A stretch of DNA of 64,000 nt from an uncultured Flavobacteriales bacterium. GTDB lineage: Bacteria > Bacteroidota > Bacteroidia > Flavobacteriales > Crocinitomicaceae. The notes under the pieces are model-generated. The model ran no database searches, was not told the DNA's origin, and worked only from the letters and a program-made list of their open reading frames with translations. Below, in pieces: positions 1 to 64,000 of the stretch; position 1 is the stretch's first letter; each line of letters opens with the position of its first letter. The stretch covers positions 1 through 64,000 of the forward strand of contig CAMLRS010000007.1 in the NCBI GenBank assembly GCA_946482515.1, in the 5' to 3' direction. The position numbers and the translations under genes are program-made.

Positions 1-2
1 CG

Positions 3-1160
3 AACCCGGGAACGGCGATGATCGTTGATTTCTCCCTCTACGAGAACGCCCGCAGCATCTACGGCCTGGAGATCGGTACGATCAACTACGATGCTGTAGC
101 CCTGATGAAAGCCGATTATTACCCGTTCGGGATGACCATGCCGGGACGATCACAGACACCAAACAATTACCGCTATGCCTACAACGGTATGGAGCAGGAC
201 CAGGAGCTGAAAGGGCAGGGGAATAGCTATACCACGGAGTTCAGGCAGTACGATCCGCGATTAGGACGATGGTTATCGCTCGATCCGTTGATGGCAAAAT
301 ATCCAAATATGTCCCCATACTGTGCACTCAACAATAACCCAATCATTTTTACAGATGTGAGTGGAGACGAACCAAATGTAGCTCAAGCAACTACAGTTAC
401 AGCTTGGATTCAACATATGCAAGACAACAAATTAGTTACCATTGCCGATATTTACAATTATGTAAAAGCAAATTCCACGACTGTTCCAAGATATATCTAC
501 ACTGAAGATAGAGGATGGATTGATATGAATCATGTGATGTGTGTTTTACAACAAGGCTATGCTAAAACCATTTTATTAGAGCCTCTTTCAGGTGAGAAAT
601 TTATGAGAGACAATTTCTTCGGAGAAGGGGCAGCAAATAGTTTCTATTCATATGAAGATATGCCATCAAATCTTTTTGGCGATATAATTGACGTAAAAAG
701 AGATGATTGGCAAAGAGAAAATTTTAAAGATTTAGAAGGGGATGATCTTTACAATTTGCTATTAAAAGAGCTAACAGATGCAGGTGCAAATGATCCTAAA
801 ACAGCTCCAAATTATGTTTTAATTCCTGAAAAGGAGGATCGGGAAGTTATCTTGGATGCAAATGGGGATGTAAAGGTACTAACTCCACAAGAAACCAGAA
901 CAGGTAAATATGTGCCTCAAAATTTTTCAACAGAGCCATATGATCTTAAACAGTTTCCAGTAGCTTCAACTAGTATTTCAACGAAGGAACTGATGAAGTT
1001 CAAATCAGAGCCTAAATCGGGTGCTAACCAGAATAAAAATTCTGCGACACCATCAGAGAAGAAGGCTCAAAAATTATTTGATCAAGAATTCAAGTTGAAA
1101 GAAAAATCAGAAGTAGGATGCGCTGCAAAGAAGTATGGGAAAATTTCTAAGACCAAGTAA
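3..1160 (+). CDS. Rhs repeat-associated core protein, C-terminal part with variable tip (5' partial)
   Basis: The reading frame is open to the left edge, so the gene begins outside the window; the ATG at 18 is internal. The first ~110 residues carry the end of an Rhs/YD-repeat core: a YYPFGM segment, then an FRQYDPRLGRW-LSLDPL motif and a SPYCALNNNPI segment, which in this family close the beta-shell just before the toxin tip. The remaining ~270 residues form the variable tip. It contains a WIDMNH segment and a SYEDMPSN segment, which could be a structured effector domain, but I cannot name a toxin family. GC drops sharply near position 295, at the core/tip junction, as is usual when tips are exchanged by recombination. 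The downstream lipoprotein gene is a candidate cognate immunity gene. The family is known for contact-dependent or secreted polymorphic toxins; the activity here is inferred. Confidence 0.85.
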   Translation, partial: NPGTAMIVDFSLYENARSIYGLEIGTINYDAVALMKADYYPFGMTMPGRSQTPNNYRYAYNGMEQDQELKGQGNSYTTEFRQYDPRLGRWLSLDPLMAKYPNMSPYCALNNNPIIFTDVSGDEPNVAQATTVTAWIQHMQDNKLVTIADIYNYVKANSTTVPRYIYTEDRGWIDMNHVMCVLQQGYAKTILLEPLSGEKFMRDNFFGEGAANSFYSYEDMPSNLFGDIIDVKRDDWQRENFKDLEGDDLYNLLLKELTDAGANDPKTAPNYVLIPEKEDREVILDANGDVKVLTPQETRTGKYVPQNFSTEPYDLKQFPVASTSISTKELMKFKSEPKSGANQNKNSATPSEKKAQKLFDQEFKLKEKSEVGCAAKKYGKISKTK

Positions 1161-1238
1161 TAAGTTAAAGGATGAACTCGTAAAATATTCTCAAAACAGT
1201 GGGTTAGAACAAGTATTTTTGATTTAAATAGATTAACT

Positions 1239-1706
1239 ATGAAAACAATTATTTTAATACTAGTGCTATTGTTAGTCGGTTGTTCTGACAATGATCAATT
1301 ACTTCAGGATTTTAAATCCAATAGTGCTGAATACATAGAGGTTGTGGAAGATATAAATGACAATAGGATAGTTTATGCTTCACAATTTAAATCTAAGTTG
1401 GTGGATAGTTCATTTATATTAGATGGTAAAATGATGACCGAACCACTATTTAGTAAATCCTTAATAAGTCAGTTCATTAAGAAAAAGGAGAACATAAAAA
1501 TCACAGTACTTTCCGACTCCAGTATTTGGTTCACAGAAATAGCAAATGATGGCAAATTCACCTCAAAAAATAATGTATTGATATACTCCCATCATAAAAT
1601 AGACCAAATTGATGCGAAGCTAAATAGTCATTACCCCACAGTGGAGTATTTACAACAATTAAAAAAGAAGTGGTTTTTTGCAAAAACGAGATCATCTATT
1701 GATTGA
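1239..1706 (+). CDS. Small lipoprotein, candidate immunity protein of the Rhs tip
   Basis: This 155-aa protein has a hydrophobic N-terminus ending in a lipobox-like LLVGC (Cys15), so it should be a lipidated envelope protein. The body is charged and Lys-rich with no family I recognise. It starts 78 nt after the Rhs stop codon on the same strand and shares the low GC of the Rhs tip, as expected if tip and immunity gene were acquired together. An envelope location would suit protection against an incoming toxin acting in the periplasm or membrane. The immunity role rests only on position and composition. Confidence 0.6.
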   Translation: MKTIILILVLLLVGCSDNDQLLQDFKSNSAEYIEVVEDINDNRIVYASQFKSKLVDSSFILDGKMMTEPLFSKSLISQFIKKKENIKITVLSDSSIWFTEIANDGKFTSKNNVLIYSHHKIDQIDAKLNSHYPTVEYLQQLKKKWFFAKTRSSID

Positions 1707-1710
1707 AATA

Positions 1711-1890
1711 GGTAATGTTCCACCGGTATTGATAACCGTTCGTTGAAACATCAAACTATTGTTTTTCAATGGTTTGATAGAAACTAAACTTCCAAAAGTC
1801 GGTAATGTTCCAACAGTGTTGATAGGTTTCTGTCAAAACATCAAATAATTGTTTTTCAGCAGTTTGATAAAAATTTGATCTCCAAAATAA
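1711..1890 (+). repeat. Two tandem 90-bp repeats with internal hairpins
   Basis: Copies at 1711-1800 and 1801-1890 both begin GGTAATGTTCCA and are roughly 78% identical by eye. Each contains an inverted repeat around a TTTTT loop (ATCAAAC..TTG / CAA..GTTTGAT). The spacing is exactly 90 bp. They lie between two immunity-like genes in the AT-rich Rhs island. Confidence 0.8.
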
Positions 1891-1915
1891 AGGAATGGTA
1901 AACCTCCAGTAGTAG

Positions 1916-1999
1916 AAAGGAGCTGGCGGTGAAGCACTGAATGAAACAATCGGTGGTGGAATGCAAGGAGTAGTTGAAAGACTTGATCAAAATGAATAA
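1916..1999 (+). pseudogene. Orphan tail fragment of an Rhs/toxin-like protein
   Basis: After a TAG at 1913 the frame is open for 27 codons. It encodes a Gly-rich segment (GAGGEALNETIGGGMQG) and a short acidic end, then stops with TAA at 1997-1999. There is no plausible start of its own. It reads like the last codons of a toxin tip, and an immunity-like gene follows at once: its in-frame ATGs lie at 1992 and 2001. This is the arrangement expected of a displaced Rhs tip/immunity cassette whose 5' part has been lost. The identity as a toxin tail is inferred from context. Confidence 0.4.
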
Positions 2000-2354
2000 G
2001 ATGAAAGCAAGTATAAGAACCAAAATCCCCTATTTATTACTAGGGTTATTAGGTATCCTACTGTTAATTTCGTTAATTCGGAATTATTACAATGAGCGGG
2101 CTCTAGAGGGAGAAACAGGTAAGTGTATTGCTATTTTGATTGACATCCGAAGTGGGGAGGGGGTAAGACAAACGGCTACTGGAACGTATAAATATCTTGT
2201 CAATGGACGAAAGTATGAATATGAGGAAAATAGAAATTTCAATGATCTTTCTATAGGGGATACTGTTTTAATTGAATATTCAATTGAAGACCCTTCTGTT
2301 GCTCGAGTAGTAGATAAATACTACATGCAGAAATACAAGAATCTAAAACAGTAA
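1992..2354 (+). CDS. Small membrane-anchored protein, possible immunity protein
   Basis: This is a 120-aa protein with one N-terminal transmembrane segment (about residues 12-32, IPYLLLGLLGILLLISLI). A soluble beta-rich domain follows, with a TGTYKYLVNGRKYEY strand and a GDTVLIEYSIEDPS motif, resembling the DUF3592 style of small membrane proteins. The first in-frame ATG is at 1992 and a second is at 2001; an upstream TTG at 1974 is possible because AAGGAG precedes it, but the spacing is tight. The gene overlaps the end of the toxin-tail fragment, which favours an immunity role. AT-rich like the rest of the island. Confidence 0.6.
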   Translation: MNKMKASIRTKIPYLLLGLLGILLLISLIRNYYNERALEGETGKCIAILIDIRSGEGVRQTATGTYKYLVNGRKYEYEENRNFNDLSIGDTVLIEYSIEDPSVARVVDKYYMQKYKNLKQ

Positions 2355-2365
2355 ACAATTTAAAA

Positions 2366-2467
2366 ATGCTCATCACCTGGCTCATCTTCCTCCTGATTTT
2401 CTTTTACTGGTTGTGGAAACGCAAACCCTTCAAACGGAAAAACACCAATCGCCGAACCAGGTCCTAA
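2366..2467 (+). CDS. Tiny membrane peptide with basic tail
   Basis: A 33-codon frame starts with ATG 11 nt after the previous stop. It encodes one hydrophobic helix (LITWLIFLLIFFYWLW) followed by a strongly basic tail (KRKPFKRKNTNRRTRS). The clean helix-plus-basic-tail layout fits a small type I membrane peptide with an inside-positive tail. No family is recognised and no ribosome-binding site is visible. It could be chance, so the call is tentative. Confidence 0.35.
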   Translation: MLITWLIFLLIFFYWLWKRKPFKRKNTNRRTRS

Positions 2468-2656
2468 CGAGACAACCCCGGACAACCCTTCCAAACCACC
2501 CGTCTTTCCTCAGCCCATCACAAGACAACTCGGGACAGCAGGATATCACGACGTTAAGACATCAAGACTTTAAGAAAACTCTAAGTGAAGACCGAACGAT
2601 TGTCGACCGGAGACCATATTTGCTCTATGTGTCCTATGTGGTGCAAGACCGAAGAC

Positions 2657-4936
2657 TTATCGCTTTTTCTTCCCCTTCGCCGGCTTCCCCTTCGGCCATT
2701 TATCGGATCGCGAGGCCGGTTTTTCGCTGCGACTGGTTTTTCGATCGCGGATGAACGAAGGCAGACGCTCGATGGTTTTGCCGTCTTCATCTAATAACGC
2801 CAGGTCGATCTGCCGTTTGCGCGGGTGTACTTCGGTGATCTTCACTTTGACCGGGTCGCCGAAGCTGTAGGTTTTGCCGGTGTCGCGGCCCTCGATGACC
2901 ATGCGCTTGGCGTCGAAGGTGAAGCGGTCGCCCGGAATTTCCTGGAGCGGAACCATGCCTTCGCAGGCGTTCTCGATCATTTTCACGAAGAGGCCGAATT
3001 CCGCCACGCCGGTCACGATGCCCTCGAACGTTTCACCCACTTTGTCGTGGACGTAAACCACCTGAAAGTACTTGTTTGATTCGCGCTCGGCTTCCACGGC
3101 TTTACGCTCCTGGCGCGAAATGCGCTTGGCGATATCTTCGAGCGTCGAGTTGTATTTGTGGGGTTTCTTTTCGAGCGTGTCGAGCAGGATGCGGTGCACC
3201 ATCAGATCGGCATAACGACGAATAGGCGAGGTGAAGTGCGAGTAAAAATCGAACGCCAAACCGTAGTGGCCGATGTTTTCGATGTCGTAAACGGCCTTCG
3301 CCATGCTGCGGATCGCCATCTGCTGGATGATGCCGTATTCGTTTTTCAGACGGATATCACCCAGCAGTTTGTTGATGCTTTGTGCCGCTTTATCAGGCGT
3401 GGAAAACTCGAGTGTATAGCCGAATTTATCCAAAAATACATTGAATAATGCGATTTTCTCTGGATCCGGCTTGTCGTGGATGCGGTAGATAAACGGAATG
3501 GCGTCGCGGCCTTTTTTAGGCGCACCGATGTACGTCGCCACGCGTCGGTTGGCCAGCAGCATGAATTCCTCGATGAGCTGGTTGGCGTCTTTCGACACCT
3601 TCACCGTTACGCCGATCGGGTCGCCTTTTTCGTTGAGCTGGAACCGCTGTTCCTCCGATTCGATCATGAGCGCTCCTTTGCGCTGACGCTCCTTGCGGAG
3701 CTTCTTCGCGATGGCGTCCATCAGGTGCAGCTCGGCTTTGTACGGCCCTTCGGCGCCTTCGAGGATCACTTGCGCATCTTCGTAGGCAAAACGGTGGTCG
3801 GAATGAATGACGGTCTTGCCGAACCATTCCTTGTACACTTTCGCGTTTTCGTCCATCTCGAACACGGCCGAGAAAGTGAATTTATCTTCGTGCGGACGCA
3901 GCGAACAAACCATATTCGACAGCTGCTCAGGCAGCATCGGGATCACGCGGTCGACGAGGTAAACAGAGTTGGAGCGTTTCAACGCTTCGCGGTCCATGGC
4001 GCTGTTCGGGCGCACGTAATGCCCAACATCGGCGATGTGGACACCGATTTCCCAGTGACCGTTTTCGAGCTTTTGAATGGAAAGCGCGTCGTCGAAATCC
4101 TTGGCGTCGATCGGGTCGATGGTAAACGTCAGAATATCGCGGAAGTCGCGGCGCTTGGCCACTTCTTTCGGGTCGAGCTCCATGGTCACCTGCTCCGCTT
4201 CCGACATCACGTCGTTTTCGAATTCGATGTCGAGACCGTGGCTCACCAGGATGCTGATCATTTCATTATCGTGGAGCGAATTGCCGCCCAGCGTCTGGAT
4301 CACTTCACCGAACGGGTAATCGGCCGACTTGGGCCAGACGTTGATCTTCGCCAGCGCTTTGTCCTTGTTTTTGGCGCCGTTGAGCTTTTCCAGCGGAATG
4401 TGGATCTGAACGCCGGTGCGTGAATTATCGGGAATGAGGTAAGCGAATTTATCGCGCATTTCGATCGTGCCCACAAACTGGCTGCGCTCACGCGAAACGA
4501 TCTCGACAATGCGTCCTTCGTGGCGGCTTCCACCTTTCTTGGTGATCACCACTTTCACCATATCGCCGTGAATGGCCTGACCGATGAGGTGCGGCGGAAT
4601 GAAAATATCGGCATCGGATTTATTGCCTGTAACGACGAATCCGGAGCCGCGCTGCGTCAGCTCGAGCTCGCCTTCAACAGTTTCCTGCTCGTTGGAATAA
4701 CGGTACGTCGCGTGGCCTTCCTGGCGAAGGAATCCTTCGTTGCACAGATCGGAAAGAATGGAAACGACCAGCTTGCGCGATTCAGGGTCCTTGATGTGCA
4801 GCAGGCTGCAAACCTGTTTGTAGTTCAGGAGCGCGTCGTTATGTTGTTGGAAAAGTCGGCGGATGATGTGGAAGAGTCCTTGTTTGAGTTTACGGTCTTT
4901 TTTTTCGCCGGTTCTTTTTGGTTGTTTCTTTCCCAT
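2657..4936 (-). CDS. rnr: Ribonuclease R
   Basis: This 759-aa 3'-5' exoribonuclease of the RNase II/R family degrades structured RNA and helps in rRNA and mRNA quality control in the cytoplasm. In order it shows a basic N-terminus, a winged-helix region (~20-80), cold-shock domains (~90-220), the RNB catalytic domain with DPIDAKDFDDA at 274-284 (metal-binding Asp cluster), the SHFTSPIRRYADL motif, an S1 domain with FEGIVTGVAEFGLFV, and a Lys/Arg-rich tail. Length fits RNase R rather than RNase II. It is transcribed divergently from ferritin. Its leader would contain a 62-nt multi-hairpin element (4977-5038). A CTAAATTA at 5075-5082 (TAATTTAG on the minus strand) is a possible -7 box. Confidence 0.97.
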   Translation of the reverse strand: MGKKQPKRTGEKKDRKLKQGLFHIIRRLFQQHNDALLNYKQVCSLLHIKDPESRKLVVSILSDLCNEGFLRQEGHATYRYSNEQETVEGELELTQRGSGFVVTGNKSDADIFIPPHLIGQAIHGDMVKVVITKKGGSRHEGRIVEIVSRERSQFVGTIEMRDKFAYLIPDNSRTGVQIHIPLEKLNGAKNKDKALAKINVWPKSADYPFGEVIQTLGGNSLHDNEMISILVSHGLDIEFENDVMSEAEQVTMELDPKEVAKRRDFRDILTFTIDPIDAKDFDDALSIQKLENGHWEIGVHIADVGHYVRPNSAMDREALKRSNSVYLVDRVIPMLPEQLSNMVCSLRPHEDKFTFSAVFEMDENAKVYKEWFGKTVIHSDHRFAYEDAQVILEGAEGPYKAELHLMDAIAKKLRKERQRKGALMIESEEQRFQLNEKGDPIGVTVKVSKDANQLIEEFMLLANRRVATYIGAPKKGRDAIPFIYRIHDKPDPEKIALFNVFLDKFGYTLEFSTPDKAAQSINKLLGDIRLKNEYGIIQQMAIRSMAKAVYDIENIGHYGLAFDFYSHFTSPIRRYADLMVHRILLDTLEKKPHKYNSTLEDIAKRISRQERKAVEAERESNKYFQVVYVHDKVGETFEGIVTGVAEFGLFVKMIENACEGMVPLQEIPGDRFTFDAKRMVIEGRDTGKTYSFGDPVKVKITEVHPRKRQIDLALLDEDGKTIERLPSFIRDRKTSRSEKPASRSDKWPKGKPAKGKKKR

Positions 4937-4976
4937 AGGAAATGCTTTAATCGTAGTGTGAAACGTATTCGGTCAT

Positions 4977-5038
4977 GTGGAAATCCCGAAAAGCGGGAGT
5001 TTGTTAGCCCCCGACAACTATCGGGGCCGAATTTCCAC
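4977..5038 (-). other. Structured leader element upstream of rnr
   Basis: An outer stem GTGGAAAT / ATTTCCAC (4977-4984 with 5031-5038) encloses two hairpins: CCCG-aaaa-GCGGG (about 4985-4997) and GCCCCCGA-caacta-TCGGGGC (5007-5027). The layout is a three-way junction. It begins about 40 nt upstream of the rnr start codon and could form in the rnr 5' leader. It might instead be a dispersed repeat; only one copy is in this window. Confidence 0.5.
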
Positions 5039-5126
5039 GGGAATGGGTCGAACCGCTTCTAATTTATACTCGTGCTAAATTACGATTTATTAGGGCTGAG
5101 TACGTTAAACGCAACGACCAGAACCG

Positions 5127-5134
5127 TAACTTTG
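5127..5134 (+). promoter_or_regulatory. Candidate -7 box of the ferritin promoter
   Basis: TAACTTTG matches the Bacteroidota -7 consensus TAnnTTTG exactly. It lies 28 nt before the ferritin ATG, which leaves a short leader. No good TTG -33 box is seen at the expected distance, so the call rests on the -7 box and position. Confidence 0.5.
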
Positions 5135-5162
5135 GGATAGTTTCACATTAAAAAGGCATAAA

Positions 5163-5693
5163 ATGAACAAGCGTATCGAAACAGCATTGAACGACCAGGT
5201 AGAGAAAGAAAGCTCCTCATCACAGTTTTACCTGGCGATGGCTTCCTGGGCGGAAAACAACGGACTGAACGGAACGGCGAAATTTATGTACCAGCAATCC
5301 GACGAGGAGCGGTTCCACATGCTGAAACTCATCAAATTCATCAACGAAAGAGGCGGTGTGGCGATTGTTCCGCAGGTTCCGCAGCCTCCGGCGACATTTG
5401 ATTCCCTCCAGCAGGTATTCGAGCTCTTGCTCGAGCACGAGATCAAGGTATCGGCAAGCATCAACGACCTGGTTGATATCTGCCTGGAAGAAAGAGACCA
5501 CTCCACACACAACTTTGCACAATGGTACGTATCCGAGCAGCTCGAAGAAGAAGCCTCGGCCCGTCATATTCTCGATAAGCTGCGCCTGATCGGCAACGAC
5601 AAAGGCGGCCTCTACCTCTTCGACCGCGACATGGAACAAACGGCAGCACAGGCAGCCACCAACACGGCGAATCAGAAGAAAGAGAAAGCTTAA
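5163..5693 (+). CDS. ftnA: Ferritin
   Basis: This 176-aa non-heme ferritin oxidises Fe(II) and stores iron in a 24-mer cytoplasmic shell. The four-helix bundle is clear and the ferroxidase ligands fall where expected: Glu16, Glu49 and His52 (in DEERFH), Glu93 (in LLLEHEIKV), Gln126 and Glu129 (in SEQLEEEA). Length agrees with bacterial FtnA. The last ~15 residues are an Ala/Gln/Lys-rich tail beyond the bundle. It is transcribed alone, divergently from rnr, with a TAACTTTG box just upstream; a REP-like element follows the stop codon. Confidence 0.96.
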   Translation: MNKRIETALNDQVEKESSSSQFYLAMASWAENNGLNGTAKFMYQQSDEERFHMLKLIKFINERGGVAIVPQVPQPPATFDSLQQVFELLLEHEIKVSASINDLVDICLEERDHSTHNFAQWYVSEQLEEEASARHILDKLRLIGNDKGGLYLFDRDMEQTAAQAATNTANQKKEKA

Positions 5694-5707
5694 TTACCAC
5701 GACGTTT

Positions 5708-5782
5708 CCACCCCTCTGTGTCTCCCCTCAAGGGGAGAGTTTGTCACACCTCCTCCCTTGAGGGAGGATTGAGGAGGGTGGC
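5708..5782. repeat. REP/BIME-like paired hairpin element, full copy
   Basis: The element opens with CCACCCCTC and closes with GAGGAGGGTGGC. Between them lie two perfect hairpins (CTCCCCTCAAGGGGAG at 5722-5737 and TCCTCCCTTGAGGGAGGA at 5751-5768) separated by an AGTTTGTCACAC spacer. The copy at 15657-15732 has the same plan with the spacer reversed (GCGTGACCAACT). It fills the gap between ferritin and the cyclase gene. Confidence 0.8.
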
Positions 5783-5864
5783 CAGCGGCGTGATTTCCGG
5801 TATAAACTTGTAATTCGTAACAAAATACCCCCTGTTACGTAGGAAAATGGTACTTTAGTCCGTT

Positions 5865-8800
5865 ATGATAAACCGGCTGCTTACTATTGGCTTCCTGCTC
5901 CTGTGGGGTCCGCTGTCATTTGGTCAGCTGGCTTATCGTTTCCGCAATTTCACCATCACCGACGGACTTTCCCAAAGCTCTGTTACCTGCATCGTTCAGG
6001 ACAATGTCGGCACGTTGTGGGTCGGCACGCAGGACGGGTTGAACCGTTTCGATGGTCAGCAGTTCGAAGTCTTTACTTCCGACGATACCAAAGGACTCGA
6101 AAGCGGCTACATCCACTGTGCACACAAAGACCGCGACGGTACCCTCTGGTTCGGAACCGCGAACGGTCTCACGGCCTACAACAGCAACACCGAGCAATTC
6201 ATTACCTACCAGGGAAAAGCATCCAATACCGTTTCCATCGAAGCCATGGACGAAGACCAGCACGGAAATATCTGGCTGGCAACATCGACCCAGGGACTGG
6301 CCAAATGGGACCACGCTTCGCGAAAGATGAGCCCGGTGAATTCCACCATTCCCAGCCGGCGCTTCCATTTCCTGAAGCTGCTCGATGATCCGTCGACCGA
6401 TGAAGCCGGTAAAAAACTCCTGATTTCAACCGAAGAACAGGGCGTTTTCATTTACACCATCGGCGATGGCCAGTGGACGAAGATCATCCCGGAAAAAGGA
6501 GCCATTGCCGATTGGGCGGTCAACGACGTGGAACATTTCACCGGCTCGGTTTACCTGCTCAGCACCAACAAAGGCTTGTGGCTCTACAATGCGAGCACCA
6601 ATCACGTGGTACCGTTCCTCCAGGAAATTGAAAAAGAATACGGCATCATCGAGATCGCCGACGTGTGCCTGAAATCTACGGATGAATTCTACGTGGCTAC
6701 GCAGAACAAAGGTTTGCTGACCGTTCGCAAGGAATTCGGGAATTACACCATCCGGCAGAGCACGCAGGATATTTTCCAGAAAAATGCCTTGCTGTTCGAT
6801 GAGATCAACGAGCTGTTCGAAGACGCCAACGGTATGTTGTGGGTTGGTACGCTGCGCGGACTCAGCTGTTTCGATCCGGCCAACCAGGGCTTTTTGGGCA
6901 TAGGCCCGACCCGAAACCTCAAGCAGGGATTGCCATCGGCCAGTGTCTGGGGCTTCGACGAAAACCCGGAAGCCACCCAGCTGTTCATCGCTACCGATGT
7001 TGGTGTTTCCCAGCTCGACCGCAAAACAGGAACCTTCCGCCAGATGGACCTCGACAAGCAGTTTGCCAGCCGCGAATCCAGCGTGCTTTCCGTGCGGTAT
7101 GTCAACGATCACGAGCTGCTCGTAGGCTGTAAAGACGGTTTGTACGTTTTGCAGTATTCCGAAACGAGCTATTCTTTCAAGAAAATCGATTACAAGATCG
7201 CCAACCCGGCCAGCTTCGACAGGGTATACAGCATCCTTCCGTGGAAAAACGGGAAATACCTCCTGGCGACCAGCGGTGGCGTGTTGGTCTACGATCACAA
7301 AACCAAAGCCGTTGCGGCGTATGCTTACGATCCGGCCAAGCCGCGGACCAGCATTGGCGCGGGAATTTGTCGACTGGCATTTAAAGGAACCGACGGCACC
7401 ATTTATTTCGGTCCGAGCACCGGCGGATTGTATGTGCTGAAAGAACTGCCCGACGGCACCATCAGCTTTTCCCCGTTCCGCTATAACGCAGCATTGCTGG
7501 CCGTTACCAAAGATTACATTTCCACGCTTTACCAGAAAAACAATTCCGAATTGTGGATAGGAACCACCGGAACCGGTTTGATCTGCATCAACCTGAAAAA
7601 CGGTCACCTCGAGAACTTTACGCGCAACCAGGGATTGCCCAACAACTTCGTTTACGGGATTCTGCCCGACAACCGCGGCAACCTGTGGCTGAGCACCAAT
7701 AAAGGACTGGCGTGTTTCGATTTGCAGACGCAAACCTGTATCAACTATTCGGAAGTACACGGCCTGCTCAGCAACGAGTTCAACACCGGTGCTTACCTGG
7801 CTTCCCGCACGGGCGAGCTGTTCTTCGGGGGAATCAGCGGTTACAACTTCTTCCAGCCGAAAAAACTCGGCGCGACCGAGAAAGAGCTCGAAGTACGCTT
7901 TACCAAATTCAAGCTCGACGGCAACTGGCTGCATCCCGGCGATCCGGACGCACCGTTCAAAACAACCATTTCCGAAACAGGGAAAATCGAGCTGCCATAC
8001 GATCAGCGCAGCTTCACCCTGCGATTCGTGGCTTCCGATCTCCTGAACCAGGAGCTGCTGGAATACAAATACCGCCTGAAAGGCTCCGACGAAGAAGAAT
8101 TGTTCCTCGGCAACACGAACGAAATCCGCTTCAACTCGCTTTCGCCTGGCTCGTATGTGCTCGAAGTGTTTGTGCGCCGCACCGGCGGTAACTGGTCGCT
8201 GGTTCCGGCTACGATCGAAATCGAGATCGCCTCGCCGTTCTGGTGGAAATGGTGGTTCTGGGCCATCGTGGTGGTCGTTGTCGCGCTGGCAACCTACATC
8301 ATCATCCGTGGCCGTATCGAGCAGGGCAGAAGGGAACAGGTACGCCTCGAAATGAAGATCGCAGACCGGACGCGTGAAATTCGTGCCCAAAGCGCAAAGA
8401 TCGAGCAACAGAACCAGATCATCCAGGAAGAAAAAGAAAAAGTAGAAGAGCAGAAACGCCTGTTGCAGATCGAAAAAGACAAATCGGAAAACCTCCTGCG
8501 CAACATCATCCCGGAAGCGACGGCTGAAGAGCTGAAATCCAAAGGAAGGGCTTCGGCGCGGGCCTACAAGACCGTTTCTGTACTCTTTACCGATTTCGTG
8601 GGCTTTACCAAGATCGCCGAGCACATGAAGCCGACCGAGCTGGTGAACAAACTGGATATTTACTTCCGGAAATTCGACGAGATCATTGTGCGCAACAACC
8701 TCGAGAAGATCAAGACAATCGGTGATGCCTACATGTGTGCCGGCGGTGTGCCCGTACGCAACAACACCAACCCGATCGACAGCGTACTGGCGGCGTTGCA

Positions 8801-9791
8801 GATCCAGGATTACATGCTGCGACTGAAAAACGACGCTATCGCCAACGGCACCGAATACTGGGACCTGCGCCTGGGGATCAATACAGGTGAAGTAACGGCG
8901 GGCGTAATCGGTTCCGAGCGTCTGGCCTACGATATCTGGGGCTCGACCGTGAACCAGGCCCAGCGCATGGAAATGATGGGCGAACCAGGCCGCGTAACGA
9001 TTTCGGGAGCGACGTTCAAGCTCATCGAGCCATACTTCGCATGTACCTTCCGGGGCAAAGTGCAGTCGAAAAGCAAGGGCATGATCGATATGTTCACCGT
9101 GGAACGCATCAAGCCCGAACTGTCCATCAACGGCGAAGGCATTTACCCGAACGACCGCTTCCAGCAGATCGTCAACCTGCACCTTTACAGCAGCATCAAC
9201 TATTACAAAGCCGAGCGCCACATCATGAAAGTGCTCGAAAAAGGCTTGTCGAAATCGCTGCACTACCACAGTATCGCGCATACGAAAGACGTGGTGCGGG
9301 CGGTGGAACACTACGCGCTCCTCGAAGGCGTGACCGATGAAGGTCTGTTCCTGTTGAAATCGGCGGCGACTTACCACGATGCCGGATTCGTGGAAAGTTA
9401 CGAGAAGAACGAGCCGATCGGTGCGCGCATGGCCGAAGAAATTCTGCCGAAATATGGCTACTCGGAACAGCACATCGAAAAGATCAAAGAGCTCATCTTC
9501 GTAACGCAGATCCCACATCAGCCGAAAAATCACCTCGAAGAAATCATCTGCGACGCCGACCTCGATTACCTGGGCCGCGATGACTTCCACGAGATCGCCG
9601 ACAAGCTGCGCCTCGAATTAAAGGAACACGGCAAGATCGACAGCGACCGCAAGTGGGACGAAATGCAGGTAGCTTTCCTGAATATGCACCGCTATTTCAC
9701 GCCAACGGCCATCGCTAGTCGCCAGGAAAAGAAAATGAAAAACCTGCAGGAAGTTGTCGAACGCCTCGAGCGCAATGACTACCTGGATTAA
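5865..9791 (+). CDS. Two-component-regulator propeller / adenylate cyclase / HD-domain fusion
   Basis: This 1308-aa membrane protein has a signal peptide (~1-20), a long Reg_prop beta-propeller sensor with repeated LWVGT-DGLxxFD motifs (~25-660), a Y_Y_Y-type domain (~700-780), one transmembrane helix (~792-814) and a coiled coil (~820-880). A class III nucleotide cyclase domain follows: metal Asp910 (FTDFVGFT) and Asp954 (TIGDAYM), purine-selecting Lys950 and Asp1023, and Asn1030/Arg1034 (TVNQAQR). The Lys/Asp pair predicts ATP rather than GTP. The C-terminus is an HD phosphohydrolase-like domain with His1135/His1139, His1171-Asp1172 and Asp1230/Asp1232. It likely reads a periplasmic ligand and controls cytoplasmic cAMP. 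The HD domain could degrade the product or another nucleotide. TACTTTAG at 5851 is a possible -7 box. Confidence 0.93.
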   Translation: MINRLLTIGFLLLWGPLSFGQLAYRFRNFTITDGLSQSSVTCIVQDNVGTLWVGTQDGLNRFDGQQFEVFTSDDTKGLESGYIHCAHKDRDGTLWFGTANGLTAYNSNTEQFITYQGKASNTVSIEAMDEDQHGNIWLATSTQGLAKWDHASRKMSPVNSTIPSRRFHFLKLLDDPSTDEAGKKLLISTEEQGVFIYTIGDGQWTKIIPEKGAIADWAVNDVEHFTGSVYLLSTNKGLWLYNASTNHVVPFLQEIEKEYGIIEIADVCLKSTDEFYVATQNKGLLTVRKEFGNYTIRQSTQDIFQKNALLFDEINELFEDANGMLWVGTLRGLSCFDPANQGFLGIGPTRNLKQGLPSASVWGFDENPEATQLFIATDVGVSQLDRKTGTFRQMDLDKQFASRESSVLSVRYVNDHELLVGCKDGLYVLQYSETSYSFKKIDYKIANPASFDRVYSILPWKNGKYLLATSGGVLVYDHKTKAVAAYAYDPAKPRTSIGAGICRLAFKGTDGTIYFGPSTGGLYVLKELPDGTISFSPFRYNAALLAVTKDYISTLYQKNNSELWIGTTGTGLICINLKNGHLENFTRNQGLPNNFVYGILPDNRGNLWLSTNKGLACFDLQTQTCINYSEVHGLLSNEFNTGAYLASRTGELFFGGISGYNFFQPKKLGATEKELEVRFTKFKLDGNWLHPGDPDAPFKTTISETGKIELPYDQRSFTLRFVASDLLNQELLEYKYRLKGSDEEELFLGNTNEIRFNSLSPGSYVLEVFVRRTGGNWSLVPATIEIEIASPFWWKWWFWAIVVVVVALATYIIIRGRIEQGRREQVRLEMKIADRTREIRAQSAKIEQQNQIIQEEKEKVEEQKRLLQIEKDKSENLLRNIIPEATAEELKSKGRASARAYKTVSVLFTDFVGFTKIAEHMKPTELVNKLDIYFRKFDEIIVRNNLEKIKTIGDAYMCAGGVPVRNNTNPIDSVLAALQIQDYMLRLKNDAIANGTEYWDLRLGINTGEVTAGVIGSERLAYDIWGSTVNQAQRMEMMGEPGRVTISGATFKLIEPYFACTFRGKVQSKSKGMIDMFTVERIKPELSINGEGIYPNDRFQQIVNLHLYSSINYYKAERHIMKVLEKGLSKSLHYHSIAHTKDVVRAVEHYALLEGVTDEGLFLLKSAATYHDAGFVESYEKNEPIGARMAEEILPKYGYSEQHIEKIKELIFVTQIPHQPKNHLEEIICDADLDYLGRDDFHEIADKLRLELKEHGKIDSDRKWDEMQVAFLNMHRYFTPTAIASRQEKKMKNLQEVVERLERNDYLD

Positions 9792-9826
9792 ATCCAGCTT
9801 CCCGGCTGACGACGAGTTTTCTTTTG

Positions 9827-9857
9827 GTTCTTTTCTTTCTAGGAAAAAGAAAAGAAC
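9827..9857. repeat. Perfect 12-bp inverted repeat upstream of the ATP-grasp gene
   Basis: GTTCTTTTCTTT (9827-9838) pairs with AAAGAAAAGAAC (9846-9857) across a 7-nt loop. It lies between the cyclase stop and the next start codon. On the plus strand it could act as a weak terminator or as a leader hairpin, but it has no clean T-tract. Confidence 0.5.
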
Positions 9858-9882
9858 ATCGAAAGTCTGCTACATTTACCCC

Positions 9883-10671
9883 ATGATCACCCGCGCTTAC
9901 ATCCACGAATACGGAAACGGCAACATGGAGCCCGAACACGCGGCCGTTGCCGAAACGCTGCGGGAGCAGGGCATCAGCGTAGAGCTGTTTACCACGAAAC
10001 GCTTGCAGCGGAATCAGCTTCAGCTTGATCAGCATTCGTTAGTCGTTGGCGATCATCCGACCATTGCTTTGGTATTGAAACGCTTAGGTATTGCCTATTC
10101 GGAGACGTCTTATCCCGAATGTTTGCTCCCTTTCCTGGGAAGAAGAATATGGAGTACAACCTGTGTTCAATTGCTGCGATCGGCCTCTTCTCAAACCTTC
10201 GTACCGTTCTTCGTAAAACCGAAAAGCCGGACCAAATTATTCACCGGCTTTGTTATCGAAAGTGATGCCGATTTGTTGTCGCTCAATCGTTTCCCGAAAG
10301 ACACTGAGCTTTACTGTTCGGAAGTCGTTCACTTCGTTTCGGAATACCGGGTGTATGTGATCGGATCGGAGATCGCCGGGATGGACTGGTACGCCGGTTC
10401 GGAAAAGACGCCGCCGGATAAAAAAGTGATCGAACAAGCCATTACCGTTTACGGCGCTTCAGAGAATGCCGCACGGGCTTATGCCTTGGATTTCGGTGTA
10501 ACAGAGACCGGTGAGACACTGCTGATCGAATGGAACGACGGATTCGCACTGGGTTGCTACGCAATGGATCGCAAATCGTACACGCAATTAGTGCTTACCC
10601 GATGGGAACAGCTATTGGAAAACAGGCTATCTCCGTCCGCCGCGGCGGATTGCGGGATTACTTTCGAGTGA
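9883..10671 (+). CDS. ATP-grasp domain protein (DUF4343-like)
   Basis: This 262-aa cytoplasmic protein resembles the ATP-grasp family annotated as DUF4343. It has a central lysine-containing strand (PFFVKPKSRTKLFTGFVI, about residues 106-123), an acidic strand (ELYCSEVVHFVSEYRVYVIG) and a late ETGETLLIEWNDGFALGCY segment that would supply metal-binding Glu/Asn. Such enzymes ligate a carboxylate to an amine; the substrate is unknown. The ATG at 9883 is chosen because the residues before it in the same frame are low-complexity hairpin sequence. The last residues (SPSAAADCG) are encoded by a 14-bp palindrome found elsewhere in the window, suggesting the original stop was overrun by an inserted repeat. 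Confidence 0.8.
   Translation: MITRAYIHEYGNGNMEPEHAAVAETLREQGISVELFTTKRLQRNQLQLDQHSLVVGDHPTIALVLKRLGIAYSETSYPECLLPFLGRRIWSTTCVQLLRSASSQTFVPFFVKPKSRTKLFTGFVIESDADLLSLNRFPKDTELYCSEVVHFVSEYRVYVIGSEIAGMDWYAGSEKTPPDKKVIEQAITVYGASENAARAYALDFGVTETGETLLIEWNDGFALGCYAMDRKSYTQLVLTRWEQLLENRLSPSAAADCGITFE
10636..10649. repeat. 14-bp palindrome TCCGCCGCGGCGGA, copy 1 (inside CDS end)
   Basis: The sequence is identical to those at 34240-34253 and 63975-63988. Here it lies inside the last codons of the ATP-grasp gene. Confidence 0.85.
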
Positions 10672-10728
10672 AGTAGGCTTGGAAACACAGCATTCAGTGC
10701 AAGATCTGCCCTTTCCTTAAAACCTTGG

Positions 10729-10840
10729 TCCCGCAATATTGCGAAATCACTTTTTACCAGCAAATGAGGCTTGTACAAAGTGGCCGTGGGAAACCGGCCT
10801 CCCGCAAGACTTTTAATTCCGTAATATTGCGAATTACCAG
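10729..10840. repeat. Two copies of a CCSYAATATTGCGAAWT motif
   Basis: CCCGCAATATTGCGAAATCAC (from 10730) and TTCCGTAATATTGCGAATTA (from 10818) share the core AATATTGCGAA. Related copies occur at 40444-40472 and, inverted, at 34252-34272. In the 40.4 kb copy the arms pair (CCCGTAAT / ATTACGGG). The rest of this intergenic stretch shows no gene. Confidence 0.65.
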
Positions 10841-10852
10841 TCCAACGACCAA

Positions 10853-10883
10853 CAAAAAAGCCCGGGTTATTATGTCCGGGCCT
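10853..10883 (-). terminator. Rho-independent terminator of the universal stress gene
   Basis: On the minus strand GCCCGG-acataataa-CCGGGC is followed by TTTTTT, 22 nt beyond the stop codon of the stress-protein gene. Confidence 0.85.
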
Positions 10884-10904
10884 TAAATTTCAAGTCAACT
10901 TTTC

Positions 10905-11723
10905 TTAGCTGAATAATACGCTCTGACCGTATTTGCTTTCGAGCGGGTTCACGATCAGTGTCGGGATTTTCGCGTCGTTGGTAATGATGTATTGCTCATG
11001 GCTCGCAGTGATCACACCCAGCATGTTGTTGCGGTTGAGGTTCATGATCGCGATGAGGTCGGCGTCGAGGCTCACGGCGTGCTTCACCGTTTCCTTGTCG
11101 AATCCGTTGGAAGGTGCAATTTTGGTTGTTACCTCGATGCCACGCTCCTGGAAGAACTTCACGGCAAACTGGATATTCGCATTTACCTGATGACGCAGGA
11201 ATTCATCTGATTCATCCGGCGTGATCACGTGTACACGCGATTTGAAGTACGTTGCAATATTGGCCACGAAAGCCAGCTTTTGCTTGGTTTCTTTATTCAG
11301 GTCGAGCGGAACCACGATATCGTCGTAGCCGCTGCTCTTGATTTCTTTCTCCTGTACAACGATAAACGGAACGGAAGAGTGCGTGATCACTTTCAGCGCG
11401 TGGCTGCCGGTGATGTACTGCCATCCGTGTTGCCCGTGTGTTCCCATGAAAATCAGCTCGGCATGCACTTCGCTGGCGAAATCACCGATATCGTCGAAGA
11501 TGTTCCCGATGCGCACCGCAGGGATCAGTTTTACTTCTGTCTGGAAACCACCCAGTATTTCCTTCAGTTTTGCTTCCGCTTCTGCAATTTCTTTTTCTTT
11601 GGAGACAACATGCAGAACATATACGGAAGCCCCGGTAATGGCTGCCGTGTTAATGGCATGATTTAAAGCGTTATTCGCTACGGGACTAAAGTCATGTGGA
11701 ACGATGATGGTTTTCTTTTCCAT
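10905..11723 (-). CDS. Tandem universal stress protein (UspA family)
   Basis: This 272-aa protein has two consecutive Usp folds. The first (~1-145) carries the nucleotide-binding style motif FMGTHGQHGWQYITGSHA and ends with PFIVVQ. The second (~150-272) ends in PTLIVNP and has a degenerate loop (NLNRNNMLGVITASHE), so probably only one domain binds nucleotide. Tandem Usp proteins are common in Bacteroidota and act in stress survival. The start at 11723 gives MEKKTIIVPHDFS, the usual Usp N-terminus; longer in-frame starts would add a non-Usp extension and would reach into the promoter. A TTG-N18-TACTTTTG promoter lies just upstream. Confidence 0.92.
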   Translation of the reverse strand: MEKKTIIVPHDFSPVANNALNHAINTAAITGASVYVLHVVSKEKEIAEAEAKLKEILGGFQTEVKLIPAVRIGNIFDDIGDFASEVHAELIFMGTHGQHGWQYITGSHALKVITHSSVPFIVVQEKEIKSSGYDDIVVPLDLNKETKQKLAFVANIATYFKSRVHVITPDESDEFLRHQVNANIQFAVKFFQERGIEVTTKIAPSNGFDKETVKHAVSLDADLIAIMNLNRNNMLGVITASHEQYIITNDAKIPTLIVNPLESKYGQSVLFS

Positions 11724-11755
11724 AAGGAGCGTATATAGGGTTTTAAATAGTTGAA

Positions 11756-11786
11756 CAAAAGTAATTAAACGGTTTATTTGGCAACC
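11756..11786 (-). promoter_or_regulatory. Promoter of the universal stress gene
   Basis: Read on the minus strand, GGTTG (-33) is followed after 18 nt by TACTTTTG (-7), an exact match to TAnnTTTG. The -7 box ends 32 nt before the MEKK start codon. Confidence 0.65.
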
Positions 11787-11858
11787 AGCTTGTCGCAATC
11801 AATATTAAACATTCGACGTTAATAATCCAAGATTGGCGTGTTTACAAATCAAGAATAG

Positions 11859-11886
11859 CTCCCCCTTTGGAGGGGATAAAGGGGGA
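11859..11886. repeat. Half copy of the REP-like element
   Basis: CTCCCCCTTTGGAGGGG forms the hairpin and is followed by ATAAAGGGGGAG. It sits next to the end of the SUFU-domain gene. Confidence 0.65.
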
Positions 11887-11895
11887 GACAACCCG

Positions 11896-12525
11896 CTACC
11901 AAAACCGCATCCTGCTCTTCATCACCGAATCCCGGTAATCGTCGAGGCGCTCGTCGACTTTGCGATTGGTGAACCGGCGGATGATCTTGTGGGTTCCTTT
12001 GCCCATTTTGTAATCCATTTCGTCGCCGAAGATTGGAACGATGGCCAGGAAGTAAATCGTTTTTCCGTTGATTTCCAGGGGCTGCATCACTGACTCGGTG
12101 AAGAGCGGGTCGAGGAAAATGAAATGGTCCTGCTTCATGAGCGGTGACAGCGACTCCGGCGGATTGCCGCACGGGATCGTATGTCCAGGGCCGAACCACG
12201 TTTGCTTTTCCCGAACGAAGTTCTCCAGTCGGAAAATCCAGTCGTAAATCCAGTTGCTGTTCGGGTTGGCGATGTCTTCAAAATCCCAGTAAGTCGGCAG
12301 GCAGAAAAACAGCTCGTTGTGCTCGCGGCCGACCCATTTTTCGGAAACCGGCATGGTGTAATCCGACAAGCCGTTGGTCATGACGATCGTAATCGGCACC
12401 TGCAGCTCGAGGTACAAAAACACCAGCGATTGTTCCGGGTGAAGCGGATTGGGTTTTACTTCCACACGGTGTTTTCCGAATTGTTCCTCTAATGCTGCTA
12501 TCATGTTGATGTTGGATTTTGTCAT
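11896..12525 (-). CDS. Suppressor-of-fused (SUFU) domain protein
   Basis: This 209-aa soluble protein matches the bacterial SUFU-like family. It has an N-terminal strand region ending VTITVMTNGLS-like (here ITIVMTNGLSDYTMPV), an ELFFCLPTYW segment, a FGPGHTIPCGNP loop, and a late INGKTIYFLAIVPI-GDEMDYK segment, all in family order. Bacterial SUFU proteins are often immunity proteins in polymorphic toxin loci, but none is adjacent here, so the role is open. The gene lies between two REP-like elements, downstream of leuS on the same strand, separated by ~100 nt that is all repeat. Confidence 0.85.
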   Translation of the reverse strand: MTKSNINMIAALEEQFGKHRVEVKPNPLHPEQSLVFLYLELQVPITIVMTNGLSDYTMPVSEKWVGREHNELFFCLPTYWDFEDIANPNSNWIYDWIFRLENFVREKQTWFGPGHTIPCGNPPESLSPLMKQDHFIFLDPLFTESVMQPLEINGKTIYFLAIVPIFGDEMDYKMGKGTHKIIRRFTNRKVDERLDDYRDSVMKSRMRFW

Positions 12526-12528
12526 TAT

Positions 12529-12616
12529 CTCCCTCCTTGAGGAGGGATAAAGGGAGGTGGCTCAACTCCAATTTCTGATAGAACGCCACCCTCCTCGGTC
12601 CTCCCTCAAGGGAGGA
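12529..12616. repeat. REP/BIME-like element, inside-out pair
   Basis: Left half: CTCCCTCCTTGAGGAGGGA then AAGGGAGGTGGC. Right half: GCCACCCTCCTC then GTCCTCCCTCAAGGGAGGA. The two halves are inverted with their GGTGGC/GCCACC ends facing inward, opposite to the copies at 5708 and 15657. The element fills the leuS-SUFU gap and could form a long hairpin in a joint transcript. Confidence 0.75.
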
Positions 12617-12622
12617 AGCAGA

Positions 12623-15562
12623 TTATACGACCATATTCACAATTCGTCCCGGCACCACGATGATTTTCTTTGGCGTGTTGCCTTCCAGCCATTTTTCCGT
12701 TTCCGGCATGGCGAGCACAGTTGTTTCCACTTCTTTGGCCGACAGCTCAGCCGGCAATTCTACAGTAAAGCGCATTTTTCCGTTGAACGAAACCGGGTAC
12801 GAAACACTCGATTCCACCAGGTAGTCGGCGTTGAACACCGGGAAGCTGGCGGAAGAAATACTGCCGGTTTCGTGACCGAGCGCTTCCCACAGCTCTTCGG
12901 CAATGTGCGGCGCATACGGCGAAAGCAAAACGATCAACGGCTCGAGGATCGCGCGGGCATGGCATTTCTGATCGGTCAGCTCGTTCACGCAGATCATAAA
13001 GGTCGAAACGCCCGTATTGAAAGAGAAGCGTTCCAGATCTTCTTCGACCTTGCGAATCGTCTTGTGCAGCGATTTCAGCGCGTCTTTCGAAGGCTGCTCA
13101 TCGGTTACGATCCATTCGCCTTTCTCGTAGAACAGGCGCCAGAGCTTGCGCAGGAAGTTGTGTACGCCGGAAATTCCGTTCGTATCCCACGGCTTGAACT
13201 GCTCCAGCGGACCGAGGAACATTTCGTACATGCGGAGCGTATCGGCACCGAATTTGTCTACCAGCTCATCCGGCGTTTGCACGTTGAACTTCGATTTCGA
13301 CATTTTCTCGACTTCAGAACTGCAGATGTACGAACCGTCTTCTTCGAGAATGAATTCGGCATGCGTAAATTCCGGTCGCCAGCTTTTGAAAGCTTCGGTA
13401 TTTAATTTGTCGTTATCAACCATTGAAATATCGACATGTCTACGAGTAATTTGAGACGCTAAACCAAATTCGATTATTTCAAATTCAAAATTGGAGTATT
13501 CAAGTTCGAATTCTTTTCTCAATTTATCCAAAATAGATTCTGCCTGCTCTGATTCAGAAAAATCGGCTATGCGATTAGAAGAAACTATGATTGGATGGGT
13601 TTCAAGGAAAGGACGCCAATCGAATTCGATATCTTCTGAATTACTTCCAATAAGAACATCTAAATAGACACAGTAAACAAAACTACTTCTCCCCAAAATC
13701 ATCCCCTGGTTGATCATCTTCTGGAATGGCTCATCGAAACCGATGAATCCGAGATCGTGGAGGAATTTCGTCCAGAAACGTGCGTAAAGCAAGTGACCGG
13801 TTGCGTGCTCCGAACCACCGATGTACAGGTCGACCTGCTTCCAGTAATCGGCTTTTTCTTTCGAAACGAAAGCCTGTTCGTTGTGCGGATCCATGTAGCG
13901 GAGGAAATACCAAGAGCTTCCGGCCCAGCCCGGCATGGTGTTCGTTTCCATGCGGTCGCCGAGGAACACGTTCCAGGCGTCCTTTTCTGCACGGGCGAGT
14001 GGTGGCTCACCGGTTTCGGTCGGCAGGTATTTGTCCACTTTCGGCAATTCTACCGGCAATTGGTTATCCGGAACAAGCTGTGGAATGTCGTTGTTATAGT
14101 AAACCGGGAACGGCTCGCCCCAGTAGCGCTGACGGGAAAAGATCGCATCGCGCAGGCGGTAATTGGTTTTTCCTTTGCCAATGCCTTTTTCTTCGATGGC
14201 CGCAATAGCTGCCTTCATGGCTTCTTTCACGGAAAGACCGGTCAGGAAGCCGGAATCAGCGATCGTTCCTTCTTTCTCTGCATAAGCAGCTTCGGAAATA
14301 TCGATGTCCTGGAAAATGTTTTTGATCGGAATGTCGAAGTGTTTCGCAAAATCCCAGTCGCGCTGATCGCCGCACGGTACGGCCATCACAGCTCCGGTTC
14401 CGTAGGAAGCCAGTACGTAGTCGCCGATCCACACCGGGATGTTTTCACCGGTGAACGGATGAACGGCATAAGCGCCGGTAAACTGCCCGGTAATGTTCTT
14501 CACATCGGCCTGGCGGTCGCGCTCGGATTTCAGGGAAGCGGCTTTTTTGTAAGCTTCCACTGCCGGAGCGAATTCGTTGGTCGTAATGGTATCCACCAGC
14601 GGATGTTCAGGGGCAAGCACCATGAAGCCGACGCCGAAAATCGTATCGGGACGGGTGGTGAAGACTTCAATTCTGAATTCTGAATTCTGAATTCTGAATT
14701 CCACAGAAGCGCCGACCGATTTCCCGATCCAGTTGCGCTGCATGTCTTTTACGGAATCCGTCCAGTCGAGTGATTCCAGTCCGCTCAACAGGCGTTCTGC
14801 ATAGGCTTTGATCCGCATCGACCACTGACGCATGAGTTTTTGCTCTACCGGGTGACCCCCGCGTTCGGAAACGCCGTTGATTACTTCATCGTTGGCGAGT
14901 ACCGTTCCCAGTGCCGGGCACCAGTTTACCCACGAATCCGCGAGGTAAGCCAGACGGTATTCCATCAGAATGTCGGATTGCTCTTTTGGGCTTTTCGCGT
15001 TCCATTCGGCAGCCGAAAACGATTCGGTGTAATCCGTGCAGGCGTTGATGCCGCTAGTTCCATTGGCTTCGAACCGGCGAATGAGCTCGCTGATCGGTTC
15101 TGCTTTGTTTGTATCGTTGTTGTACCACGCTTCGAAGATCTGTTTGAAGATCCACTGCGTCCATTTGTAGTATTCCGGCGATGAGGTGCGGACCTCGCGC
15201 GACCAGTCGAACGAAAAGCCGATTTTATCGAGCTGATCGCGGTAACGTGCAATGTTCTCAGCGGTTGTTACGGCTGGGTGCTGGCCTGTTTGGATGGCAT
15301 ACTGCTCGGCCGGCAAACCGAAGGAATCGTAACCCATTGGGTGGAGTACGTTGAAGCCTTTCAGTCGTTTGTAACGCGCGAAAATATCCGAAGCGATGTA
15401 ACCCAGCGGGTGACCAACGTGCAACCCGGCTCCGGAAGGATAAGGGAACATATCGAGCACATAATACTTGGGTTTTGAGCTGTTGTCTTCGGCACGGAAA
15501 GTTTGCTGTTTGCTCCACGCCGCACGCCATTTGGATTCGATCTCGCGAAAATTGTATTCCAT
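12623..15562 (-). CDS. leuS: Leucyl-tRNA synthetase
   Basis: This 979-aa class I aminoacyl-tRNA synthetase charges tRNA-Leu. The HIGH signature is [12 protein letters not shown] at residues 40-51, the editing domain follows (TTRPDTIFG at about 300), and KMSKS is near residue 754, followed by the anticodon-binding helices. The start at 15562 gives [12 protein letters not shown], the usual N-terminus. Two oddities are noted. Residues ~287-298 ([12 protein letters not shown]) are encoded by a 7-bp tandem repeat (14670-14701). Residues ~624-714, between the [10 protein letters not shown] segment and KMSKS, are AT-rich and look longer than in other Bacteroidota. The main catalytic motifs are intact, so the enzyme should work. 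Confidence 0.97.
14670..14701. repeat. ATTCTGA heptanucleotide tandem repeat inside leuS
   Basis: Four complete ATTCTGA units (14670-14697) plus a partial fifth lie within the coding frame. Three units equal 21 bp, so copy-number changes of one or two units would shift the frame of an essential gene, while three would add or remove seven residues. Confidence 0.9.
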
Positions 15563-15656
15563 CTTGCAGTTTGATTTGTCCGCCGTAGCGGTTGCCAAAG
15601 ATACCAATTAAGCACCACACAGGAGCAAAGAAGTACATTCGCTACAAACACAATCG

Positions 15657-15732
15657 GCCACCCTCCTCATTCCTCCCTCAAGGGAGGAGGCGTGACCAAC
15701 TTCCCCCTTGAGGGGGAATACAAGGGGGTGGC
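15657..15732. repeat. REP/BIME-like paired hairpin element, full copy
   Basis: GCCACCCTCCTC, a hairpin CCTCCCTCAAGGGAGG, the spacer GCGTGACCAACT, a second hairpin TTCCCCCTTGAGGGGGAA, then AAGGGGGTGGC. The plan matches the element at 5708-5782. It lies between the divergent leuS and histidine kinase genes. Confidence 0.8.
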
Positions 15733-15793
15733 AAACAGAATCAACGTCTTTGCTCCTTTGCCGTCCCATTAATTCCATTAATTTTATCGGGCT

Positions 15794-18010
15794 ATGAAAC
15801 AACTTCGCTTCGTCCTGATGTTGCTCCTGCTGCTGGTTGCCGGAAAAGCTGCGGCGCAGAGCGGTAGTGCTGAAAATTACCGTCGGGCGTATATGGCGGA
15901 GAAAAATCCGACCAAAAAATTCTGGCGACAGCTCGCGTTGGGGAAGTTTTACCAGAACAACGATATTGAGCGAGCGGATTCCATCCGCCATTTTATTCTC
16001 ATGAGCAGCCGGGCGGAAAATGACTCGGCGCGTTTATATGCCCTGGTGTACGACCTCGAGATCGACGAATTGCGCGGAAATAAGGCGGCTTATTACACCA
16101 AAATCCTGCAATTGCAGCCCTTTCTGGGTCGCTTGAAAGATCCGCGATCGCAGGTCATGATCTTCCATTTCCTCGCCGATTACCACATTACGTTCCGCGA
16201 ATACCAGCAGGCTGAATTGTACCTCACGGAAGCTGCTGTGCTTGCCAAGCGGGCGCGTTATTACGATTGCCTGGGCAATAACTTCCGGCTGAAAGCACAG
16301 CTGGAAATGGAACAGAACAACAAGACGCTGGCCCTGAAATACGTCGATGAAGCCATCCAGTACTCGCGCCGTTCTACCGATAAAGGCTTGCTCGCAGCCT
16401 GTTTCAACATGCAGGCGCGCATCTACATGTATTTCGGTCAGATCGAATTGAGCGTATCGAAAAACCTCATCGCCCGCGAGCTGGCCGTTGAAGCCGGGGA
16501 TTATCCGAACGTAGCCAACTACCAGCGTGAACTGGGGGAGGCGCAGTTCTCGATCTACAACTACGACGATGCCAGCCGGAGCTTCTTCGATTCGAAGGAA
16601 ACGGCCGAGCGCATTCACGATAAGCGCCAGATCGGGTTGGTGACCATCGACCTCGGATTGCTCTACACTGCCCGGAAAGAATACAACCGCGCCACGCAGC
16701 TGCTCCGCGAAGCCATCCGCATCCTTCAGAAATACAACGATGAAGACGGTCTCGGATTCGCGCATATGTATCTCGGAAACGTTTACCGTGAGAACGGAAA
16801 TTACAACGAAGCCCTCCGCGATTACAACAAGGCGCTCGTCTATTTTGAGTCGGCGGCCAACCGCGCCGAGATCGCTTCGGTGTACCACCTCGTAGGAACG
16901 GTTTTCGAGAAGCAGGGGAAATACGCCAACGCCTTGGTTTATCTCAACCGCGCGGTGGAAATCCGTTCGCAATTCGGTTTTAAAGGAGCGGCCTATCCGT
17001 CTTACCGCGCTATTGCCGAAGTGTACCAGAAAACCGGCAATCTCCAGCTGGCCTACAAATACCTCGAAATGTATTCCGATTATTCGGACAGCGCCCGTAT
17101 GGTCGAAGTGAGCACGAAAATCGCGGAAATCTCCGAGCTGTACCGTTCCGAGCAGCTCGAGCGCATGGTTGCCATGCAGGCCGATTCAATCGAATTGCAG
17201 CGCAAGGAAAAGGACCTGACTTCCGCACAGCTGGAAAACACGGAGCTCCGAAACATCTTCCAGACCTACGTAATCATCGGATTTTTGCTCCTGCTGATAC
17301 TGGGAGTCATCATTTTCTACAACCGCTGGCGACAGCGCAATATCATGCAGCTTCAGCGCGAGGCGGAAATGGCCCAGGTGCTGCTGCGTTCACAGATGAA
17401 CCCGCATTTCGTCTTCAACGCCATGTCGGTGATACAAAGCTATATCTACGAAAACGACACGAAGAATTCCGCCAAGTTCCTGGTGAATTTCTCCAAGCTC
17501 ATGCGACTCATCCTCGAGAACTCTTCCAAAGAATTTATCCCGATCACCACCGAGATCGACATCCTCACCAAATACCTCGAAACGCAGAAGCTGCGCTTCA
17601 CCGACCGCTTTGAATTCGATATCAGTATTGAACCGGAGCTGCTGGAAGACGGCCTCGTCATCCCGCCGATGATCACCCAGCCCTTCATTGAAAATGCGAT
17701 CGAACACGGTCAGCTGCATACCATTGAAGGCGGTTTTATCCACATCCGTTTCTCCCGTCAGCTGGACATGCTCAACGTGGTGATCGAAGACAACGGTGTG
17801 GGTCGGAAAGGTGCCGGGCAAAGCAAGAAAAGCAAGGACCACAAGAGCATGGCGATGAAAATCACCCAGGATCGCATCAACAACCTCAGTTACAAATACC
17901 GCATCCAGGGCTCCATGGAAATCTCCGATTACAACCCGAAAGAAGAAACCGGCACCCGCGTGGTGCTGTTCCTGCCTTACAGAACGGAAGCGTCGAAGGT
18001 CAACGCATAA
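15794..18010 (+). CDS. TPR-containing LytS-type sensor histidine kinase
   Basis: This 738-aa protein has a signal peptide (~1-22, ending AAAQ), a periplasmic TPR array (~30-430, with repeats such as GFAHMYLGNVYRENGNYNEAL), a coiled-coil linker, one transmembrane helix (~488-510) and a cytoplasmic His_kinase domain. The phospho-acceptor is His538 in QMNPHFVFNAMS. The ATPase part has PPMITQPFIENAIEHG and DNGVGRKGAG. Such kinases usually partner with LytTR response regulators, but none is adjacent, so the partner is elsewhere. It ends 57 nt from the convergent gcvP, with a shared terminator between them. Confidence 0.93.
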   Translation: MKQLRFVLMLLLLLVAGKAAAQSGSAENYRRAYMAEKNPTKKFWRQLALGKFYQNNDIERADSIRHFILMSSRAENDSARLYALVYDLEIDELRGNKAAYYTKILQLQPFLGRLKDPRSQVMIFHFLADYHITFREYQQAELYLTEAAVLAKRARYYDCLGNNFRLKAQLEMEQNNKTLALKYVDEAIQYSRRSTDKGLLAACFNMQARIYMYFGQIELSVSKNLIARELAVEAGDYPNVANYQRELGEAQFSIYNYDDASRSFFDSKETAERIHDKRQIGLVTIDLGLLYTARKEYNRATQLLREAIRILQKYNDEDGLGFAHMYLGNVYRENGNYNEALRDYNKALVYFESAANRAEIASVYHLVGTVFEKQGKYANALVYLNRAVEIRSQFGFKGAAYPSYRAIAEVYQKTGNLQLAYKYLEMYSDYSDSARMVEVSTKIAEISELYRSEQLERMVAMQADSIELQRKEKDLTSAQLENTELRNIFQTYVIIGFLLLLILGVIIFYNRWRQRNIMQLQREAEMAQVLLRSQMNPHFVFNAMSVIQSYIYENDTKNSAKFLVNFSKLMRLILENSSKEFIPITTEIDILTKYLETQKLRFTDRFEFDISIEPELLEDGLVIPPMITQPFIENAIEHGQLHTIEGGFIHIRFSRQLDMLNVVIEDNGVGRKGAGQSKKSKDHKSMAMKITQDRINNLSYKYRIQGSMEISDYNPKEETGTRVVLFLPYRTEASKVNA

Positions 18011-18015
18011 TAAAA

Positions 18016-18044
18016 CAAAAAACCCCTCTCGTTTCGGAGAAGGG
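18016..18044 (-). terminator. Terminator between the convergent kinase and gcvP genes
   Basis: On the minus strand a hairpin (GGG-TCTC type arms, 18023-18030 with 18036-18044) is followed by TTTTTTG. One mismatch interrupts the stem. It serves gcvP best; on the plus strand the T-tract is poor. Confidence 0.7.
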
Positions 18045-18067
18045 CTTTCGCTTAAAAAAGGTTTTTA

Positions 18068-20908
18068 TTACGCCTCCACGTGCATGTAGCTTTCCACGCT
18101 TGGACAGGAGCAAATCAGGTTGCGGTCGCCGTAGGCGTTGTCTACGCGGCGAACAGGCACCCAGTATTTCCATTCTTTCAGGTAAGCAACCGGGTAAGCG
18201 GCTTCCTGTGGTGAGTATGGATAGTTCCAGTCTTTGTTGATGATGCAGTCGGCAGTGTGCGGTGCGTTTTTCAGGAGGTTGTTTTCCTTGTCCGCGTGGC
18301 CGTTTTCGATCTCTTTGATCTCCTGACGGATCTTGATCATCGCTTCGATGAAGCGGTCGAGCTCGTCCTTGTCTTCCGATTCGGTTGGCTCGATCATCAG
18401 TGTTCCGGCAACCGGGAACGAAACAGTCGGAGCGTGGAAACCGAAGTCGATCAGGCGCTTGGCCATATCAGCTACTTCCACATCGGCTGTGCGTTTGAAA
18501 TCGCGGCAGTCGAGGATCATCTCGTGTGCTACGGTTCCGTTTTTACCGGTATAAAGAATGTTGTAATGTCCTTTGAGCTTCGCTGCGATGTAGTTGGCGT
18601 TCAGGATCGCTGCTTCCGTCGATTCGCGCAGGCCTTGTGCACCGAGCATTTTGATGTAGCCATACGAAATGAGCAGGATCAGCGCGCTTCCGTAAGGAGC
18701 AGCTGAAACCGCGTGAATGGCTTTCTCGCCACCAGCCTGGATTATCGGGTTTCCAGGAAGGAATGGAGCGAGGTGAGCTGCTACGCCGATCGGGCCCATT
18801 CCAGGACCACCACCACCGTGTGGAATGGCGAAAGTCTTGTGCAGGTTCAGGTGACAAACGTCGGCACCGATGTTGCCCGGATTGGTCAAGCCAACCTGTG
18901 CGTTCATATTCGCGCCGTCCATGTAAACCTGTCCGCCGTTATCGTGAATGATAGATGTGATCTCGCGGATGCCTTCTTCGTAAACACCATGCGTGGAAGG
19001 ATACGTGACCATCAATCCGGCCAGCTCGTCTTTCAGCTCCGTTGCTACTTTGCGCAGCTCGTCGATGTTGATGTTTCCGTTCTCGTCGCAGCCAGTTACC
19101 ACTACTTCGAATCCGGCCATAACTGCCGAAGCCGGGTTGGTTCCGTGTGCAGAAGAAGGAATGATCATCTTCGTGCGGTTCATATCGCCACGTGATTCGT
19201 GGTACGCTTTGATCACCATCAGACCGGCGTATTCGCCCTGCGCACCGGAGTTCGGCTGCAATGACATCGCCGCGAAGCCTGTACAAGCGCAAAGATCGTC
19301 TTCCAGCTGACGCAGCATGGCGTGGTAGCCGGCAGCCTGCTCAACCGGAGCAAACGGGTGCATATTCGCAAATTGCGGGTTGGTGATCGGAATCAGCTCG
19401 GAAGCCGCGTTCAGCTTCATGGTGCAGGAACCCAGTGGGATCATGCTGTGAACGAGCGAAAGGTCTTTGTTTTCAAGACGCTTCAGGTAGCGCATCATTT
19501 TCGATTCGGAATGATGCACGTTGAATACCGGGTGGCTGAATACCGCATCTGTGCGCAGGAATCCTGCCGGAATGCTGGATTCGGAATCCGCGGAAATGTC
19601 CGGCTGAACACCGAAGATCTCCAGGATGGTTGCAACGTCTGCAAGCGTATGTGGCTCGCCGAAGCTGATCGTCAGCTCGTTTTCGTTGATGTAACGGAAG
19701 TTGTATCCGGCTTTTTCGGCAGCGCTCTTAACAGCGACAACATTTACGCCTTTTACGCGGATCGTGTCGAAGAACGGACGGCTGTCGACTTCAATACCAT
19801 TGTTGGTGAGCGCCTTAGCAGTTTTTGTAGCAAGACTGTGTACGTGTCCGGCAATGGCTTTCATACCGGCCGGTCCGTGGTAAACAGCATACATACTTGC
19901 CATAACGGCCAGCAGCGCCTGTGCTGTACAAATATTGGAAGTCGCTTTGTCGCGCTTGATGTGCTGCTCGCGTGTCTGGAGCGCCATGCGCAGTGCGAGG
20001 TTGTCGTCGGCATCTTTGGAAACCCCGATGATACGGCCCGGCATGTTGCGTTTGTAATCGTCTTTGGCAGCGAAGAAAGCGGCGTGCGGGCCACCGTAAC
20101 CCATTGGTACGCCGAAACGCTGGGAAGAACCGAATACCACATCGGCACCCAGTGAGCCCGGCGATTGCAACAGTACCAGCGAAAGAATATCGGCTGCTAC
20201 GGCTACACGCAATCCTTCGTTGCGGGAAGTGAATGCCTTCAGATCGGTGATCGCACCGTTTGTATCCGGGTATTGAACGATCGCTCCGAAGAACGTACCG
20301 TCGGTTTGGAATGTTTCTGCATCACCGATCACCAGCTCGATTCCGAGGTTGAGTGCACGGCCCTGTACCACTTCAATGGTTTGCGGGAACGCCGTATCGG
20401 CAATGAAAAACTTATTGTTGTTGTCTTTGAGCTCCTGGCGTGAGCGCGCGTTGAAGAACATGATCATCGCTTCGGAAGCGGCTGTTCCTTCATCCAAAAG
20501 GGAAGCGTTTGCGATCTCCATTCCGGTGAGCTCCATCACCATGGTCTGGAAGTTCAGCAAGGCCTCCAATCGACCCTGGGAAATCTCAGCCTGGTAAGGC
20601 GTGTAAGCCGTATACCATCCCGGATTTTCCAACACGTTGCGCAAAATTACGGAAGGTGTGATCGTTTCGTTGTATCCCAGGCCGATAAAAGATTTATACA
20701 CCTGGTTCTGTTTACCCAGCTCGGTAATGTGTTGCAGGTATTCCTGTTCGCTCATGGCTGGGGCTATGCTCAGTTCGCTGTTCAGGCGGATCGGAGAAGG
20801 AATGGTTTTATCAATCAGCTCCGCGATGGATTTGACACCAATTTGTTCCAGCATTGCTGACTTTTCAGCGGTATCCGGCCCAATGTGTCGCGATGAAAAT
20901 GCGCTCAT
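18068..20908 (-). CDS. gcvP: Glycine dehydrogenase (decarboxylating), P-protein
   Basis: This 946-aa homodimeric-type P-protein of the glycine cleavage system decarboxylates glycine on PLP and passes the aminomethyl group to the H-protein lipoyl arm. The N-terminal half begins FSSRHIGP and has the NASLLDEGTAA segment. The C-terminal half has the PLP-binding NLHKTFAIPHGGGGPG, where Lys forms the internal aldimine. Length fits single-chain GcvP. The start at 20908 (MSAFSSRHIGP) is preferred because TATATTTG, an exact TAnnTTTG -7 box on the minus strand, lies at 20933-20940, so the upstream ATG at 20935 would fall inside the promoter. No gcvT or gcvH is nearby. Confidence 0.97.
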   Translation of the reverse strand: MSAFSSRHIGPDTAEKSAMLEQIGVKSIAELIDKTIPSPIRLNSELSIAPAMSEQEYLQHITELGKQNQVYKSFIGLGYNETITPSVILRNVLENPGWYTAYTPYQAEISQGRLEALLNFQTMVMELTGMEIANASLLDEGTAASEAMIMFFNARSRQELKDNNNKFFIADTAFPQTIEVVQGRALNLGIELVIGDAETFQTDGTFFGAIVQYPDTNGAITDLKAFTSRNEGLRVAVAADILSLVLLQSPGSLGADVVFGSSQRFGVPMGYGGPHAAFFAAKDDYKRNMPGRIIGVSKDADDNLALRMALQTREQHIKRDKATSNICTAQALLAVMASMYAVYHGPAGMKAIAGHVHSLATKTAKALTNNGIEVDSRPFFDTIRVKGVNVVAVKSAAEKAGYNFRYINENELTISFGEPHTLADVATILEIFGVQPDISADSESSIPAGFLRTDAVFSHPVFNVHHSESKMMRYLKRLENKDLSLVHSMIPLGSCTMKLNAASELIPITNPQFANMHPFAPVEQAAGYHAMLRQLEDDLCACTGFAAMSLQPNSGAQGEYAGLMVIKAYHESRGDMNRTKMIIPSSAHGTNPASAVMAGFEVVVTGCDENGNINIDELRKVATELKDELAGLMVTYPSTHGVYEEGIREITSIIHDNGGQVYMDGANMNAQVGLTNPGNIGADVCHLNLHKTFAIPHGGGGPGMGPIGVAAHLAPFLPGNPIIQAGGEKAIHAVSAAPYGSALILLISYGYIKMLGAQGLRESTEAAILNANYIAAKLKGHYNILYTGKNGTVAHEMILDCRDFKRTADVEVADMAKRLIDFGFHAPTVSFPVAGTLMIEPTESEDKDELDRFIEAMIKIRQEIKEIENGHADKENNLLKNAPHTADCIINKDWNYPYSPQEAAYPVAYLKEWKYWVPVRRVDNAYGDRNLICSCPSVESYMHVEA

Positions 20909-20932
20909 GTTTATTCGATGATTTTGAGACTG

Positions 20933-20940
20933 CAAATATA
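20933..20940 (-). promoter_or_regulatory. Candidate -7 box of the gcvP promoter
   Basis: TATATTTG on the minus strand matches TAnnTTTG, 24 nt upstream of the chosen gcvP start. No strong -33 TTG is seen. Confidence 0.5.
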
Positions 20941-20949
20941 CTTCGAATT

Positions 20950-21055
20950 AGTGAATTGTGAGGAGTGAACAGTGAACAGATACTCATAGTCCTAAATTGC
21001 ACCCACAGCAGGAACTGTTCACTACCAACAATTCACTCTTCACTCATTCGCGCAA
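20950..21055. repeat. Inverted GTGAACAG/CTGTTCAC repeat pair
   Basis: A block of GTGAATTGTGAGGAGTGAAC type on the left (20950-20980) faces a related block in opposite orientation on the right (CTGTTCACT...CAATTCACTCTTCACTC, 21018-21050). The halves share GTGAATTGT, AGTGAA and GTGAACAG words in inverted order. They fill the space between gcvP and the TonB-like gene. Confidence 0.6.
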
Positions 21056-21104
21056 TCCTTCGCCCGATCGGCGGGAAACCACTATTTTTGCAAAAAATTA
21101 CCCT

Positions 21105-21932
21105 ATGAAATTGTGCTTGACCGCCTTTGCCGTTTGCTGTATACATCTGTTGACGACTGCTCAGGATACGATTGTATCCTACCGGGATGAATTGGGAAAT
21201 ACTGCCACCAGAACCAATGCTCACTACCAGCGCAAAACTATTCGAAAAGGAGCGGCTTATGAAGTGTTCGAATATTACCTGAGTAATAATCAATTAAAGC
21301 TGCACGGGCATTTTTCGGACGAAAAACTGGAAGTCGAGCATGGGCATTTCCTGACCTATTTCGAAAGTGGGAAAATTGCGACGGATAGGGTTTTTATCGA
21401 CGGAAAAATACAGGGCAAAGCGCTGCGCTATTATGAAAATGGGCTTGTAGCCGACAACGAGCGTTATCAGCAGGACAAATTGGAAGACACCAGCAGGTAT
21501 TATCATGAAAACGGGCAGATTGCTTCCATCGAAGTATATGAAATGGACAGTCTGAAATCCTTTGAACTGTTCCATGAGGACGGAACGAAAGACACAATTA
21601 CAACTGATGTCAACAGACCAGCCGAATTCCCCGGAGGAAAACAGGCTTTATACCGGTTTTTAGGGGAGAATCTGGTTTATCCCAAAAGGGCGATAAAAGA
21701 GGAAATCGAAGGAAGGTGTTCGCTCCGTTTCATAATAGATACGGAAGGAAATGTTGCGGAAGTAAAGGTCAGAGAGGGCGTTGCCGGTTGCCGTGAATGC
21801 GATGCTGAAGCCATTCGGGTAGTTCAGCTCATGCCAAGATGGACGCCGGGGATCAGTCACAACAGGGTCGTCAATTCCTATTATAATATGCCGATTACTT
21901 TTAAGTTGAAAGGGAGAAAAAAACGCAGGTAA
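21105..21932 (+). CDS. Secreted MORN-like repeat protein with TonB C-terminal domain
   Basis: This 275-aa protein has a signal peptide (~1-20, ending LLTTAQ). A repeat region follows with KLHGHFSDEKLEVEHGHFLTYF-like and ALRYYENGLVADNERY units, typical of antitoxin-wing/MORN-like repeats of Bacteroidota. The C-terminal ~95 residues form a TonB_C fold (FPGGKQALYRFLGENLVYP, then GRCSLRFIIDTEGNV and MPRWTPG). Proteins of this type face the periplasm or outer membrane; the partner is unknown. The start at 21105 is chosen because it gives a clean signal peptide; the upstream frame runs through the inverted repeat. Confidence 0.85.
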   Translation: MKLCLTAFAVCCIHLLTTAQDTIVSYRDELGNTATRTNAHYQRKTIRKGAAYEVFEYYLSNNQLKLHGHFSDEKLEVEHGHFLTYFESGKIATDRVFIDGKIQGKALRYYENGLVADNERYQQDKLEDTSRYYHENGQIASIEVYEMDSLKSFELFHEDGTKDTITTDVNRPAEFPGGKQALYRFLGENLVYPKRAIKEEIEGRCSLRFIIDTEGNVAEVKVREGVAGCRECDAEAIRVVQLMPRWTPGISHNRVVNSYYNMPITFKLKGRKKRR

Positions 21933-22187
21933 TTACTCCGCACAATCCTTCATCCGCTCGCGCATCTGAGGGCCGTCCATGGTCTTGAACTCGGCGCATT
22001 TCTTTTCTTTATCCGCCTTAAGTGTTTTGAGCTTTGCTTCGCGCTCTTTTGTACGGCCTTTTTCCAGGATTTCGTTGGCCTGTTTGTTCAGGGCATTTCC
22101 CGAGTCGATGCAAGCGCAGATCGTATCGCGTTCGCCACAGCCGGCAAGTAAAAGAATCGTAAGAGGAAGAAGAAATGCTTTTTTCAT
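21933..22187 (-). CDS. Small lipoprotein
   Basis: This 84-aa protein has a signal sequence with lipobox LLAGC (Cys17), followed by a Cys-containing CACIDSGNAL segment and a highly charged, probably helical region (EILEKGRTKEREAKLKTLKA) with two more Cys. No family is recognised. It is convergent with the TonB_C gene, whose stop codon ends at 21932, so the two stop codons abut. Confidence 0.75.
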   Translation of the reverse strand: MKKAFLLPLTILLLAGCGERDTICACIDSGNALNKQANEILEKGRTKEREAKLKTLKADKEKKCAEFKTMDGPQMRERMKDCAE

Positions 22188-22364
22188 ACGGTAAAGTTAA
22201 TGAGTTTCTGAGTCGGTTTTCCGGTCTCCAGTCTTCCGTCTCCAGTCAGTCTTGATGTCTTAACATCCTGAAATCCTAATGTCCGGACATCCGTCCTCAA
22301 AAATAGAAAAATCGCACCCCATCTTCTGCGGAATCGGTAAGTTTGTGAAACGACACATTCAACA

Positions 22365-23495
22365 ATGCATTCAAAACTTCCCAATACCGGCACGACCATT
22401 TTCACCACCATGTCGAAAATGGCGGCCGACCACAACGCGATCAATCTTTCGCAGGGTTTCCCCAATTTCCCGGTCGACGAGCAATTGCAGGAGCTGCTGG
22501 CGCGAAATGTCCGGGAGAATGTACACCAGTATGCACCCATGGCCGGTTTGCCTGCATTGCAGGAACAGATAGCGGTTCTGGTGGAACAGCGCTACAAACG
22601 CAACATCAGCACAGCAACCGAATTGCTCATTACGGCAGGCGCTACCCAAGGAATTTTTACCGCCATCCAGGCGCTGGTACATCCGGGCGATGAGGTGATC
22701 ATTATTGATCCTGCCTACGATTGCTACGACCCGGCGGTTGTGCTCGCAGGCGGAAAAGCAACGCACATCGCCATGCGGGAAGATTTCACCATCGACTGGC
22801 ACGAGCTGCGCGAAGTGGTGAGTCAGCGCACGCGATTGCTGTTCATCAACAACCCGCACAATCCTTCCGGTCAGCTGCTCACAGAAGAAGACGAGCGCCA
22901 GCTGCTGCGGGTCATGGAAGACTACCCGAACCTGTTGCTGCTCTCCGATGAGGTATATGAATTCATCACCTTCGATGCGCCGCACCGTTCGGCACACGAC
23001 CACGAGCTGCTTCGACAGCGGGCGGTTATCGTTTCTTCTTTTGGAAAAACCTTTCACATCACCGGCTGGAAAATCGGTTACATGATCGCGCCCGAGCACC
23101 TGATGAAAGAAATCAAAAAAGTGCACCAATACCTGGTGTTCTCGGTCAACAGCCTGGCGCAAAAAACACTGGCCGATTACCTGCCATTGGCCCCCGTCGA
23201 TGGACTCGGCGCATTTTACAAGCAAAAACGTGATCTGTTCCGGTCTCTTATAGCCGACAGCCGCTTTGAGCTGCTGCCGTGCGAAGGCTCGTACTTCCAG
23301 ACCGCCCGCTATACGGCAATCGCCGATCTGCGCGATACGCAATTCTGTGAATGGCTGGTGAAAGAAGCCGGCGTGGCGGCCATTCCGCTTTCGCCGTTTT
23401 TCGAAGACCGCCGCGATTACCATACCATTCGCTTTTGCTTTGCCAAAACCGACGAGACCCTTCAACAAGCAGCAGAACAGTTATGCAGGATCTGA
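22365..23495 (+). CDS. Class I/II aminotransferase (methionine/glutamine transaminase type)
   Basis: This 376-aa PLP enzyme of aminotransferase fold I resembles YbdL/kynurenine aminotransferase-like proteins. Motifs: INLSQGFPNFP near the N-terminus, ITAGATQGIF, NNPHNPSG, SDEVYE and the PLP lysine Lys228 in SFGKTFHITGWKIGY. Such enzymes transfer the amino group of methionine or glutamine to 2-oxo acids. The next gene, an omega-amidase-like nitrilase, starts inside its last codons (13-nt overlap), which supports a glutamine transaminase/omega-amidase or methionine-salvage role. Confidence 0.92.
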   Translation: MHSKLPNTGTTIFTTMSKMAADHNAINLSQGFPNFPVDEQLQELLARNVRENVHQYAPMAGLPALQEQIAVLVEQRYKRNISTATELLITAGATQGIFTAIQALVHPGDEVIIIDPAYDCYDPAVVLAGGKATHIAMREDFTIDWHELREVVSQRTRLLFINNPHNPSGQLLTEEDERQLLRVMEDYPNLLLLSDEVYEFITFDAPHRSAHDHELLRQRAVIVSSFGKTFHITGWKIGYMIAPEHLMKEIKKVHQYLVFSVNSLAQKTLADYLPLAPVDGLGAFYKQKRDLFRSLIADSRFELLPCEGSYFQTARYTAIADLRDTQFCEWLVKEAGVAAIPLSPFFEDRRDYHTIRFCFAKTDETLQQAAEQLCRI

Positions 23496-24259
23496 CGATA
23501 GCATTGGCCCAGGTAAACCAGATCTGGGAAGACAAAACCGCCAACCTGGCGCATTTTGAACAGCTGCTCGACGGGCTCGAAAAAGCAGACCTTATATTAT
23601 TGCCCGAAATGTTCCACACCGGTTTTTCCATGAATGCTGCGGTATTGGCCGAAACCATGGAGGCATCACCGGCGCTCGACTGGCTGAAGAAAACCGCCCG
23701 AAAAACCGATGCAGCGATCTACACCTCTTTCATCGCGCGCGAGGGGGAACAATTCCACAACCGGGGCGTTTTCGTGGAACCATCGGGAACCGTCCATATT
23801 TATGATAAGCGAAAAGTGTTCGGCCTGGCAGGCGAGCATGAAACCTATACGCCCGGCACCGAAGAAACCATCGTTTCTTTCCGTGGCTGGAACATTCAGC
23901 TGCAGATCTGCTACGATCTTCGTTTCCCCGAAAATGCCCGCAACAGATTGGATGCTTCCGGGAAGCCGCAGTACGACCTGTTGCTCTATGTGGCCAACTG
24001 GCCGGATCGTCGCGTAGCGCACTGGAGCGCCTTGCTGCCGGCACGCGCTATTGAAAATCAATGCTATGTTGCAGGCGTGAACCGCGTGGGTGAAGATGCC
24101 ACCGGATTGAGCTATTCAGGTGGCAGTGTGGTGTGTTCGCCACTCGGAGAAACACTTTTATCCTACGAAACCGGTAGGGAAAGTATACAAACGGTTCGGC
24201 TGTCGGCGTCCGGTTTGAACGAAATCCGTCGTTTGCTCCCGTTTTTAAAAGACTGTTAA
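23483..24259 (+). CDS. Nitrilase-family amidohydrolase (omega-amidase-like)
   Basis: This 258-aa cytoplasmic C-N hydrolase has the full triad: Glu42 (LLPEMFHTGF), Lys109 (YDKRKVF) and Cys143 (ICYDLRFPE). It resembles YafV/NIT2, which hydrolyse alpha-ketoglutaramate or ketosuccinamate made by glutamine or asparagine transaminases. It starts at ATG 23483, overlapping the aminotransferase stop by 13 nt, so translation is probably coupled and the two act in sequence. The longer in-frame upstream extension lies within the aminotransferase and is not used. Confidence 0.92.
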   Translation: MQDLTIALAQVNQIWEDKTANLAHFEQLLDGLEKADLILLPEMFHTGFSMNAAVLAETMEASPALDWLKKTARKTDAAIYTSFIAREGEQFHNRGVFVEPSGTVHIYDKRKVFGLAGEHETYTPGTEETIVSFRGWNIQLQICYDLRFPENARNRLDASGKPQYDLLLYVANWPDRRVAHWSALLPARAIENQCYVAGVNRVGEDATGLSYSGGSVVCSPLGETLLSYETGRESIQTVRLSASGLNEIRRLLPFLKDC

Positions 24260-24297
24260 CCACCTTTTACTATAATTTTCATACCGTTCACTCATTA

Positions 24298-24331
24298 TTT
24301 TTGTTATTTACACAGAAGAAATTAACTTTAG
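24298..24331 (+). promoter_or_regulatory. Promoter of the 643-aa T9SS protein gene
   Basis: TTTTTG (24298-24303) is followed after 19 nt by TAACTTTAG (24323-24331), close to TAnnTTTG. The start codon is 20 nt further on. The spacing equals that at 45751-45784. Confidence 0.7.
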
Positions 24332-24350
24332 TGTCTCAAATTCACATTAT

Positions 24351-26282
24351 ATGAAAAGACAAATTACACTTTTGTCGGGTCTGTTGTTGGCTACCGGTGC
24401 TATGGCGCAGGTAAATGACATGCCGGTCCGTGCTGCTCAGCCAGCAAAAATTTCATTAAATACCAAAACTGCTAATAACGATGACAACTCTACCGTTAAA
24501 GCAGATGGTGAGTTGTTGTGGGAAGATGACTTCAGCGGTGCACATACGTGGACTCCGGGAGCAGCGGCTGCAACACAAGGAGGTTTCCTGGTCGGAGCTG
24601 TTGGCTCTACAGGTTGGGGAGATCTTTCTGACTACATGGGTGCACCAGCTACAACAGGAGCTGCACCTATCACAGGCCAACTGGCTTTCTTTAACGGTGT
24701 TCAGTACCTTTTGACTGCAAACGTACAAGTACAAGACTGCTGGATTGCTTCTGAAGTAATCGACTTTACTGACGCAGGATCTATCCAGGTGACTTTCCAC
24801 CAGCGTTACCGTGCATTCAACAACGACGATGTATTCATCGAGTTCTCTGAAGACGGAGGTACAACATGGACATTCTCTCAGCAACTGAACATTACGCAGG
24901 CGACTAACGCTACAGCTGTTCAGAACGTATTGTCTGTAGACCTTCCTACAAACAACACTGCAACTGGTCGTATCCGTTTCCGTTGGCAAAGCCTCGAGGC
25001 TGACAACAGCTTCGGTAGCGGTTACGGTTGGATGGTTGACAACGTAAAAATCTACGAAGGATACGGAAACAACATGATCAACCTGTTGACTCGTCACGTA
25101 ACTGGTCCTAACGGTGTTCAGTACACGAAATTTGCTGCTAGCCAGGTAGATGGTCAGCAAGTTTCTTTCGCTGCTGATGTACAAAACGCAGGTTACAACG
25201 ACCAGCCAAACGTACGTTTGAACGTAACATCCGGTTCTTACGATGAAGAAGGAGATCCGATCGCTCTGATCGCGTCTTTCGAGAAAGATTCAATTGCTAT
25301 CCTCGAAGCTAACGGTTACCCGCTTACTACAACAGTAGGTCCTGCTAACTTCACAATGACGGTAATCAGCGACAGCACACTTGTTCTGACTGACGATGAT
25401 ACACGTGTAATGGCGTTTGAAATTACACCTAGCGTTGCTGCGATCGACTCTTACGATGGTACTGCTGCTTCTATGGACGGTGAGTTTACAATGTTCAGCA
25501 CGCAGAACCCGAACGACTTCACAGCTATCGGTACTGTATACGATGTATTCGTAAACGGTTCAGTTGGTGCTGTTCAAATCGGTATCGCTGACATTCCTGC
25601 ATCCCAGGAAGCTACTTACAACGGACGTCTGTACTTTGGTAAAGTTGCAGTATTCGGTGAAGAAGGTGAGTTCATCGACGAGTACAACACTGAGTCTGCT
25701 GAGCTCCAAGCAAGCGACTACGGTACACTGAAAACGTTGTACTTCGGTGTCAACGACGGTGACGATGCAATCCAAGTTGAAGCTGGTCAGCAGCTCTTCG
25801 TATTCGCTTGTTCTTATGTAGGTCCACTCGATGACGATGATAACCCGACAGGTGGTATTCCAGTAGGATTCTCTGGTTTGACTGTAGATGGTAACACTAT
25901 CGGTCTTTCTGGTGAGGACGTAGAGAACGACCTCGTAGGTCTGATCGAAGCTGCTCCAGGTGTTGTTGAAGCTCCAATCGTACGTATCGACTTCACAGAT
26001 TACACTAGCGTAACTGAAATCGACAACGTTGCTGATGTAGTAGTTGCTCCAAACCCATTTGTTAACGAAACAGCTATCAACTTCACCCTGAAGGCTGAAG
26101 CAGAAGTATCTGTTGTAGTAACGGATCTGGCTGGTCGTACAGTAATGACTATCCCTGCTGCTCAATACAACGCAGGTAAGCAGTCTATCGCTATCGACGG
26201 AACTTCCTTCAAAGCAGGTGTATACAACTACACACTGACAGTTGGAAACAGCTCTGTAACAAAACGTATCGTTAAAAAATAA
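24351..26282 (+). CDS. Secreted T9SS type A sorting-domain protein, probably abundant
   Basis: This 643-aa exported protein has a signal peptide (~1-19, ending GAMAQ), an N-terminal beta-sandwich domain (~55-235, WEDDFSGAHTW...VDNVKIYEG) of the type often found in Bacteroidota cell-surface proteins, a long middle region, and a C-terminal T9SS type A sorting domain (~562-643: VVAPNPFVNET...GVYNYTLTVG...RIVKK). It should be secreted across the outer membrane and anchored or released. Codon choice differs from its neighbours (more GCT, GTA, CGT and AAC, fewer GC-ending Ala/Arg codons), as in highly expressed genes. A good promoter precedes it and a perfect 10-bp terminator follows. The exact ligand is unknown. 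Confidence 0.9.
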   Translation: MKRQITLLSGLLLATGAMAQVNDMPVRAAQPAKISLNTKTANNDDNSTVKADGELLWEDDFSGAHTWTPGAAAATQGGFLVGAVGSTGWGDLSDYMGAPATTGAAPITGQLAFFNGVQYLLTANVQVQDCWIASEVIDFTDAGSIQVTFHQRYRAFNNDDVFIEFSEDGGTTWTFSQQLNITQATNATAVQNVLSVDLPTNNTATGRIRFRWQSLEADNSFGSGYGWMVDNVKIYEGYGNNMINLLTRHVTGPNGVQYTKFAASQVDGQQVSFAADVQNAGYNDQPNVRLNVTSGSYDEEGDPIALIASFEKDSIAILEANGYPLTTTVGPANFTMTVISDSTLVLTDDDTRVMAFEITPSVAAIDSYDGTAASMDGEFTMFSTQNPNDFTAIGTVYDVFVNGSVGAVQIGIADIPASQEATYNGRLYFGKVAVFGEEGEFIDEYNTESAELQASDYGTLKTLYFGVNDGDDAIQVEAGQQLFVFACSYVGPLDDDDNPTGGIPVGFSGLTVDGNTIGLSGEDVENDLVGLIEAAPGVVEAPIVRIDFTDYTSVTEIDNVADVVVAPNPFVNETAINFTLKAEAEVSVVVTDLAGRTVMTIPAAQYNAGKQSIAIDGTSFKAGVYNYTLTVGNSSVTKRIVKK

Positions 26283-26303
26283 TTCAGCTGATAAACTGAA
26301 CGG

Positions 26304-26337
26304 AATCCCGATCTGCCTCTGGTGGATCGGGATTTTT
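26304..26337 (+). terminator. Strong rho-independent terminator
   Basis: AATCCCGATC (26304-26313) pairs perfectly with GATCGGGATT (26325-26334) around an 11-nt loop and runs into TTTTT. It follows the T9SS gene by 21 nt. Confidence 0.92.
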
Positions 26338-26357
26338 GTTTCCTATCGTTTCAACGC

Positions 26358-26765
26358 ATGTACACCGAATGGGGATTAGCCGGCTTGCTGGCCATCAGTT
26401 TCCTGGCCGCAACCATCCTGCCGTTTTCCTCCGAAGCGGTTTTCGTGTTCTTCCTTTCAACCGGGTTTTCACCCATCGCCTGTTTTATGGTCGCACTGAT
26501 AGGCAACAGCCTGGGCGGAAGCACCAACATTTTACTGGGAAGATGGGGACGGAATGCCTGGCATTGGGAACGCTTGTGGGCCAAGGAGCGCATCGAACGC
26601 TACGGCGCCTGGCTGGCGTGGCTTTCATGGGTGCCGTTTATCGGCGATCCCTTGCTCATTGCGTTGGGCTACTACCGGACGCCGTGGATACCAACCATCA
26701 TCTATATGGTCATGGGAAAAGCTATACGCTATGGCGTGATCTGGTACGTGTATACCTTAACGTGA
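26358..26765 (+). CDS. YqaA-family (SNARE-associated/DedA-like) membrane protein
   Basis: This 135-aa inner-membrane protein resembles the short YqaA branch of the DedA/VTT superfamily. Hydrophobic segments span about 6-28, 37-58, 88-105 and 114-133. The ILPFSSEAVFVFFL segment and the GNSLGGSTNILLGRWG motif are typical of YqaA. The C-terminal GKAIRYGVIWY motif supports this. The start at 26358 avoids the terminator hairpin; the in-frame ATG is the first after it. The stop codon is 7 nt from the convergent dxr stop. Confidence 0.88.
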   Translation: MYTEWGLAGLLAISFLAATILPFSSEAVFVFFLSTGFSPIACFMVALIGNSLGGSTNILLGRWGRNAWHWERLWAKERIERYGAWLAWLSWVPFIGDPLLIALGYYRTPWIPTIIYMVMGKAIRYGVIWYVYTLT

Positions 26766-26771
26766 GAAAAT

Positions 26772-27926
26772 TCAGCCAATCAGCGACCGCACCATTTCAC
26801 GGGCCGCAGCATCCGAAGCCACGTAATCTTCATAGGCCGGCCGGGCAATAAACGTCACATTGTCCATGATCCGCTCATTGAGCTCGGCAATAGTCGTAAA
26901 AGCGATTTTTTCTTCCAGGAAAGCCTGAACCGCCACTTCATTGGCAGCATTCAACGCGCAGGCAGCATTACCACCACGTTTTAACGCTTCGAAAGCAAGA
27001 TCGAGGTTGCGGAAAGCAATTCTGTCGGGTTGTTCGAACGTTAGATTCGGGTAATCGAGGAATGAAAAGCGCGGGAACGTAGTTGGGAAACGCTCCGGAT
27101 AGGTGAGCGCAAACTGGATGGGCAATTTCATATCCGGCAAGCCCATTTGAGCCTTCATACTGCCGTCGGTGAATTGAACGAGTGAATGCACGATCGATTG
27201 CGGATGCACGATCACGTCGATTTGTTCCGGAGCAAGGTTGAACAGCCATTTGGCTTCGATCACTTCCAATCCTTTGTTCATCATGGTTGCCGAATCGATG
27301 GTGATTTTGGCACCCATGGACCAGTTCGGGTGTTTGAGCGCTTGTGCAGGAGTGACGGAGCGTAGCTGATCCATAGCCCAGCCGCGGAACGGTCCGCCCG
27401 AAGCCGTGAGGTAGATCTTCTCGATCGGGTTGTGGAATTCACCTGTGAGGCATTGAAAAATGGCCGAGTGTTCGGAATCCACCGGGTAAATATTCACGCC
27501 TTTTTCACGGGCAAGCGCCGTTACCAGCTCACCGGCCACAACCAGCGTTTCCTTATTGGCGAGCGCTATATCCTTACCTGCGTGAATGGCCGCCAGCGTT
27601 GGTTTCAGACCGGCATAGCCAACCAGCGCCGTAAGCACGACCTGGATTTCATGGAATTCCACCACCTGGCAGAGGGCCGCTTCGCCGGCATATACGTGAA
27701 TGGGCTCACTGGCCAGCGCCTGCTTCACTTCTTCGTAACGGGACTCATCGCCGATCACGACGGCATTCGGCTGAAACTGCAAGGCCTGCTCGATGAGCAA
27801 GGCCGCATTCGATTGGGCAGTAAGTACCTGCAGGTCGAAATAATCAGGATAAGCTGCGATGACTTCCAGTGCCTGTGTACCAATGGAACCTGTTGAGCCG
27901 AGAATCGCAACGCCTTTTTTCTGCAT
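26772..27926 (-). CDS. dxr: 1-deoxy-D-xylulose 5-phosphate reductoisomerase
   Basis: This 384-aa enzyme makes 2-C-methyl-D-erythritol 4-phosphate, the committed step of the non-mevalonate isoprenoid pathway. It has the NADPH-binding GSTGSIGTQALEVI near the N-terminus, the VDSEHSAIFQCL metal/substrate motif, the SGGPFRG loop and the KHPNWSMGAKITIDSATMMNKGLE segment. Start ATG 27926 gives MQKKGVAILGSTG, standard for the family; upstream in-frame codons lack a family match. No other isoprenoid gene is adjacent. Confidence 0.97.
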   Translation of the reverse strand: MQKKGVAILGSTGSIGTQALEVIAAYPDYFDLQVLTAQSNAALLIEQALQFQPNAVVIGDESRYEEVKQALASEPIHVYAGEAALCQVVEFHEIQVVLTALVGYAGLKPTLAAIHAGKDIALANKETLVVAGELVTALAREKGVNIYPVDSEHSAIFQCLTGEFHNPIEKIYLTASGGPFRGWAMDQLRSVTPAQALKHPNWSMGAKITIDSATMMNKGLEVIEAKWLFNLAPEQIDVIVHPQSIVHSLVQFTDGSMKAQMGLPDMKLPIQFALTYPERFPTTFPRFSFLDYPNLTFEQPDRIAFRNLDLAFEALKRGGNAACALNAANEVAVQAFLEEKIAFTTIAELNERIMDNVTFIARPAYEDYVASDAAAREMVRSLIG

Positions 27927-28035
27927 GATGCAAATGTAAGCGCAATCCGACAAATGAGTTGCCGGAAGATCCATTTTAAGTGTAACCTTTTCGTAAAAAG
28001 GTATTTTTACAATCAGTCATACAAATACTACACCT

Positions 28036-29091
28036 ATGAGAATTCTGGCCATAGTCCTGTTGCTGCCTTTGTTCAGCTTTACGCAAAATCCCGATCCGTT
28101 TTACGGCGATAACAACTACCTGACACTTTCGGGTAGTATGAGAATGGCTTCCGGCAAGCAGCCTTTCCAACCCGATTTTTATTTCCTGCCCGATTTTACT
28201 CCGGAAGCCTACGGTATCAGCAGCACTACCGTCACGATTCAATACCCCAAAGGATCGGACCTGATACGGACTTCTGTTTACAATGCCGATGGACTGCTGA
28301 CCAGCTACCGCGTCAATTCGTATGTGAGCGAATACGTTTATAAGGATACGCTGCTGGTGGAGGCAATCTATACATCGAAGAGACACATCTCTAAAACGGT
28401 GCATACCTATTCCGGCGATAAGCGGATCATGACGCAGTATTTTACCGATGGAAAGCTGACGCAGGAAATGACTTTTATATACAATGGCGACCATTGCATC
28501 AAAAGCACGTCGGTTGATTACACGGGCCGCAAACATATTTATGTACTGAATCACACCCTCGACGAGCTCACGGGAAAGATCACAATGGCAACCTATTTCG
28601 TGGACGGCAAGCTGCGTAAAAAATGGGATTATTCCTGCAATGAAAAAGGTGTGGCGGCAAATCCAAAAGTAGATGCCGTGAGCAGCTATTGCACTTACAA
28701 CCAGGAAAACAACGACGGATCATACAGTACGTATGTTCGCTCGATCAAAAATGGCGATGTGTACCTCACCCAAACCGATTTCAGCGCCGACAGCACGAAG
28801 ATCCGCTCGATGGAATACCTCAACGATACGATTTTGGTACGGAAATCAGATTATCAGGGGAACAAAATCGCCACTTCGCACTACAACAAAAAAGGAAAAC
28901 TGGAGTACACCTGGGAAAATGAAAATAATGATCAGCAGCACGTCGTGGCGCAAAAACTGACGGATAAAAATGGGAAAGTCATTTACCTACAGGAATACAC
29001 GTACCTCGAAAGCGGCCTTGTAGCCAGCGTTGTGTATACGAACAGCAAGTCCCGCAAAACGACCAGCTCCTATAATTATACCTTTTTCTGA
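28036..29091 (+). CDS. Secreted hypothetical protein with YD-like repeats
   Basis: This 351-aa protein has a signal peptide (~1-17, ending FSFTQ). The body is beta-rich and Tyr/Asp/Lys-rich, with repeated units of the form Y-N-x-DGxLxxY, TYFVDGKLRKKW and YNKKGKLEYTW. Such units resemble RHS-type YD or antitoxin-wing repeats seen in many Bacteroidota secreted proteins. No enzyme motif is visible. It has no sorting domain. It is transcribed divergently from dxr and convergently with the Gly-rich lipoprotein. Confidence 0.8.
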   Translation: MRILAIVLLLPLFSFTQNPDPFYGDNNYLTLSGSMRMASGKQPFQPDFYFLPDFTPEAYGISSTTVTIQYPKGSDLIRTSVYNADGLLTSYRVNSYVSEYVYKDTLLVEAIYTSKRHISKTVHTYSGDKRIMTQYFTDGKLTQEMTFIYNGDHCIKSTSVDYTGRKHIYVLNHTLDELTGKITMATYFVDGKLRKKWDYSCNEKGVAANPKVDAVSSYCTYNQENNDGSYSTYVRSIKNGDVYLTQTDFSADSTKIRSMEYLNDTILVRKSDYQGNKIATSHYNKKGKLEYTWENENNDQQHVVAQKLTDKNGKVIYLQEYTYLESGLVASVVYTNSKSRKTTSSYNYTFF

Positions 29092-29103
29092 TTTCCCGTA
29101 CCG

Positions 29104-30135
29104 CTATTTGTTGTACGGGGAAAGATCGAATTCCTGCACGAGCTTAATGGTGTTCCCGTTGATTCCGCGGGGGCCAAAGCTCCCAGCTTGACCGGCTTGT
29201 CCATCCTGTGCAGCGCTCTGCCCGGCCAATGGTTTACCAGCCTTTCCTCCGGCTCCACCTTTTCCTCCGGTGCCGCCACTTCCACCCTGGTTATAAATCA
29301 GCAGTGCTTTTTCGATTTCGGTTGCGCTCGGGTGTATGATAAGCGTTACGTTGGCTCCTCTGCCGCCCTGACCGCCTTGTCCTCCCTGGGCTCCGCGGCC
29401 ACCATTACCCGGCAGCTTCACCTTGCCTTTGGATTCCTCGCCGTCTTTACCGTTTCCACCTTGTCCGCCTTCTCCACCGAGACCGCCGTCACCACCATAG
29501 GCATTGATGGTTAACTGCGCATCGGCACCAACGGTTATAAAACGCGAGATGTGCCTGGTCACGAGATCTTCCACATAAAAGAACGTGGTATCGCCTGAGC
29601 GCCATACGTGTACTTCCAGGTCGTGGGCATCCGTTCCGTTTTCTCCCGGGCTGGCCGGATCTCCGTCATTTCCATATCGGAACAACAGGGCCGTTCCACC
29701 GTCGTTCCCGTCGGCGCCCCGCTTTCCGGCTACGCCATAGCCGAAAAATGCGGTATTACCTCTGAAATTCAGGCGAACCGTATCGTTAGAGCTGATGGTA
29801 TTGTTGTCCTTATCGGTATACGATAGGGTAACCGGGATGGAATTGGTCTGGAACGAAGCCAGTCGGGTATAAATCGAAAATTCTTCATCGGCAACGCGCA
29901 CATGGATATTGTCAGATGAAGAAAATCCCTGGTTGTTTTTCAGCTGGCGCACTTCGCCGCTTTTCATTTGTGCGCTCACGGTTCCTTTAACCGGTGATCC
30001 GATGTTGCTTTCGGCATAGGAATCGTAATCGACGAATAAATAGGAGATATCCTGGGTCTTCAATTTCCGGCTTCCGCAGGCAGTAGTGAGCAAGACGAGT
30101 ATTCCTGAGAGAATGAGTAGTTGAAAGTGTTTCAT
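29104..30135 (-). CDS. Lipoprotein with glycine-rich, collagen-like regions
   Basis: This 343-aa lipoprotein starts MKHFQLLILSG with lipobox LLTTAC (Cys20). After a beta-rich domain (~30-120) come two Gly-rich stretches: around residues 130-165 (GKRGADGNDGG, GDPASPGENGTDA) and ~210-330 (GGDGGLGGEGGQGGNGKDG and GGRGAQGGQGGQGGRG, then GGSGGTGGKGGAGGKAG). The second has GGxGGxGG periodicity that could form a polyglycine helix bundle; the first is more collagen-like. A small globular strand domain (~165-210) separates them. It should be an outer-membrane or periplasmic structural lipoprotein. Start 30135 is chosen for the lipobox. Confidence 0.85.
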   Translation of the reverse strand: MKHFQLLILSGILVLLTTACGSRKLKTQDISYLFVDYDSYAESNIGSPVKGTVSAQMKSGEVRQLKNNQGFSSSDNIHVRVADEEFSIYTRLASFQTNSIPVTLSYTDKDNNTISSNDTVRLNFRGNTAFFGYGVAGKRGADGNDGGTALLFRYGNDGDPASPGENGTDAHDLEVHVWRSGDTTFFYVEDLVTRHISRFITVGADAQLTINAYGGDGGLGGEGGQGGNGKDGEESKGKVKLPGNGGRGAQGGQGGQGGRGANVTLIIHPSATEIEKALLIYNQGGSGGTGGKGGAGGKAGKPLAGQSAAQDGQAGQAGSFGPRGINGNTIKLVQEFDLSPYNK

Positions 30136-30221
30136 CGTGTAATTCGTTCGGAACAAATCTAATCAACTTTTGTGCCACCGCCATGCTGGTGCGTTTTTCT
30201 GATTTGACGTAATTTTGCGGC

Positions 30222-30701
30222 ATGAAATACCGCATGTTAACCCATGAAGAGCTCCTTCCGCTCGAAGAAGACCTGAAAGCCTTCCTGATTGTCAACGGGA
30301 TTCACCATGAAGAATGGGTGGAGTTGAATGCCAATGATCCGGACAAAGCCCGGACGATTGTGGGTTCTTTCAGCGACGCCGTTTTGCAGATTGTATATGA
30401 AAAGCTCGAGTTCCTGGAGCTGCGCAGTCCGGAAAGCTGCATGGTATTTCATTTCGGGAAAGACGAGCTGGAGCTCATTTCCATCAACCGGAAAGCGGGA
30501 TCGGATGCCGATCTGACCACTCCGGAATCCATTCATAAAGCGTTACAGCAAAGTGTGGATCAGCTTACCTGGTTCAGTAAACGAAAAGGCTATACCACAG
30601 GGCGTGAACTGGAAATTCACCAGTTGCTCGAGCAGGGCTGTGTTTTGTCTACGCAGGCATTCTGGGATGCGCTTCGGGAAGCGTTGGTTATTCACCCATA
30701 A
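30222..30701 (+). CDS. DUF6495-like conserved Bacteroidota protein
   Basis: This 159-aa cytoplasmic protein has the layout I associate with DUF6495: an N-terminal KYRMLTHEELLPLEEDLKAFL helix, a DEW-like motif (HHEEW), an FSDAVLQIVYEKLEFLELRS segment, and a FHFGKDELELISINR strand pair. No enzymatic motif is known. It is convergent with the thioesterase gene, and the two coding ends overlap by 14 nt (30688-30701). Confidence 0.75.
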   Translation: MKYRMLTHEELLPLEEDLKAFLIVNGIHHEEWVELNANDPDKARTIVGSFSDAVLQIVYEKLEFLELRSPESCMVFHFGKDELELISINRKAGSDADLTTPESIHKALQQSVDQLTWFSKRKGYTTGRELEIHQLLEQGCVLSTQAFWDALREALVIHP

Positions 30702-31203
30702 ACAGCGCGCGGAGCTCGGTCGCATCTTTCGGGTTCATTTTCCCCGCCAGGATCAGTGCCAGCTGCTTTCTTCTCAGAGCACCTTCGTAACGTGCGATTT
30801 CTTCCTCCGTTTCCGGGATCAGTTCCGGTACATGAATCGGTCCGCCGTTCTGGTCCACCGCCACAAAGGTGTAAATGGCTTCGTTGGATTTCGAGCGTAC
30901 ACCCGTTACATGGTCTTCCACGAACACGTCTACGAATACTTCCATTGAAGAATTGAATGCGCGCGACACTTTTGCTTCCAGCGTTACGATAGAAGCATGC
31001 GAGATCGGGGAATTGAACGAAACGTTATTCACCGAAGCGGTCACAACCACCCTGCGGCTGTGGCGATGTGCCGAAACACTCGCAATAAGGTCCATCCAGG
31101 CCAGCAGCTGTCCACCGAAGAGGTTTCCCAGCGTGTTGGTTTCGTTCGGCAAAACGACTTTCGTAGTAATGGCAAGGGTTTCGGATGCTTTTCTCGCTTT
31201 CAT
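30688..31203 (-). CDS. Acyl-CoA thioesterase, YciA-like hotdog fold
   Basis: This 171-aa hotdog-fold thioesterase hydrolyses acyl-CoA. Family motifs are VLPNETNTLGNLFGGQLLAWMD (the helix with Asn/Gly and Asp) and VTASVNNVSFNSPI, with a further VFVEDHVTGVRSKSNEAIYTFVAVD strand. Start ATG 31203 gives MKARKASETLAIT, and the longer in-frame upstream region has no family match. The 3' end overlaps the convergent DUF6495-like gene by 14 nt. Confidence 0.92.
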   Translation of the reverse strand: MKARKASETLAITTKVVLPNETNTLGNLFGGQLLAWMDLIASVSAHRHSRRVVVTASVNNVSFNSPISHASIVTLEAKVSRAFNSSMEVFVDVFVEDHVTGVRSKSNEAIYTFVAVDQNGGPIHVPELIPETEEEIARYEGALRRKQLALILAGKMNPKDATELRALFMGE

Positions 31204-31343
31204 GTAAGGAATTTGGTTCAAAATTACGGTTAATTTGAGACAAAGCAGGTTCTTAGGGATCATTCAATCAACCAAAAAAATAACACACTTTCCTTGTGGT
31301 TTTCACCTATTTTGCGGGGAATCCTCCTATTTTTACGTCCTGT

Positions 31344-32339
31344 ATGGAAACCATGGAACGACTCATAACTGCATTCCCGCAGAATATTACCGATGCGCTG
31401 AACATTGCATCCGGCCTGAACCTGAAACCAGCTGCCAACCCGATCCACTCGATCGTGATTTGCGGCATGGGCGGCTCCGGCATCGGTGGAAAGTTGGTCG
31501 CACAATGGGTGCAGGATGAATGCCCGGTTCCGGTTTTCTCTTTCCAGGATTATCACTTGCCGGCGTTTGTGGGTAAAAATACCCTGGTGATCGCGTCGTC
31601 TTATTCCGGCAATACGGAAGAAACACTCATTGCCACAGCCGAAGCACACGAGCGCGGAGCACACATTATCGGTGTTTGCTCGGGTGGAACGCTGCAGGAA
31701 TTTTGCAAAGAGCATGGTTACGATTGCATCGTTGTTCCGGGTGGCAACCCACCGCGTACGGCTATCGGGTTTTCCATCGTTCAGCTGACGGCTATTTTTG
31801 CCCGCTTAGGGTTTGCCGGTGCGAAATCGCTCGATGAGATCGTTTCCGGTCGTGAGCTCATCCTCGCAGAAATGGATAACATCCACGCCGAAGCGAAAAA
31901 GATCGCTGCTTTCCTGCACGGGAAAGTGCCGGTTGTTTACGCCGGGGCGAATTACGAGGCTGTTGCGGTTCGTGCGAAGCAGCAATTCAACGAAAACTCC
32001 AAGGAGCTGTGCTGGCAGCATGTGATTCCTGAAATGAACCACAACGAGCTGGTAGGCTGGGGTGGAGGCGACGACCGTTTTGCGGCGTTGTTCCTGCAAT
32101 CCGGCGACCTGACAAAGCGCAACCAGCGTCGTTTCGACATCTCCGTTGAGATCGTTTCATCCAAAACAAAAAATGTACTGGTCGTAGAAGCGAAAGGTGC
32201 TACACGCATCGAGCGCAGCTTGTACTTTATTCACCTGGTGGATTGGGCATCACTCTACCTTTCCAATCTCAAAAACGGCGATTCCATCGAGATCCGCGTG
32301 ATCGATTTCCTGAAGGACGAGCTGTCGAAAATCAAATAG
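31344..32339 (+). CDS. Bifunctional phosphoglucose/phosphomannose isomerase
   Basis: This 331-aa SIS-domain enzyme interconverts glucose 6-P or mannose 6-P with fructose 6-P. The N-terminal SIS half has GMGGSGIGGKLVAQW and SSYSGNTEETL; the C-terminal half begins about residue 200 with the GKVPVVYAGANYEAVAVRAKQQFNENSK segment and a PEMNHNELVGW motif carrying the conserved base. Length matches the bifunctional Pgi/Pmi family. Two in-frame ATGs are close (31344 and 31353); 31344 is used. The stop is followed by an AT-rich repeat-like stretch of GCATAATTCTGCATTCTGAATT type, similar in words to the leuS heptamer. Confidence 0.93.
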   Translation: METMERLITAFPQNITDALNIASGLNLKPAANPIHSIVICGMGGSGIGGKLVAQWVQDECPVPVFSFQDYHLPAFVGKNTLVIASSYSGNTEETLIATAEAHERGAHIIGVCSGGTLQEFCKEHGYDCIVVPGGNPPRTAIGFSIVQLTAIFARLGFAGAKSLDEIVSGRELILAEMDNIHAEAKKIAAFLHGKVPVVYAGANYEAVAVRAKQQFNENSKELCWQHVIPEMNHNELVGWGGGDDRFAALFLQSGDLTKRNQRRFDISVEIVSSKTKNVLVVEAKGATRIERSLYFIHLVDWASLYLSNLKNGDSIEIRVIDFLKDELSKIK

Positions 32340-32403
32340 AGAATGCACAATTCATAATGCGAAATGCATAATTCTGCATTCTGAATTTTGCATTGTGAAT
32401 TGA

Positions 32404-33204
32404 TTACTCCTGGTCCGCGAACTTCCCACCAGCATATACCTGGAACTCGAAGCCGGTTTCGTCGATGTGCTTTTCGTAGTTCACGCGGAGCTTTTCACCC
32501 ATATAGCCTTCTTCATTGGCGCTGAGTGTCATGATCAGCGGATCCTTGTAATCCAGTCGCAGGGCGCTGTGGAAACCGTTTGGCGTGTTTTCGCCCACAA
32601 CGATGTAGGAGAAAATATCCTGGTGAATAAAGCCCTGGAAAGTTGTTTCAAATTCCTTTTCCTGGTTCAGCGCGCGCATCGCACGGTCCATGGTTTGTGT
32701 TACCACGCCTGTTGGACGGTAGATCATGCCTTCGGTCAGCTCCTGGAAATCGCCGCGACGCTCTTTCGTCTTCAGCACTTTGCCGTTTTCATCGTAATAC
32801 GAAATGCGGTCAACGAATTGCGGCTTAGGGCCCGATACATCGTCGAATAATTCATGAATGGCGAAAGGCTTGCCTCCGTTCAGGTAGTAAATCCGCTTGC
32901 CGGAATTCTTCCCGTTGCCGTCGTTGAAAAACTCTTCGAGCTTCATGATCGCGTTTTCCTCATTCATGTGACCTTCCACCTGTATGCTTTCACCGGTTTC
33001 GCCTTTCGAAAAGTATAAGGAGCTGGCCACCAGTCCGCTGCGGTTCACGAGCGTATCGATCTCGATCATGCGACGGTCCATATCTGCTTCATTGGCAAAG
33101 CTTACGACTACCGGGGCATTTTTCTCGTCCTTTTTGGAAGGTTCTTCGGAGTTGCCGCCACATGCCGCTAAGAGCAGCATCAAAGGGAAAATATACTTCA
33201 ACAT
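32404..33204 (-). CDS. Lipoprotein of unknown function
   Basis: This 266-aa protein has lipobox LLLAAC (Cys15) followed by a Ser/Glu/Lys linker. The rest is a soluble domain with alternating strands and charged helices (MDRRMIEIDTLVN, YYLNGGKPFAIHELFDD, VVGENTPNGFHSALRLDYKDP). No family is recognised. Start 33204 is chosen because it gives the lipobox; the long in-frame upstream part overlaps the divergent epimerase gene and is excluded. It is transcribed divergently from the SDR gene with a ~105-nt gap. Confidence 0.82.
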   Translation of the reverse strand: MLKYIFPLMLLLAACGGNSEEPSKKDEKNAPVVVSFANEADMDRRMIEIDTLVNRSGLVASSLYFSKGETGESIQVEGHMNEENAIMKLEEFFNDGNGKNSGKRIYYLNGGKPFAIHELFDDVSGPKPQFVDRISYYDENGKVLKTKERRGDFQELTEGMIYRPTGVVTQTMDRAMRALNQEKEFETTFQGFIHQDIFSYIVVGENTPNGFHSALRLDYKDPLIMTLSANEEGYMGEKLRVNYEKHIDETGFEFQVYAGGKFADQE

Positions 33205-33309
33205 AGTGCCTCGTTTTTCTTCTGAATGACCGTGCGCTGTAAAAGTAACAGGATTATAACAAATCTTCCCGCGATTTTTTGAGAATTTAGGGCAGTAAGA
33301 CAACACAGC

Positions 33310-34209
33310 ATGGACGAAAACGATAGCATCCTGATTGCCGGAGGTACCGGTTTGATCGGGCGTGAGCTCACCAAACAGCTGCGCAAAAAAGGAATGCGGG
33401 TGCGCATCCTGACGCGTGGAGAAAGTCAACCCGAAAAAGGACTGTTTCACTGGGATCCGGCTGAAGGCAAGCTCGATCCGGCGGCACTCGACGGCGTAAC
33501 GGTAATAGTGAACCTCTCAGGTGCGGGCATAGGTGATAAGCGCTGGACGAAGAAGCGCAAAAAGGAGCTGTTCGATTCGCGCGTGGGTGCAACCGAATGT
33601 CTTTGGCAACATGCAGCCGGATTGCCTTCCCTGCGTCATTTTCTGACAGCTTCAGGTGCCGTGTGCTATGGTTTTGAAAACGATGAAAAGGTCTATAAGG
33701 AAACTGATCCATTCGGGACGGATCTGCTTTCCCGCATCACCGAAGAATGGGAAGCCGCGGCGGATTTGTTCAGCGAAAAATGCCTGGTAACGAAGGTGCG
33801 GACGGCTGTTGTGCTGGATAGCGAAGAAGGTCCGCTGCCGAAAATGGCGGCGCCCATTCGCTGGGGATTTGGCTCGGTGCTCGGCTCCGGGAAACAACCC
33901 ATGCCGTGGGTGCATTTGGAGGATATGGCCCGCGCGTATGTTTTCCTCATCGAGCAGCAACTGGAAGGCGCTTATCACGTGAACGCCGGCAACACGGATA
34001 ACGCCACACTGACCCGCTACCTGGCCAAAGCATTGAAACGACCTTTATGGATGCCGCGCGTCCCGGCTTTCGTTTTGAAGCTCATGCTGGGTGAGCTGTC
34101 GGAGCTGGTTCTGAAAGGCTGCAAGGTCGATAACTCGCTGCTGGTGTCGAAAGGATTTACGTATAAGTACGACGATCTGGAAACGACAATCCGGGAGATT
34201 TACAGTTGA
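33310..34209 (+). CDS. TIGR01777-family NAD-dependent epimerase (SDR)
   Basis: This 299-aa atypical SDR protein of the YfcH/TIGR01777 family has a Rossmann motif IAGGTGLIGRELTKQL (8-23), a VIVNLSGAGIGDKRWTKKRKKEL segment, and the conserved FLTASGAVCYG active-site region with Tyr. The C-terminal DUF1731-type segment has LWMPRVPAFVLKLMLGELSELVLKG. The natural substrate of this family is not established; some members affect cell division inhibitors and plastid homologues bind NADPH. Confidence 0.93.
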   Translation: MDENDSILIAGGTGLIGRELTKQLRKKGMRVRILTRGESQPEKGLFHWDPAEGKLDPAALDGVTVIVNLSGAGIGDKRWTKKRKKELFDSRVGATECLWQHAAGLPSLRHFLTASGAVCYGFENDEKVYKETDPFGTDLLSRITEEWEAAADLFSEKCLVTKVRTAVVLDSEEGPLPKMAAPIRWGFGSVLGSGKQPMPWVHLEDMARAYVFLIEQQLEGAYHVNAGNTDNATLTRYLAKALKRPLWMPRVPAFVLKLMLGELSELVLKGCKVDNSLLVSKGFTYKYDDLETTIREIYS

Positions 34210-34239
34210 ATAGGTTGTTGTAGAATTCGATAATTTTAG

Positions 34240-34253
34240 TCCGCCGCGGCGGA
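34240..34253. repeat. 14-bp palindrome TCCGCCGCGGCGGA, copy 2
   Basis: Identical to copies at 10636 and 63975. Here it lies 30 nt past the SDR stop and is followed at once by TCGCAATATTTCGG, the inverted AATATTGCGA motif, so the two repeats sit side by side. Confidence 0.85.
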
Positions 34254-34424
34254 TCGCAATATTTCGGTATCCCAGTAGAATCAAGTGTTCCGGGTTAAAT
34301 CAGAACGGTTTCCGGATCGATCCACAGCTGAAATTCCAGAATTTCAAAATTCGGGAGTTCTAGAATTCTAGATATTTAGACGCCCCTGTTTTTAGCTGCA
34401 GATTTAATCGATACTTACGCCCAC

Positions 34425-34459
34425 AAAAAAACCCTCCGGAAATTCCAGAGGGTTTTTTG
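34425..34459. terminator. Bidirectional rho-independent terminator
   Basis: AAAAAACCCTC and GAGGGTTTTTT flank an 11-nt loop, so both strands have a stem plus T-tract. It is ~215 nt past the SDR gene, the nearest upstream gene on the plus strand. Confidence 0.85.
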
Positions 34460-34671
34460 CTATTAATCGAAAAACAAGAGCACCCCTACTCCTGTCACTC
34501 AGATGAGTCATTTTAATAATGGTAGCATCTAACGTGAACAAAGGTGCAGAGGGACGCGCTAGGATGAAAATCAATCTTTTCGTATTTTTACGATACCCAA
34601 ACTGCGAGCCCCAGCACTTAAAGGTATATTTATCAGTAAGTTAACCCAATTTGTAAAAGTAAATATTTACA

Positions 34672-36240
34672 ATGTCCACAGGCTCTACAGACAATCTTGT
34701 TCGCTTGATTCATGCCCTTACCAAGGCAGAAAAACGCAGTTTCAAGCTGTACGCCAACCGGAATTCCTCTTCGCCGGAGGAACTTAAGTTCCTGAAACTG
34801 TTTGATTTCATTGATAAAAACGAAAATTACACCGACGACCTGGCGGTTGCCAAGCTGAGCGACATTAAAAAAAGCCAGCTTTCGAATATCAAAGCGCATT
34901 TGTACAAACAATTGCTTACGAGCCTGCGATTGCAGAATGCACAGCATATGCCTACGATCGAGATCCGCGAATCCATCGACCACGCGTTGATCCTCTACCA
35001 GAAAGGCTTTTACCTGCAGGCACTGCGTATCCTCGAGCGCTCCAAGCAGCATGCTCAGCGCATTCAGGCAACTATTCTGCACTTGGAAATTCTGGAATTC
35101 GAAAAGATCATCGAATCGCAGTACATTACCCGCAGTATCGCTTCACGGGCCGAACAGCTCACAACAGAAAGCAAAACCCTGCAACGCCATATTGCCGCCA
35201 CGGTCGATTTTTCGAATCTCTCGTTACAGCTTTACGCCTTGTATGTCAAGGTGGGTTTTGTGCGCAACGAAAAGGATTACCGGTTCGTGAACGACTTCTT
35301 CACGGCCCGCCTCCCGGAATACGAACTGAAAGATCTTGGCTTCGAGGAAAAAATGCACCTCTATAACGCCTACGTCTGGTACCATTACATCACGCAGGAA
35401 TTCCTGATGTGTTTCAAATACGCCAAGCTGTGGGTCGATCTGTTTTCGGAATACCCGTATGTGAGGGAACAATACCGTGAAATGTACCTCAAGGGCTTGT
35501 ATAACCTCCACAATGCGTTATTCAACCTGCGAAGCTATCAGCGTCTGCGCGAAACACTCCAGCTGATTGAGCATGTGGACCTGGGCGAGCGCGAAAACGA
35601 AAACGTGGTGCTGCTCCACGATTTGTACCTCATCACCGCGAAGATCAATCTTTCGTACCTCGAGGGTACGTTCAGCGATGGACTGGCCATTGTCGATAAG
35701 GTCGAAGCATTTATCACGGAAAACGAAGAGCGTCTCGACAATCACCGCATCATGGTGTTGTATTACAAGGTGGCTTGTCTGTACTTCGGCAACGGCGACA
35801 ACCGCTCGGCGATTCGTTACCTCAACCGCGTGATCCAGATGAAAGACGTTTCACTGCGGGAAGATATCCAGTGCTTTGCGCGCATCCTGAACCTGATTGC
35901 GCACTTCGAAATGGGAACCAACGATCTGCTTGATTACCAGATCAAGTCGGTTTACCGTTTCCTGCGCAACATGGGCGATCTGCACGGTGTTCAGAAGGAA
36001 ATTCTCAACTTCCTGCGACAGCTGCCGTTCGCAGATGAGAAATCGCTGTTGCGTGCCTTCCGCGTGCTGCATGCCAAGCTCGTGAAGCTGAGCCAGCTGC
36101 CGTTTGAAAAACGCCCATTCCTGTACCTCGATATCATTTCCTGGCTCGAATGCAAGATCCAGAAGCGATCGGTTCAATCCGTTATCCGCGAAAAATTCCT
36201 GCTCGAACAGGAAACAGGTCAAAGGGTTTATTTCCCCTGA
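34672..36240 (+). CDS. Helical-repeat protein conserved in Bacteroidota
   Basis: This 522-aa cytoplasmic protein has no signal peptide and reads as an all-helical solenoid. It begins NLVRLIHALTKAEKRSFKLYANRN, a KAEKR pattern I have seen in Bacteroidota TPR-like proteins of unknown function. Later TPR-like helices include ALILYQKGFYLQALRILERS and IMVLYYKVACLYFGNGDNRSAIRYLN. No catalytic motif is visible. A GTAAATATTTAC palindrome touches the start codon and might pair in the leader. Function unknown; scaffolding is likely. Confidence 0.85.
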   Translation: MSTGSTDNLVRLIHALTKAEKRSFKLYANRNSSSPEELKFLKLFDFIDKNENYTDDLAVAKLSDIKKSQLSNIKAHLYKQLLTSLRLQNAQHMPTIEIRESIDHALILYQKGFYLQALRILERSKQHAQRIQATILHLEILEFEKIIESQYITRSIASRAEQLTTESKTLQRHIAATVDFSNLSLQLYALYVKVGFVRNEKDYRFVNDFFTARLPEYELKDLGFEEKMHLYNAYVWYHYITQEFLMCFKYAKLWVDLFSEYPYVREQYREMYLKGLYNLHNALFNLRSYQRLRETLQLIEHVDLGERENENVVLLHDLYLITAKINLSYLEGTFSDGLAIVDKVEAFITENEERLDNHRIMVLYYKVACLYFGNGDNRSAIRYLNRVIQMKDVSLREDIQCFARILNLIAHFEMGTNDLLDYQIKSVYRFLRNMGDLHGVQKEILNFLRQLPFADEKSLLRAFRVLHAKLVKLSQLPFEKRPFLYLDIISWLECKIQKRSVQSVIREKFLLEQETGQRVYFP

Positions 36241-36315
36241 AATCAGTAGGCCGGCTTTGCTTTTTCATCGGCAAAATGAATGAAAATCACCAAAAACAAA
36301 CCATGGCTCAATATT

Positions 36316-36332
36316 ATTTAGTTTAACTAAAT
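36316..36332. promoter_or_regulatory. 17-bp palindrome upstream of the XRE gene, candidate operator
   Basis: ATTTAGTT-T-AACTAAAT is a perfect inverted repeat with one central base, 54 nt upstream of the XRE start codon. Position and symmetry suit an HTH dimer, so autoregulation by the XRE protein is plausible. Confidence 0.5.
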
Positions 36333-36386
36333 TATTGACTAGCGGCAATTTCACTCGGTTCAAATGTGCGGGGATACATTTGGAAC

Positions 36387-36728
36387 ATGAAGAAAAAGCT
36401 TGCAGAACGGCTCCGTATGCTGCGGCTGGCCAGAAGCATGAGCCAGCAGAATATGGCGGATGAGCTCAACATTACAGTCGCGGCTTACTCCAACATCGAG
36501 CGTGGCGTTGCGGAGGTGAATATGACCCGCCTGTCCGATATCGCACGTATCCTTGGAACGACTCCTGTTGACTTGCTCACTGAGCCAACACCGGTCAACG
36601 ATTCCGAAAACATCTACAACACGACCCTCAACCAGCAATTGCTGCTCATGATGCAGCAGCTTCAGCTTTTCCAGCAACAGCTCGACGCACTTCAGCGCGA
36701 AGTAGCCGCCCTCAAAGCCGGGAAGTAA
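36387..36728 (+). CDS. XRE-family helix-turn-helix regulator with coiled-coil tail
   Basis: This 113-aa DNA-binding protein has a Cro/CI HTH at ~6-60 (RLRMLRLARSMSQQNMADEL, then the recognition helix ITVAAYSNIERG) followed by a Gln-rich amphipathic helix (~78-110, LLLMMQQLQLFQQQLDALQRE) that should form a coiled-coil dimer. ATG 36387 is chosen; an upstream GTG at 36366 in frame is less likely. TACATTTG at 36375-36382 matches the -7 consensus but lies only 4 nt before this ATG, so either the message is nearly leaderless or the match is chance. The palindrome at 36316 may be its operator. A candidate small RNA lies ~245 nt downstream. Confidence 0.9.
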   Translation: MKKKLAERLRMLRLARSMSQQNMADELNITVAAYSNIERGVAEVNMTRLSDIARILGTTPVDLLTEPTPVNDSENIYNTTLNQQLLLMMQQLQLFQQQLDALQREVAALKAGK

Positions 36729-37130
36729 TTCTTTACGAAGATCATTATAACATCCAGACGAAGTTTGGATGTTCTCCGCGTACTTAAAAAACGCTAAGCA
36801 CGTCAAAGAATAACCTTTGCGCCCTTTGCGTTTCCTATTGTACGTTTCGCCTGGAAAGTCTCTTCGATTCAAAAAATTGAGCGCCAACGCTTTGGTTGGA
36901 AACGGTTCGTTAAAAGACGTTAAAACCGATTTCACCTTGTACCAAAAGAATAAAACTGCCGTTAAATTTAGCAAGTAGTAGTAGTTAGGTTTAGGTAGCG
37001 TGTGGAGAGAGGCAGTAGTGTCTCTCTCTTTCTTTTTATACTACAGAGGAAACCAACACTTCTCTTTCAGGGGACTTAAAAACATTCAATGTAGCTTAGC
37101 GTCCTTTGTGCGTAACTCTGCGGTGACAGA
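36729..37130. other. 402-nt intergenic region
   Basis: After the XRE gene there is an AACATCCA/TGGATGTT hairpin (about 36749-36771) without a T-tract. Two stretches resemble each other: CTTTGCGCCCTTTGCGTTTC near 36810 and CTTAGCGTCCTTTGTGCG near 37092. A candidate small RNA lies at 36974-37040. No protein gene is seen. Confidence 0.7.
36974..37037 (+). ncRNA. Candidate small RNA 1, (AGU)n leader with terminator hairpin
   Basis: The predicted transcript begins with AGTAGTAGTAGTTAGGTTTA and ends in a hairpin (GAGAGAGGC, 37005-37013, with GTCTCTCTC, 37020-37028) followed by TTTCTTTTT. TAAATTTA (36963-36970) is a -7 box and TTG (36937-36939) a -33 box with a 23-nt spacer. The leader begins 4 nt after the -7 box, exactly as in the twin at 59792. 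No gene follows on this strand; the next gene is convergent. The shared 5' segment and shared hairpin core argue for an RNA family rather than a gene leader. Function unknown. Confidence 0.55.
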
Positions 37131-38636
37131 TTATTTATTCAGCGCGCCATTCACATCCAGCAGGTAAAAATCCACGTTGTTGACTTCCTTCCAGACAAGC
37201 TTCGCTTTTTTCGGGCTGAGCAGATCCACTACATAACTGTTGTGCAGGTGTTCGAAAAATCGGCTGTCGACCTGCTCGAAAGGCAATTTGCGGGAAGAAA
37301 GCTGGGCCGGTACTTTGGTTCCCGGCAGCACAAACAGGTATTCATCCGGGTTGAGGTGAATGGTCGCCATTGCTTTTTTCTCTACGTAACCCGAATAAAC
37401 GGCCGCACCACTGCGGTTTTCAAATACCAGGATGAAGGCCGTTTGTTCCGTATCGTTCATAAACGATGCTTCGATGCTGCCTTTTCTTGATCGAATCGCT
37501 TGTGTCGTAGGGAACGAACGTTCGTCTTTCTTGCTTTCCGATGATTGTGGCAGCGTTCCGGTCGAATCCTGGCTTTCCCATGTCACGAACAAGGCTGCGG
37601 CGAGCTTGTTTTTCCACGGCTCTTTCATTTCAAGCGTTATGCCAACGTAGGGAAGCGGCTCGGCATCCATCTGGTTCACCGGTTGTTGCTGCTGGTTCAC
37701 GGTTACGCGATTCAGGAGCGAATCCAGCGTTTTGCGTTCCTCGACCGTAAATGACATATACGCCGTTTTGTTCTCCATTTCCGGTTCGATTTCCGGCTCA
37801 GTCGGAACCGCCCATACAAACCAGATCAGCGCGAAGATGGCACAGGCAGCAACTGTGAGCAATACGATGCGCTTCCAGGGAATGTAGGTCGCTTCGACTT
37901 CCACGGCGCCCGATTTAATATCACGATCAAGCGTTTTCAATTCCTTCACGTGATCCGGATTGAGCTCGAGTCGGTTCAGCTGACCGGAGATATGCAAAAT
38001 CAATCGTTTGGAGCTGAAGCGGTGGGAACTTACGCCCAGCAGTGTTTCCATCCAATTGGTCTTGGCGCGATAGAAGGATTTCGTAAAACCGTTCAGCATT
38101 TCAAGAAAAGCCGGTCGCAAATACGGCTGCACGGCCTTTACCAGTGCTTCTTCCGAATCGGCACGGGCGATATTCCGTTCCAGCAATTCACGCTCTTCCT
38201 TCAGCTGTTCGTAAACGATGCCCTGGATGAGGTCGCTTTGCTGTTCCTGCAATAAGGAGACATAGGTCAGACCGTTGGTCCAGGTATCTATGGAAGAATT
38301 ACGCAGCAGCTTTTCCAGTTGCGGATATAAAAAAGGCGTGATAAATGCCTGGTATTTTGCAAACAAAGCATGGTCCTTCAGTCGGCTTTTATTCTGGAAC
38401 GGGTGGTTCAGTCTGCCGTCGAGCACTTCCAGCAACGCCGTTTCCTGTTCCGTCCATTCCATGAACAGCACAAACGAATCGGTTGAAAGATGCGCCACCC
38501 ATTGTTCGGTTTCGTAAACTCCGGCGAAATTGGCGGCATACAGCGCATCACGAAAACGAGGCGCTTCTTCGGCATTCAGCGGAAACCGGAATCCCGGGAA
38601 TTGCTGCTTTAGGGCGGAAAGTCGGACGTATTGCAT
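37131..38636 (-). CDS. Single-pass membrane protein of unknown function
   Basis: This 501-aa protein has a soluble, probably helical N-terminal part (~1-268), one transmembrane helix (~272-292, IVLLTVAACAIFALIWFVWAV) and a C-terminal part (~295-501) that starts with an acidic PTEPEIEPEMEN linker and contains beta-like segments (TAFILVFENRSGAAVYSGYV). The long N-terminus without a signal peptide suggests the first part is cytoplasmic. No family is recognised. Start ATG 38636 (MQYVRLSALKQQF) is the first ATG that does not run through the REP-like stretch upstream. Confidence 0.8.
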   Translation of the reverse strand: MQYVRLSALKQQFPGFRFPLNAEEAPRFRDALYAANFAGVYETEQWVAHLSTDSFVLFMEWTEQETALLEVLDGRLNHPFQNKSRLKDHALFAKYQAFITPFLYPQLEKLLRNSSIDTWTNGLTYVSLLQEQQSDLIQGIVYEQLKEERELLERNIARADSEEALVKAVQPYLRPAFLEMLNGFTKSFYRAKTNWMETLLGVSSHRFSSKRLILHISGQLNRLELNPDHVKELKTLDRDIKSGAVEVEATYIPWKRIVLLTVAACAIFALIWFVWAVPTEPEIEPEMENKTAYMSFTVEERKTLDSLLNRVTVNQQQQPVNQMDAEPLPYVGITLEMKEPWKNKLAAALFVTWESQDSTGTLPQSSESKKDERSFPTTQAIRSRKGSIEASFMNDTEQTAFILVFENRSGAAVYSGYVEKKAMATIHLNPDEYLFVLPGTKVPAQLSSRKLPFEQVDSRFFEHLHNSYVVDLLSPKKAKLVWKEVNNVDFYLLDVNGALNK

Positions 38637-38685
38637 AGCAGGTGAAGTTACATAATATCTGAAAACAAATAGTAGTATCATCCCC

Positions 38686-38729
38686 CCGGCCCTCCCGTCA
38701 TTCGTCGGGACAGGCTCTCCAAAGGTGGA
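38686..38729. repeat. REP-like remnant
   Basis: CCCTCCCGTCATTCGTCGGG and CTCCAAAGGTGGAG form two short hairpins in the gap between divergent genes. It resembles a diverged half of the GGTGGC hairpin family but the ends differ. Confidence 0.4.
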
Positions 38730-38784
38730 GTAAATGTGTTTCCCAAACTATTTTTTGTAACTTGCTCGTGCTTAAACCGATACT

Positions 38785-40347
38785 ATGAAACGAATTCTCG
38801 CCTTTTGTGCCGTATTCGCTATGAATGGCCTGTATGCCCAAACCTGGAGCGGACAGGTAGCCAGCATTGTTTACAATAAATGTACACCTTGTCACCGGGA
38901 TGGCGGAATCGCACCGTTTTCGCTGGTCAATTACAACGAAGTGGCGCCGATGGCCGCAGCGATGCACGAGGCTATCGTTTCGGGTGAAATGCCACCCTGG
39001 CCGCCGGATAACAATTACCAGCAATATTCCCACGCGCGGTCGTTGAGCACCGACGATAAAAACACGCTGCTTTCCTGGCTCACCAACGGAACACCTGAAG
39101 GCAATCCCGACGATACGCCACCGCCACCTGTGTTCAATCCCGGATCAATCCTGGGCGATGGCGATCTGACACTCCGCATACCGGATTACCGCAGCAATGC
39201 ACAGGGCGGGCAAGACGATTATGTGTGCTTCGCACTTCCGACAGGATTGGCACAGCAGCGCACGATCCGAGCTATCGAGATCATTCCCGGCAACCGCGAG
39301 ATCGTTCACCACGCATTGGTGTATGTTGATCCGGGAGCGACCTATCAGACAGACACGATTGGCGGCGATTGTGGCGGTCCACAAGACGCCACGCTCATCA
39401 CAGGTTATACACCGGGTTCTTCGCCCTTGATCTTTCCTTCCGGTCCGGGCTTCAAGCTGGGCATGAACATTCCGGCGGGCAGCAACATCGTTCTGGCGAT
39501 GCACTATCCCGAAGGCAGCTACGACATACTCGACAGTACGAAAGTGATTTTCCATTTTTATCCGCCTGGCGAGACCGGCATCCGGCAGGTTTCCGCCGCA
39601 CCGGTATTGCAAAACTGGTCGCTGGCGTTTCCGCCCAATCAGCAAACGAGCGTCACGGCCCAGTACCCGGCCAGTGGTGGCTTACCGATCGATATTTCGG
39701 TGCTGAGCGTATTCCCGCATATGCACTTGCTGGGCGAACGGATCAAGGCCTACGCCATTCCGCCGGTCGGTGATACGATCAAATATGTGGATGTGCCGCA
39801 TTGGGATTTCCACTGGCAGGATTTCTATTTCTTCCGGCACGCGCAGCGAACTCCGGCAGGATCGGTGGTGAAAGGAGAAGGTTTGTACGACAACACAGTC
39901 AACAATCCGCATAATCCGAGCAATCCTCCGCAATGGGTTTTTGCGGGCGAAAGCACCACGGATGAAATGTTCCTCGTGTATTTCCACTACATGTTCTACC
40001 AGCCCGGCGATGAAGATTACGATCTCGAAGAGCTGATGAATGTGGGACTCACAGAGCTTTCCAACGAAGCAAGCGATTCCTGGAAGATCTACCCGGTTCC
40101 GTTTACCGATCAGGTGACGATACAGTATAATCAGATCACAGCCGGCGACAGGGTTTCACTGTTCGTTTACGATTTGCAGGGCAAAGTGGTGAAAGTTCTG
40201 GCTCGTAACGAAGTTATGGGCGAATCCTTTACCGGATTTGTTTGGGATGGAACCAATGAAGCAGGCGAGACCGTTGCGAAAGGATTGTATACGCTTTCGA
40301 TGAACCGAAACGGTGCGTTCAGTGCAGGGAAAGTGTTGAAGAATTAA
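38785..40347 (+). CDS. Secreted heme c / copper type II monooxygenase-like protein with T9SS tail
   Basis: This 520-aa exported protein has a signal peptide (~1-18, ending LYAQ), a c-type heme motif CTPCH (Cys33, Cys36, His37) in a small N-terminal domain, and then a region with the ligand spacing of PHM/DBM-type copper monooxygenases: His175/His176 and His240 (CuH site; a 65-residue gap, as in mammalian PHM) and His312/His314 plus Met395 (CuM site). The C-terminal ~85 residues are a T9SS sorting domain (VPFTDQVTIQYN...GLYTLSMNRNG). It probably works at the cell surface, where the heme could pass electrons to copper. The substrate is unknown. Similar heme-PHM proteins are annotated as cytochrome c in Bacteroidota. 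Confidence 0.85.
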   Translation: MKRILAFCAVFAMNGLYAQTWSGQVASIVYNKCTPCHRDGGIAPFSLVNYNEVAPMAAAMHEAIVSGEMPPWPPDNNYQQYSHARSLSTDDKNTLLSWLTNGTPEGNPDDTPPPPVFNPGSILGDGDLTLRIPDYRSNAQGGQDDYVCFALPTGLAQQRTIRAIEIIPGNREIVHHALVYVDPGATYQTDTIGGDCGGPQDATLITGYTPGSSPLIFPSGPGFKLGMNIPAGSNIVLAMHYPEGSYDILDSTKVIFHFYPPGETGIRQVSAAPVLQNWSLAFPPNQQTSVTAQYPASGGLPIDISVLSVFPHMHLLGERIKAYAIPPVGDTIKYVDVPHWDFHWQDFYFFRHAQRTPAGSVVKGEGLYDNTVNNPHNPSNPPQWVFAGESTTDEMFLVYFHYMFYQPGDEDYDLEELMNVGLTELSNEASDSWKIYPVPFTDQVTIQYNQITAGDRVSLFVYDLQGKVVKVLARNEVMGESFTGFVWDGTNEAGETVAKGLYTLSMNRNGAFSAGKVLKN

Positions 40348-40443
40348 GTGTCATCTGAAGCTCTGGAAAATAGGGGATTCCTATAGGGTAATAAATTCTC
40401 AGAAACCCCAATAGTTTACCCTGCAAACCCTTGCTAGTCCTAT

Positions 40444-40472
40444 CACCCGTAATATTGCGAAATTACGGGGTG
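40444..40472. repeat. CCCGTAAT-attgcgaa-ATTACGGG hairpin repeat
   Basis: An 8-bp perfect stem around ATTGCGAA. It is the most complete member of the AATATTGCGAA family also seen near 10730, 10818 and 34252. It follows the heme/copper protein gene. Confidence 0.7.
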
Positions 40473-40515
40473 GGTGTTAAATCGTTGAATTCCTATCTTG
40501 TTTATGCCGGAGCGG

Positions 40516-41799
40516 TCAAGCTACAATCGCCTGCTCGAGCAAGTGCGTCAGGTAGTACACGTCTTCAAATGAATTGTACAGCGGCACCGGAGCCACGCGG
40601 ATCACATTCGGTTCTCGCCAGTCGGCTACTACGCCTTCTGCACTTAACGCATCGAAGAGGGCTTTGCCTTTTCCGTGAACAAGAATGGACAATTGCGCCC
40701 CGCGACGGGATTTCTCGCGTGGTGTAATGATCTCGAAGCTGCAGCGATCGCCATGTTTGGCTGTCAGATCGTCGATGAGGAACTCGAGGTAAGCCGTGAG
40801 CTGCTCGCTTTTCTGCTGCAAGCGTTCCATGCCTACTTCGTCGAAGATGCTGATCGAAGCCATATGTGCTGCCATTCCCAGAACGGGCGCATTGCTCAGT
40901 TGCCAGCCTTCGGCACCTTCCATTGGTTTGAAACCAGGTTCCATCTGGAAACGCGTGGATTTATCGTAACCCCACCAGCCGGCAAAACGCGGCAGATCCG
41001 GACGATTCGCAAAACGCTCATGAACGAACATGCCGGAAACGCCACCGGGGCTTGAATTCAAATATTTATAAGAACACCACGCGGCAAAATCGACGTCCCA
41101 GTCGTGGAGCTTCAGCACTACATTTCCAGCCGCATGCGCTAGGTCGAAACCAACCATCGCACCAACGGCGTGTCCGGCTTTGGTAATGCCCGGCATATCG
41201 AGTAATTGACCGGTGTAATAGTTCACGCCACCAAACATCACCAGCGCCAGTGTATCGCCCAGCTCGTTGATTTTCGCCAGGATATCTTCTTCGCGCAACA
41301 GGTGTTCGCCATCGCGTGGCTCTAATGCAACAAGGTCCGTGTCCGGATCGAGGCCGTGGAAACGCACCTGTGATTCGAGCGCATACAAATCACTTGGGAA
41401 AGCCTTCGCTTCGCAGAGAATTTTCGTGCGTTTGCCCTGTGGGCGGTAGAAAGAAACCATCAGCAGGTGCAGGTTGGTCGTCAGCGAGTGCGTAATGACC
41501 ACCTCTTTCGGTTTCGCACCTACGATTCGTGCCGCTTTGTCGGTCAGCAATTCATGGTAGGAAAACCACGGGTTTTTGCCGTGAAAATGACCTTCCACGC
41601 CCCATTTTGCCCAATCGTCGAGCTCCTGCTGTACGGCCGCCTGTGTTGCTTTCGGCTGTAAACCGAGGGAATTCCCCGTGAAATAACGCACCTGTTTTTC
41701 ATGAAACGTTGGAATATGAAAACGGTCGCGGTACGACTTTAAAGGATCGGCTGCGTCGAGTGCTTGTGCTGCCGCAAGAGAATTGACAAATGAAGCCAT
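40516..41799 (-). CDS. kynU: Kynureninase
   Basis: This 427-aa PLP enzyme splits kynurenine or 3-hydroxykynurenine into alanine and (hydroxy)anthranilate. It has the [15 protein letters not shown]-terminal signature, the [11 protein letters not shown]sp motif and the PLP lysine in [13 protein letters not shown], with HDWDVDFA before it. Length is standard. With kmo at 48003 on the same strand it supplies two steps of the tryptophan-to-quinolinate route to NAD. The other genes of that route are not in the window. No operon partner: the next gene, hemL, is divergent. Confidence 0.97.
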
Positions 41800-41886
41800 G
41801 GTAAACCTGATTTCTGCTAATTTTGTTCGCTATTCAAAGCCTTTTGTTAAAAGGCGGTCCAAAGATACACATTACAGCAGATAACT

Positions 41887-43179
41887 ATGAAGCAAACAGT
41901 TTCCGAATCCCTTTACGCTACTGCAAAAACCTATTTTCCCGGAGGTGTGAACTCACCGGTGCGGGCTTTTAAATCCGTTGACGGCTCGCCGTTGTTTATC
42001 CGCAAAGGCGATGGCGCTTATATCTGGGATGAGGACGATAACCAGTTCATCGATTTCTGCTGCAGCTGGGGGCCGCTGATCCTGGGTCATAACCATCCGG
42101 AGGTCTACAAAAAAGTAGTCGAAGCGCTCGGAAACGGTTCCAGCTTTGGCGCACCAACGCGCCTGGAAAACGAGCTGGCCGAGCTCATCATTGCCCGTAA
42201 TCCGTTCATTGACAAAATTCGTTTCACCAGTTCCGGAACAGAAGCTGTGATGTCGGCTATCCGCATGGCGCGCGGTTATACCGGTCGGAACAAGATCGTG
42301 AAATTCGAAGGATGTTACCATGGTCACAGTGATTCACTGCTGGTAAAAGCCGGCTCCGGGTTGGTAACGTTTGGCAATTCTTCCAGTGCCGGTGTGCCGG
42401 AAGCGTTTGTGAACGAAACATTGGTGCTGCCGCTCAACAATCCGGAGGCGCTGCATGCCTGCTTTGCTGAATACGGAAAAGAGATCGCGTGTGTGATCAT
42501 CGAGCCAATTCCGGCCAACAACGGTTTGCTGTTGCAGGAAGAAGGATTCCTGACGCTGCTCCGTGAAGTTTGTACACAACACGGCGCACTGCTGTTCTTC
42601 GATGAGGTCATTTCCGGGTTCCGCGTGGCGTTTTCCGGAGCGGCTGAATGGTACGGCATCACGCCGGACATTGTTTCCTACGGAAAGATCATCGGTGGTG
42701 GCTTGCCGGTTGGAGCTTACGGTGCGAAAAACGAAATCATGGCGCAAATTGCGCCCGACGGACCGGTTTACCAGGCCGGAACGCTTTCCGGAAATCCCGT
42801 TGCCATGGCAGCAGGGATTGCACAGCTGACGGAGATTGCCAAGCCCGGGTTCTACGAAGACCAGGAGCGTCGCACGAAGCTGTTTGTGGATCAGATCAAT
42901 CAGCACGCCCAAGCGAACAACTATCCGTTCGAGCTGGTGGCGATCGCGTCCATTTTCTGGATTTCCTTCGACAACTCGAAACGCATTCGCCAGGCAGAGG
43001 AAATCAATCCCGATATGACCGGTTTCAAGCACCTGCACCGTGCTTTGCTGGAACGCGGCGTTTACCTCGGTCCGAGCGGCTACGAAGTCGGTTTTGTGTC
43101 TTCGGCGCATACGGAAGATATCCTCGACAAAGCGGCTGCGGCATTCAACGATGCGCTCGACGCTCTTTTCAAAGCGTAA
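41887..43179 (+). CDS. hemL: Glutamate-1-semialdehyde 2,1-aminomutase
   Basis: This 430-aa PLP enzyme converts glutamate-1-semialdehyde to 5-aminolevulinate for heme synthesis. It has the PGGVNSPVRAFKSV N-terminus, the SSGTEAVMSAIRMARGYTGR motif, the KFEGCYHGHSDSLLVKAGSG segment, and the PLP lysine in SYGKIIGGGLPVGAYG. Length is typical of GSA aminomutase. The TPR protein gene starts 1 nt after its stop codon, so the two are co-transcribed. Confidence 0.97.
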   Translation: MKQTVSESLYATAKTYFPGGVNSPVRAFKSVDGSPLFIRKGDGAYIWDEDDNQFIDFCCSWGPLILGHNHPEVYKKVVEALGNGSSFGAPTRLENELAELIIARNPFIDKIRFTSSGTEAVMSAIRMARGYTGRNKIVKFEGCYHGHSDSLLVKAGSGLVTFGNSSSAGVPEAFVNETLVLPLNNPEALHACFAEYGKEIACVIIEPIPANNGLLLQEEGFLTLLREVCTQHGALLFFDEVISGFRVAFSGAAEWYGITPDIVSYGKIIGGGLPVGAYGAKNEIMAQIAPDGPVYQAGTLSGNPVAMAAGIAQLTEIAKPGFYEDQERRTKLFVDQINQHAQANNYPFELVAIASIFWISFDNSKRIRQAEEINPDMTGFKHLHRALLERGVYLGPSGYEVGFVSSAHTEDILDKAAAAFNDALDALFKA

Positions 43180-43180
43180 C

Positions 43181-43870
43181 ATGCTCAGCTTACGGCCCGG
43201 CGACGTTTTCTACGATTGTGACCAGCGAACCCGGTTGTATTACCTGTTCAAAGTCATTCGGTCGGGCGACGCCGGAAAGCTCTTCGTTGCTGCCTGGTGG
43301 CCAGAGCCAGATCTTCCGACAGTGGATAACCGCGCGGCATTTTCCGTCCGGACCGATTGTGAGGAGCTGGATCCGGCGACATTGCAGGAACCAATTGTCA
43401 TTGCACATGAATCGGTAACCACCCGCGAAACGGAAGCTTTCGACAACTTTAGCCGCATCCGCGACGGGTTGCGCAAACGCGTCCAGGAACCCGCTTTTCT
43501 GCTCGAACAGGCCCGTCAGCGCATGGCCGAAAACGCCTGGGAGGAAGCGGCCGATCTCTTTACGCTTGCGGCACCCTTTGCCAAATTCGATGCAGATCTT
43601 TTTTACCAGCGAGGCTGTTGTTACCTGCAATTGGAACGCTCTTCGGAAGCGATCGCGGATTTGGAACATTCGCTGGATTTGCGCCCCGATCATCCTGAGA
43701 CACTGTATCATTTCGCGCTGGCAGCCATCCGTTACCGGAAACCGGAAAAAGCCCGGGAAAAACTGGCGCGGTTAATAGCGCTTGAGCCGGGTAATGATGC
43801 TGCCAGGGAATTATTGAAAGAATTGTTTCCCCCTTTGGAGGGGGCTAAGGGGGAGGATAATCCAGTTTAA
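43181..43870 (+). CDS. TPR protein following hemL
   Basis: This 229-aa soluble protein has an N-terminal beta domain (~1-85, RPGDVFYDCDQRTRLYYLFKVI...) and C-terminal TPR repeats (~105-215, AENAWEEAADLFTLAAPFAKF, FYQRGCCYLQLERSSEAIADLEHSLDLRPDHPETLYHFALA split over several units). Its ATG follows the hemL stop by one base, so translation is likely coupled. The last residues (FPPLEGAKGEDNPV) are encoded by a REP-like hairpin (43826-43856), so the protein end looks extended by repeat insertion. Function unknown. Confidence 0.85.
   Translation: MLSLRPGDVFYDCDQRTRLYYLFKVIRSGDAGKLFVAAWWPEPDLPTVDNRAAFSVRTDCEELDPATLQEPIVIAHESVTTRETEAFDNFSRIRDGLRKRVQEPAFLLEQARQRMAENAWEEAADLFTLAAPFAKFDADLFYQRGCCYLQLERSSEAIADLEHSLDLRPDHPETLYHFALAAIRYRKPEKAREKLARLIALEPGNDAARELLKELFPPLEGAKGEDNPV
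43826..43856. repeat. REP-like half element inside a coding end
   Basis: TTTCCCCCTTTGGAGGGGG then CTAAGGGGGAGG. It overlaps the last codons of the TPR gene. Confidence 0.7.
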
Positions 43871-44004
43871 CAGATTCACCGTCAATGTTAAAGAAAGACA
43901 AATACATCACCCATCTCCAAAAACCTTTAATGCGATCGGAGAAAGTCTAATTGTTTTTCTCACTTTTGCATTGATCGTAATACGTTCACGCTGAAGTACA
44001 CCCC

Positions 44005-45528
44005 ATGCCCATTATCGGTAAACTACTGAAAAAAACCTCGGAGATCACGTATCGCCGCACATCTCGCAAGGGACTTGATTACAAGGATCAGTTAAAGACC
44101 CTTCAAAAATTGCTGCGTCATTGTGCCCGCACGGATTTCGGGAACCAACACTTTTTTACCGACATTCTCCACGAAGAGGATATCGTGGCTGCTTTCCAGC
44201 GCCATGTGCCACTCACGGATTACGACCGTTTCCACAACGAATGGCTCTACCGCTCTATTGAGGGCGAACGCGATGTGACCTGGCCGGGCGTGGTAAAATA
44301 CTATGCCCTTTCCTCCGGAACAACCGGCTCGCCAAGCAAGCGCATTCCCGTAACCCGGCAAATGATCCGCTCGTTCCAGCGCACCAGCATCAAGCAATTT
44401 ACTTCCGTAGCCGAAATGGACCTGCCGGAAGTGTTTTTCCAGAAATCGTTCCTCGCTGTAGGTGGTTCCACCAAGCTCGAAAAGGTGGGCAAGCACATCG
44501 AAGGCGATATGTCCGGGATTCTGAAGAAACATACATCCATCGTGTTGTCGCCGCTCACCAAGCCCGATAGCGCTACGGCCGAGATCCGCAACTGGAACGA
44601 AAAGCTCGACAAGCTGGTTGAAATGGCTCCTTCGTGGGATATCAGCACAATTGCCGGTGTTCCCAGCTGGTGCATCATGCTCATGGAACGTATCGTGGAG
44701 CATTACAAGGTGAACAACATCCACGATGTCTGGCCGAACCTTGAGCTGTATTTGTTCGGAGGCGTTTACATCGAGCCGTATTTGGCGCGTTTGAATAAAG
44801 TCATCGGGCGACCGATCCATGTGCTCAACACCTACCTGGCCAGCGAAGGCTATTTTGCCTACCAGGCGCATGAAGAAAGCGAAGGCATGCAGATGCTGCT
44901 CAAAAACGGTATTTTCTTTGAATTCATTCCGTTCAACCGCGAAAACTTCGACGAAGAAGGAAACGTGAAAGAAGGTGCTACGGCGCTGACGATCGATACG
45001 GTTCACGAAGGCGAAGATTATGCAATGGTCATTTCTACCAACGCAGGTTTGTGGCGCTACATGATCGGCGACCTCGTTCAGTTTACGGATGTAAAACGCC
45101 GCGAGATAAAGATCACCGGCCGCATCAAGCAATACATGAGCCTTTCAGGGGAACACCTGTCACTCGATAACATCAACGTCGCCATTCAGAAAGCGGGCGA
45201 AGAGCTTGGGATCGACATCCCGGAATTCTGTCTCTTTGCCGATATGGAAAAGCAATGTCACCGCTGGTATTTCGGCACCAGTCATCCGGTCGATGCTAAC
45301 GAGCTGATGGCAATCGTTGACCGCAAGATCGGTGAACTGAATGACGATTACAAAGCTGTCCGCAAATACGATACGCTCAAACAACCAATCGCTTCCCGCA
45401 CCGACGTCAGCCTGTTCTATCAATTCCTGGCTGAAAGAGGCCGCTTCAATTCCCAAAGCAAATTCCCGCGGGTCATGAACCAGCAACAGTCACAGGAATG
45501 GGTGAAGTTCCTGGAAGGCAAGCAGTAA
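44005..45528 (+). CDS. GH3-family acyl-adenylating protein
   Basis: This 507-aa protein belongs to the GH3 auxin-responsive family, an ANL-type adenylating enzyme that joins carboxylates to amines. Motifs in order: YYALSSGTTGSPSKRIP (P-loop-like, ~108-124), WPNLELYLFGGVYIEPY, the NTYLASEGYFAYQ segment, YMIGDLVQFTD with conserved Asp, and KITGRIKQYMSLSGEHL. In Bacteroidota these genes are common but their substrates are not known. It is monocistronic here, with a decayed paralog fragment of an unrelated gene downstream. Confidence 0.92.
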   Translation: MPIIGKLLKKTSEITYRRTSRKGLDYKDQLKTLQKLLRHCARTDFGNQHFFTDILHEEDIVAAFQRHVPLTDYDRFHNEWLYRSIEGERDVTWPGVVKYYALSSGTTGSPSKRIPVTRQMIRSFQRTSIKQFTSVAEMDLPEVFFQKSFLAVGGSTKLEKVGKHIEGDMSGILKKHTSIVLSPLTKPDSATAEIRNWNEKLDKLVEMAPSWDISTIAGVPSWCIMLMERIVEHYKVNNIHDVWPNLELYLFGGVYIEPYLARLNKVIGRPIHVLNTYLASEGYFAYQAHEESEGMQMLLKNGIFFEFIPFNRENFDEEGNVKEGATALTIDTVHEGEDYAMVISTNAGLWRYMIGDLVQFTDVKRREIKITGRIKQYMSLSGEHLSLDNINVAIQKAGEELGIDIPEFCLFADMEKQCHRWYFGTSHPVDANELMAIVDRKIGELNDDYKAVRKYDTLKQPIASRTDVSLFYQFLAERGRFNSQSKFPRVMNQQQSQEWVKFLEGKQ

Positions 45529-45587
45529 TCACCATCCTCCTTCGGCGGATCTACGACAAGGAGCAAGTTTTTTATTTAGCCATATTT

Positions 45588-45640
45588 CTTAAGGCAGCAA
45601 AGGGATTTGTAGTAATATCTCCGATCTGTCTCCATTCCGC
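45588..45640. repeat. 53-bp dispersed repeat, copy 1
   Basis: It begins CTTAAGGCAGCAAAGGGATT and ends CTCCATTCCGC. The copy at 57775-57827 has the same length with 4 mismatches. Here it abuts a broken paralog of the gene at 57994. Confidence 0.8.
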
Positions 45641-45715
45641 GACGGCGTCATGAAAAAGTTGCGCAAAAAGCTGACGATGGGTGAACCGGAAGTGATTGCA
45701 CACATAGATACATGA
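45638..45715 (+). pseudogene. Fragment of a paralog of the gene at 57994-58533
   Basis: The frame encodes RDGVMKKLRKKLT then diverges to a stop at 45713-45715. The intact gene at 57994 ends SRDGVMKKLRKKLTKRVNRKWK. DNA identity is high across the shared part. It has lost its 5' region, which is replaced by the 53-bp repeat. It is therefore a decayed copy, not a gene. Confidence 0.7.
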
Positions 45716-45750
45716 ACACCTTAAGGCTTTTCTGTTGAATATCGACACTG

Positions 45751-45784
45751 TTTTTTGTGTTCAGGACTAAAAATCTTAACTTGT
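45751..45784 (+). promoter_or_regulatory. Promoter of the 269-aa T9SS protein gene
   Basis: TTTTTTG (45751-45757) and TAACTTGT (45777-45784) are separated by 19 nt, as at 24298-24331. The start codon is 27 nt after the -7 box. Confidence 0.65.
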
Positions 45785-45810
45785 TCTATTAACCCAATAA
45801 TCAATTCATT

Positions 45811-46620
45811 ATGAAACAAGCTTTACTTTTCGTATTTGCAGGTGTATTAAGCGTGTATACCTCTGCGCAAGTTTTAACAGATCCTTCTTTAGAATCCAGC
45901 GGCCCGAACAATACTCCCTGGTCTTCTACTTCCACCACTTTCGGAACATCCTTCTGTGATGCTGCGAGTTGCGGAACCTGTGGCGGTCCCTGCGTTCCAA
46001 ACACCGGATCCTGGTATGCATGGTTCGGAGGCACAACAAACGCCGAAGTCGGGACAATCGCTCAGACATTTAATGCAACAGCTTCCGGAACAGGTGTTTT
46101 AACCTACTTTCTGAAGGTTCCTATGAGAGGTGAAATCGGTGATACGCTTTCCATTATAATGGATGGTACCACTATCAGCGAAACAGCTACTGTTGATTCC
46201 ATCGGCGCTTATCAGGAAGTGACGTTGGATGTCGGTAACGTTACTATGGGCTCACATAACCTGACGATCAGGTTTCAGAAACAAGCCGGTGCTAACGTTG
46301 TAAACGTGCTGGTAGATGATATTCAATTAACTGTTGGAGGACCTGTCGGAATCGAAGAAATTGATTTTAGTAACGGAATTCAGATTTCAAACAACATGGA
46401 ATCCGGGGAAATTATGATTGCGTACAACTTTAATGAGAATCAAAATATCCGCATTACTGTAACAGATATCACCGGTAAGATTGTTTACAATGGTCAATTT
46501 ACCAATCAGCAAGCCGATCAGCATTTAATCAATTCAAACAGCTGGTCTTCGGGTCTTTACAATGTAACCTTAACATCTGACAAAGGTTTAATGAAGACAA
46601 AAAAGGTTGTTGTCAACTAA
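45811..46620 (+). CDS. Small secreted T9SS sorting-domain protein
   Basis: This 269-aa exported protein has a signal peptide (~1-20, ending YTSAQ), a Cys-containing stretch (FCDAASCGTCGGPCVPNTG, ~50-68), a beta-sandwich domain with NLTIRFQKQ and VDDIQLT strands (~70-175), and a T9SS sorting domain (~188-269, ending GLYNVTLTSDKG...KKVVVN). No enzyme motif is seen. Promoter and terminator both look strong. Codon use is more AT-ending than in neighbouring genes. Confidence 0.88.
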   Translation: MKQALLFVFAGVLSVYTSAQVLTDPSLESSGPNNTPWSSTSTTFGTSFCDAASCGTCGGPCVPNTGSWYAWFGGTTNAEVGTIAQTFNATASGTGVLTYFLKVPMRGEIGDTLSIIMDGTTISETATVDSIGAYQEVTLDVGNVTMGSHNLTIRFQKQAGANVVNVLVDDIQLTVGGPVGIEEIDFSNGIQISNNMESGEIMIAYNFNENQNIRITVTDITGKIVYNGQFTNQQADQHLINSNSWSSGLYNVTLTSDKGLMKTKKVVVN

Positions 46621-46640
46621 TTTAAAATAGGATCAAAAGA

Positions 46641-46676
46641 AAAGAGGTGGCATGATGTATCATGTCACCTCTTTTT
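46641..46676 (+). terminator. Rho-independent terminator
   Basis: AAAGAGGTGGCATGA (46641-46655) pairs with TCATGTCACCTCTTT (46660-46674) with one mismatch across a 4-nt loop, then TTTTT. It lies 20 nt past the T9SS gene stop. Confidence 0.9.
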
Positions 46677-46689
46677 ATACAATTAAATC

Positions 46690-47046
46690 CTAGAGTCCCC
46701 TAAAAAATGCCACCGCGTTCTCCACGTCTTTTTTCGCGTTGCCGATGAAAATGTGGTCGTCGTAGATAATGAACGGCCGCTTCAGGAAGGTATATTCTTC
46801 GAGCATGTATTTGCGATAATCGCCGGCCGTGAGGTTCATTTCATGCAAGCCCCAGCCGCGGTATTTGAGCGCGCGCTTGGAAAACAGCGCTTCGTACGAT
46901 CCCACTTTTTCTTTGAGCCAATCGAGTGTTTGGCCGTCGATATTGGTTTCCTTGATGTCGATCATTTCGACTTCAGGACCCGGTTTTACTTTCGCCAGAA
47001 TTTCAGCACAGGTCGAGCAGGTGCTCAGGTAATAAATGCGTTTCAT
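46690..47046 (-). CDS. ArsC/Spx-family thioredoxin-fold protein
   Basis: This 118-aa cytoplasmic protein matches the arsenate reductase/Spx family. It has a CSTCAEIL motif (Cys10, Cys13) at the end of the first strand and the FSKRALKYRGW and FLKRPFIIYDDHIFIG segments (a cis-Pro-like turn in KRPF). The CxxC favours a redox role; the Spx-like RNA polymerase role of firmicutes cannot be assumed. The stop lies 14 nt from the terminator of the convergent T9SS gene. Confidence 0.88.
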   Translation of the reverse strand: MKRIYYLSTCSTCAEILAKVKPGPEVEMIDIKETNIDGQTLDWLKEKVGSYEALFSKRALKYRGWGLHEMNLTAGDYRKYMLEEYTFLKRPFIIYDDHIFIGNAKKDVENAVAFFRGL

Positions 47047-47054
47047 GGATTCGT

Positions 47055-47960
47055 TTAACGGTTTTGCATGTATTCGTCGTTGCGCTTCTTGTCTTCAGGG
47101 CTTCCGGTGTTGCAGCCGTTCGATTTCTTCGTGAAGTGATGGATCCACTTGATTTGCAAATGCGCTGGCCAGTAGTTGCTGGAATACCATTGAATGGTCG
47201 GTTTGGCCTTGTTGAATTCGTAAATCCCGACAGCCGGCAAATAAAAACCGAAAACGAGGTAATCGCCCCGACGGATTTTATAATTGAAGCCCAAATGACC
47301 GTGGAGCTGTACCATGAAGTCTTTCTGGAATTTCAGCGGAGCAGCCGAAGCCGTATGATAGCCTTCTTTCGGGGCCGACAGAATATTGTAATTGAAGTTG
47401 AAGCCCAAACCTGTTTCGAGGTGCCATTTTTCATTCAGCAAAGTGAAACGATCGGCAGTAATGCGAGCAGTTAAGTAGCCGTTGTAAAATTTCGATTCTT
47501 CTTCCTGCGAATAGGCGAAGTTGCCCAGCGCATCGGTAAAGTCAACGACGGTTTTTTCTGCCCCGCCGATGTAATCGAAACCGATTCCCCAGTCATAACG
47601 ATGAAAAATATTCCCGCCAATGCGTTTGATTTTCCACGATTCCACGATTCTGGACGATTTCAGACGGTAATGCGCCATACCGATGTCGATAAAAGCACCA
47701 ACACGTCCCGACGGATCGATGTGCGTGGTCGTTGGACGGGTATTTTCGTCTGCGCCCTGGTAATCGTCGATGCGGTTGCGGGTAAACGTGTAGTTCGGGC
47801 CGAACGAGATCTGCAAACCGACTTTGGAAATGTCACGGTAATCTTCTGCACCTCCGAAGAAGTCTCTCCGGCTCTTGCCGCTGAAATCCCGCGACTTCTG
47901 TGCCTCCGCCGGGAAGGCTGCCAGAAGCAGTGCCGTTAAAACCATCCATGCATTTCTCAT
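47055..47960 (-). CDS. Outer-membrane beta-barrel protein
   Basis: This 301-aa protein has a signal peptide (~1-20, ending FPAEAQ) and a beta-barrel pattern: alternating strands with aromatic girdles (VGLQISFGPNYTFTRN, VGAFIDIGMAHYRL, WHLETGLGFNFNYN, GDYLVFGFYLPAVGIYEFN). The C-terminus continues past the barrel with a KSNGCNTGSPEDKKRNDEYMQNR tail. It resembles PorT/OmpA-like barrels of Bacteroidota, but no specific family is claimed. The ArsC-like gene starts 8 nt downstream, so they may be co-transcribed. Confidence 0.85.
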   Translation of the reverse strand: MRNAWMVLTALLLAAFPAEAQKSRDFSGKSRRDFFGGAEDYRDISKVGLQISFGPNYTFTRNRIDDYQGADENTRPTTTHIDPSGRVGAFIDIGMAHYRLKSSRIVESWKIKRIGGNIFHRYDWGIGFDYIGGAEKTVVDFTDALGNFAYSQEEESKFYNGYLTARITADRFTLLNEKWHLETGLGFNFNYNILSAPKEGYHTASAAPLKFQKDFMVQLHGHLGFNYKIRRGDYLVFGFYLPAVGIYEFNKAKPTIQWYSSNYWPAHLQIKWIHHFTKKSNGCNTGSPEDKKRNDEYMQNR

Positions 47961-48002
47961 ACGCCGAAACTTTATGTAAATATGGGAAAGAGTTGGTATT
48001 GG

Positions 48003-49340
48003 TTACGAAACCAGCTCTAACATTTTTTCCATGACAAACGGTTCATTCCACTTTTCATGGATGTTTTCCAGCTGCATCACTTTATCCATCACCACCTGCT
48101 GACGCGCGTCGTTTTTCAAGGCATCGCTGTAACGCGTATGGCTGAATGTTACCTGTGAGTACAATGGCAGCCATTTATCCGGGTGCAGCTGGGTGAACTT
48201 CGCTTCGATCTTTTTGCGCAGCAGGAAATCCGGATCGGCAGTCAGATCGCGCATTTCTACGTAGTTCAGCAACGCGAGGTCGAGAATGGCATTTCCATCC
48301 GGTACGCGGAATTCGGAAAAACGCCCTAAAAGGCCGTCCCAATTGCCTCCGGCGTCTTTGTACATCTGGTCGAATACGGTGCAGTCTTCGAAGCCGCAGT
48401 TCATTCCTTGTCCGTAGAACGGAACGATCGCATGAGCAGCATCGCCGAGCAGCAAGACTTTATCCTGGTAGTTCCAAGGCTCGCAGCGCACCATGATGAG
48501 CGTCGATGTCGGGTTGCCGAAATAATCGTCGATCAGGGTCGGCATCATCGGAACTGCATCCGGGAAGGTTTTCTGGAAGAAATCGCTGACCTGTTCGCGC
48601 GTTTTCAGGGTGTCAAACGACGTTTCGCCAAACATCGGGAAGAACAGCGTGCAGGTAAAGCTGCCGTCGAGGTTGGCCAGTGCGATCATCATGAATTCGC
48701 CGCGCGGCCAGATGTGCAGACAGTTTTTATCGAGTTTGTGCGTACCGTCCGGATTGGCTGGAATAACGAGCTCTTTGTAGCCGTGGTCGAGGAATTTCTG
48801 CGAATAATCAAACATCGTCGATTTTTGCATGCGCATGCGCACAGCCGAAAAAGCGCCGTCGGTAGCAAAAACGCGGTCGAAACGATGCGATTCTTCGGTT
48901 TTATCAACGGTGTGACGGAATTTCAGCGTATTGGTGCTCAGATCCAAATCTTCGCATTTGCGATCGAAGTAGTACCGGATGTTCGGGTAATCATCCGCCA
49001 GGTTCATCAGCTTCTGGTTCAGTCCACCGCGCGAAACGGAGTAAATAGCCTGGTCTTCCCGACCGTAAGCCTGATAGGAAAGCGAGCCGTCCAATGCGTG
49101 CATACAGCGTTTGTACATCGGGATGGCGATTGCGCGGATATCGTCAGCGATCCCGGCCAGCTCGAGGGCTTTCCAGCCACGGTCCGACAACGCCAGGTTG
49201 ATGGATTTTCCGCTCAGCAATTTCGCCTGTCGCAGATCTTCGCGACGCTCGAACACCGAAACGTTGTATCCTTTTTGTGCCATCAGGATGGCCTGCAGAC
49301 TTCCCACGAGTCCTGCTCCTACAATTGCAATGTCTTTCAT
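48003..49340 (-). CDS. kmo: Kynurenine 3-monooxygenase
   Basis: This 445-aa FAD-dependent aromatic hydroxylase converts kynurenine to 3-hydroxykynurenine. It has the N-terminal FAD motif IVGAGLVGSLQAILMAQKGY (5-24), the SGKSINLALSDRGW segment, and the second FAD motif LLGDAAHAIVPFYGQGMNCGFEDC. Length fits bacterial KMO without membrane anchor. It supports the kynurenine route to NAD together with kynU at 40516. A REP-like half element separates it from the upstream protease gene on the same strand. Confidence 0.97.
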   Translation of the reverse strand: MKDIAIVGAGLVGSLQAILMAQKGYNVSVFERREDLRQAKLLSGKSINLALSDRGWKALELAGIADDIRAIAIPMYKRCMHALDGSLSYQAYGREDQAIYSVSRGGLNQKLMNLADDYPNIRYYFDRKCEDLDLSTNTLKFRHTVDKTEESHRFDRVFATDGAFSAVRMRMQKSTMFDYSQKFLDHGYKELVIPANPDGTHKLDKNCLHIWPRGEFMMIALANLDGSFTCTLFFPMFGETSFDTLKTREQVSDFFQKTFPDAVPMMPTLIDDYFGNPTSTLIMVRCEPWNYQDKVLLLGDAAHAIVPFYGQGMNCGFEDCTVFDQMYKDAGGNWDGLLGRFSEFRVPDGNAILDLALLNYVEMRDLTADPDFLLRKKIEAKFTQLHPDKWLPLYSQVTFSHTRYSDALKNDARQQVVMDKVMQLENIHEKWNEPFVMEKMLELVS

Positions 49341-49352
49341 TCTTTATTCTTT

Positions 49353-49383
49353 CTCCCCCTTTGGAGGGGGACACAGGGGGAGG
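49353..49383. repeat. Half copy of the REP-like element
   Basis: CTCCCCCTTTGGAGGGGG followed by ACACAGGGGGAGG, between kmo and the S41 protease gene. Confidence 0.65.
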
Positions 49384-49414
49384 ACATGATAAAACCACCC
49401 ACATTTATATTCTC

Positions 49415-51010
49415 TTACTGTTTCGTGCGGAAATACTTCAGCGCCCGCTGCACATCCTGGTCTTTCTGCGACGTAATCGTGAAATAACCCTGTTCCAGAA
49501 ACAGCTGGCGGGCGATCTCGGCCTTCAGCGTCTGGGCGATGAGCGTATAGCTTTGCTTCAGCTCTTTGTCGGAACGTACGATCTTCAGCTCTTTAGCGGC
49601 ATAGGCAGCCAGCTGGTCTACGAGCGCCGGTGTGACGTTAAACTTGGCTGAGTATTCCGAAACGGTTTTCCATTTGGTGCGCTTGTCCTTAACGAAATCG
49701 AAGGCGAAATTCTGGAAAGCTCCGCCGTAACGCAGCTGTACGAAGTACCAGGAAGCGTTGCTGGTATCGATCGGCACGAACAGATCGGGCATGATGCCAC
49801 CACCGCCATAAACGATGCGGCCTTTCGGTGTTTTGAATTTCAGCGAATCCACATACAGCGTTGTGTCGGGCGCAAACAATTCACCGTTGGCCTGGCGACG
49901 GTCCTGATCGTGGTAGTAATTTTCCATGTTGCCGTCGAACGGTTTCTGGATGGAACGCCCGGTTGGTGTGTAATAACGCGCAATTGTCAGGCGCAGGTTG
50001 CTGCCGTCACGCAGCGGGAAATCCTGCTGCACAAGCCCTTTTCCAAACGATCTGCGGCCGATGATCATGGCGCGATCGTTATCCTGTAAAGCTCCTGCAA
50101 CAATTTCGCTGGCGGAAGCCGAACCGTCGTTTACAAGCACTACGACTTCTGTTTTTTCCAGCACACCGAAATCGGTAGAACGCTCCACACGTCGCGGCAT
50201 GTGCGCTCCTTTGACTTCCACAATAGCTTTGCCGGCCGGTAAGAATTCATCAGCGATGGATGTGGCTCCGGAAAGCACGCCGCCCGGGTTGTCGCGCAGG
50301 TCGAAGATGAGCTTTTTCATGCCTTTTTTCAGCAATGATTGCGCTGCATTGTGGAATTCTTCGGCTGTTGTAACGGAGAACTGTTCGAGTCGGATGTAGC
50401 CGGTTTCTTTGTCCAGCATCGTCGCACAAACAATGGATTCGATCGGAATGATGCCACGAACGATCTTCTTATTGAGCACTTGCTTGTTGCGCAGCACGGT
50501 CACGTTGACGGCTGTGTTTTCAGCGCCTTTCAGCATGCCCATGATCTTGTCGTTGGTGATCTTTTTCCCGGTAATGTTTTTGCCGTCGATCTTGATGATG
50601 CGATCACCGTCTTTCACACCGGCACGCTCGGATGGTGAACCGGCAATAATGTGGATCACGCAAAGGGTATCGCGGATAATGGAAAACCGGATGCCGACGC
50701 CGCCGAATTTACCTTCCAGCTGTTCGTTGGCCAGCTGCATATCGCGCGCCGGAATGTAATTGGAATGCGGATCGAGCTTGTGCAGCATATCGGCAATGGT
50801 TTGCTCGAAGAGCTTGTCGCGCTTGATCGAATCCACGTAGTTCGCATCGATTACATCGATGATGTCCTGCATGGTCGAAAAATTGGCGGCCGAACCTCTT
50901 GGCTGCTGGTCACCGAGACCGGTATTGATGGTCCTGCCAATCAGGATGCCGATGGCTGTAAACAGCAACAGCAAAAAGGGCAGCAGGAATGCGTTTTTCT
51001 TATTCGTCAT
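49415..51010 (-). CDS. S41-family C-terminal processing protease
   Basis: This 531-aa protease has an N-terminal signal/anchor helix (~7-27), a PDZ domain (~95-170, GKFGGVGIRFSI...GVKDGDRIIKIDGKN), and the S41 catalytic domain with nucleophile Ser in NDGSASASEIVAGAL and the base Lys in GRRSFGKGLVQ. A C-terminal helical domain (~420-531) is typical of the Bacteroidota CtpA type. It should act in the periplasm on the C-termini of envelope proteins. Its start codon overlaps the stop of the upstream dCMP deaminase by 11 nt (51000-51010), so the two are translated together. Confidence 0.93.
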   Translation of the reverse strand: MTNKKNAFLLPFLLLLFTAIGILIGRTINTGLGDQQPRGSAANFSTMQDIIDVIDANYVDSIKRDKLFEQTIADMLHKLDPHSNYIPARDMQLANEQLEGKFGGVGIRFSIIRDTLCVIHIIAGSPSERAGVKDGDRIIKIDGKNITGKKITNDKIMGMLKGAENTAVNVTVLRNKQVLNKKIVRGIIPIESIVCATMLDKETGYIRLEQFSVTTAEEFHNAAQSLLKKGMKKLIFDLRDNPGGVLSGATSIADEFLPAGKAIVEVKGAHMPRRVERSTDFGVLEKTEVVVLVNDGSASASEIVAGALQDNDRAMIIGRRSFGKGLVQQDFPLRDGSNLRLTIARYYTPTGRSIQKPFDGNMENYYHDQDRRQANGELFAPDTTLYVDSLKFKTPKGRIVYGGGGIMPDLFVPIDTSNASWYFVQLRYGGAFQNFAFDFVKDKRTKWKTVSEYSAKFNVTPALVDQLAAYAAKELKIVRSDKELKQSYTLIAQTLKAEIARQLFLEQGYFTITSQKDQDVQRALKYFRTKQ

Positions 51011-51464
51011 GGTTGAAGGGATCAGGAATATGGACGATTTCCACCCCGGCGCTTCGCAAAAAGTCGATACCGGTAGTGTCTTTGTATTCGTTGGTGTAGA
51101 CCACGCGCTTGATGCCGGCCTGCAAAACGAGCTTGGCACAATCGCGGCAGGGCGAAAGCGTGAGGTACAAGGTTGAATTCTGGCAATTATTGGTCGAGTG
51201 CGCTACTTTGAGAATGGCGTTGGCTTCCGCGTGCAGCACATACCAGTGCGTTTCACCGTTGTCGTTCTCGCAGCAGTTGTCGAATCCTGCCGGAGTTCCG
51301 TTGTAGCCATCGGAGATGATCATGCCGTCGCGCACAATGATGGCGCCGACTTTTTTCCGCTGACAATGGGAGAGTTCTGCCCATGTGGTGGCCATGCGGA
51401 GGTAAGCTTTATCGTAACGCTCGCGCTTGGCTGCCTGTGAAAGAGGGATGGTTTCTGAACACAT
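51000..51464 (-). CDS. dCMP deaminase family protein
   Basis: This 154-aa zinc enzyme deaminates dCMP to dUMP in pyrimidine nucleotide synthesis, as in ComEB. It has the zinc-ligating HAEANAILK motif (catalytic Glu) and PCRDCAKLV, plus the VGAIIVRDGMIISDGYNGTPAG segment typical of dCMP deaminases. Its stop overlaps the protease start by 11 nt. The response regulator gene ends upstream on the same strand, so three genes may form an operon. Confidence 0.95.
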   Translation of the reverse strand: MCSETIPLSQAAKRERYDKAYLRMATTWAELSHCQRKKVGAIIVRDGMIISDGYNGTPAGFDNCCENDNGETHWYVLHAEANAILKVAHSTNNCQNSTLYLTLSPCRDCAKLVLQAGIKRVVYTNEYKDTTGIDFLRSAGVEIVHIPDPFNHDE

Positions 51465-51480
51465 ACTGCAAAAATAGGAT

Positions 51481-52173
51481 TTATTCAGGCAGGGTGAACT
51501 TGTAGCCTACGCCGCGAATGGAATGAAAGTACAGTGGATTTTTCGCGTCTTTTTCGAAGATTTTGCGAAAATTCAGGATGTAATTGTCGATCGTGCGTCC
51601 AGTAGGGTATTGGTCATTGCCCCATAAAGCCGACAGGATCTCATCGCGGGAAACCACCTGGTCTTTGCGCGACTGGAAGAGCTGCAGCAATTCGATTTCA
51701 CGCTTGGTAAGCAGCTGACGGGCGCCGCTGATCGTATCCACAACTTCGAAGGTGGAAAACACCACTTCCTTTTCCCCGATGCGCAGCGTTTCGGTGGAAA
51801 CCGTGTTTTTTTCCTTGGTGCGGATCAATACATGCACGCGCAGCAGCAATTCTTCCAGGTCGAACGGCTTGGGCAGGTAATCGTTGGCGCCCAGCTTCAA
51901 ACCGGCAATGCGATCAACGGTAGTGCCTTTGGCGGAAAGGAACAAAACCGGCACATCGCTCTGCTGACGAATGGCCCGGCAAATATCCAGCCCGCTGACT
52001 TCGGGCAGCATGACATCGAGGATCACCAGGTCGAACCGATCTATATCGGCGGCCATTTCCAGCGCTCTGCGCCCGTGATTACAGGTCGTAACGGTAAAGC
52101 CTTCCAGCTCTAAATTCAGCTGGATCATTTCGAGCAGGCTCGGCTCGTCCTCCACTACCAGGATCTCATACAT
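51481..52173 (-). CDS. OmpR-family response regulator
   Basis: This 230-aa protein has a receiver domain (~1-118) with phospho-acceptor Asp53 (LVILDVMLPEVSG), acidic pair Glu8/Asp9 and the conserved Lys in LFLSAKGT, followed by a winged-helix DNA-binding domain (~130-229, ending RSIRGVGYKFTLP). No histidine kinase is adjacent. It starts 82 nt from the divergent T9SS protease gene and may control it, though no operator is obvious. Confidence 0.95.
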   Translation of the reverse strand: MYEILVVEDEPSLLEMIQLNLELEGFTVTTCNHGRRALEMAADIDRFDLVILDVMLPEVSGLDICRAIRQQSDVPVLFLSAKGTTVDRIAGLKLGANDYLPKPFDLEELLLRVHVLIRTKEKNTVSTETLRIGEKEVVFSTFEVVDTISGARQLLTKREIELLQLFQSRKDQVVSRDEILSALWGNDQYPTGRTIDNYILNFRKIFEKDAKNPLYFHSIRGVGYKFTLPE

Positions 52174-52224
52174 CGCGTCAAACGTGTTAAAGTCTTTTTA
52201 AAAAATCCGTTTTCCTTTCGTAGC

Positions 52225-52257
52225 TCTTGCCTGACGTAGGAAAAGCGCGTAAATTTG
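52225..52257 (+). promoter_or_regulatory. Promoter of the T9SS protease gene
   Basis: TCTTG (52225-52229) and TAAATTTG (52250-52257) are separated by 20 nt; the -7 box matches TAnnTTTG exactly. The TTG within the -7 box is in frame with the gene, but the ATG at 52279 is the natural start because it lies downstream of this promoter. Confidence 0.65.
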
Positions 52258-52278
52258 AATACAATTCAATTCTTGTTC

Positions 52279-54723
52279 ATGAACAGAGCCGTACTCTCCA
52301 CACTTTTCTTCTTATCGTTCCTTGCTTTTGCAGGATTTTCCCAATCGGGCAATCTGCCGGATCCGGTGAAAAAATTCAGGCTCGATAAAAGTACGCCAAC
52401 CCTCGAACTTCCGCAACCGAACATGGAAGTAATTCGCCAGGAAGATGCGCAGAACGATCACGACGGTGGAATTTACCGCTTTGGTGTGGCTGCATTTACC
52501 GATGTGACGCCGCAAAATGCCGGCAGCTGGACAACCCAGCCGAACGGCGACCGCGTATGGCAGCTCCATATCAAGTATGCCGGAGCTGAAGCCCTGAGCT
52601 TCCTGTTCTCTCATTTCGAGCTCTTCGACCAGGCGCGTATGGATGTCTATGGCACCGGCGGACAACGTTTGCACCGCACGGTTACAGCTGCCGACGTTCT
52701 GGAACATTTTCAACAACATATTGCGCTTTGCTATGGCGACGAAATGACCCTTCAGCTTACCGAGCCAGCGGGAACACGTCCATCACAAATCCACCTTGAA
52801 CAGATCATGTACGGCTACCGCGGAACCGGGAACCCGAATGCAGAGAAAGACTTCGGCGATTCCCAACAGTGTGAGGTCAATGTCAACTGCAGCCCGGTAG
52901 GAAACCCGTGGCAGGATGAAAAACGCGGTGTGGCGCGCATTCTCGTGGTGATCGGCAGCTCCCAGTTCTGGTGCAGCGGCTCGCTGGTCAACAATACTTC
53001 CCGCGACTGCAAACCCTTGTTCCTGACGGCCATGCACTGCATGATCTTTGGCAGCAACCAGGCCAGCGCTTCCAATTTCAACAACTGGAAATTCTACTTC
53101 CGATTTGAAGCCGCTGGTTGTACAAACCCGGGCTCGCAGGGCACACTCGACGATCACTTTATTACCGGCTGCGTCAAGCTGGCTACTTCGAATGACAACG
53201 GCGGTGAATCCGGCTCCGACTTTCTGTTGGTGCAGCTCGGAACGCTGGCCAACCAGCAGGCGACGGTTAACACGCTCAAATCCGCCAACTTCAATGCTTA
53301 CTGGAACGGCTGGGATGTCAACAACACCGCAGCAACCGGTGGTGCGGGTATCCACCACCCGAATGGCGACATCAAGAAAATTTCTACATTCACACAAACC
53401 GTCATTACTTCCGGATGGAATGGCAACGGTCTGGCGTCTCACTGGCGCTTTTCCTGGACGGCCAATGCGAATGGTCATGGCGTAACCGAAGGCGGATCTT
53501 CCGGCTCACCGCTTTTCAATAACACAGGTCGTGTTATCGGGACACTTACCGGTGGTGCTTCTGACTGTTCATCGCTTTCGTCACAGGATTACTATGGAAA
53601 AATGTCTTATCACTGGACTTCGAACGGGACGCCGGACAATGAGCGGTTGAAAACCTACCTCGATCCGACCAATACAGGCCTGCTGGTCATGGACGGTTCA
53701 GCTGATCCGTGCGCCGTTGTAACTGATCCGCCGCCTGTTGCCGATTTTTCCGGCACACCAACAACAGTAAGCGTAGGGAACACAGTTCAGTTTACCGATT
53801 TGTCGTCCAATGAGCCGAATAACTGGTCGTGGAGCATCACGCCGGGAACCGGCTGGACTTACGCTTCGGGAACGAGCTCCAGCTCACAGCATCCGCAGGT
53901 AACCTTTACCGCGGCAGGACAATACACCATCGCGCTTACGGCTTCCAATGCATCGGGCTCCGATACGGAAACCAAAATAAATTACATCACGGCAACGCTG
54001 ATCACCGGGCCTTGCGTGGCTACATCCACCACCTGTGATGAATTCATCAATAACGTGACACTGGGCACGATCAACAGCACATCGGGCTGCGACAATCACC
54101 ATTTTTTCGAAGGTCAGACAACGGTGCTGATGCAGGGAACGCAATATGAGCTTACCATCATTCCGCAAAACGGAACTTCCGTGGGGCAAGCTTATATCGA
54201 TGACGAAATTGCAGCCTGGATCGACTGGAACAACGACATGGATTTCGACGACGCGGGCGAGCGGATCGCTTACGTGCTGGTAGAGCCGGGATGGAGCAAT
54301 GTGTTTACGTTCAATGTTCCGGAAACTGCTGCAACCGGTCAGCTGTACATGCGTGTGCGCATCTCGTATAACGGTGCAGACAATCCGGACGGTCCGATCA
54401 CACCATGCGGAACGACTGAATTCGGTGAAGTGGAAGATTACAAAGTAACGGTTGTACCGTTTCTGGGCGTAGGTGAGCAATTGTTCGCTTCAGTAGCCAT
54501 TTTCCCGAACCCGGCGAATGATTTGCTGACGATCGATCTTTCGGGCATCGACGAGCCTGTTTCCATTGAGCTGGTCGACATCACCGGAAAAGTCATTACT
54601 GAACGTCGCCAGGCAACCGGAACATTGGTAGAGCTCGATCTGAGCCCGTTTGCGAAAGGAAGCTATTACGTACGACTGTCGGCCGGCAACAATAAAACCG
54701 TGCGGAAAGTCGTTAAACTGTAG
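52279..54723 (+). CDS. Secreted trypsin-like protease with PKD, GEVED and T9SS domains
   Basis: This 814-aa exported protease has a signal peptide (~1-22, ending AGFSQ), a beta-rich propeptide (~23-200), and a chymotrypsin-fold domain with His in FLTAMHC (~252), Asp in GSDFLLVQL (~313) and Ser in GGSSGSPLFN (~409), which is a complete triad. A PKD domain (~490-580, PVADFSGTPTTVSVGNTVQF), a GEVED domain (~620-730, AWIDWNNDMDFDDAGE...EFGEVEDYKV) and a T9SS sorting tail (~735-814, FPNPANDLLTIDLS...SYYVRLSAG) follow. It probably acts on extracellular proteins; specificity is likely Lys-type, by comparison with lysyl endopeptidases, but this is inference. Confidence 0.92.
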   Translation: MNRAVLSTLFFLSFLAFAGFSQSGNLPDPVKKFRLDKSTPTLELPQPNMEVIRQEDAQNDHDGGIYRFGVAAFTDVTPQNAGSWTTQPNGDRVWQLHIKYAGAEALSFLFSHFELFDQARMDVYGTGGQRLHRTVTAADVLEHFQQHIALCYGDEMTLQLTEPAGTRPSQIHLEQIMYGYRGTGNPNAEKDFGDSQQCEVNVNCSPVGNPWQDEKRGVARILVVIGSSQFWCSGSLVNNTSRDCKPLFLTAMHCMIFGSNQASASNFNNWKFYFRFEAAGCTNPGSQGTLDDHFITGCVKLATSNDNGGESGSDFLLVQLGTLANQQATVNTLKSANFNAYWNGWDVNNTAATGGAGIHHPNGDIKKISTFTQTVITSGWNGNGLASHWRFSWTANANGHGVTEGGSSGSPLFNNTGRVIGTLTGGASDCSSLSSQDYYGKMSYHWTSNGTPDNERLKTYLDPTNTGLLVMDGSADPCAVVTDPPPVADFSGTPTTVSVGNTVQFTDLSSNEPNNWSWSITPGTGWTYASGTSSSSQHPQVTFTAAGQYTIALTASNASGSDTETKINYITATLITGPCVATSTTCDEFINNVTLGTINSTSGCDNHHFFEGQTTVLMQGTQYELTIIPQNGTSVGQAYIDDEIAAWIDWNNDMDFDDAGERIAYVLVEPGWSNVFTFNVPETAATGQLYMRVRISYNGADNPDGPITPCGTTEFGEVEDYKVTVVPFLGVGEQLFASVAIFPNPANDLLTIDLSGIDEPVSIELVDITGKVITERRQATGTLVELDLSPFAKGSYYVRLSAGNNKTVRKVVKL

Positions 54724-54860
54724 CCGTTTCGCCGTTGGCATATTACTTGCGGTGAAGGGTGGATACCTGTCATTTGTACGGCTTGCGAAATCGAGTACGG
54801 AAAAGCGCAACATGCGGTCGTTTCAATATGCAGATATTCGCTGAAATAAATCATCTGACT

Positions 54861-55472
54861 ATGAAACGTTACATCTACCAATCACTGTTCTGCATGAGCC
54901 TGGCGCTTTACCTTACCAGCTGCTCGACGAGTCTGCACCGGGGCATTCCGCGCGGCGAACGGCACCAACGCACCGAACCTGCAGCACAGGTTGTGATAGA
55001 CCTTCCGGAAGAACAAACATTGGCTGTTAGCGAGACAAGCGAACCGGTTATCCGCGAAAGCGAAGCTCCGGCAATTGCTGCTGTAACTACGCCGGAAACA
55101 GACCTGTCGGTTGCAATTGAAACTGCGAACGAGAGCTCATCCATAAACGAAATGCCTTCTTTGCCTGCCGATGGCGGTGATACATTGGTGATTACCGAAG
55201 AACAGTTCGACGAAGCCATGCGATCGGAAAAGCTGGCCAAAACCGCCCAGGTTTTTTCCTTCCTGCCGATTGCCGGTATCGTGTTTTTCCCGATGATCTT
55301 GGTTGGCCTGATCGGAACCCTGGTTTGCATTGCGAAGATCAACAAGTATGAATACGTCACGGAAGATGCACTGCGCCGCAAAAGAGCTGCCGGCATTACC
55401 GTAGCCATTACGAGCATCGTCGTTGTATTGTTGTTCGTGTTTGCCCTGCTGCTGATCCTTGCGCTTTTATAG
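54861..55472 (+). CDS. Lipoprotein with two C-terminal transmembrane segments
   Basis: This 203-aa protein has lipobox YLTSC (Cys21), a Thr/Glu/Ala-rich disordered middle (~30-115) and two hydrophobic segments (~135-157, FSFLPIAGIVFFPMILVGLIG, and ~177-202, ending LLLILALL). The arrangement, lipidated N-terminus plus two C-terminal helices, is seen in small Bacteroidota envelope proteins of unknown function. Start 54861 is chosen for the lipobox. The first glycosyltransferase starts ~40 nt downstream. Confidence 0.8.
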   Translation: MKRYIYQSLFCMSLALYLTSCSTSLHRGIPRGERHQRTEPAAQVVIDLPEEQTLAVSETSEPVIRESEAPAIAAVTTPETDLSVAIETANESSSINEMPSLPADGGDTLVITEEQFDEAMRSEKLAKTAQVFSFLPIAGIVFFPMILVGLIGTLVCIAKINKYEYVTEDALRRKRAAGITVAITSIVVVLLFVFALLLILALL

Positions 55473-55514
55473 CCTCGTGGTTATTCGCTATTTTTGCTTA
55501 CCAGAAATTCTCTC

Positions 55515-56633
55515 TTGAAGCAGAAAGCAATCGTCAGCGTTATCAATGATCTGAGTACCGACCAACGTGTACACAAAATCTGCTGCTTCCTGGTTGAACA
55601 GGGTTACGATGTGCTGCTGATCGGACGCAGAAAACGCGACAGTGCTGAGCTCCAGCAACGGCCTTACCGCACACACCGCATGAAGCTGCTGTTCGAGAAA
55701 GGACCGCTTTTCTACGCGTTTTTCAATCTTCGGCTCTATTTCCAGCTGTTATTCCGTAAAGCCGATCTGCTGGTTTCGAACGATCTCGACACGCTGCTTC
55801 CGAATTACCTCATCTCGCGGTTGAAAAAGGTGCGGCTGACCTACGATTCGCATGAATACTTTACGGAAGTTCCCGAGCTGTTGCACCGACCAAAGGTCCG
55901 CAATATGTGGCTGCGCATCGAGCGCTTTGTGTTCCCGAAGCTGAAAACAGTTTATACCGTCAATCCTTCCATTGCGCGATTGTACGAAGAACGTTACGGC
56001 GTGCCGTTGAAAGTGGTGCGCAATGTTTCACCGCTCTGGAAACCGGGAGCTGTTCCCGACAAGCGTGCGCTGGGCATTCCGGAAAATAAATCGCTGCTGA
56101 TTATGCAGGGCGCCGGCCTCAATATTGATCGCGGCGTGGAAGAAGCCATTGCGATGATGCCCTTCCTCGAAAATGCGGTGTTGCTGATCGTTGGCGACGG
56201 TGATATCATCCCCGAAATGAAGCTCAAAGTGGAACGGGAACAATTGTCGGACCGCGTGCTGTTTTTCGGAAAACGACCGTATGCCGAGCTCATGTGTTTT
56301 ACCTTTCACGCTGATCTCGGGCTGAGCTTCGACCAGCCCACGAATCCGAATTACCTGTATTCGCTTCCCAATAAAGTATTCGATTATCTACATGCCGGAA
56401 CGCCGGTTGTTTGCTCCAATGTAGTGGAAGTGGCGGCGCTGGTCACCAAGCACGAAATCGGGCTGGTGATCACCGATTTTCAGCCGCAGGCCATGGCCCG
56501 GACTATTGGCGCGCTGCTGAACGATCCGGCTGAGCTGGAACGCATGAAAGACCGTTGCAAAGCTGCCGCACAGGTCGAAAACTGGGAAAAGGAAACCGAA
56601 ATTCTTGCACAAATCTATCCGAAAGTTGGCTGA
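55515..56633 (+). CDS. Glycosyltransferase family 4-like protein (TTG start)
   Basis: This 372-aa cytoplasmic GT-B-fold enzyme has the family N-terminus KQKAIVSVINDLSTDQRVHK, a DLLVSNDLDTLLPNYL segment, an LTYDSHEYFTE motif and the C-terminal SLPNKVFDYLHAGTPVVCSNV motif with Glu (VVEVAAL). No ATG lies in a suitable position; TTG at 55515 gives the typical family start and is chosen over the in-frame TTG at 55494. The second glycosyltransferase overlaps its stop codon, so they likely act together on a surface glycan or lipid. Confidence 0.88.
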   Translation: MKQKAIVSVINDLSTDQRVHKICCFLVEQGYDVLLIGRRKRDSAELQQRPYRTHRMKLLFEKGPLFYAFFNLRLYFQLLFRKADLLVSNDLDTLLPNYLISRLKKVRLTYDSHEYFTEVPELLHRPKVRNMWLRIERFVFPKLKTVYTVNPSIARLYEERYGVPLKVVRNVSPLWKPGAVPDKRALGIPENKSLLIMQGAGLNIDRGVEEAIAMMPFLENAVLLIVGDGDIIPEMKLKVEREQLSDRVLFFGKRPYAELMCFTFHADLGLSFDQPTNPNYLYSLPNKVFDYLHAGTPVVCSNVVEVAALVTKHEIGLVITDFQPQAMARTIGALLNDPAELERMKDRCKAAAQVENWEKETEILAQIYPKVG

Positions 56634-57735
56634 ACCGCACTTGCATATCGTCGCCCTGGATGTTCCCTATCCGCCGGATTACGGCGCGATCATCGATGCG
56701 TATTACCGCATCAGCGCCCTGAAACGAGCGGGAGTCCGCATTACGCTGCACACCTACGAATACGGCCGCGGGAAACCGGTTGAGCTGGAACAGCTGGTGG
56801 ATAAAGTGCTGTATTATGAACGGCCGATCCGCTTCCGCGATGCGCTTTCGTTTATTCCGTTTGTGGTGCGATCGCGGCGTTCGGAAACACTCCTGCAAAA
56901 CCTTTTGAAGGACAACGATCCGATCTTTTTCGAAGGACAACATACCTGTTCTTTCCTGGCCCATCCGCTGCTGAAGGACCGCCGGAAATTCGTGCGCGTG
57001 CACAACATCGAGTGGCAATATTATGCGCTGCTGGCCAAACGCACGACGAACTGGAAGAAGCGCCTGTTTTTTCAATGGGAAGCCCGGAAACTGAAGCGTT
57101 TCGATCAACAGCTGACGCATGCAGAAGTGTTGTTTTGCGTAAGCCACCAGGATCTGGAACATTACCGCAGGCTGCATCCGAAAGTCATCCTGATGCCGTC
57201 CTCGAGCCCGTTTACCATTCCGGATACAACGACCAAACGCGACCGTTATGCGATTTACCACGCCAATCTCAGCATCGAAGAAAATGAGGAGGCAGCGCTG
57301 TGGATCATCGAGGCGTTCGAACAATTCGGCTCACCGATGCCGTTGGTGATTACGGGTAAAAATCCATCACAGGCTTTGCAGGAAGCCGCAAGTAAGCTCG
57401 ATAACTGCCGTCTGATTGCCAGCCCCGATCAGGAAACCATGAGCAAGCTCATCCTGGAAGCCGGGGTGCAATTATTGATCACCTTCCAGAACGCCGGCAT
57501 TAAGCTCAAGCTGATCAATTCACTGGTAAGCGGTGGCGTGTGCATCGCCAATGCGGAAATGGTTGGCGGAACCGATCTCGGGCAATTCTGTACCATCATC
57601 CGGACGAAGGAAGAGCTGATCAACGCGCTGATCAATGTCACCGATCTTCATCCCGACACAGCCGAGCGCCAGGCGTTCCTGTACAGGAATTACCATCCGG
57701 ATGAGACGTGTAAACGGATTTTGGAGGTGCTTTGA
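56626..57735 (+). CDS. Glycosyltransferase, GT-B fold (TTG start, overlaps previous gene)
   Basis: This ~369-aa protein has an IVALDVPYPPDYGAIIDAYYR N-terminus typical of GT4-type enzymes acting on cell-surface sugars, an FVRVHNIEWQYYALLAK motif, and late segments (LIITF-like LLITFQNAGIKLKLINSLVSGGVCIANAEMVGGT) where the donor-binding loop should be. The start is uncertain: TTG at 56626, overlapping the previous stop by 8 nt, and TTG at 56641 are both possible, and neither is an ATG. The donor and acceptor sugars are unknown. Confidence 0.85.
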   Translation: MAEPHLHIVALDVPYPPDYGAIIDAYYRISALKRAGVRITLHTYEYGRGKPVELEQLVDKVLYYERPIRFRDALSFIPFVVRSRRSETLLQNLLKDNDPIFFEGQHTCSFLAHPLLKDRRKFVRVHNIEWQYYALLAKRTTNWKKRLFFQWEARKLKRFDQQLTHAEVLFCVSHQDLEHYRRLHPKVILMPSSSPFTIPDTTTKRDRYAIYHANLSIEENEEAALWIIEAFEQFGSPMPLVITGKNPSQALQEAASKLDNCRLIASPDQETMSKLILEAGVQLLITFQNAGIKLKLINSLVSGGVCIANAEMVGGTDLGQFCTIIRTKEELINALINVTDLHPDTAERQAFLYRNYHPDETCKRILEVL

Positions 57736-57774
57736 TCACCACAAAGGATCAAAGAATACTGAACAACCATACTG

Positions 57775-57827
57775 CTTAAGAAAGCAAAGGGATTTGTAGT
57801 GAGATCTCCGATCTGTCTCCATTCCGC
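57775..57827. repeat. 53-bp dispersed repeat, copy 2
   Basis: It begins CTTAAGAAAGCAAAGGGATT and ends CTCCATTCCGC; 49 of 53 bases match the copy at 45588. Confidence 0.8.
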
Positions 57828-57855
57828 CTTGGGCGGAAGGATTAAGGAGGGTGGC
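57822..57855. repeat. REP-like half element
   Basis: TTCCGCCTTGGGCGGAA hairpin followed by GGATTAAGGAGGGTGGC, the family's typical end. Confidence 0.65.
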
Positions 57856-57993
57856 CTAACGGATTAGGGTTACCAACCCCACGGTCTTCCGCGGCGGTGG
57901 AGAAAGGATAAAACGCTTTTTTATTAAGGGAATCACCTTTGCTCTCTTAACAAACACAGCACGAGAATGAAGTCTTTGCTTCTTTGTGGTGAA

Positions 57994-58533
57994 TTATTTC
58001 CACTTTCGGTTCACCCGCTTCGTCAGCTTTTTGCGCAGCTTTTTCATGACCCCATCGCGGGAGCTGATACCACCGATCTTGATCAGATCTGTATAAACGA
58101 GCTCGCCGTTGCGGTAAAAATGGAATTCCAGTGTTACCGAAACGATGTCTTCCTTGTAGAGGGAGAACAGGTTCTCGGCAGCGAGGTCTTCAGCCAGTGT
58201 GATCTTTTTCTCGGAAGGCTTGAAACGACGGTCGTAGCCGCGTACAGAAACCAGCATCAGGGTGTTGACGCCTTTCTCGGCCAGGACTTTGGTCAGCGAA
58301 TCGGTCATCAGGACCTGCGGGTCGCCACCTTCTTTGAGCAGGTTGAGCGACACGGTGTTTTTAACACCGGCCTGCGACAGGATTTCCGAGATCGCCACTT
58401 CAAGGGTAAAACGGTCCTGCTGGTTATCGATATGGCTCACCACCAAAGCGTTGGTGAGGTTCAGGTCCTTGGATTGCGCCAGGGAAATTCCCGTGAGCAA
58501 TGCCATTCCGAAAAGTAGCGCTAGTTGTTTCAT
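57994..58533 (-). CDS. Exported protein of unknown function
   Basis: This 179-aa protein has a signal peptide (~1-19, ending GISLAQ) and a soluble domain of mixed strands and helices (LNLTNALVVSHIDNQQDRFTL; VNTLMLVSVRGYDRRFKPSEKK; VTLEFHFYRNGELVYTDLIKIG), ending in a basic tail (MKKLRKKLTKRVNRKWK). The GVNTLMLVSV strand and the stress on beta-alpha alternation suggest a small alpha/beta domain, but no family is recognised. It starts 3 nt after the metF stop codon, so the two form an operon. A broken copy of its 3' end lies at 45638. Confidence 0.8.
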   Translation of the reverse strand: MKQLALLFGMALLTGISLAQSKDLNLTNALVVSHIDNQQDRFTLEVAISEILSQAGVKNTVSLNLLKEGGDPQVLMTDSLTKVLAEKGVNTLMLVSVRGYDRRFKPSEKKITLAEDLAAENLFSLYKEDIVSVTLEFHFYRNGELVYTDLIKIGGISSRDGVMKKLRKKLTKRVNRKWK

Positions 58534-58536
58534 GGA

Positions 58537-59487
58537 TCAGAATATTTGACTCGCAATGGTTTTCACCGAAGCGGAAGTCGACATGGTATAATAGTGAATG
58601 CACGGCACGCCGGCAGCTTTCAGTTCTCTCGACTGCTGAATTCCCCATTCGATACCAACCTGGGTCGCATCGGCATTGGTTTTGCATTTCAGCAGCTCTT
58701 TGCTGAGCTCTTCCGGGAAATCGATGTGGAAGAATTTCGGTAAGAACGAAATATGGTTCAACGTTTTGATCGGTTTAAGTCCCGGGATGATGGGTACATT
58801 GATTCCCGCGGATTTGCATAGTTCAACGAAGTTGAAGTACTTTTTATTGTCGAAGAACATCTGCGTCACGATGTATTCTGCTCCGGCGTCCACCTTTGCT
58901 TTGAGGTACTGGAGATCGGTCGACAGGTTCATGGCCTCGAAATGCTTTTCCGGGTAGCCGGCGGCTCCCATACAGAAATTCGTTGGGTCCATATGGATGT
59001 CATCTATGACATAATGTCCTTTATTCATGCCAGCGATCTGCTCGATGAGCTCCACGGCGTAGCGGTGACCTTCCGGATGCGGTTTGAAGCCGGATTCGGT
59101 TTTGATGGGATCGCCTCGCAGTACGAGCACGTTATCGATTCCAAGGAACTGAAGGTCGATCAGGGCGTTTTCGGTTTCCTCGCGGGAGAAACCGCCACAG
59201 ATGAGGTGGGGAACAGCATCGACCTGGTATTTGTTCATGATCGCCGCACAAATCCCAACAGTTCCGGGGCGTTTACGGATGGCGATCTTCTCGAGCAAAC
59301 CGTTTTCGCGTTCTTTGTAGATGTATTCTTCGCGGTGATACGTTACATTGATAAACTTCGGTCCGAACTCCATCAACGGGTCAATTCCGTCGTAAATAGA
59401 CTGGATATTAGCGCCTTTAAGCGGCGGGAGAATTTCAAATGAAAACAGCGTGTCTTTCGCTTCTTTTAAGTGATCTATAACTTTCAT
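58537..59487 (-). CDS. metF: Methylenetetrahydrofolate reductase
   Basis: This 316-aa FAD-dependent enzyme reduces 5,10-methylene-THF to 5-methyl-THF for methionine synthesis. It shows FSFEILPPLKG at the N-terminus (catalytic Glu region), the VLVLRGDPIK motif, and the YIVTQMFFDNKKYFNF segment with the conserved Gln, all typical of MetF. Start ATG 59487 (MKVIDHLKEAKDTLFSFE) is preferred; an in-frame upstream extension has no family match. A terminator-like hairpin in the leader (59563-59592) suggests regulation by attenuation. Confidence 0.96.
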   Translation of the reverse strand: MKVIDHLKEAKDTLFSFEILPPLKGANIQSIYDGIDPLMEFGPKFINVTYHREEYIYKERENGLLEKIAIRKRPGTVGICAAIMNKYQVDAVPHLICGGFSREETENALIDLQFLGIDNVLVLRGDPIKTESGFKPHPEGHRYAVELIEQIAGMNKGHYVIDDIHMDPTNFCMGAAGYPEKHFEAMNLSTDLQYLKAKVDAGAEYIVTQMFFDNKKYFNFVELCKSAGINVPIIPGLKPIKTLNHISFLPKFFHIDFPEELSKELLKCKTNADATQVGIEWGIQQSRELKAAGVPCIHYYTMSTSASVKTIASQIF

Positions 59488-59562
59488 GTCTGATCGTGTT
59501 CGAAAAAAGGGTGGTCGCAAAGATAATGAAAGGCCTGAGTGTAGGAACAAGTGATTCCACCT

Positions 59563-59592
59563 AAAAAATCCCGGCCGTATGGCTACCCGGGT
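59563..59592 (-). promoter_or_regulatory. Terminator-like hairpin in the metF leader (possible attenuator)
   Basis: On the minus strand CCCG-ggta-GCC-atac-GGC-CGGG is followed by ATTTTTT, 75 nt before the metF start. A GGAA-tcacttg-TTCC hairpin follows. I recognise no known S-adenosylmethionine or cobalamin riboswitch core. It could instead terminate an upstream minus-strand RNA. Confidence 0.5.
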
Positions 59593-59758
59593 AAGCACCT
59601 TTCTTGTCTGATTTTTTTAGTTGGTCAATTCCCAGTAGCTACGGGCAATTTGTAATTATTTGTTAAAAATCAAAAACGATAAAATACATCCCGAAAACCT
59701 GCGTTAAATTTGATACCAATAATAACTGAAATCAGTTCTTCATACTTTGGTACGAAAG

Positions 59759-59788
59759 TTGATGACAGTTATTCAGAGGTTAGTTTTC
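59759..59788 (+). promoter_or_regulatory. Promoter of candidate small RNA 2
   Basis: TTG (59759-59761) and TAGTTTTC (59781-59788, one mismatch to TAnnTTTG) are 19 nt apart. The conserved RNA start lies 4 nt after the -7 box, as for the twin at 36974. Confidence 0.5.
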
Positions 59789-59791
59789 ATA

Positions 59792-59850
59792 AGTAGTAGT
59801 AGTTTAGGTTGGAACAAGAGAGAGGCACCCGCTTCTCTCTTGTTGTTTTA
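59792..59850 (+). ncRNA. Candidate small RNA 2, twin of the RNA at 36974
   Basis: The predicted RNA starts AGTAGTAGTAGTTTAGGTT and ends in a 14-bp hairpin (AACAAGAGAGAGGC, 59813-59826, with GCTTCTCTCTTGTT, 59831-59844) followed by GTTTTA. Both the leader and the GAGAGAGGC stem core match the twin at 36974, while the outer part of the stem differs but still pairs. Neighbouring genes are all on the minus strand, so it is not a leader. About 60 nt long. Function unknown. Confidence 0.55.
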
Positions 59851-59951
59851 TACCGGTTCTTACTTCCCCTCGGAAACCGTCACAAATCCTAGTTGTTTTT
59901 TCATATTCCCGCGGATTGACGAATTGTCGCGAAGGATTATTTTATAGACAC

Positions 59952-59980
59952 AAAAAAAGCATCGGGAGGCCGACGCTTTA
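59952..59980 (-). terminator. Terminator of the gene at 60000
   Basis: Minus strand AAAGCGTCGG-cct-CCGATGCTTT, with one G-T pair, then TTTTTG. It lies 20 nt past the stop codon. Confidence 0.85.
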
Positions 59981-59999
59981 ATTTCTGGAGACAAAGTCT

Positions 60000-60524
60000 C
60001 TATTTCTGTTGATCTTCTGTCTGATCTTCGTCTTTGGCGGCTTTCAGCTCGGCATCTTCCTGTTCTTCGAGATCGTCCTGCTTGTGTTGTTCTTCTTCCT
60101 CAGCAAACGGATCGTCTTCGTCGATCACATGAATTTTTTTCAATGCCTTGCGCGTCATCCCACCGATGAACTGGTTGATGCTCTTTTCGTTTTTTCGATA
60201 GAAATACGTTACAACTTGTTGTACAATAAGCGATTTGATATAGCCCTTCGGTGAATTGTTTTTCCCCATGAGCCTTCCAACGAGGTAGTTGAGCCCAAGG
60301 CTGCCGACCAAACCGCCGGCTTTTTCCCCTACTTCCACGTCTTCGCGGATGTTGTCGATGGCCGATTTGACCAGCTCTGCCGGTTGCAGGGACTTGTAGA
60401 TCTCGATGAGATCGGCTTTCAGCACGTCTTCCTGTTCTTCCTTCACGCGCTCGAGATGGGCGATGCGGGCTTTCATCTCATTGTGCGACGCGAAATTGTT
60501 CTTTTTTACGATTTTCTCCAGCAT
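60000..60524 (-). CDS. Small coiled-coil/acidic-tail protein of unknown function
   Basis: This 174-aa protein has an N-terminal coiled coil (~18-45, ARIAHLERVKEEQEDVLKADLIEIYKSLQ split), a middle with a Gly-rich hydrophobic patch (GGLVGSLGLNYLVGRLMGKN, ~68-92) and a strongly acidic tail (~135-174, DPFAEEEEQHKQDD...). Its start lies 6 nt from the holin-like gene stop, so both are co-transcribed. It probably associates with the membrane with its partner, but no family is recognised. Confidence 0.78.
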   Translation of the reverse strand: MLEKIVKKNNFASHNEMKARIAHLERVKEEQEDVLKADLIEIYKSLQPAELVKSAIDNIREDVEVGEKAGGLVGSLGLNYLVGRLMGKNNSPKGYIKSLIVQQVVTYFYRKNEKSINQFIGGMTRKALKKIHVIDEDDPFAEEEEQHKQDDLEEQEDAELKAAKDEDQTEDQQK

Positions 60525-60530
60525 GGCTTA

Positions 60531-60902
60531 TCAGTCTTCGTTGAACATTTCCCGGATCAGATGGTCGCGTACAGGATTGAGTACCCATTTGCGGCGTGTG
60601 AGGTAAAGGATGAATCCCAGCAGCAGAAAGATGCCGGAAAGTATCGCAAAACCGTGACCGTAGCTGCCTACGAGCTCTGAAAGATAGAATCCACCGGCCA
60701 GGCTGATGAAGAGTATGAACAGGACCGCCAGTATGCCCAGCAGCGCTCCCAAAGCGGCTACAGATGCCACGATAGCGGCCTTCTGGGATGTTTTGAGCAC
60801 GGTGAGCTCGTAACGCGTGGCTAAATAATCCCGCAGATCGTCGTTGAATTTTTCAATGGGTGTAGGCTCTTCTGTCGGTGCTGTTGTCTTTTCGTTTTCC
60901 AT
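60531..60902 (-). CDS. Phage holin-family-like / YqjE-type membrane protein
   Basis: This 123-aa protein has a charged N-terminus, then two transmembrane segments (~45-69 and ~79-101, AILSGIFLLLGFILYL...), flanked by a basic RRKWVLNPVRDHLIREMFNED tail. The pattern fits the YqjE/Actinobacterial holin-type family, which is not truly a phage holin in most chromosomes. It is the middle gene of a three-gene cluster with the gene at 60000 and the PerM-like transporter at 60917 (gap 14 nt). Confidence 0.8.
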   Translation of the reverse strand: MENEKTTAPTEEPTPIEKFNDDLRDYLATRYELTVLKTSQKAAIVASVAALGALLGILAVLFILFISLAGGFYLSELVGSYGHGFAILSGIFLLLGFILYLTRRKWVLNPVRDHLIREMFNED

Positions 60903-60916
60903 GGTATGTCATTTTG

Positions 60917-62062
60917 TCAGAGAATCTCGCGTGCTTCGGCATCCGTATCGTCATCGTCGTGTTTTTCGCCACGGCTGCCGGCGTTCAGATCGGGGAAGCG
61001 GATAGAGTACCAGTTGAAGGTTTTCGGAATGGTATCGCCCATGAGCAGGCCGATGGGTTTCAGGCTGTCGATACGGTCAAATACAACTTTCAGAATGGCA
61101 ATCACGGGAATGGCGAGGAACATCCCCGCAACACCCGCCAGGTGCCCGCCGATGATGACCGCAATAATGGAAGCGAAAGCGTTGATGCTGACTTTCGACC
61201 CTACGATCCGCGGCATCAGGATATTGTTGTCGATGAGCTGTACGAATGCGTTGACGGCCAGCACACCAATGATGGCGCTCAGCTCGGTCGACGAAACCAT
61301 AGCCACCAGCAAACTGATGATACATGCCACCATAATCCCGATGTAAGGAATGAGGTTCAGTACGGCGGTGAGCAAACCCAGGAAGATGAAGTATTCCACC
61401 CCGATGATCCAGAGCCCGAGGGAAGTCATGGCCGCCACGATGATCATTTCGAGCAGCAGGCCGGAAATGTAGCTTCGCACCACGGATTTGACCTCGAACA
61501 GTATCTCACGCAGGGTAGGATGGTGGGGTTTCGGCGTGATCTGGTGCAGAAATTTGAGAATAAGCGCCCGGTAAAGCAGGATCAGGAAGGTGTAAATGGG
61601 AATGAGGATGAAATTCATCAATCCGCCGGCCATGCTGCCAATCGAGCTGCCGGCAATCCGTTTCGATTCCTCCACCGTTGATTCGATGTATTCATCCTGC
61701 TGGGACGAGCTGATCTTGAATTTGCCCTGCACCCAATGCTGCAAATGGTCGAGATGGTAGTAAATGTTTTTCTTGATCTGTGGCAAATCATTCATAAACA
61801 CGGCAATCTGGGCACTCAGGAAATAGATCACGATGAACACCAGGAACAATGCCAGTATGAGTGCTATGCTGATAGCGATAATATGCGGAAAGCGGAGTGT
61901 GTTGTTCATGAAATTGACCATCGGCCGCAGCAGAATGGCAAACAATAAGGCCATAAAGACAGGGAAGAGGATTTCCCGGCCGAAATAAAGCGCCAGGACA
62001 ATAAAGGTGATGATAATGCAGATCGAAGCTGCCCGTGTTATTTTTAAGTTATTGACTGCCAT
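60917..62062 (-). CDS. AI-2E (PerM/UPF0118) family transporter-like protein
   Basis: This 381-aa inner-membrane protein belongs to the AI-2E/PerM family. Hydrophobic segments are at ~10-50 (two), ~60-85, ~150-172, ~210-230, ~235-275 and ~300-325. The family motif ...NLIPYIGIMVACIISLLVA and PRIVGSKVSINAFASIIAVIIGGHLAGVAGMFLAIP are clear. Despite the name, most members have no known substrate; some export or exchange cations. The C-terminus is an acidic tail. ATG 62062 is chosen; the in-frame upstream extension has no family match. Confidence 0.9.
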   Translation of the reverse strand: MAVNNLKITRAASICIIITFIVLALYFGREILFPVFMALLFAILLRPMVNFMNNTLRFPHIIAISIALILALFLVFIVIYFLSAQIAVFMNDLPQIKKNIYYHLDHLQHWVQGKFKISSSQQDEYIESTVEESKRIAGSSIGSMAGGLMNFILIPIYTFLILLYRALILKFLHQITPKPHHPTLREILFEVKSVVRSYISGLLLEMIIVAAMTSLGLWIIGVEYFIFLGLLTAVLNLIPYIGIMVACIISLLVAMVSSTELSAIIGVLAVNAFVQLIDNNILMPRIVGSKVSINAFASIIAVIIGGHLAGVAGMFLAIPVIAILKVVFDRIDSLKPIGLLMGDTIPKTFNWYSIRFPDLNAGSRGEKHDDDDTDAEAREIL

Positions 62063-62111
62063 GTAAGAAGGTGTTGCATCATAAATGTAAAAAATGCTGT
62101 GGGTACACGAC

Positions 62112-62669
62112 CTAAATTGGCATTTTTTGGGAGCCGGTATCCGTTTCGCTCCGTGAATGTCCCGAAAATTCCCAGAAATGCAGCAAGGGAACCGAATTGC
62201 CGGATACAGGATCGGTATCCGGAATCGGCACGGCGGCAATATTCCGATCGGTTTGCGGACGCTCGCCGTTGAGTCCGTATTGCATATCGTAATCCTTACC
62301 ACCTGGATAACCACCGATGCATATCACCTGTCCTTCTTTTTCCAGGTTGCAATGCGCAACGCCTGCCGGGATCACCAGCACATCGCCTTTTTCCAGGATA
62401 ATGGTCTTTCCGTTGTCACCACCCAGGCGAATGGCCGTTTTTCCACGGATACAGCCCAGTACTTCGTGTGTCGTGCTGTGGTAATGATGGTACGAATAAA
62501 TACCGGCTTTCCAGTTGTTTCCCCAGCCGTTCCGATGAAAAAGCGCTTTGACTTTCCATGCCCGGAATAGCAGGGGAAGATCGAGTACGTTTTTGTAGTG
62601 TAATGCAGGCAGCTGGTTGTTAGGGTAAATTCCGTCGTCGAGTAATGTAATTGCTTTAATCCGTTCCAT
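62112..62669 (-). CDS. Cupin-domain protein (YjlB-like)
   Basis: This 185-aa protein has a single cupin fold. The metal-site motif is HYHSTTHEVLGCIRGKTAIRLGG (His, His, Glu), and the second cupin motif GDVLVIPAGVAHCNLEKEG supplies the third His. It resembles the YjlB/COG4297 cupins of unknown function. The stop-start overlap (14 nt) with the YihY gene upstream on the same strand suggests co-expression. No enzyme activity can be assigned. Confidence 0.86.
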   Translation of the reverse strand: MERIKAITLLDDGIYPNNQLPALHYKNVLDLPLLFRAWKVKALFHRNGWGNNWKAGIYSYHHYHSTTHEVLGCIRGKTAIRLGGDNGKTIILEKGDVLVIPAGVAHCNLEKEGQVICIGGYPGGKDYDMQYGLNGERPQTDRNIAAVPIPDTDPVSGNSVPLLHFWEFSGHSRSETDTGSQKMPI

Positions 62670-63630
62670 TGTTCTTTTTCTTCTTAACTGTTACGTGTTC
62701 TTTCTCCTGCACGGTCATTTTTCCTGTTTCGACTACGACTTGCTGTATGGTCACTGCGTAGGCGTTGGGGTGAATCTGCGCACCGTATCTCACGGCATAG
62801 GCTTTGGTGTATTCGGCGCCGAGGTACAGGATCACGGAAGAATAGTAGACCCAGACCAGCAATACGACCAGCGAGCCGGCGGCGCCGTATGTGCTGCCCA
62901 CTTTGGTTTGTGTGATGTACAGTGAAATCCCGAATTTCCCGAGCATGAACAGAATGGCTGTTACCAGCGCACCGGCAAACACATCGCGCCAGCGGATGCG
63001 GGCATCGGGCAATACCCTGAAAATCGTAGCGAAAATAAGCGTACTGATGCCCAGCGAAAGCGCCAGGTTCACGATGTATAAAACAGGAACCGCCAGACCC
63101 GGAAAGTGTTCGCTCAGACTGTTGCTGAGTCCTTCGATGAGCGAGGTGATGATGAGGGAAACCAGCAGCAGGAATCCGAGGCTTACGATCACCGAAAACG
63201 ACAGAAAGCGGTTCTTGAGATACTTCAGCCAGCCGCGCTTCGGTTTGGGCATAATGCCCCAGATCGTATTGATCGAATCCTGGATTTCCGCAAACATACT
63301 GGTAGCACCGATAAGCAGGATTCCACCACCGATCAGGATGGCAAAGCCGCTTTCACCACTGATGGAGGCATTCCGGATGACTTCTTCGAGCTGAACGGCT
63401 GAATCTTTTCCGATAAATTCGCGCAACACACCGTAAACTTCTCCTTCGATGGCTTCGCGACCGAGAAACAGGCTGCAGAGCGAGATGATAACGATCAGCA
63501 GCGGCCCCATGGAAAACACGGTATAATAGGCCAATGCGGCGCTCAGCTTCATCACTTTATGTTCGGAAAAGCCGTGAAAAGTGTCCTTCAGCAGCTGCCA
63601 GATTTCCCGAAAGCGGAATACTCTTTTCAT
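62656..63630 (-). CDS. YihY/BrkB-family membrane protein
   Basis: This 324-aa inner-membrane protein belongs to the YihY/virulence factor BrkB family. It has an N-terminal SALAYYTVFSMGPLLIVIISLCSL segment, an IWGIMPKPKRGWLKYLKNRFLSF motif, and a GAAGSLVVLLVWVYYSSVILYLGAEYTKAYA motif, all characteristic. Six transmembrane helices are likely. The C-terminus is a basic KKKKNNGTD tail. Function is not established; the often-quoted RNase BN name is wrong. Its 3' end overlaps the cupin gene start by 14 nt. Confidence 0.92.
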   Translation of the reverse strand: MKRVFRFREIWQLLKDTFHGFSEHKVMKLSAALAYYTVFSMGPLLIVIISLCSLFLGREAIEGEVYGVLREFIGKDSAVQLEEVIRNASISGESGFAILIGGGILLIGATSMFAEIQDSINTIWGIMPKPKRGWLKYLKNRFLSFSVIVSLGFLLLVSLIITSLIEGLSNSLSEHFPGLAVPVLYIVNLALSLGISTLIFATIFRVLPDARIRWRDVFAGALVTAILFMLGKFGISLYITQTKVGSTYGAAGSLVVLLVWVYYSSVILYLGAEYTKAYAVRYGAQIHPNAYAVTIQQVVVETGKMTVQEKEHVTVKKKKNNGTD

Positions 63631-63716
63631 AATGGATTGTTATTCAGTGAAAATTAGCGGGTTAGCGAACCAGGAATCGCCAATAAAGATCAAAAAAACT
63701 TAATAATCGTTAGAGT

Positions 63717-63798
63717 TGGCGGGTTGCAGGGTTGGTGAGTTTTTGAGTTGGTGGGTTGAAGAGTTTCTGAGTTGATGAGTTGATGGGTTGAAGAGAGA
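63717..63798. repeat. Low-complexity GTTG-rich tandem repeat
   Basis: Runs of GTTGGTGGGTTGAAGAGTTT and GTTGATGAGTTGATGGGTTG type, with a ~10-base GTTGRTGRGT word. It lies between the YihY gene and the tRNA terminator. Confidence 0.7.
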
Positions 63799-63810
63799 AA
63801 GTGGTATAAA

Positions 63811-63842
63811 CAAAAAATCCGGCTCAAATTGAACCGGATTTT
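63811..63842 (-). terminator. Terminator of tRNA-Ser
   Basis: On the minus strand AATCCGG and CCGGATT pair across an 11-nt loop and run into TTTTTTG, directly after the tRNA 3' end. Confidence 0.88.
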
Positions 63843-63843
63843 G

Positions 63844-63930
63844 CAGAGAGGAAGAGATTCGAACTCTCGATACAGTTACCCGTATACTACCTTTCCAGGG
63901 TAGCTCCTTCAACCACTCGGACACCTCTCT
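63844..63930 (-). tRNA. tRNA-Ser(GGA)
   Basis: On the minus strand the acceptor AGAGAGG pairs with CCTCTCT, the anticodon arm is CTACC-CTGGAAA-GGTAG (anticodon GGA), and a long variable arm (TATACGGGTAACTGTA type) marks a serine tRNA. The T-arm has GTTCGAATC. The CCA end is not encoded. The 87-nt length suits tRNA-Ser. A terminator follows at once. Confidence 0.95.
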
Positions 63931-63961
63931 ATTTGGTTGTTTTTTAGATTGGTAAGAAGAA

Positions 63962-64000
63962 GTAGCTCCTTCAATCCGCCGCGGCGGAACACCTCTCTAT
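63962..64000 (-). pseudogene. Duplicated 5' fragment of tRNA-Ser containing a palindrome
   Basis: On the plus strand GTAGCTCCTTCAA is followed by TCCGCCGCGGCGGA and ACACCTCTCTAT. Against the intact tRNA the segment between the D-arm and acceptor has been replaced by the 14-bp palindrome. The 3' part of the tRNA is absent, so it cannot be functional. The right edge of the window cuts the region. Confidence 0.7.
63975..63988. repeat. 14-bp palindrome TCCGCCGCGGCGGA, copy 3 (in the tRNA fragment)
   Basis: Identical to copies at 10636 and 34240. Confidence 0.85.

Follow-up and report, generated by a model that had tools for sequence, protein, structure and literature searches.

The window, a 64,000-nucleotide stretch of contig CAMLRS010000007.1 (GenBank assembly GCA_946482515.1) from an uncultured member of the Crocinitomicaceae, contains two short intergenic segments that are members of one RNA family. 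Their leaders are present at 36974 and 59792, where the original prediction had placed them, and AGTAGTAGTAGTT with at most one mismatch occurs exactly twice in the 64 kb (0.01 expected; 0 of 100 shuffles reached two). A GAGAGAGGC hairpin followed by a T-tract closes both segments, in agreement with the claim of a shared terminator core, and the segments fold with z = -3.0 and -3.8. The absence of a same-strand gene downstream was likewise borne out, as the first gene beyond each copy (37131-38681 and 60000-60524) is on the minus strand. The former encodes a 516-aa protein, convergent with copy B and with no Pfam match, for which 18 homologues are listed at E ≤ 0.001 from 7,994 candidates scored, one of them named Candidatus Fluviicola riflensis. 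The two copies represent two subtypes: type A (59792) carries GTTAGTTTTCATA, and type B (36974) lacks it. The features of both loci are as follows.

36909-36966 (+): upstream region of copy B, with GTTAAAAGACGTTAA, GTACCAAAAG (36939-36948) and CGTTAAA (36960-36966), identified by eye
36973-37004 (+): constant leader of type B, AAGTAGTAGTAGTTAGGTTTAGGTAGCGTGTG, lacking the anti-AUG part (12 aligned B copies)
37004-37037 (+): intrinsic terminator of copy B from its fold, stem 37004-37014 with 37019-37029, then a T-tract
58537-59598 (-): metF (methylenetetrahydrofolate reductase; Pfam MTHFR, E = 2e-65), next to copy A in divergent orientation, with an uncertain start codon
59747-59763 (+): sigma54-like promoter element of copy A by motif, TTGGTACG-AAAG-TTGAT (-24/-12), with a probable transcription start near 59774
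59774-59851 (+): predicted type-A small RNA, from a covariance model match, with putative start and end
59779-59810 (+): constant 5′ leader block of type A, GTTAGTTTTCATAAGTAGTAGTAGTTTAGGTT (28 aligned copies)
59785-59797 (+): proposed seed TTTCATAAGTAGT, antisense of ACTACTTATGAAA, from start-like antisense sites
59813-59849 (+): intrinsic terminator of copy A from fold and covariation, stem 59813-59826 with 59831-59844, then a T-tract

Across 28 aligned type-A copies, TTAGTTTTCATA and AGTAGTAGTTTAGGTT are invariant while the hairpin varies, and the preceding G is present in at least 90%. The constant part of type A, GTTAGTTTTCATA(AGT)nTTTAGGTT, is longer than first described by the extra 5′ block GTTAGTTTTCATA, and the 5′ end of the RNA is predicted from sequence to lie upstream of GUUAGUUUUCAU. 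In the type-A hairpin alignment, 92.6% of cells are paired and 10 of 11 pairs have changed on both sides, giving a covariation score of 0.660 against 0.354 in shuffles (0 of 500 reach it) and at most 0.396 when the partner is slid. The selection on stem structure proposed for both copies therefore holds for type A, which strongly covaries across relatives, whereas in the type-B alignment only 2 of 13 predicted pairs have changes on both sides.

Type B has AGTAGTAGTAGTTAGGTT in common with type A, followed by its own constant stretch ending in TTAGGTAGCGTGT (12 copies), and a third subtype (C), found in other genomes, reads GTTAGGTTTCATAAGTAGTAGTGTTA. Most type-B copies are preceded by the motifs GTTAAAAGACGTTAA, GTACCAAAA and CGTTA. 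These could represent an ECF-type promoter or a regulator site, and the GTACCAAAA and CGTTA boxes resemble the CGT-box ECF class of Flavobacterium psychrophilum as described in the available sections of PMC9723704.

Distribution and promoters of the family

A covariance model (R1) was built from the 28 type-A copies, the window copy included. It matches that copy, a member of its training set, at 59773-59850 (90.2 bits, E = 1.5e-17) and, although trained on type A only, also finds the window B copy at 36955-37037 (36.0 bits, E = 6.6e-6), which indicates that the two types are related. The original prediction had looked to such a search for further copies with a constant leader and covarying stems, and these were found: R1 matches 100 of 150 genomes drawn from the Crocinitomicaceae (E ≤ 1e-4). 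At its cut-offs, an Rfam scan of the window and five loci returned only tRNA, so that neither element matches a named family, as had been stated, and searches of mostly open-access literature gave no previous account of sRNA families in the Crocinitomicaceae. The window segments are thus members of an undescribed family of predicted small regulatory RNAs, often with several copies per genome. The proposal of an undescribed Bacteroidota family stands as to the family itself; its members are concentrated in one bacterial family (Crocinitomicaceae: Fluviicola, Taishania), and a phylum-wide spread was not shown.

Several searches bear on this distribution. A pattern scan of the genome collection recovered 27 stretches, two of which (L004 and L008) were without conserved surroundings, judged to be chance matches and excluded from the copy sets; R1 scores L008 at 19.9 bits (E = 0.08). 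The other 25 are labelled Fluviicola, Taishania, Crocinitomicaceae or unnamed Flavobacteriia, Flavobacteriales or Bacteroidetes, with one exception. This record (CP034120.1), titled Glaciecola amylolytica THG-3.7 and thus a gammaproteobacterium by name, holds a full Fluviicola-type metF / sRNA A / sRNA B locus and is probably mislabelled or mixed up. A looser pattern combined with a terminator was found in 35 of 200 genomes drawn from the Crocinitomicaceae, and a draw of 399 genomes from the order included 106 with the exact core TTTCATAAGTAGTAG. Sorted by eye, 104 of the core-positive genomes fell among 186 already sampled, almost all through the family draw, and two (G229 and G276) among 213 new ones. 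Across the class, R1 matched 49 of 395 genomes at E ≤ 0.01, with Crocinitomicaceae members counted. Twelve class-wide R1 loci were viewed, 7 of them from genomes outside the family draws, and 3 of these 7 (L349, L350 and L351) have a TTTTCAT leader with other flanks and then a terminator-like hairpin; they are possible further branches of anti-start sRNAs, with the caveat that R1 is biased towards leaders of this kind and gives approximate E-values.

The window has two copies, up to seven R1 matches occur in one genome (G071), and relatives carry tandem arrays of four copies in a row, mostly spaced by 150-900 bp (for example G187, G122, G033 and G137). A strict sigma54 motif, TTGGYRC-N5-TTG, lies upstream of 18 of 63 non-redundant copies, the window copy included (100 shuffled sets: mean 0.02, maximum 1), and an RpoN domain was detected in 10 of the 10 relatives searched. 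The -7-like box TTAGTTTTC, from which the original prediction would have transcribed the 59792 copy, is most likely inside the type-A RNA, because it falls within the block that is invariant in 28 copies and downstream of the sigma54-like -24/-12 element; it was therefore ruled out as the type-A promoter.

The standard box TAnnTTTG is found within 87 nt upstream of 17 of the 63 copies (shuffled mean 5.4, maximum 11) and is near enough to act, at an offset of -15 to -28, in only 8 of the 17, while for many copies neither this box nor the sigma54 motif was recognised. Some arrays are mixed: L022 and L009 each have one copy with TAnnTTTG, next to a neighbour with the strict sigma54 motif in L022 and with TTGGCACG-ATAT-TTGAG in L009. 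In three further arrays (L018, L020 and L026), inverted repeats (GCGTATT...AATACGC and TTGATGC...GCATCAA in L018 and L026) lie upstream of the first sRNA copy, where other copies have the sigma54 element, suggesting a regulator site or another promoter type.

Matches to start codons of exported proteins

The core UUUCAUAAGUAGU is exactly antisense to ACUACUU-AUG-AAA. The GU-rich stretch alone had been put forward as the seed; the likely seed is instead UUUCAUAAGUAGU, which joins an anti-start codon to AGU repeats. Outside sRNA genes, the antisense 13-mer was examined at 40 sites in 98 genomes, of which 29 are start-like (the ATG opens an ORF of 100 codons or more, and a stop lies no further than 60 codons upstream) and 27 carry an export signal as called by a fixed hydrophobicity rule. 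These sites come from two sets. The 32 sRNA-bearing genomes contain 77 occurrences of the 13-mer, 56 of which were attributed to sRNA copies from their positions and from inspected loci; among the 21 examined, 16 are start-like, and 16 of 16 have an export signal. In 66 further core-holding genomes, VACTACTTATGAAA occurs at 22 sites, and after removal of three that look like sRNA copies (L284, L286 and L287), the 19 kept include 13 start-like sites, 11 with a signal. The 66 are not all proven to bear the sRNA, as G037 and G048 are without an R1 match and eight lie outside the R1 draw; G037 (2 of the 19 sites) and G048 (1 of 19) were kept in the counts. The core match in G037 (L114, 1515, minus strand), perfectly complementary to the sRNA core over 15 nt, looks more like the start of an exported-protein gene than like an sRNA copy.

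Three controls were compared with these counts. Permuted heptamers before ATGAAA, in 2.4 Mb from two relatives, gave 15 of 75 start-like sites and 12 of 75 with a signal (Fisher p = 6e-8 each). The control CATCATTATGAAA (heptamer CATCATT) in the same 32 genomes gave 20 sites, of which 7 are start-like and 2 have a signal (p = 0.012 for starts and 2e-5 for signals); all of these Fisher p-values are optimistic, since related genomes are not independent. Among 66 Flavobacteriales genomes lacking the core, 5 sites were found and none was start-like, and the lower site count there is partly a matter of composition, because reversed-pattern controls are also fewer (19 vs 47). Relative to the export-signal baseline for start-like ATGAAA in the 2.4 Mb (355 of 611, or 58%), the 27 of 29 at 13-mer starts are an excess (p = 3e-5).

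A Pfam search covered 27 of the 29 start-like proteins (10 through a 102-residue N-terminus only) and gave no hit for 12 of the 27. Domains among the other candidates include CBM96, FG-GAP with Por_Secre_tail, SprB repeats, YadA head, HYR, Ig_7, Sortilin and DUF7948 (twice), a set that fits exported surface proteins. A GMC oxidoreductase without an export signal (L297) does not fit this description, one candidate N-terminus (L266) has a sub-cut-off CarboxypepD_reg match, and the others form a varied set of exported proteins. Conservation of the site between orthologs was seen for a single target pair (L274 and L276).

Several results speak against the target prediction. In duplex energies against 1,624 start regions of one relative (G005), the leader was not stronger than shuffled leaders, and across 229 ortholog pairs strong duplexes were shared no more often than with shuffles in which the anti-AUG part was preserved. 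Exact complements of at least 10 nt were found at 27 of the 1,624 starts, compared with 6.6 ± 4.3 for whole-leader shuffles and 17.6 ± 5.4 when the anti-AUG part was kept, so that some of the start-match signal reflects no more than complementarity to a common start. The best match among start-like ATGs of the window is 9 nt, at 1239 (+) and at 63630 (-). Strong targets are therefore likely limited in number per genome, and a broad regulon was not shown.

Relation to known sRNAs and proposed mode of action

Vibrio Qrr RNAs are a precedent for several sibling sRNAs driven by sigma54. The present family resembles them in a sigma54-dependent promoter, assigned here by motif only (18 of 63 copies; 59747-59763 in the window), and differs in having no Rfam match at the cut-off and in belonging to another phylum. 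Other analogues are found within the Bacteroidota. According to the available sections of PMC11697453, FopS RNAs, present in 14 copies in B. thetaiotaomicron, combine a free 5′ seed with a terminator and repress susC-like mRNAs near the start codon, and they are bound by the RRM protein RbpB, which opposes this effect. GibS of Bacteroides pairs likewise at start codons, as far as PMC7366714 describes it in the sections available. In an open Rfam scan of the window A copy, FopS (RF04319) was the only sRNA family that Rfam labels as coming from Bacteroidetes, with a full-model alignment of 17.5 bits (E = 1.5), far below the 56-bit gathering cut-off. Six relatives yielded no match over the cut-off, such scores are genome-wide noise, and leader similarity to FopS was within dinucleotide shuffles (p = 0.14, 0.70 and 0.21 for types A, B and C); identity with FopS by sequence was accordingly ruled out.

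The likeness is one of layout. As in FopS and GibS, a free 5′ seed precedes an intrinsic terminator, copies are multiple, and pairing is predicted around the target start codon. Unlike FopS, the present RNAs have sigma54 promoters, tandem arrays and different flanks and specificity, and the predicted targets are exported proteins in general, with one N-terminus (L266) as a candidate for the susC-like targets of FopS. The Crocinitomicaceae sRNAs thus appear to be a family of their own with a FopS/GibS way of working. The Rfp sRNAs of F. psychrophilum belong to the same order and are likened here by description alone: in the available sections of PMC9723704, that species is described as having promoters of the sigma54, TAnnTTTG and ECF types, and its Rfp18 as having an effect on secreted proteases; Rfp18 is predicted to pair via its third stem-loop, unlike the free 5′ end proposed here.

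The genomic neighbourhood of type A differs among relatives. Of 26 sources, 11 have a divergent metF protein cluster next to the A copy and 8, in one clade, have lepA downstream in the same orientation, with other genes elsewhere; neighbours that vary by clade next to an unchanged leader fit action in trans. As these neighbours change between clades, type A was ruled out as the leader of metF or lepA. A wider cis role, in which the RNAs would be attenuators or leaders of whichever genes adjoin them, could appeal to the lepA clade and to the leader-plus-terminator layout that attenuators also show, yet in the window and in the metF clade the next downstream gene differs or is on the other strand, the leader is constant although neighbours vary, and copies occur in tandem; we consider it highly unlikely. 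Compensatory stem changes, T-tract endings, promoter-like elements at limited distances and the neighbours shared by relatives make it extremely improbable that the segments are mobile repeats or DNA-binding sites instead of RNA genes, even though tandem copies and short repeats occur.

Two further explanations accept the RNAs as real. The start match might be a by-product, with AUGAAA common and ACTACTT favoured upstream of exported-protein starts for some other reason, which would agree with the lack of excess in the energy tests, with the 355 of 611 start-like ATGAAA that already have an export signal, and with the scarcity of reversed-pattern controls in core-less genomes. Against this rather unlikely account, the effect is absent for permuted heptamers and for the same-genome control heptamer, and export signals at 27 of 29 sites exceed the 58% baseline. 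Alternatively, the RNAs may act mainly through a protein, the UAG/UUAGG units of the leader binding or titrating an RRM-type RNA-binding protein. Such units are abundant in the leaders, RRM_1 proteins occur in 10 of 10 relatives, the RRM protein RbpB is described as binding FopS (PMC11697453, available sections), and type B retains the repeats without the anti-AUG part; this explanation leaves the invariant UUUCAU and the start-codon enrichment unaccounted for and is in our judgement unlikely, while an RRM-protein partner of the RNAs is possible.

We therefore favour, as the probable explanation, that the segments are genes for trans-acting sRNAs whose seed pairs at the start codons of exported-protein mRNAs and blocks translation. 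Each RNA would begin with a constant 5′ leader, mostly free of structure, and end in an intrinsic terminator, and type A would be transcribed from a sigma54 promoter. In relatives, same-seed siblings in tandem would be transcribed from different promoter types (sigma54, the TAnnTTTG box or unclassified). Pairing of UUUCAUAAGUAGU with ACUACUU-AUG-AAA would cover the start codon of mRNAs that encode exported proteins, often located at the surface, and the resulting duplex would block translation initiation; the host group does not rely on Shine-Dalgarno pairing. Type B, which is without the anti-AUG part, must by this reasoning have other targets.

More speculatively, FopS and the present family could be two branches of a Bacteroidota-wide class of "anti-start" sRNAs, each with a free 5′ AUGAAA complement, lineage-specific flanks that set specificity, and a terminator. 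Same-seed siblings would here be wired to different sigma factors, such that sigma54, housekeeping and other signals each throttle exported surface proteins. If the favoured explanation holds, these RNAs would add another example of pairing at start codons where initiation is not reliant on Shine-Dalgarno sequences, and would link sigma54 to the control of exported proteins in these environmental bacteria. The rule is testable, in that the seed would be UUUCAU plus a flank and targets would carry the complement over the AUG, and a list of candidate target genes is already in hand, including three with a ACUACUUAUGAAA start region (L067, L072 and L274).
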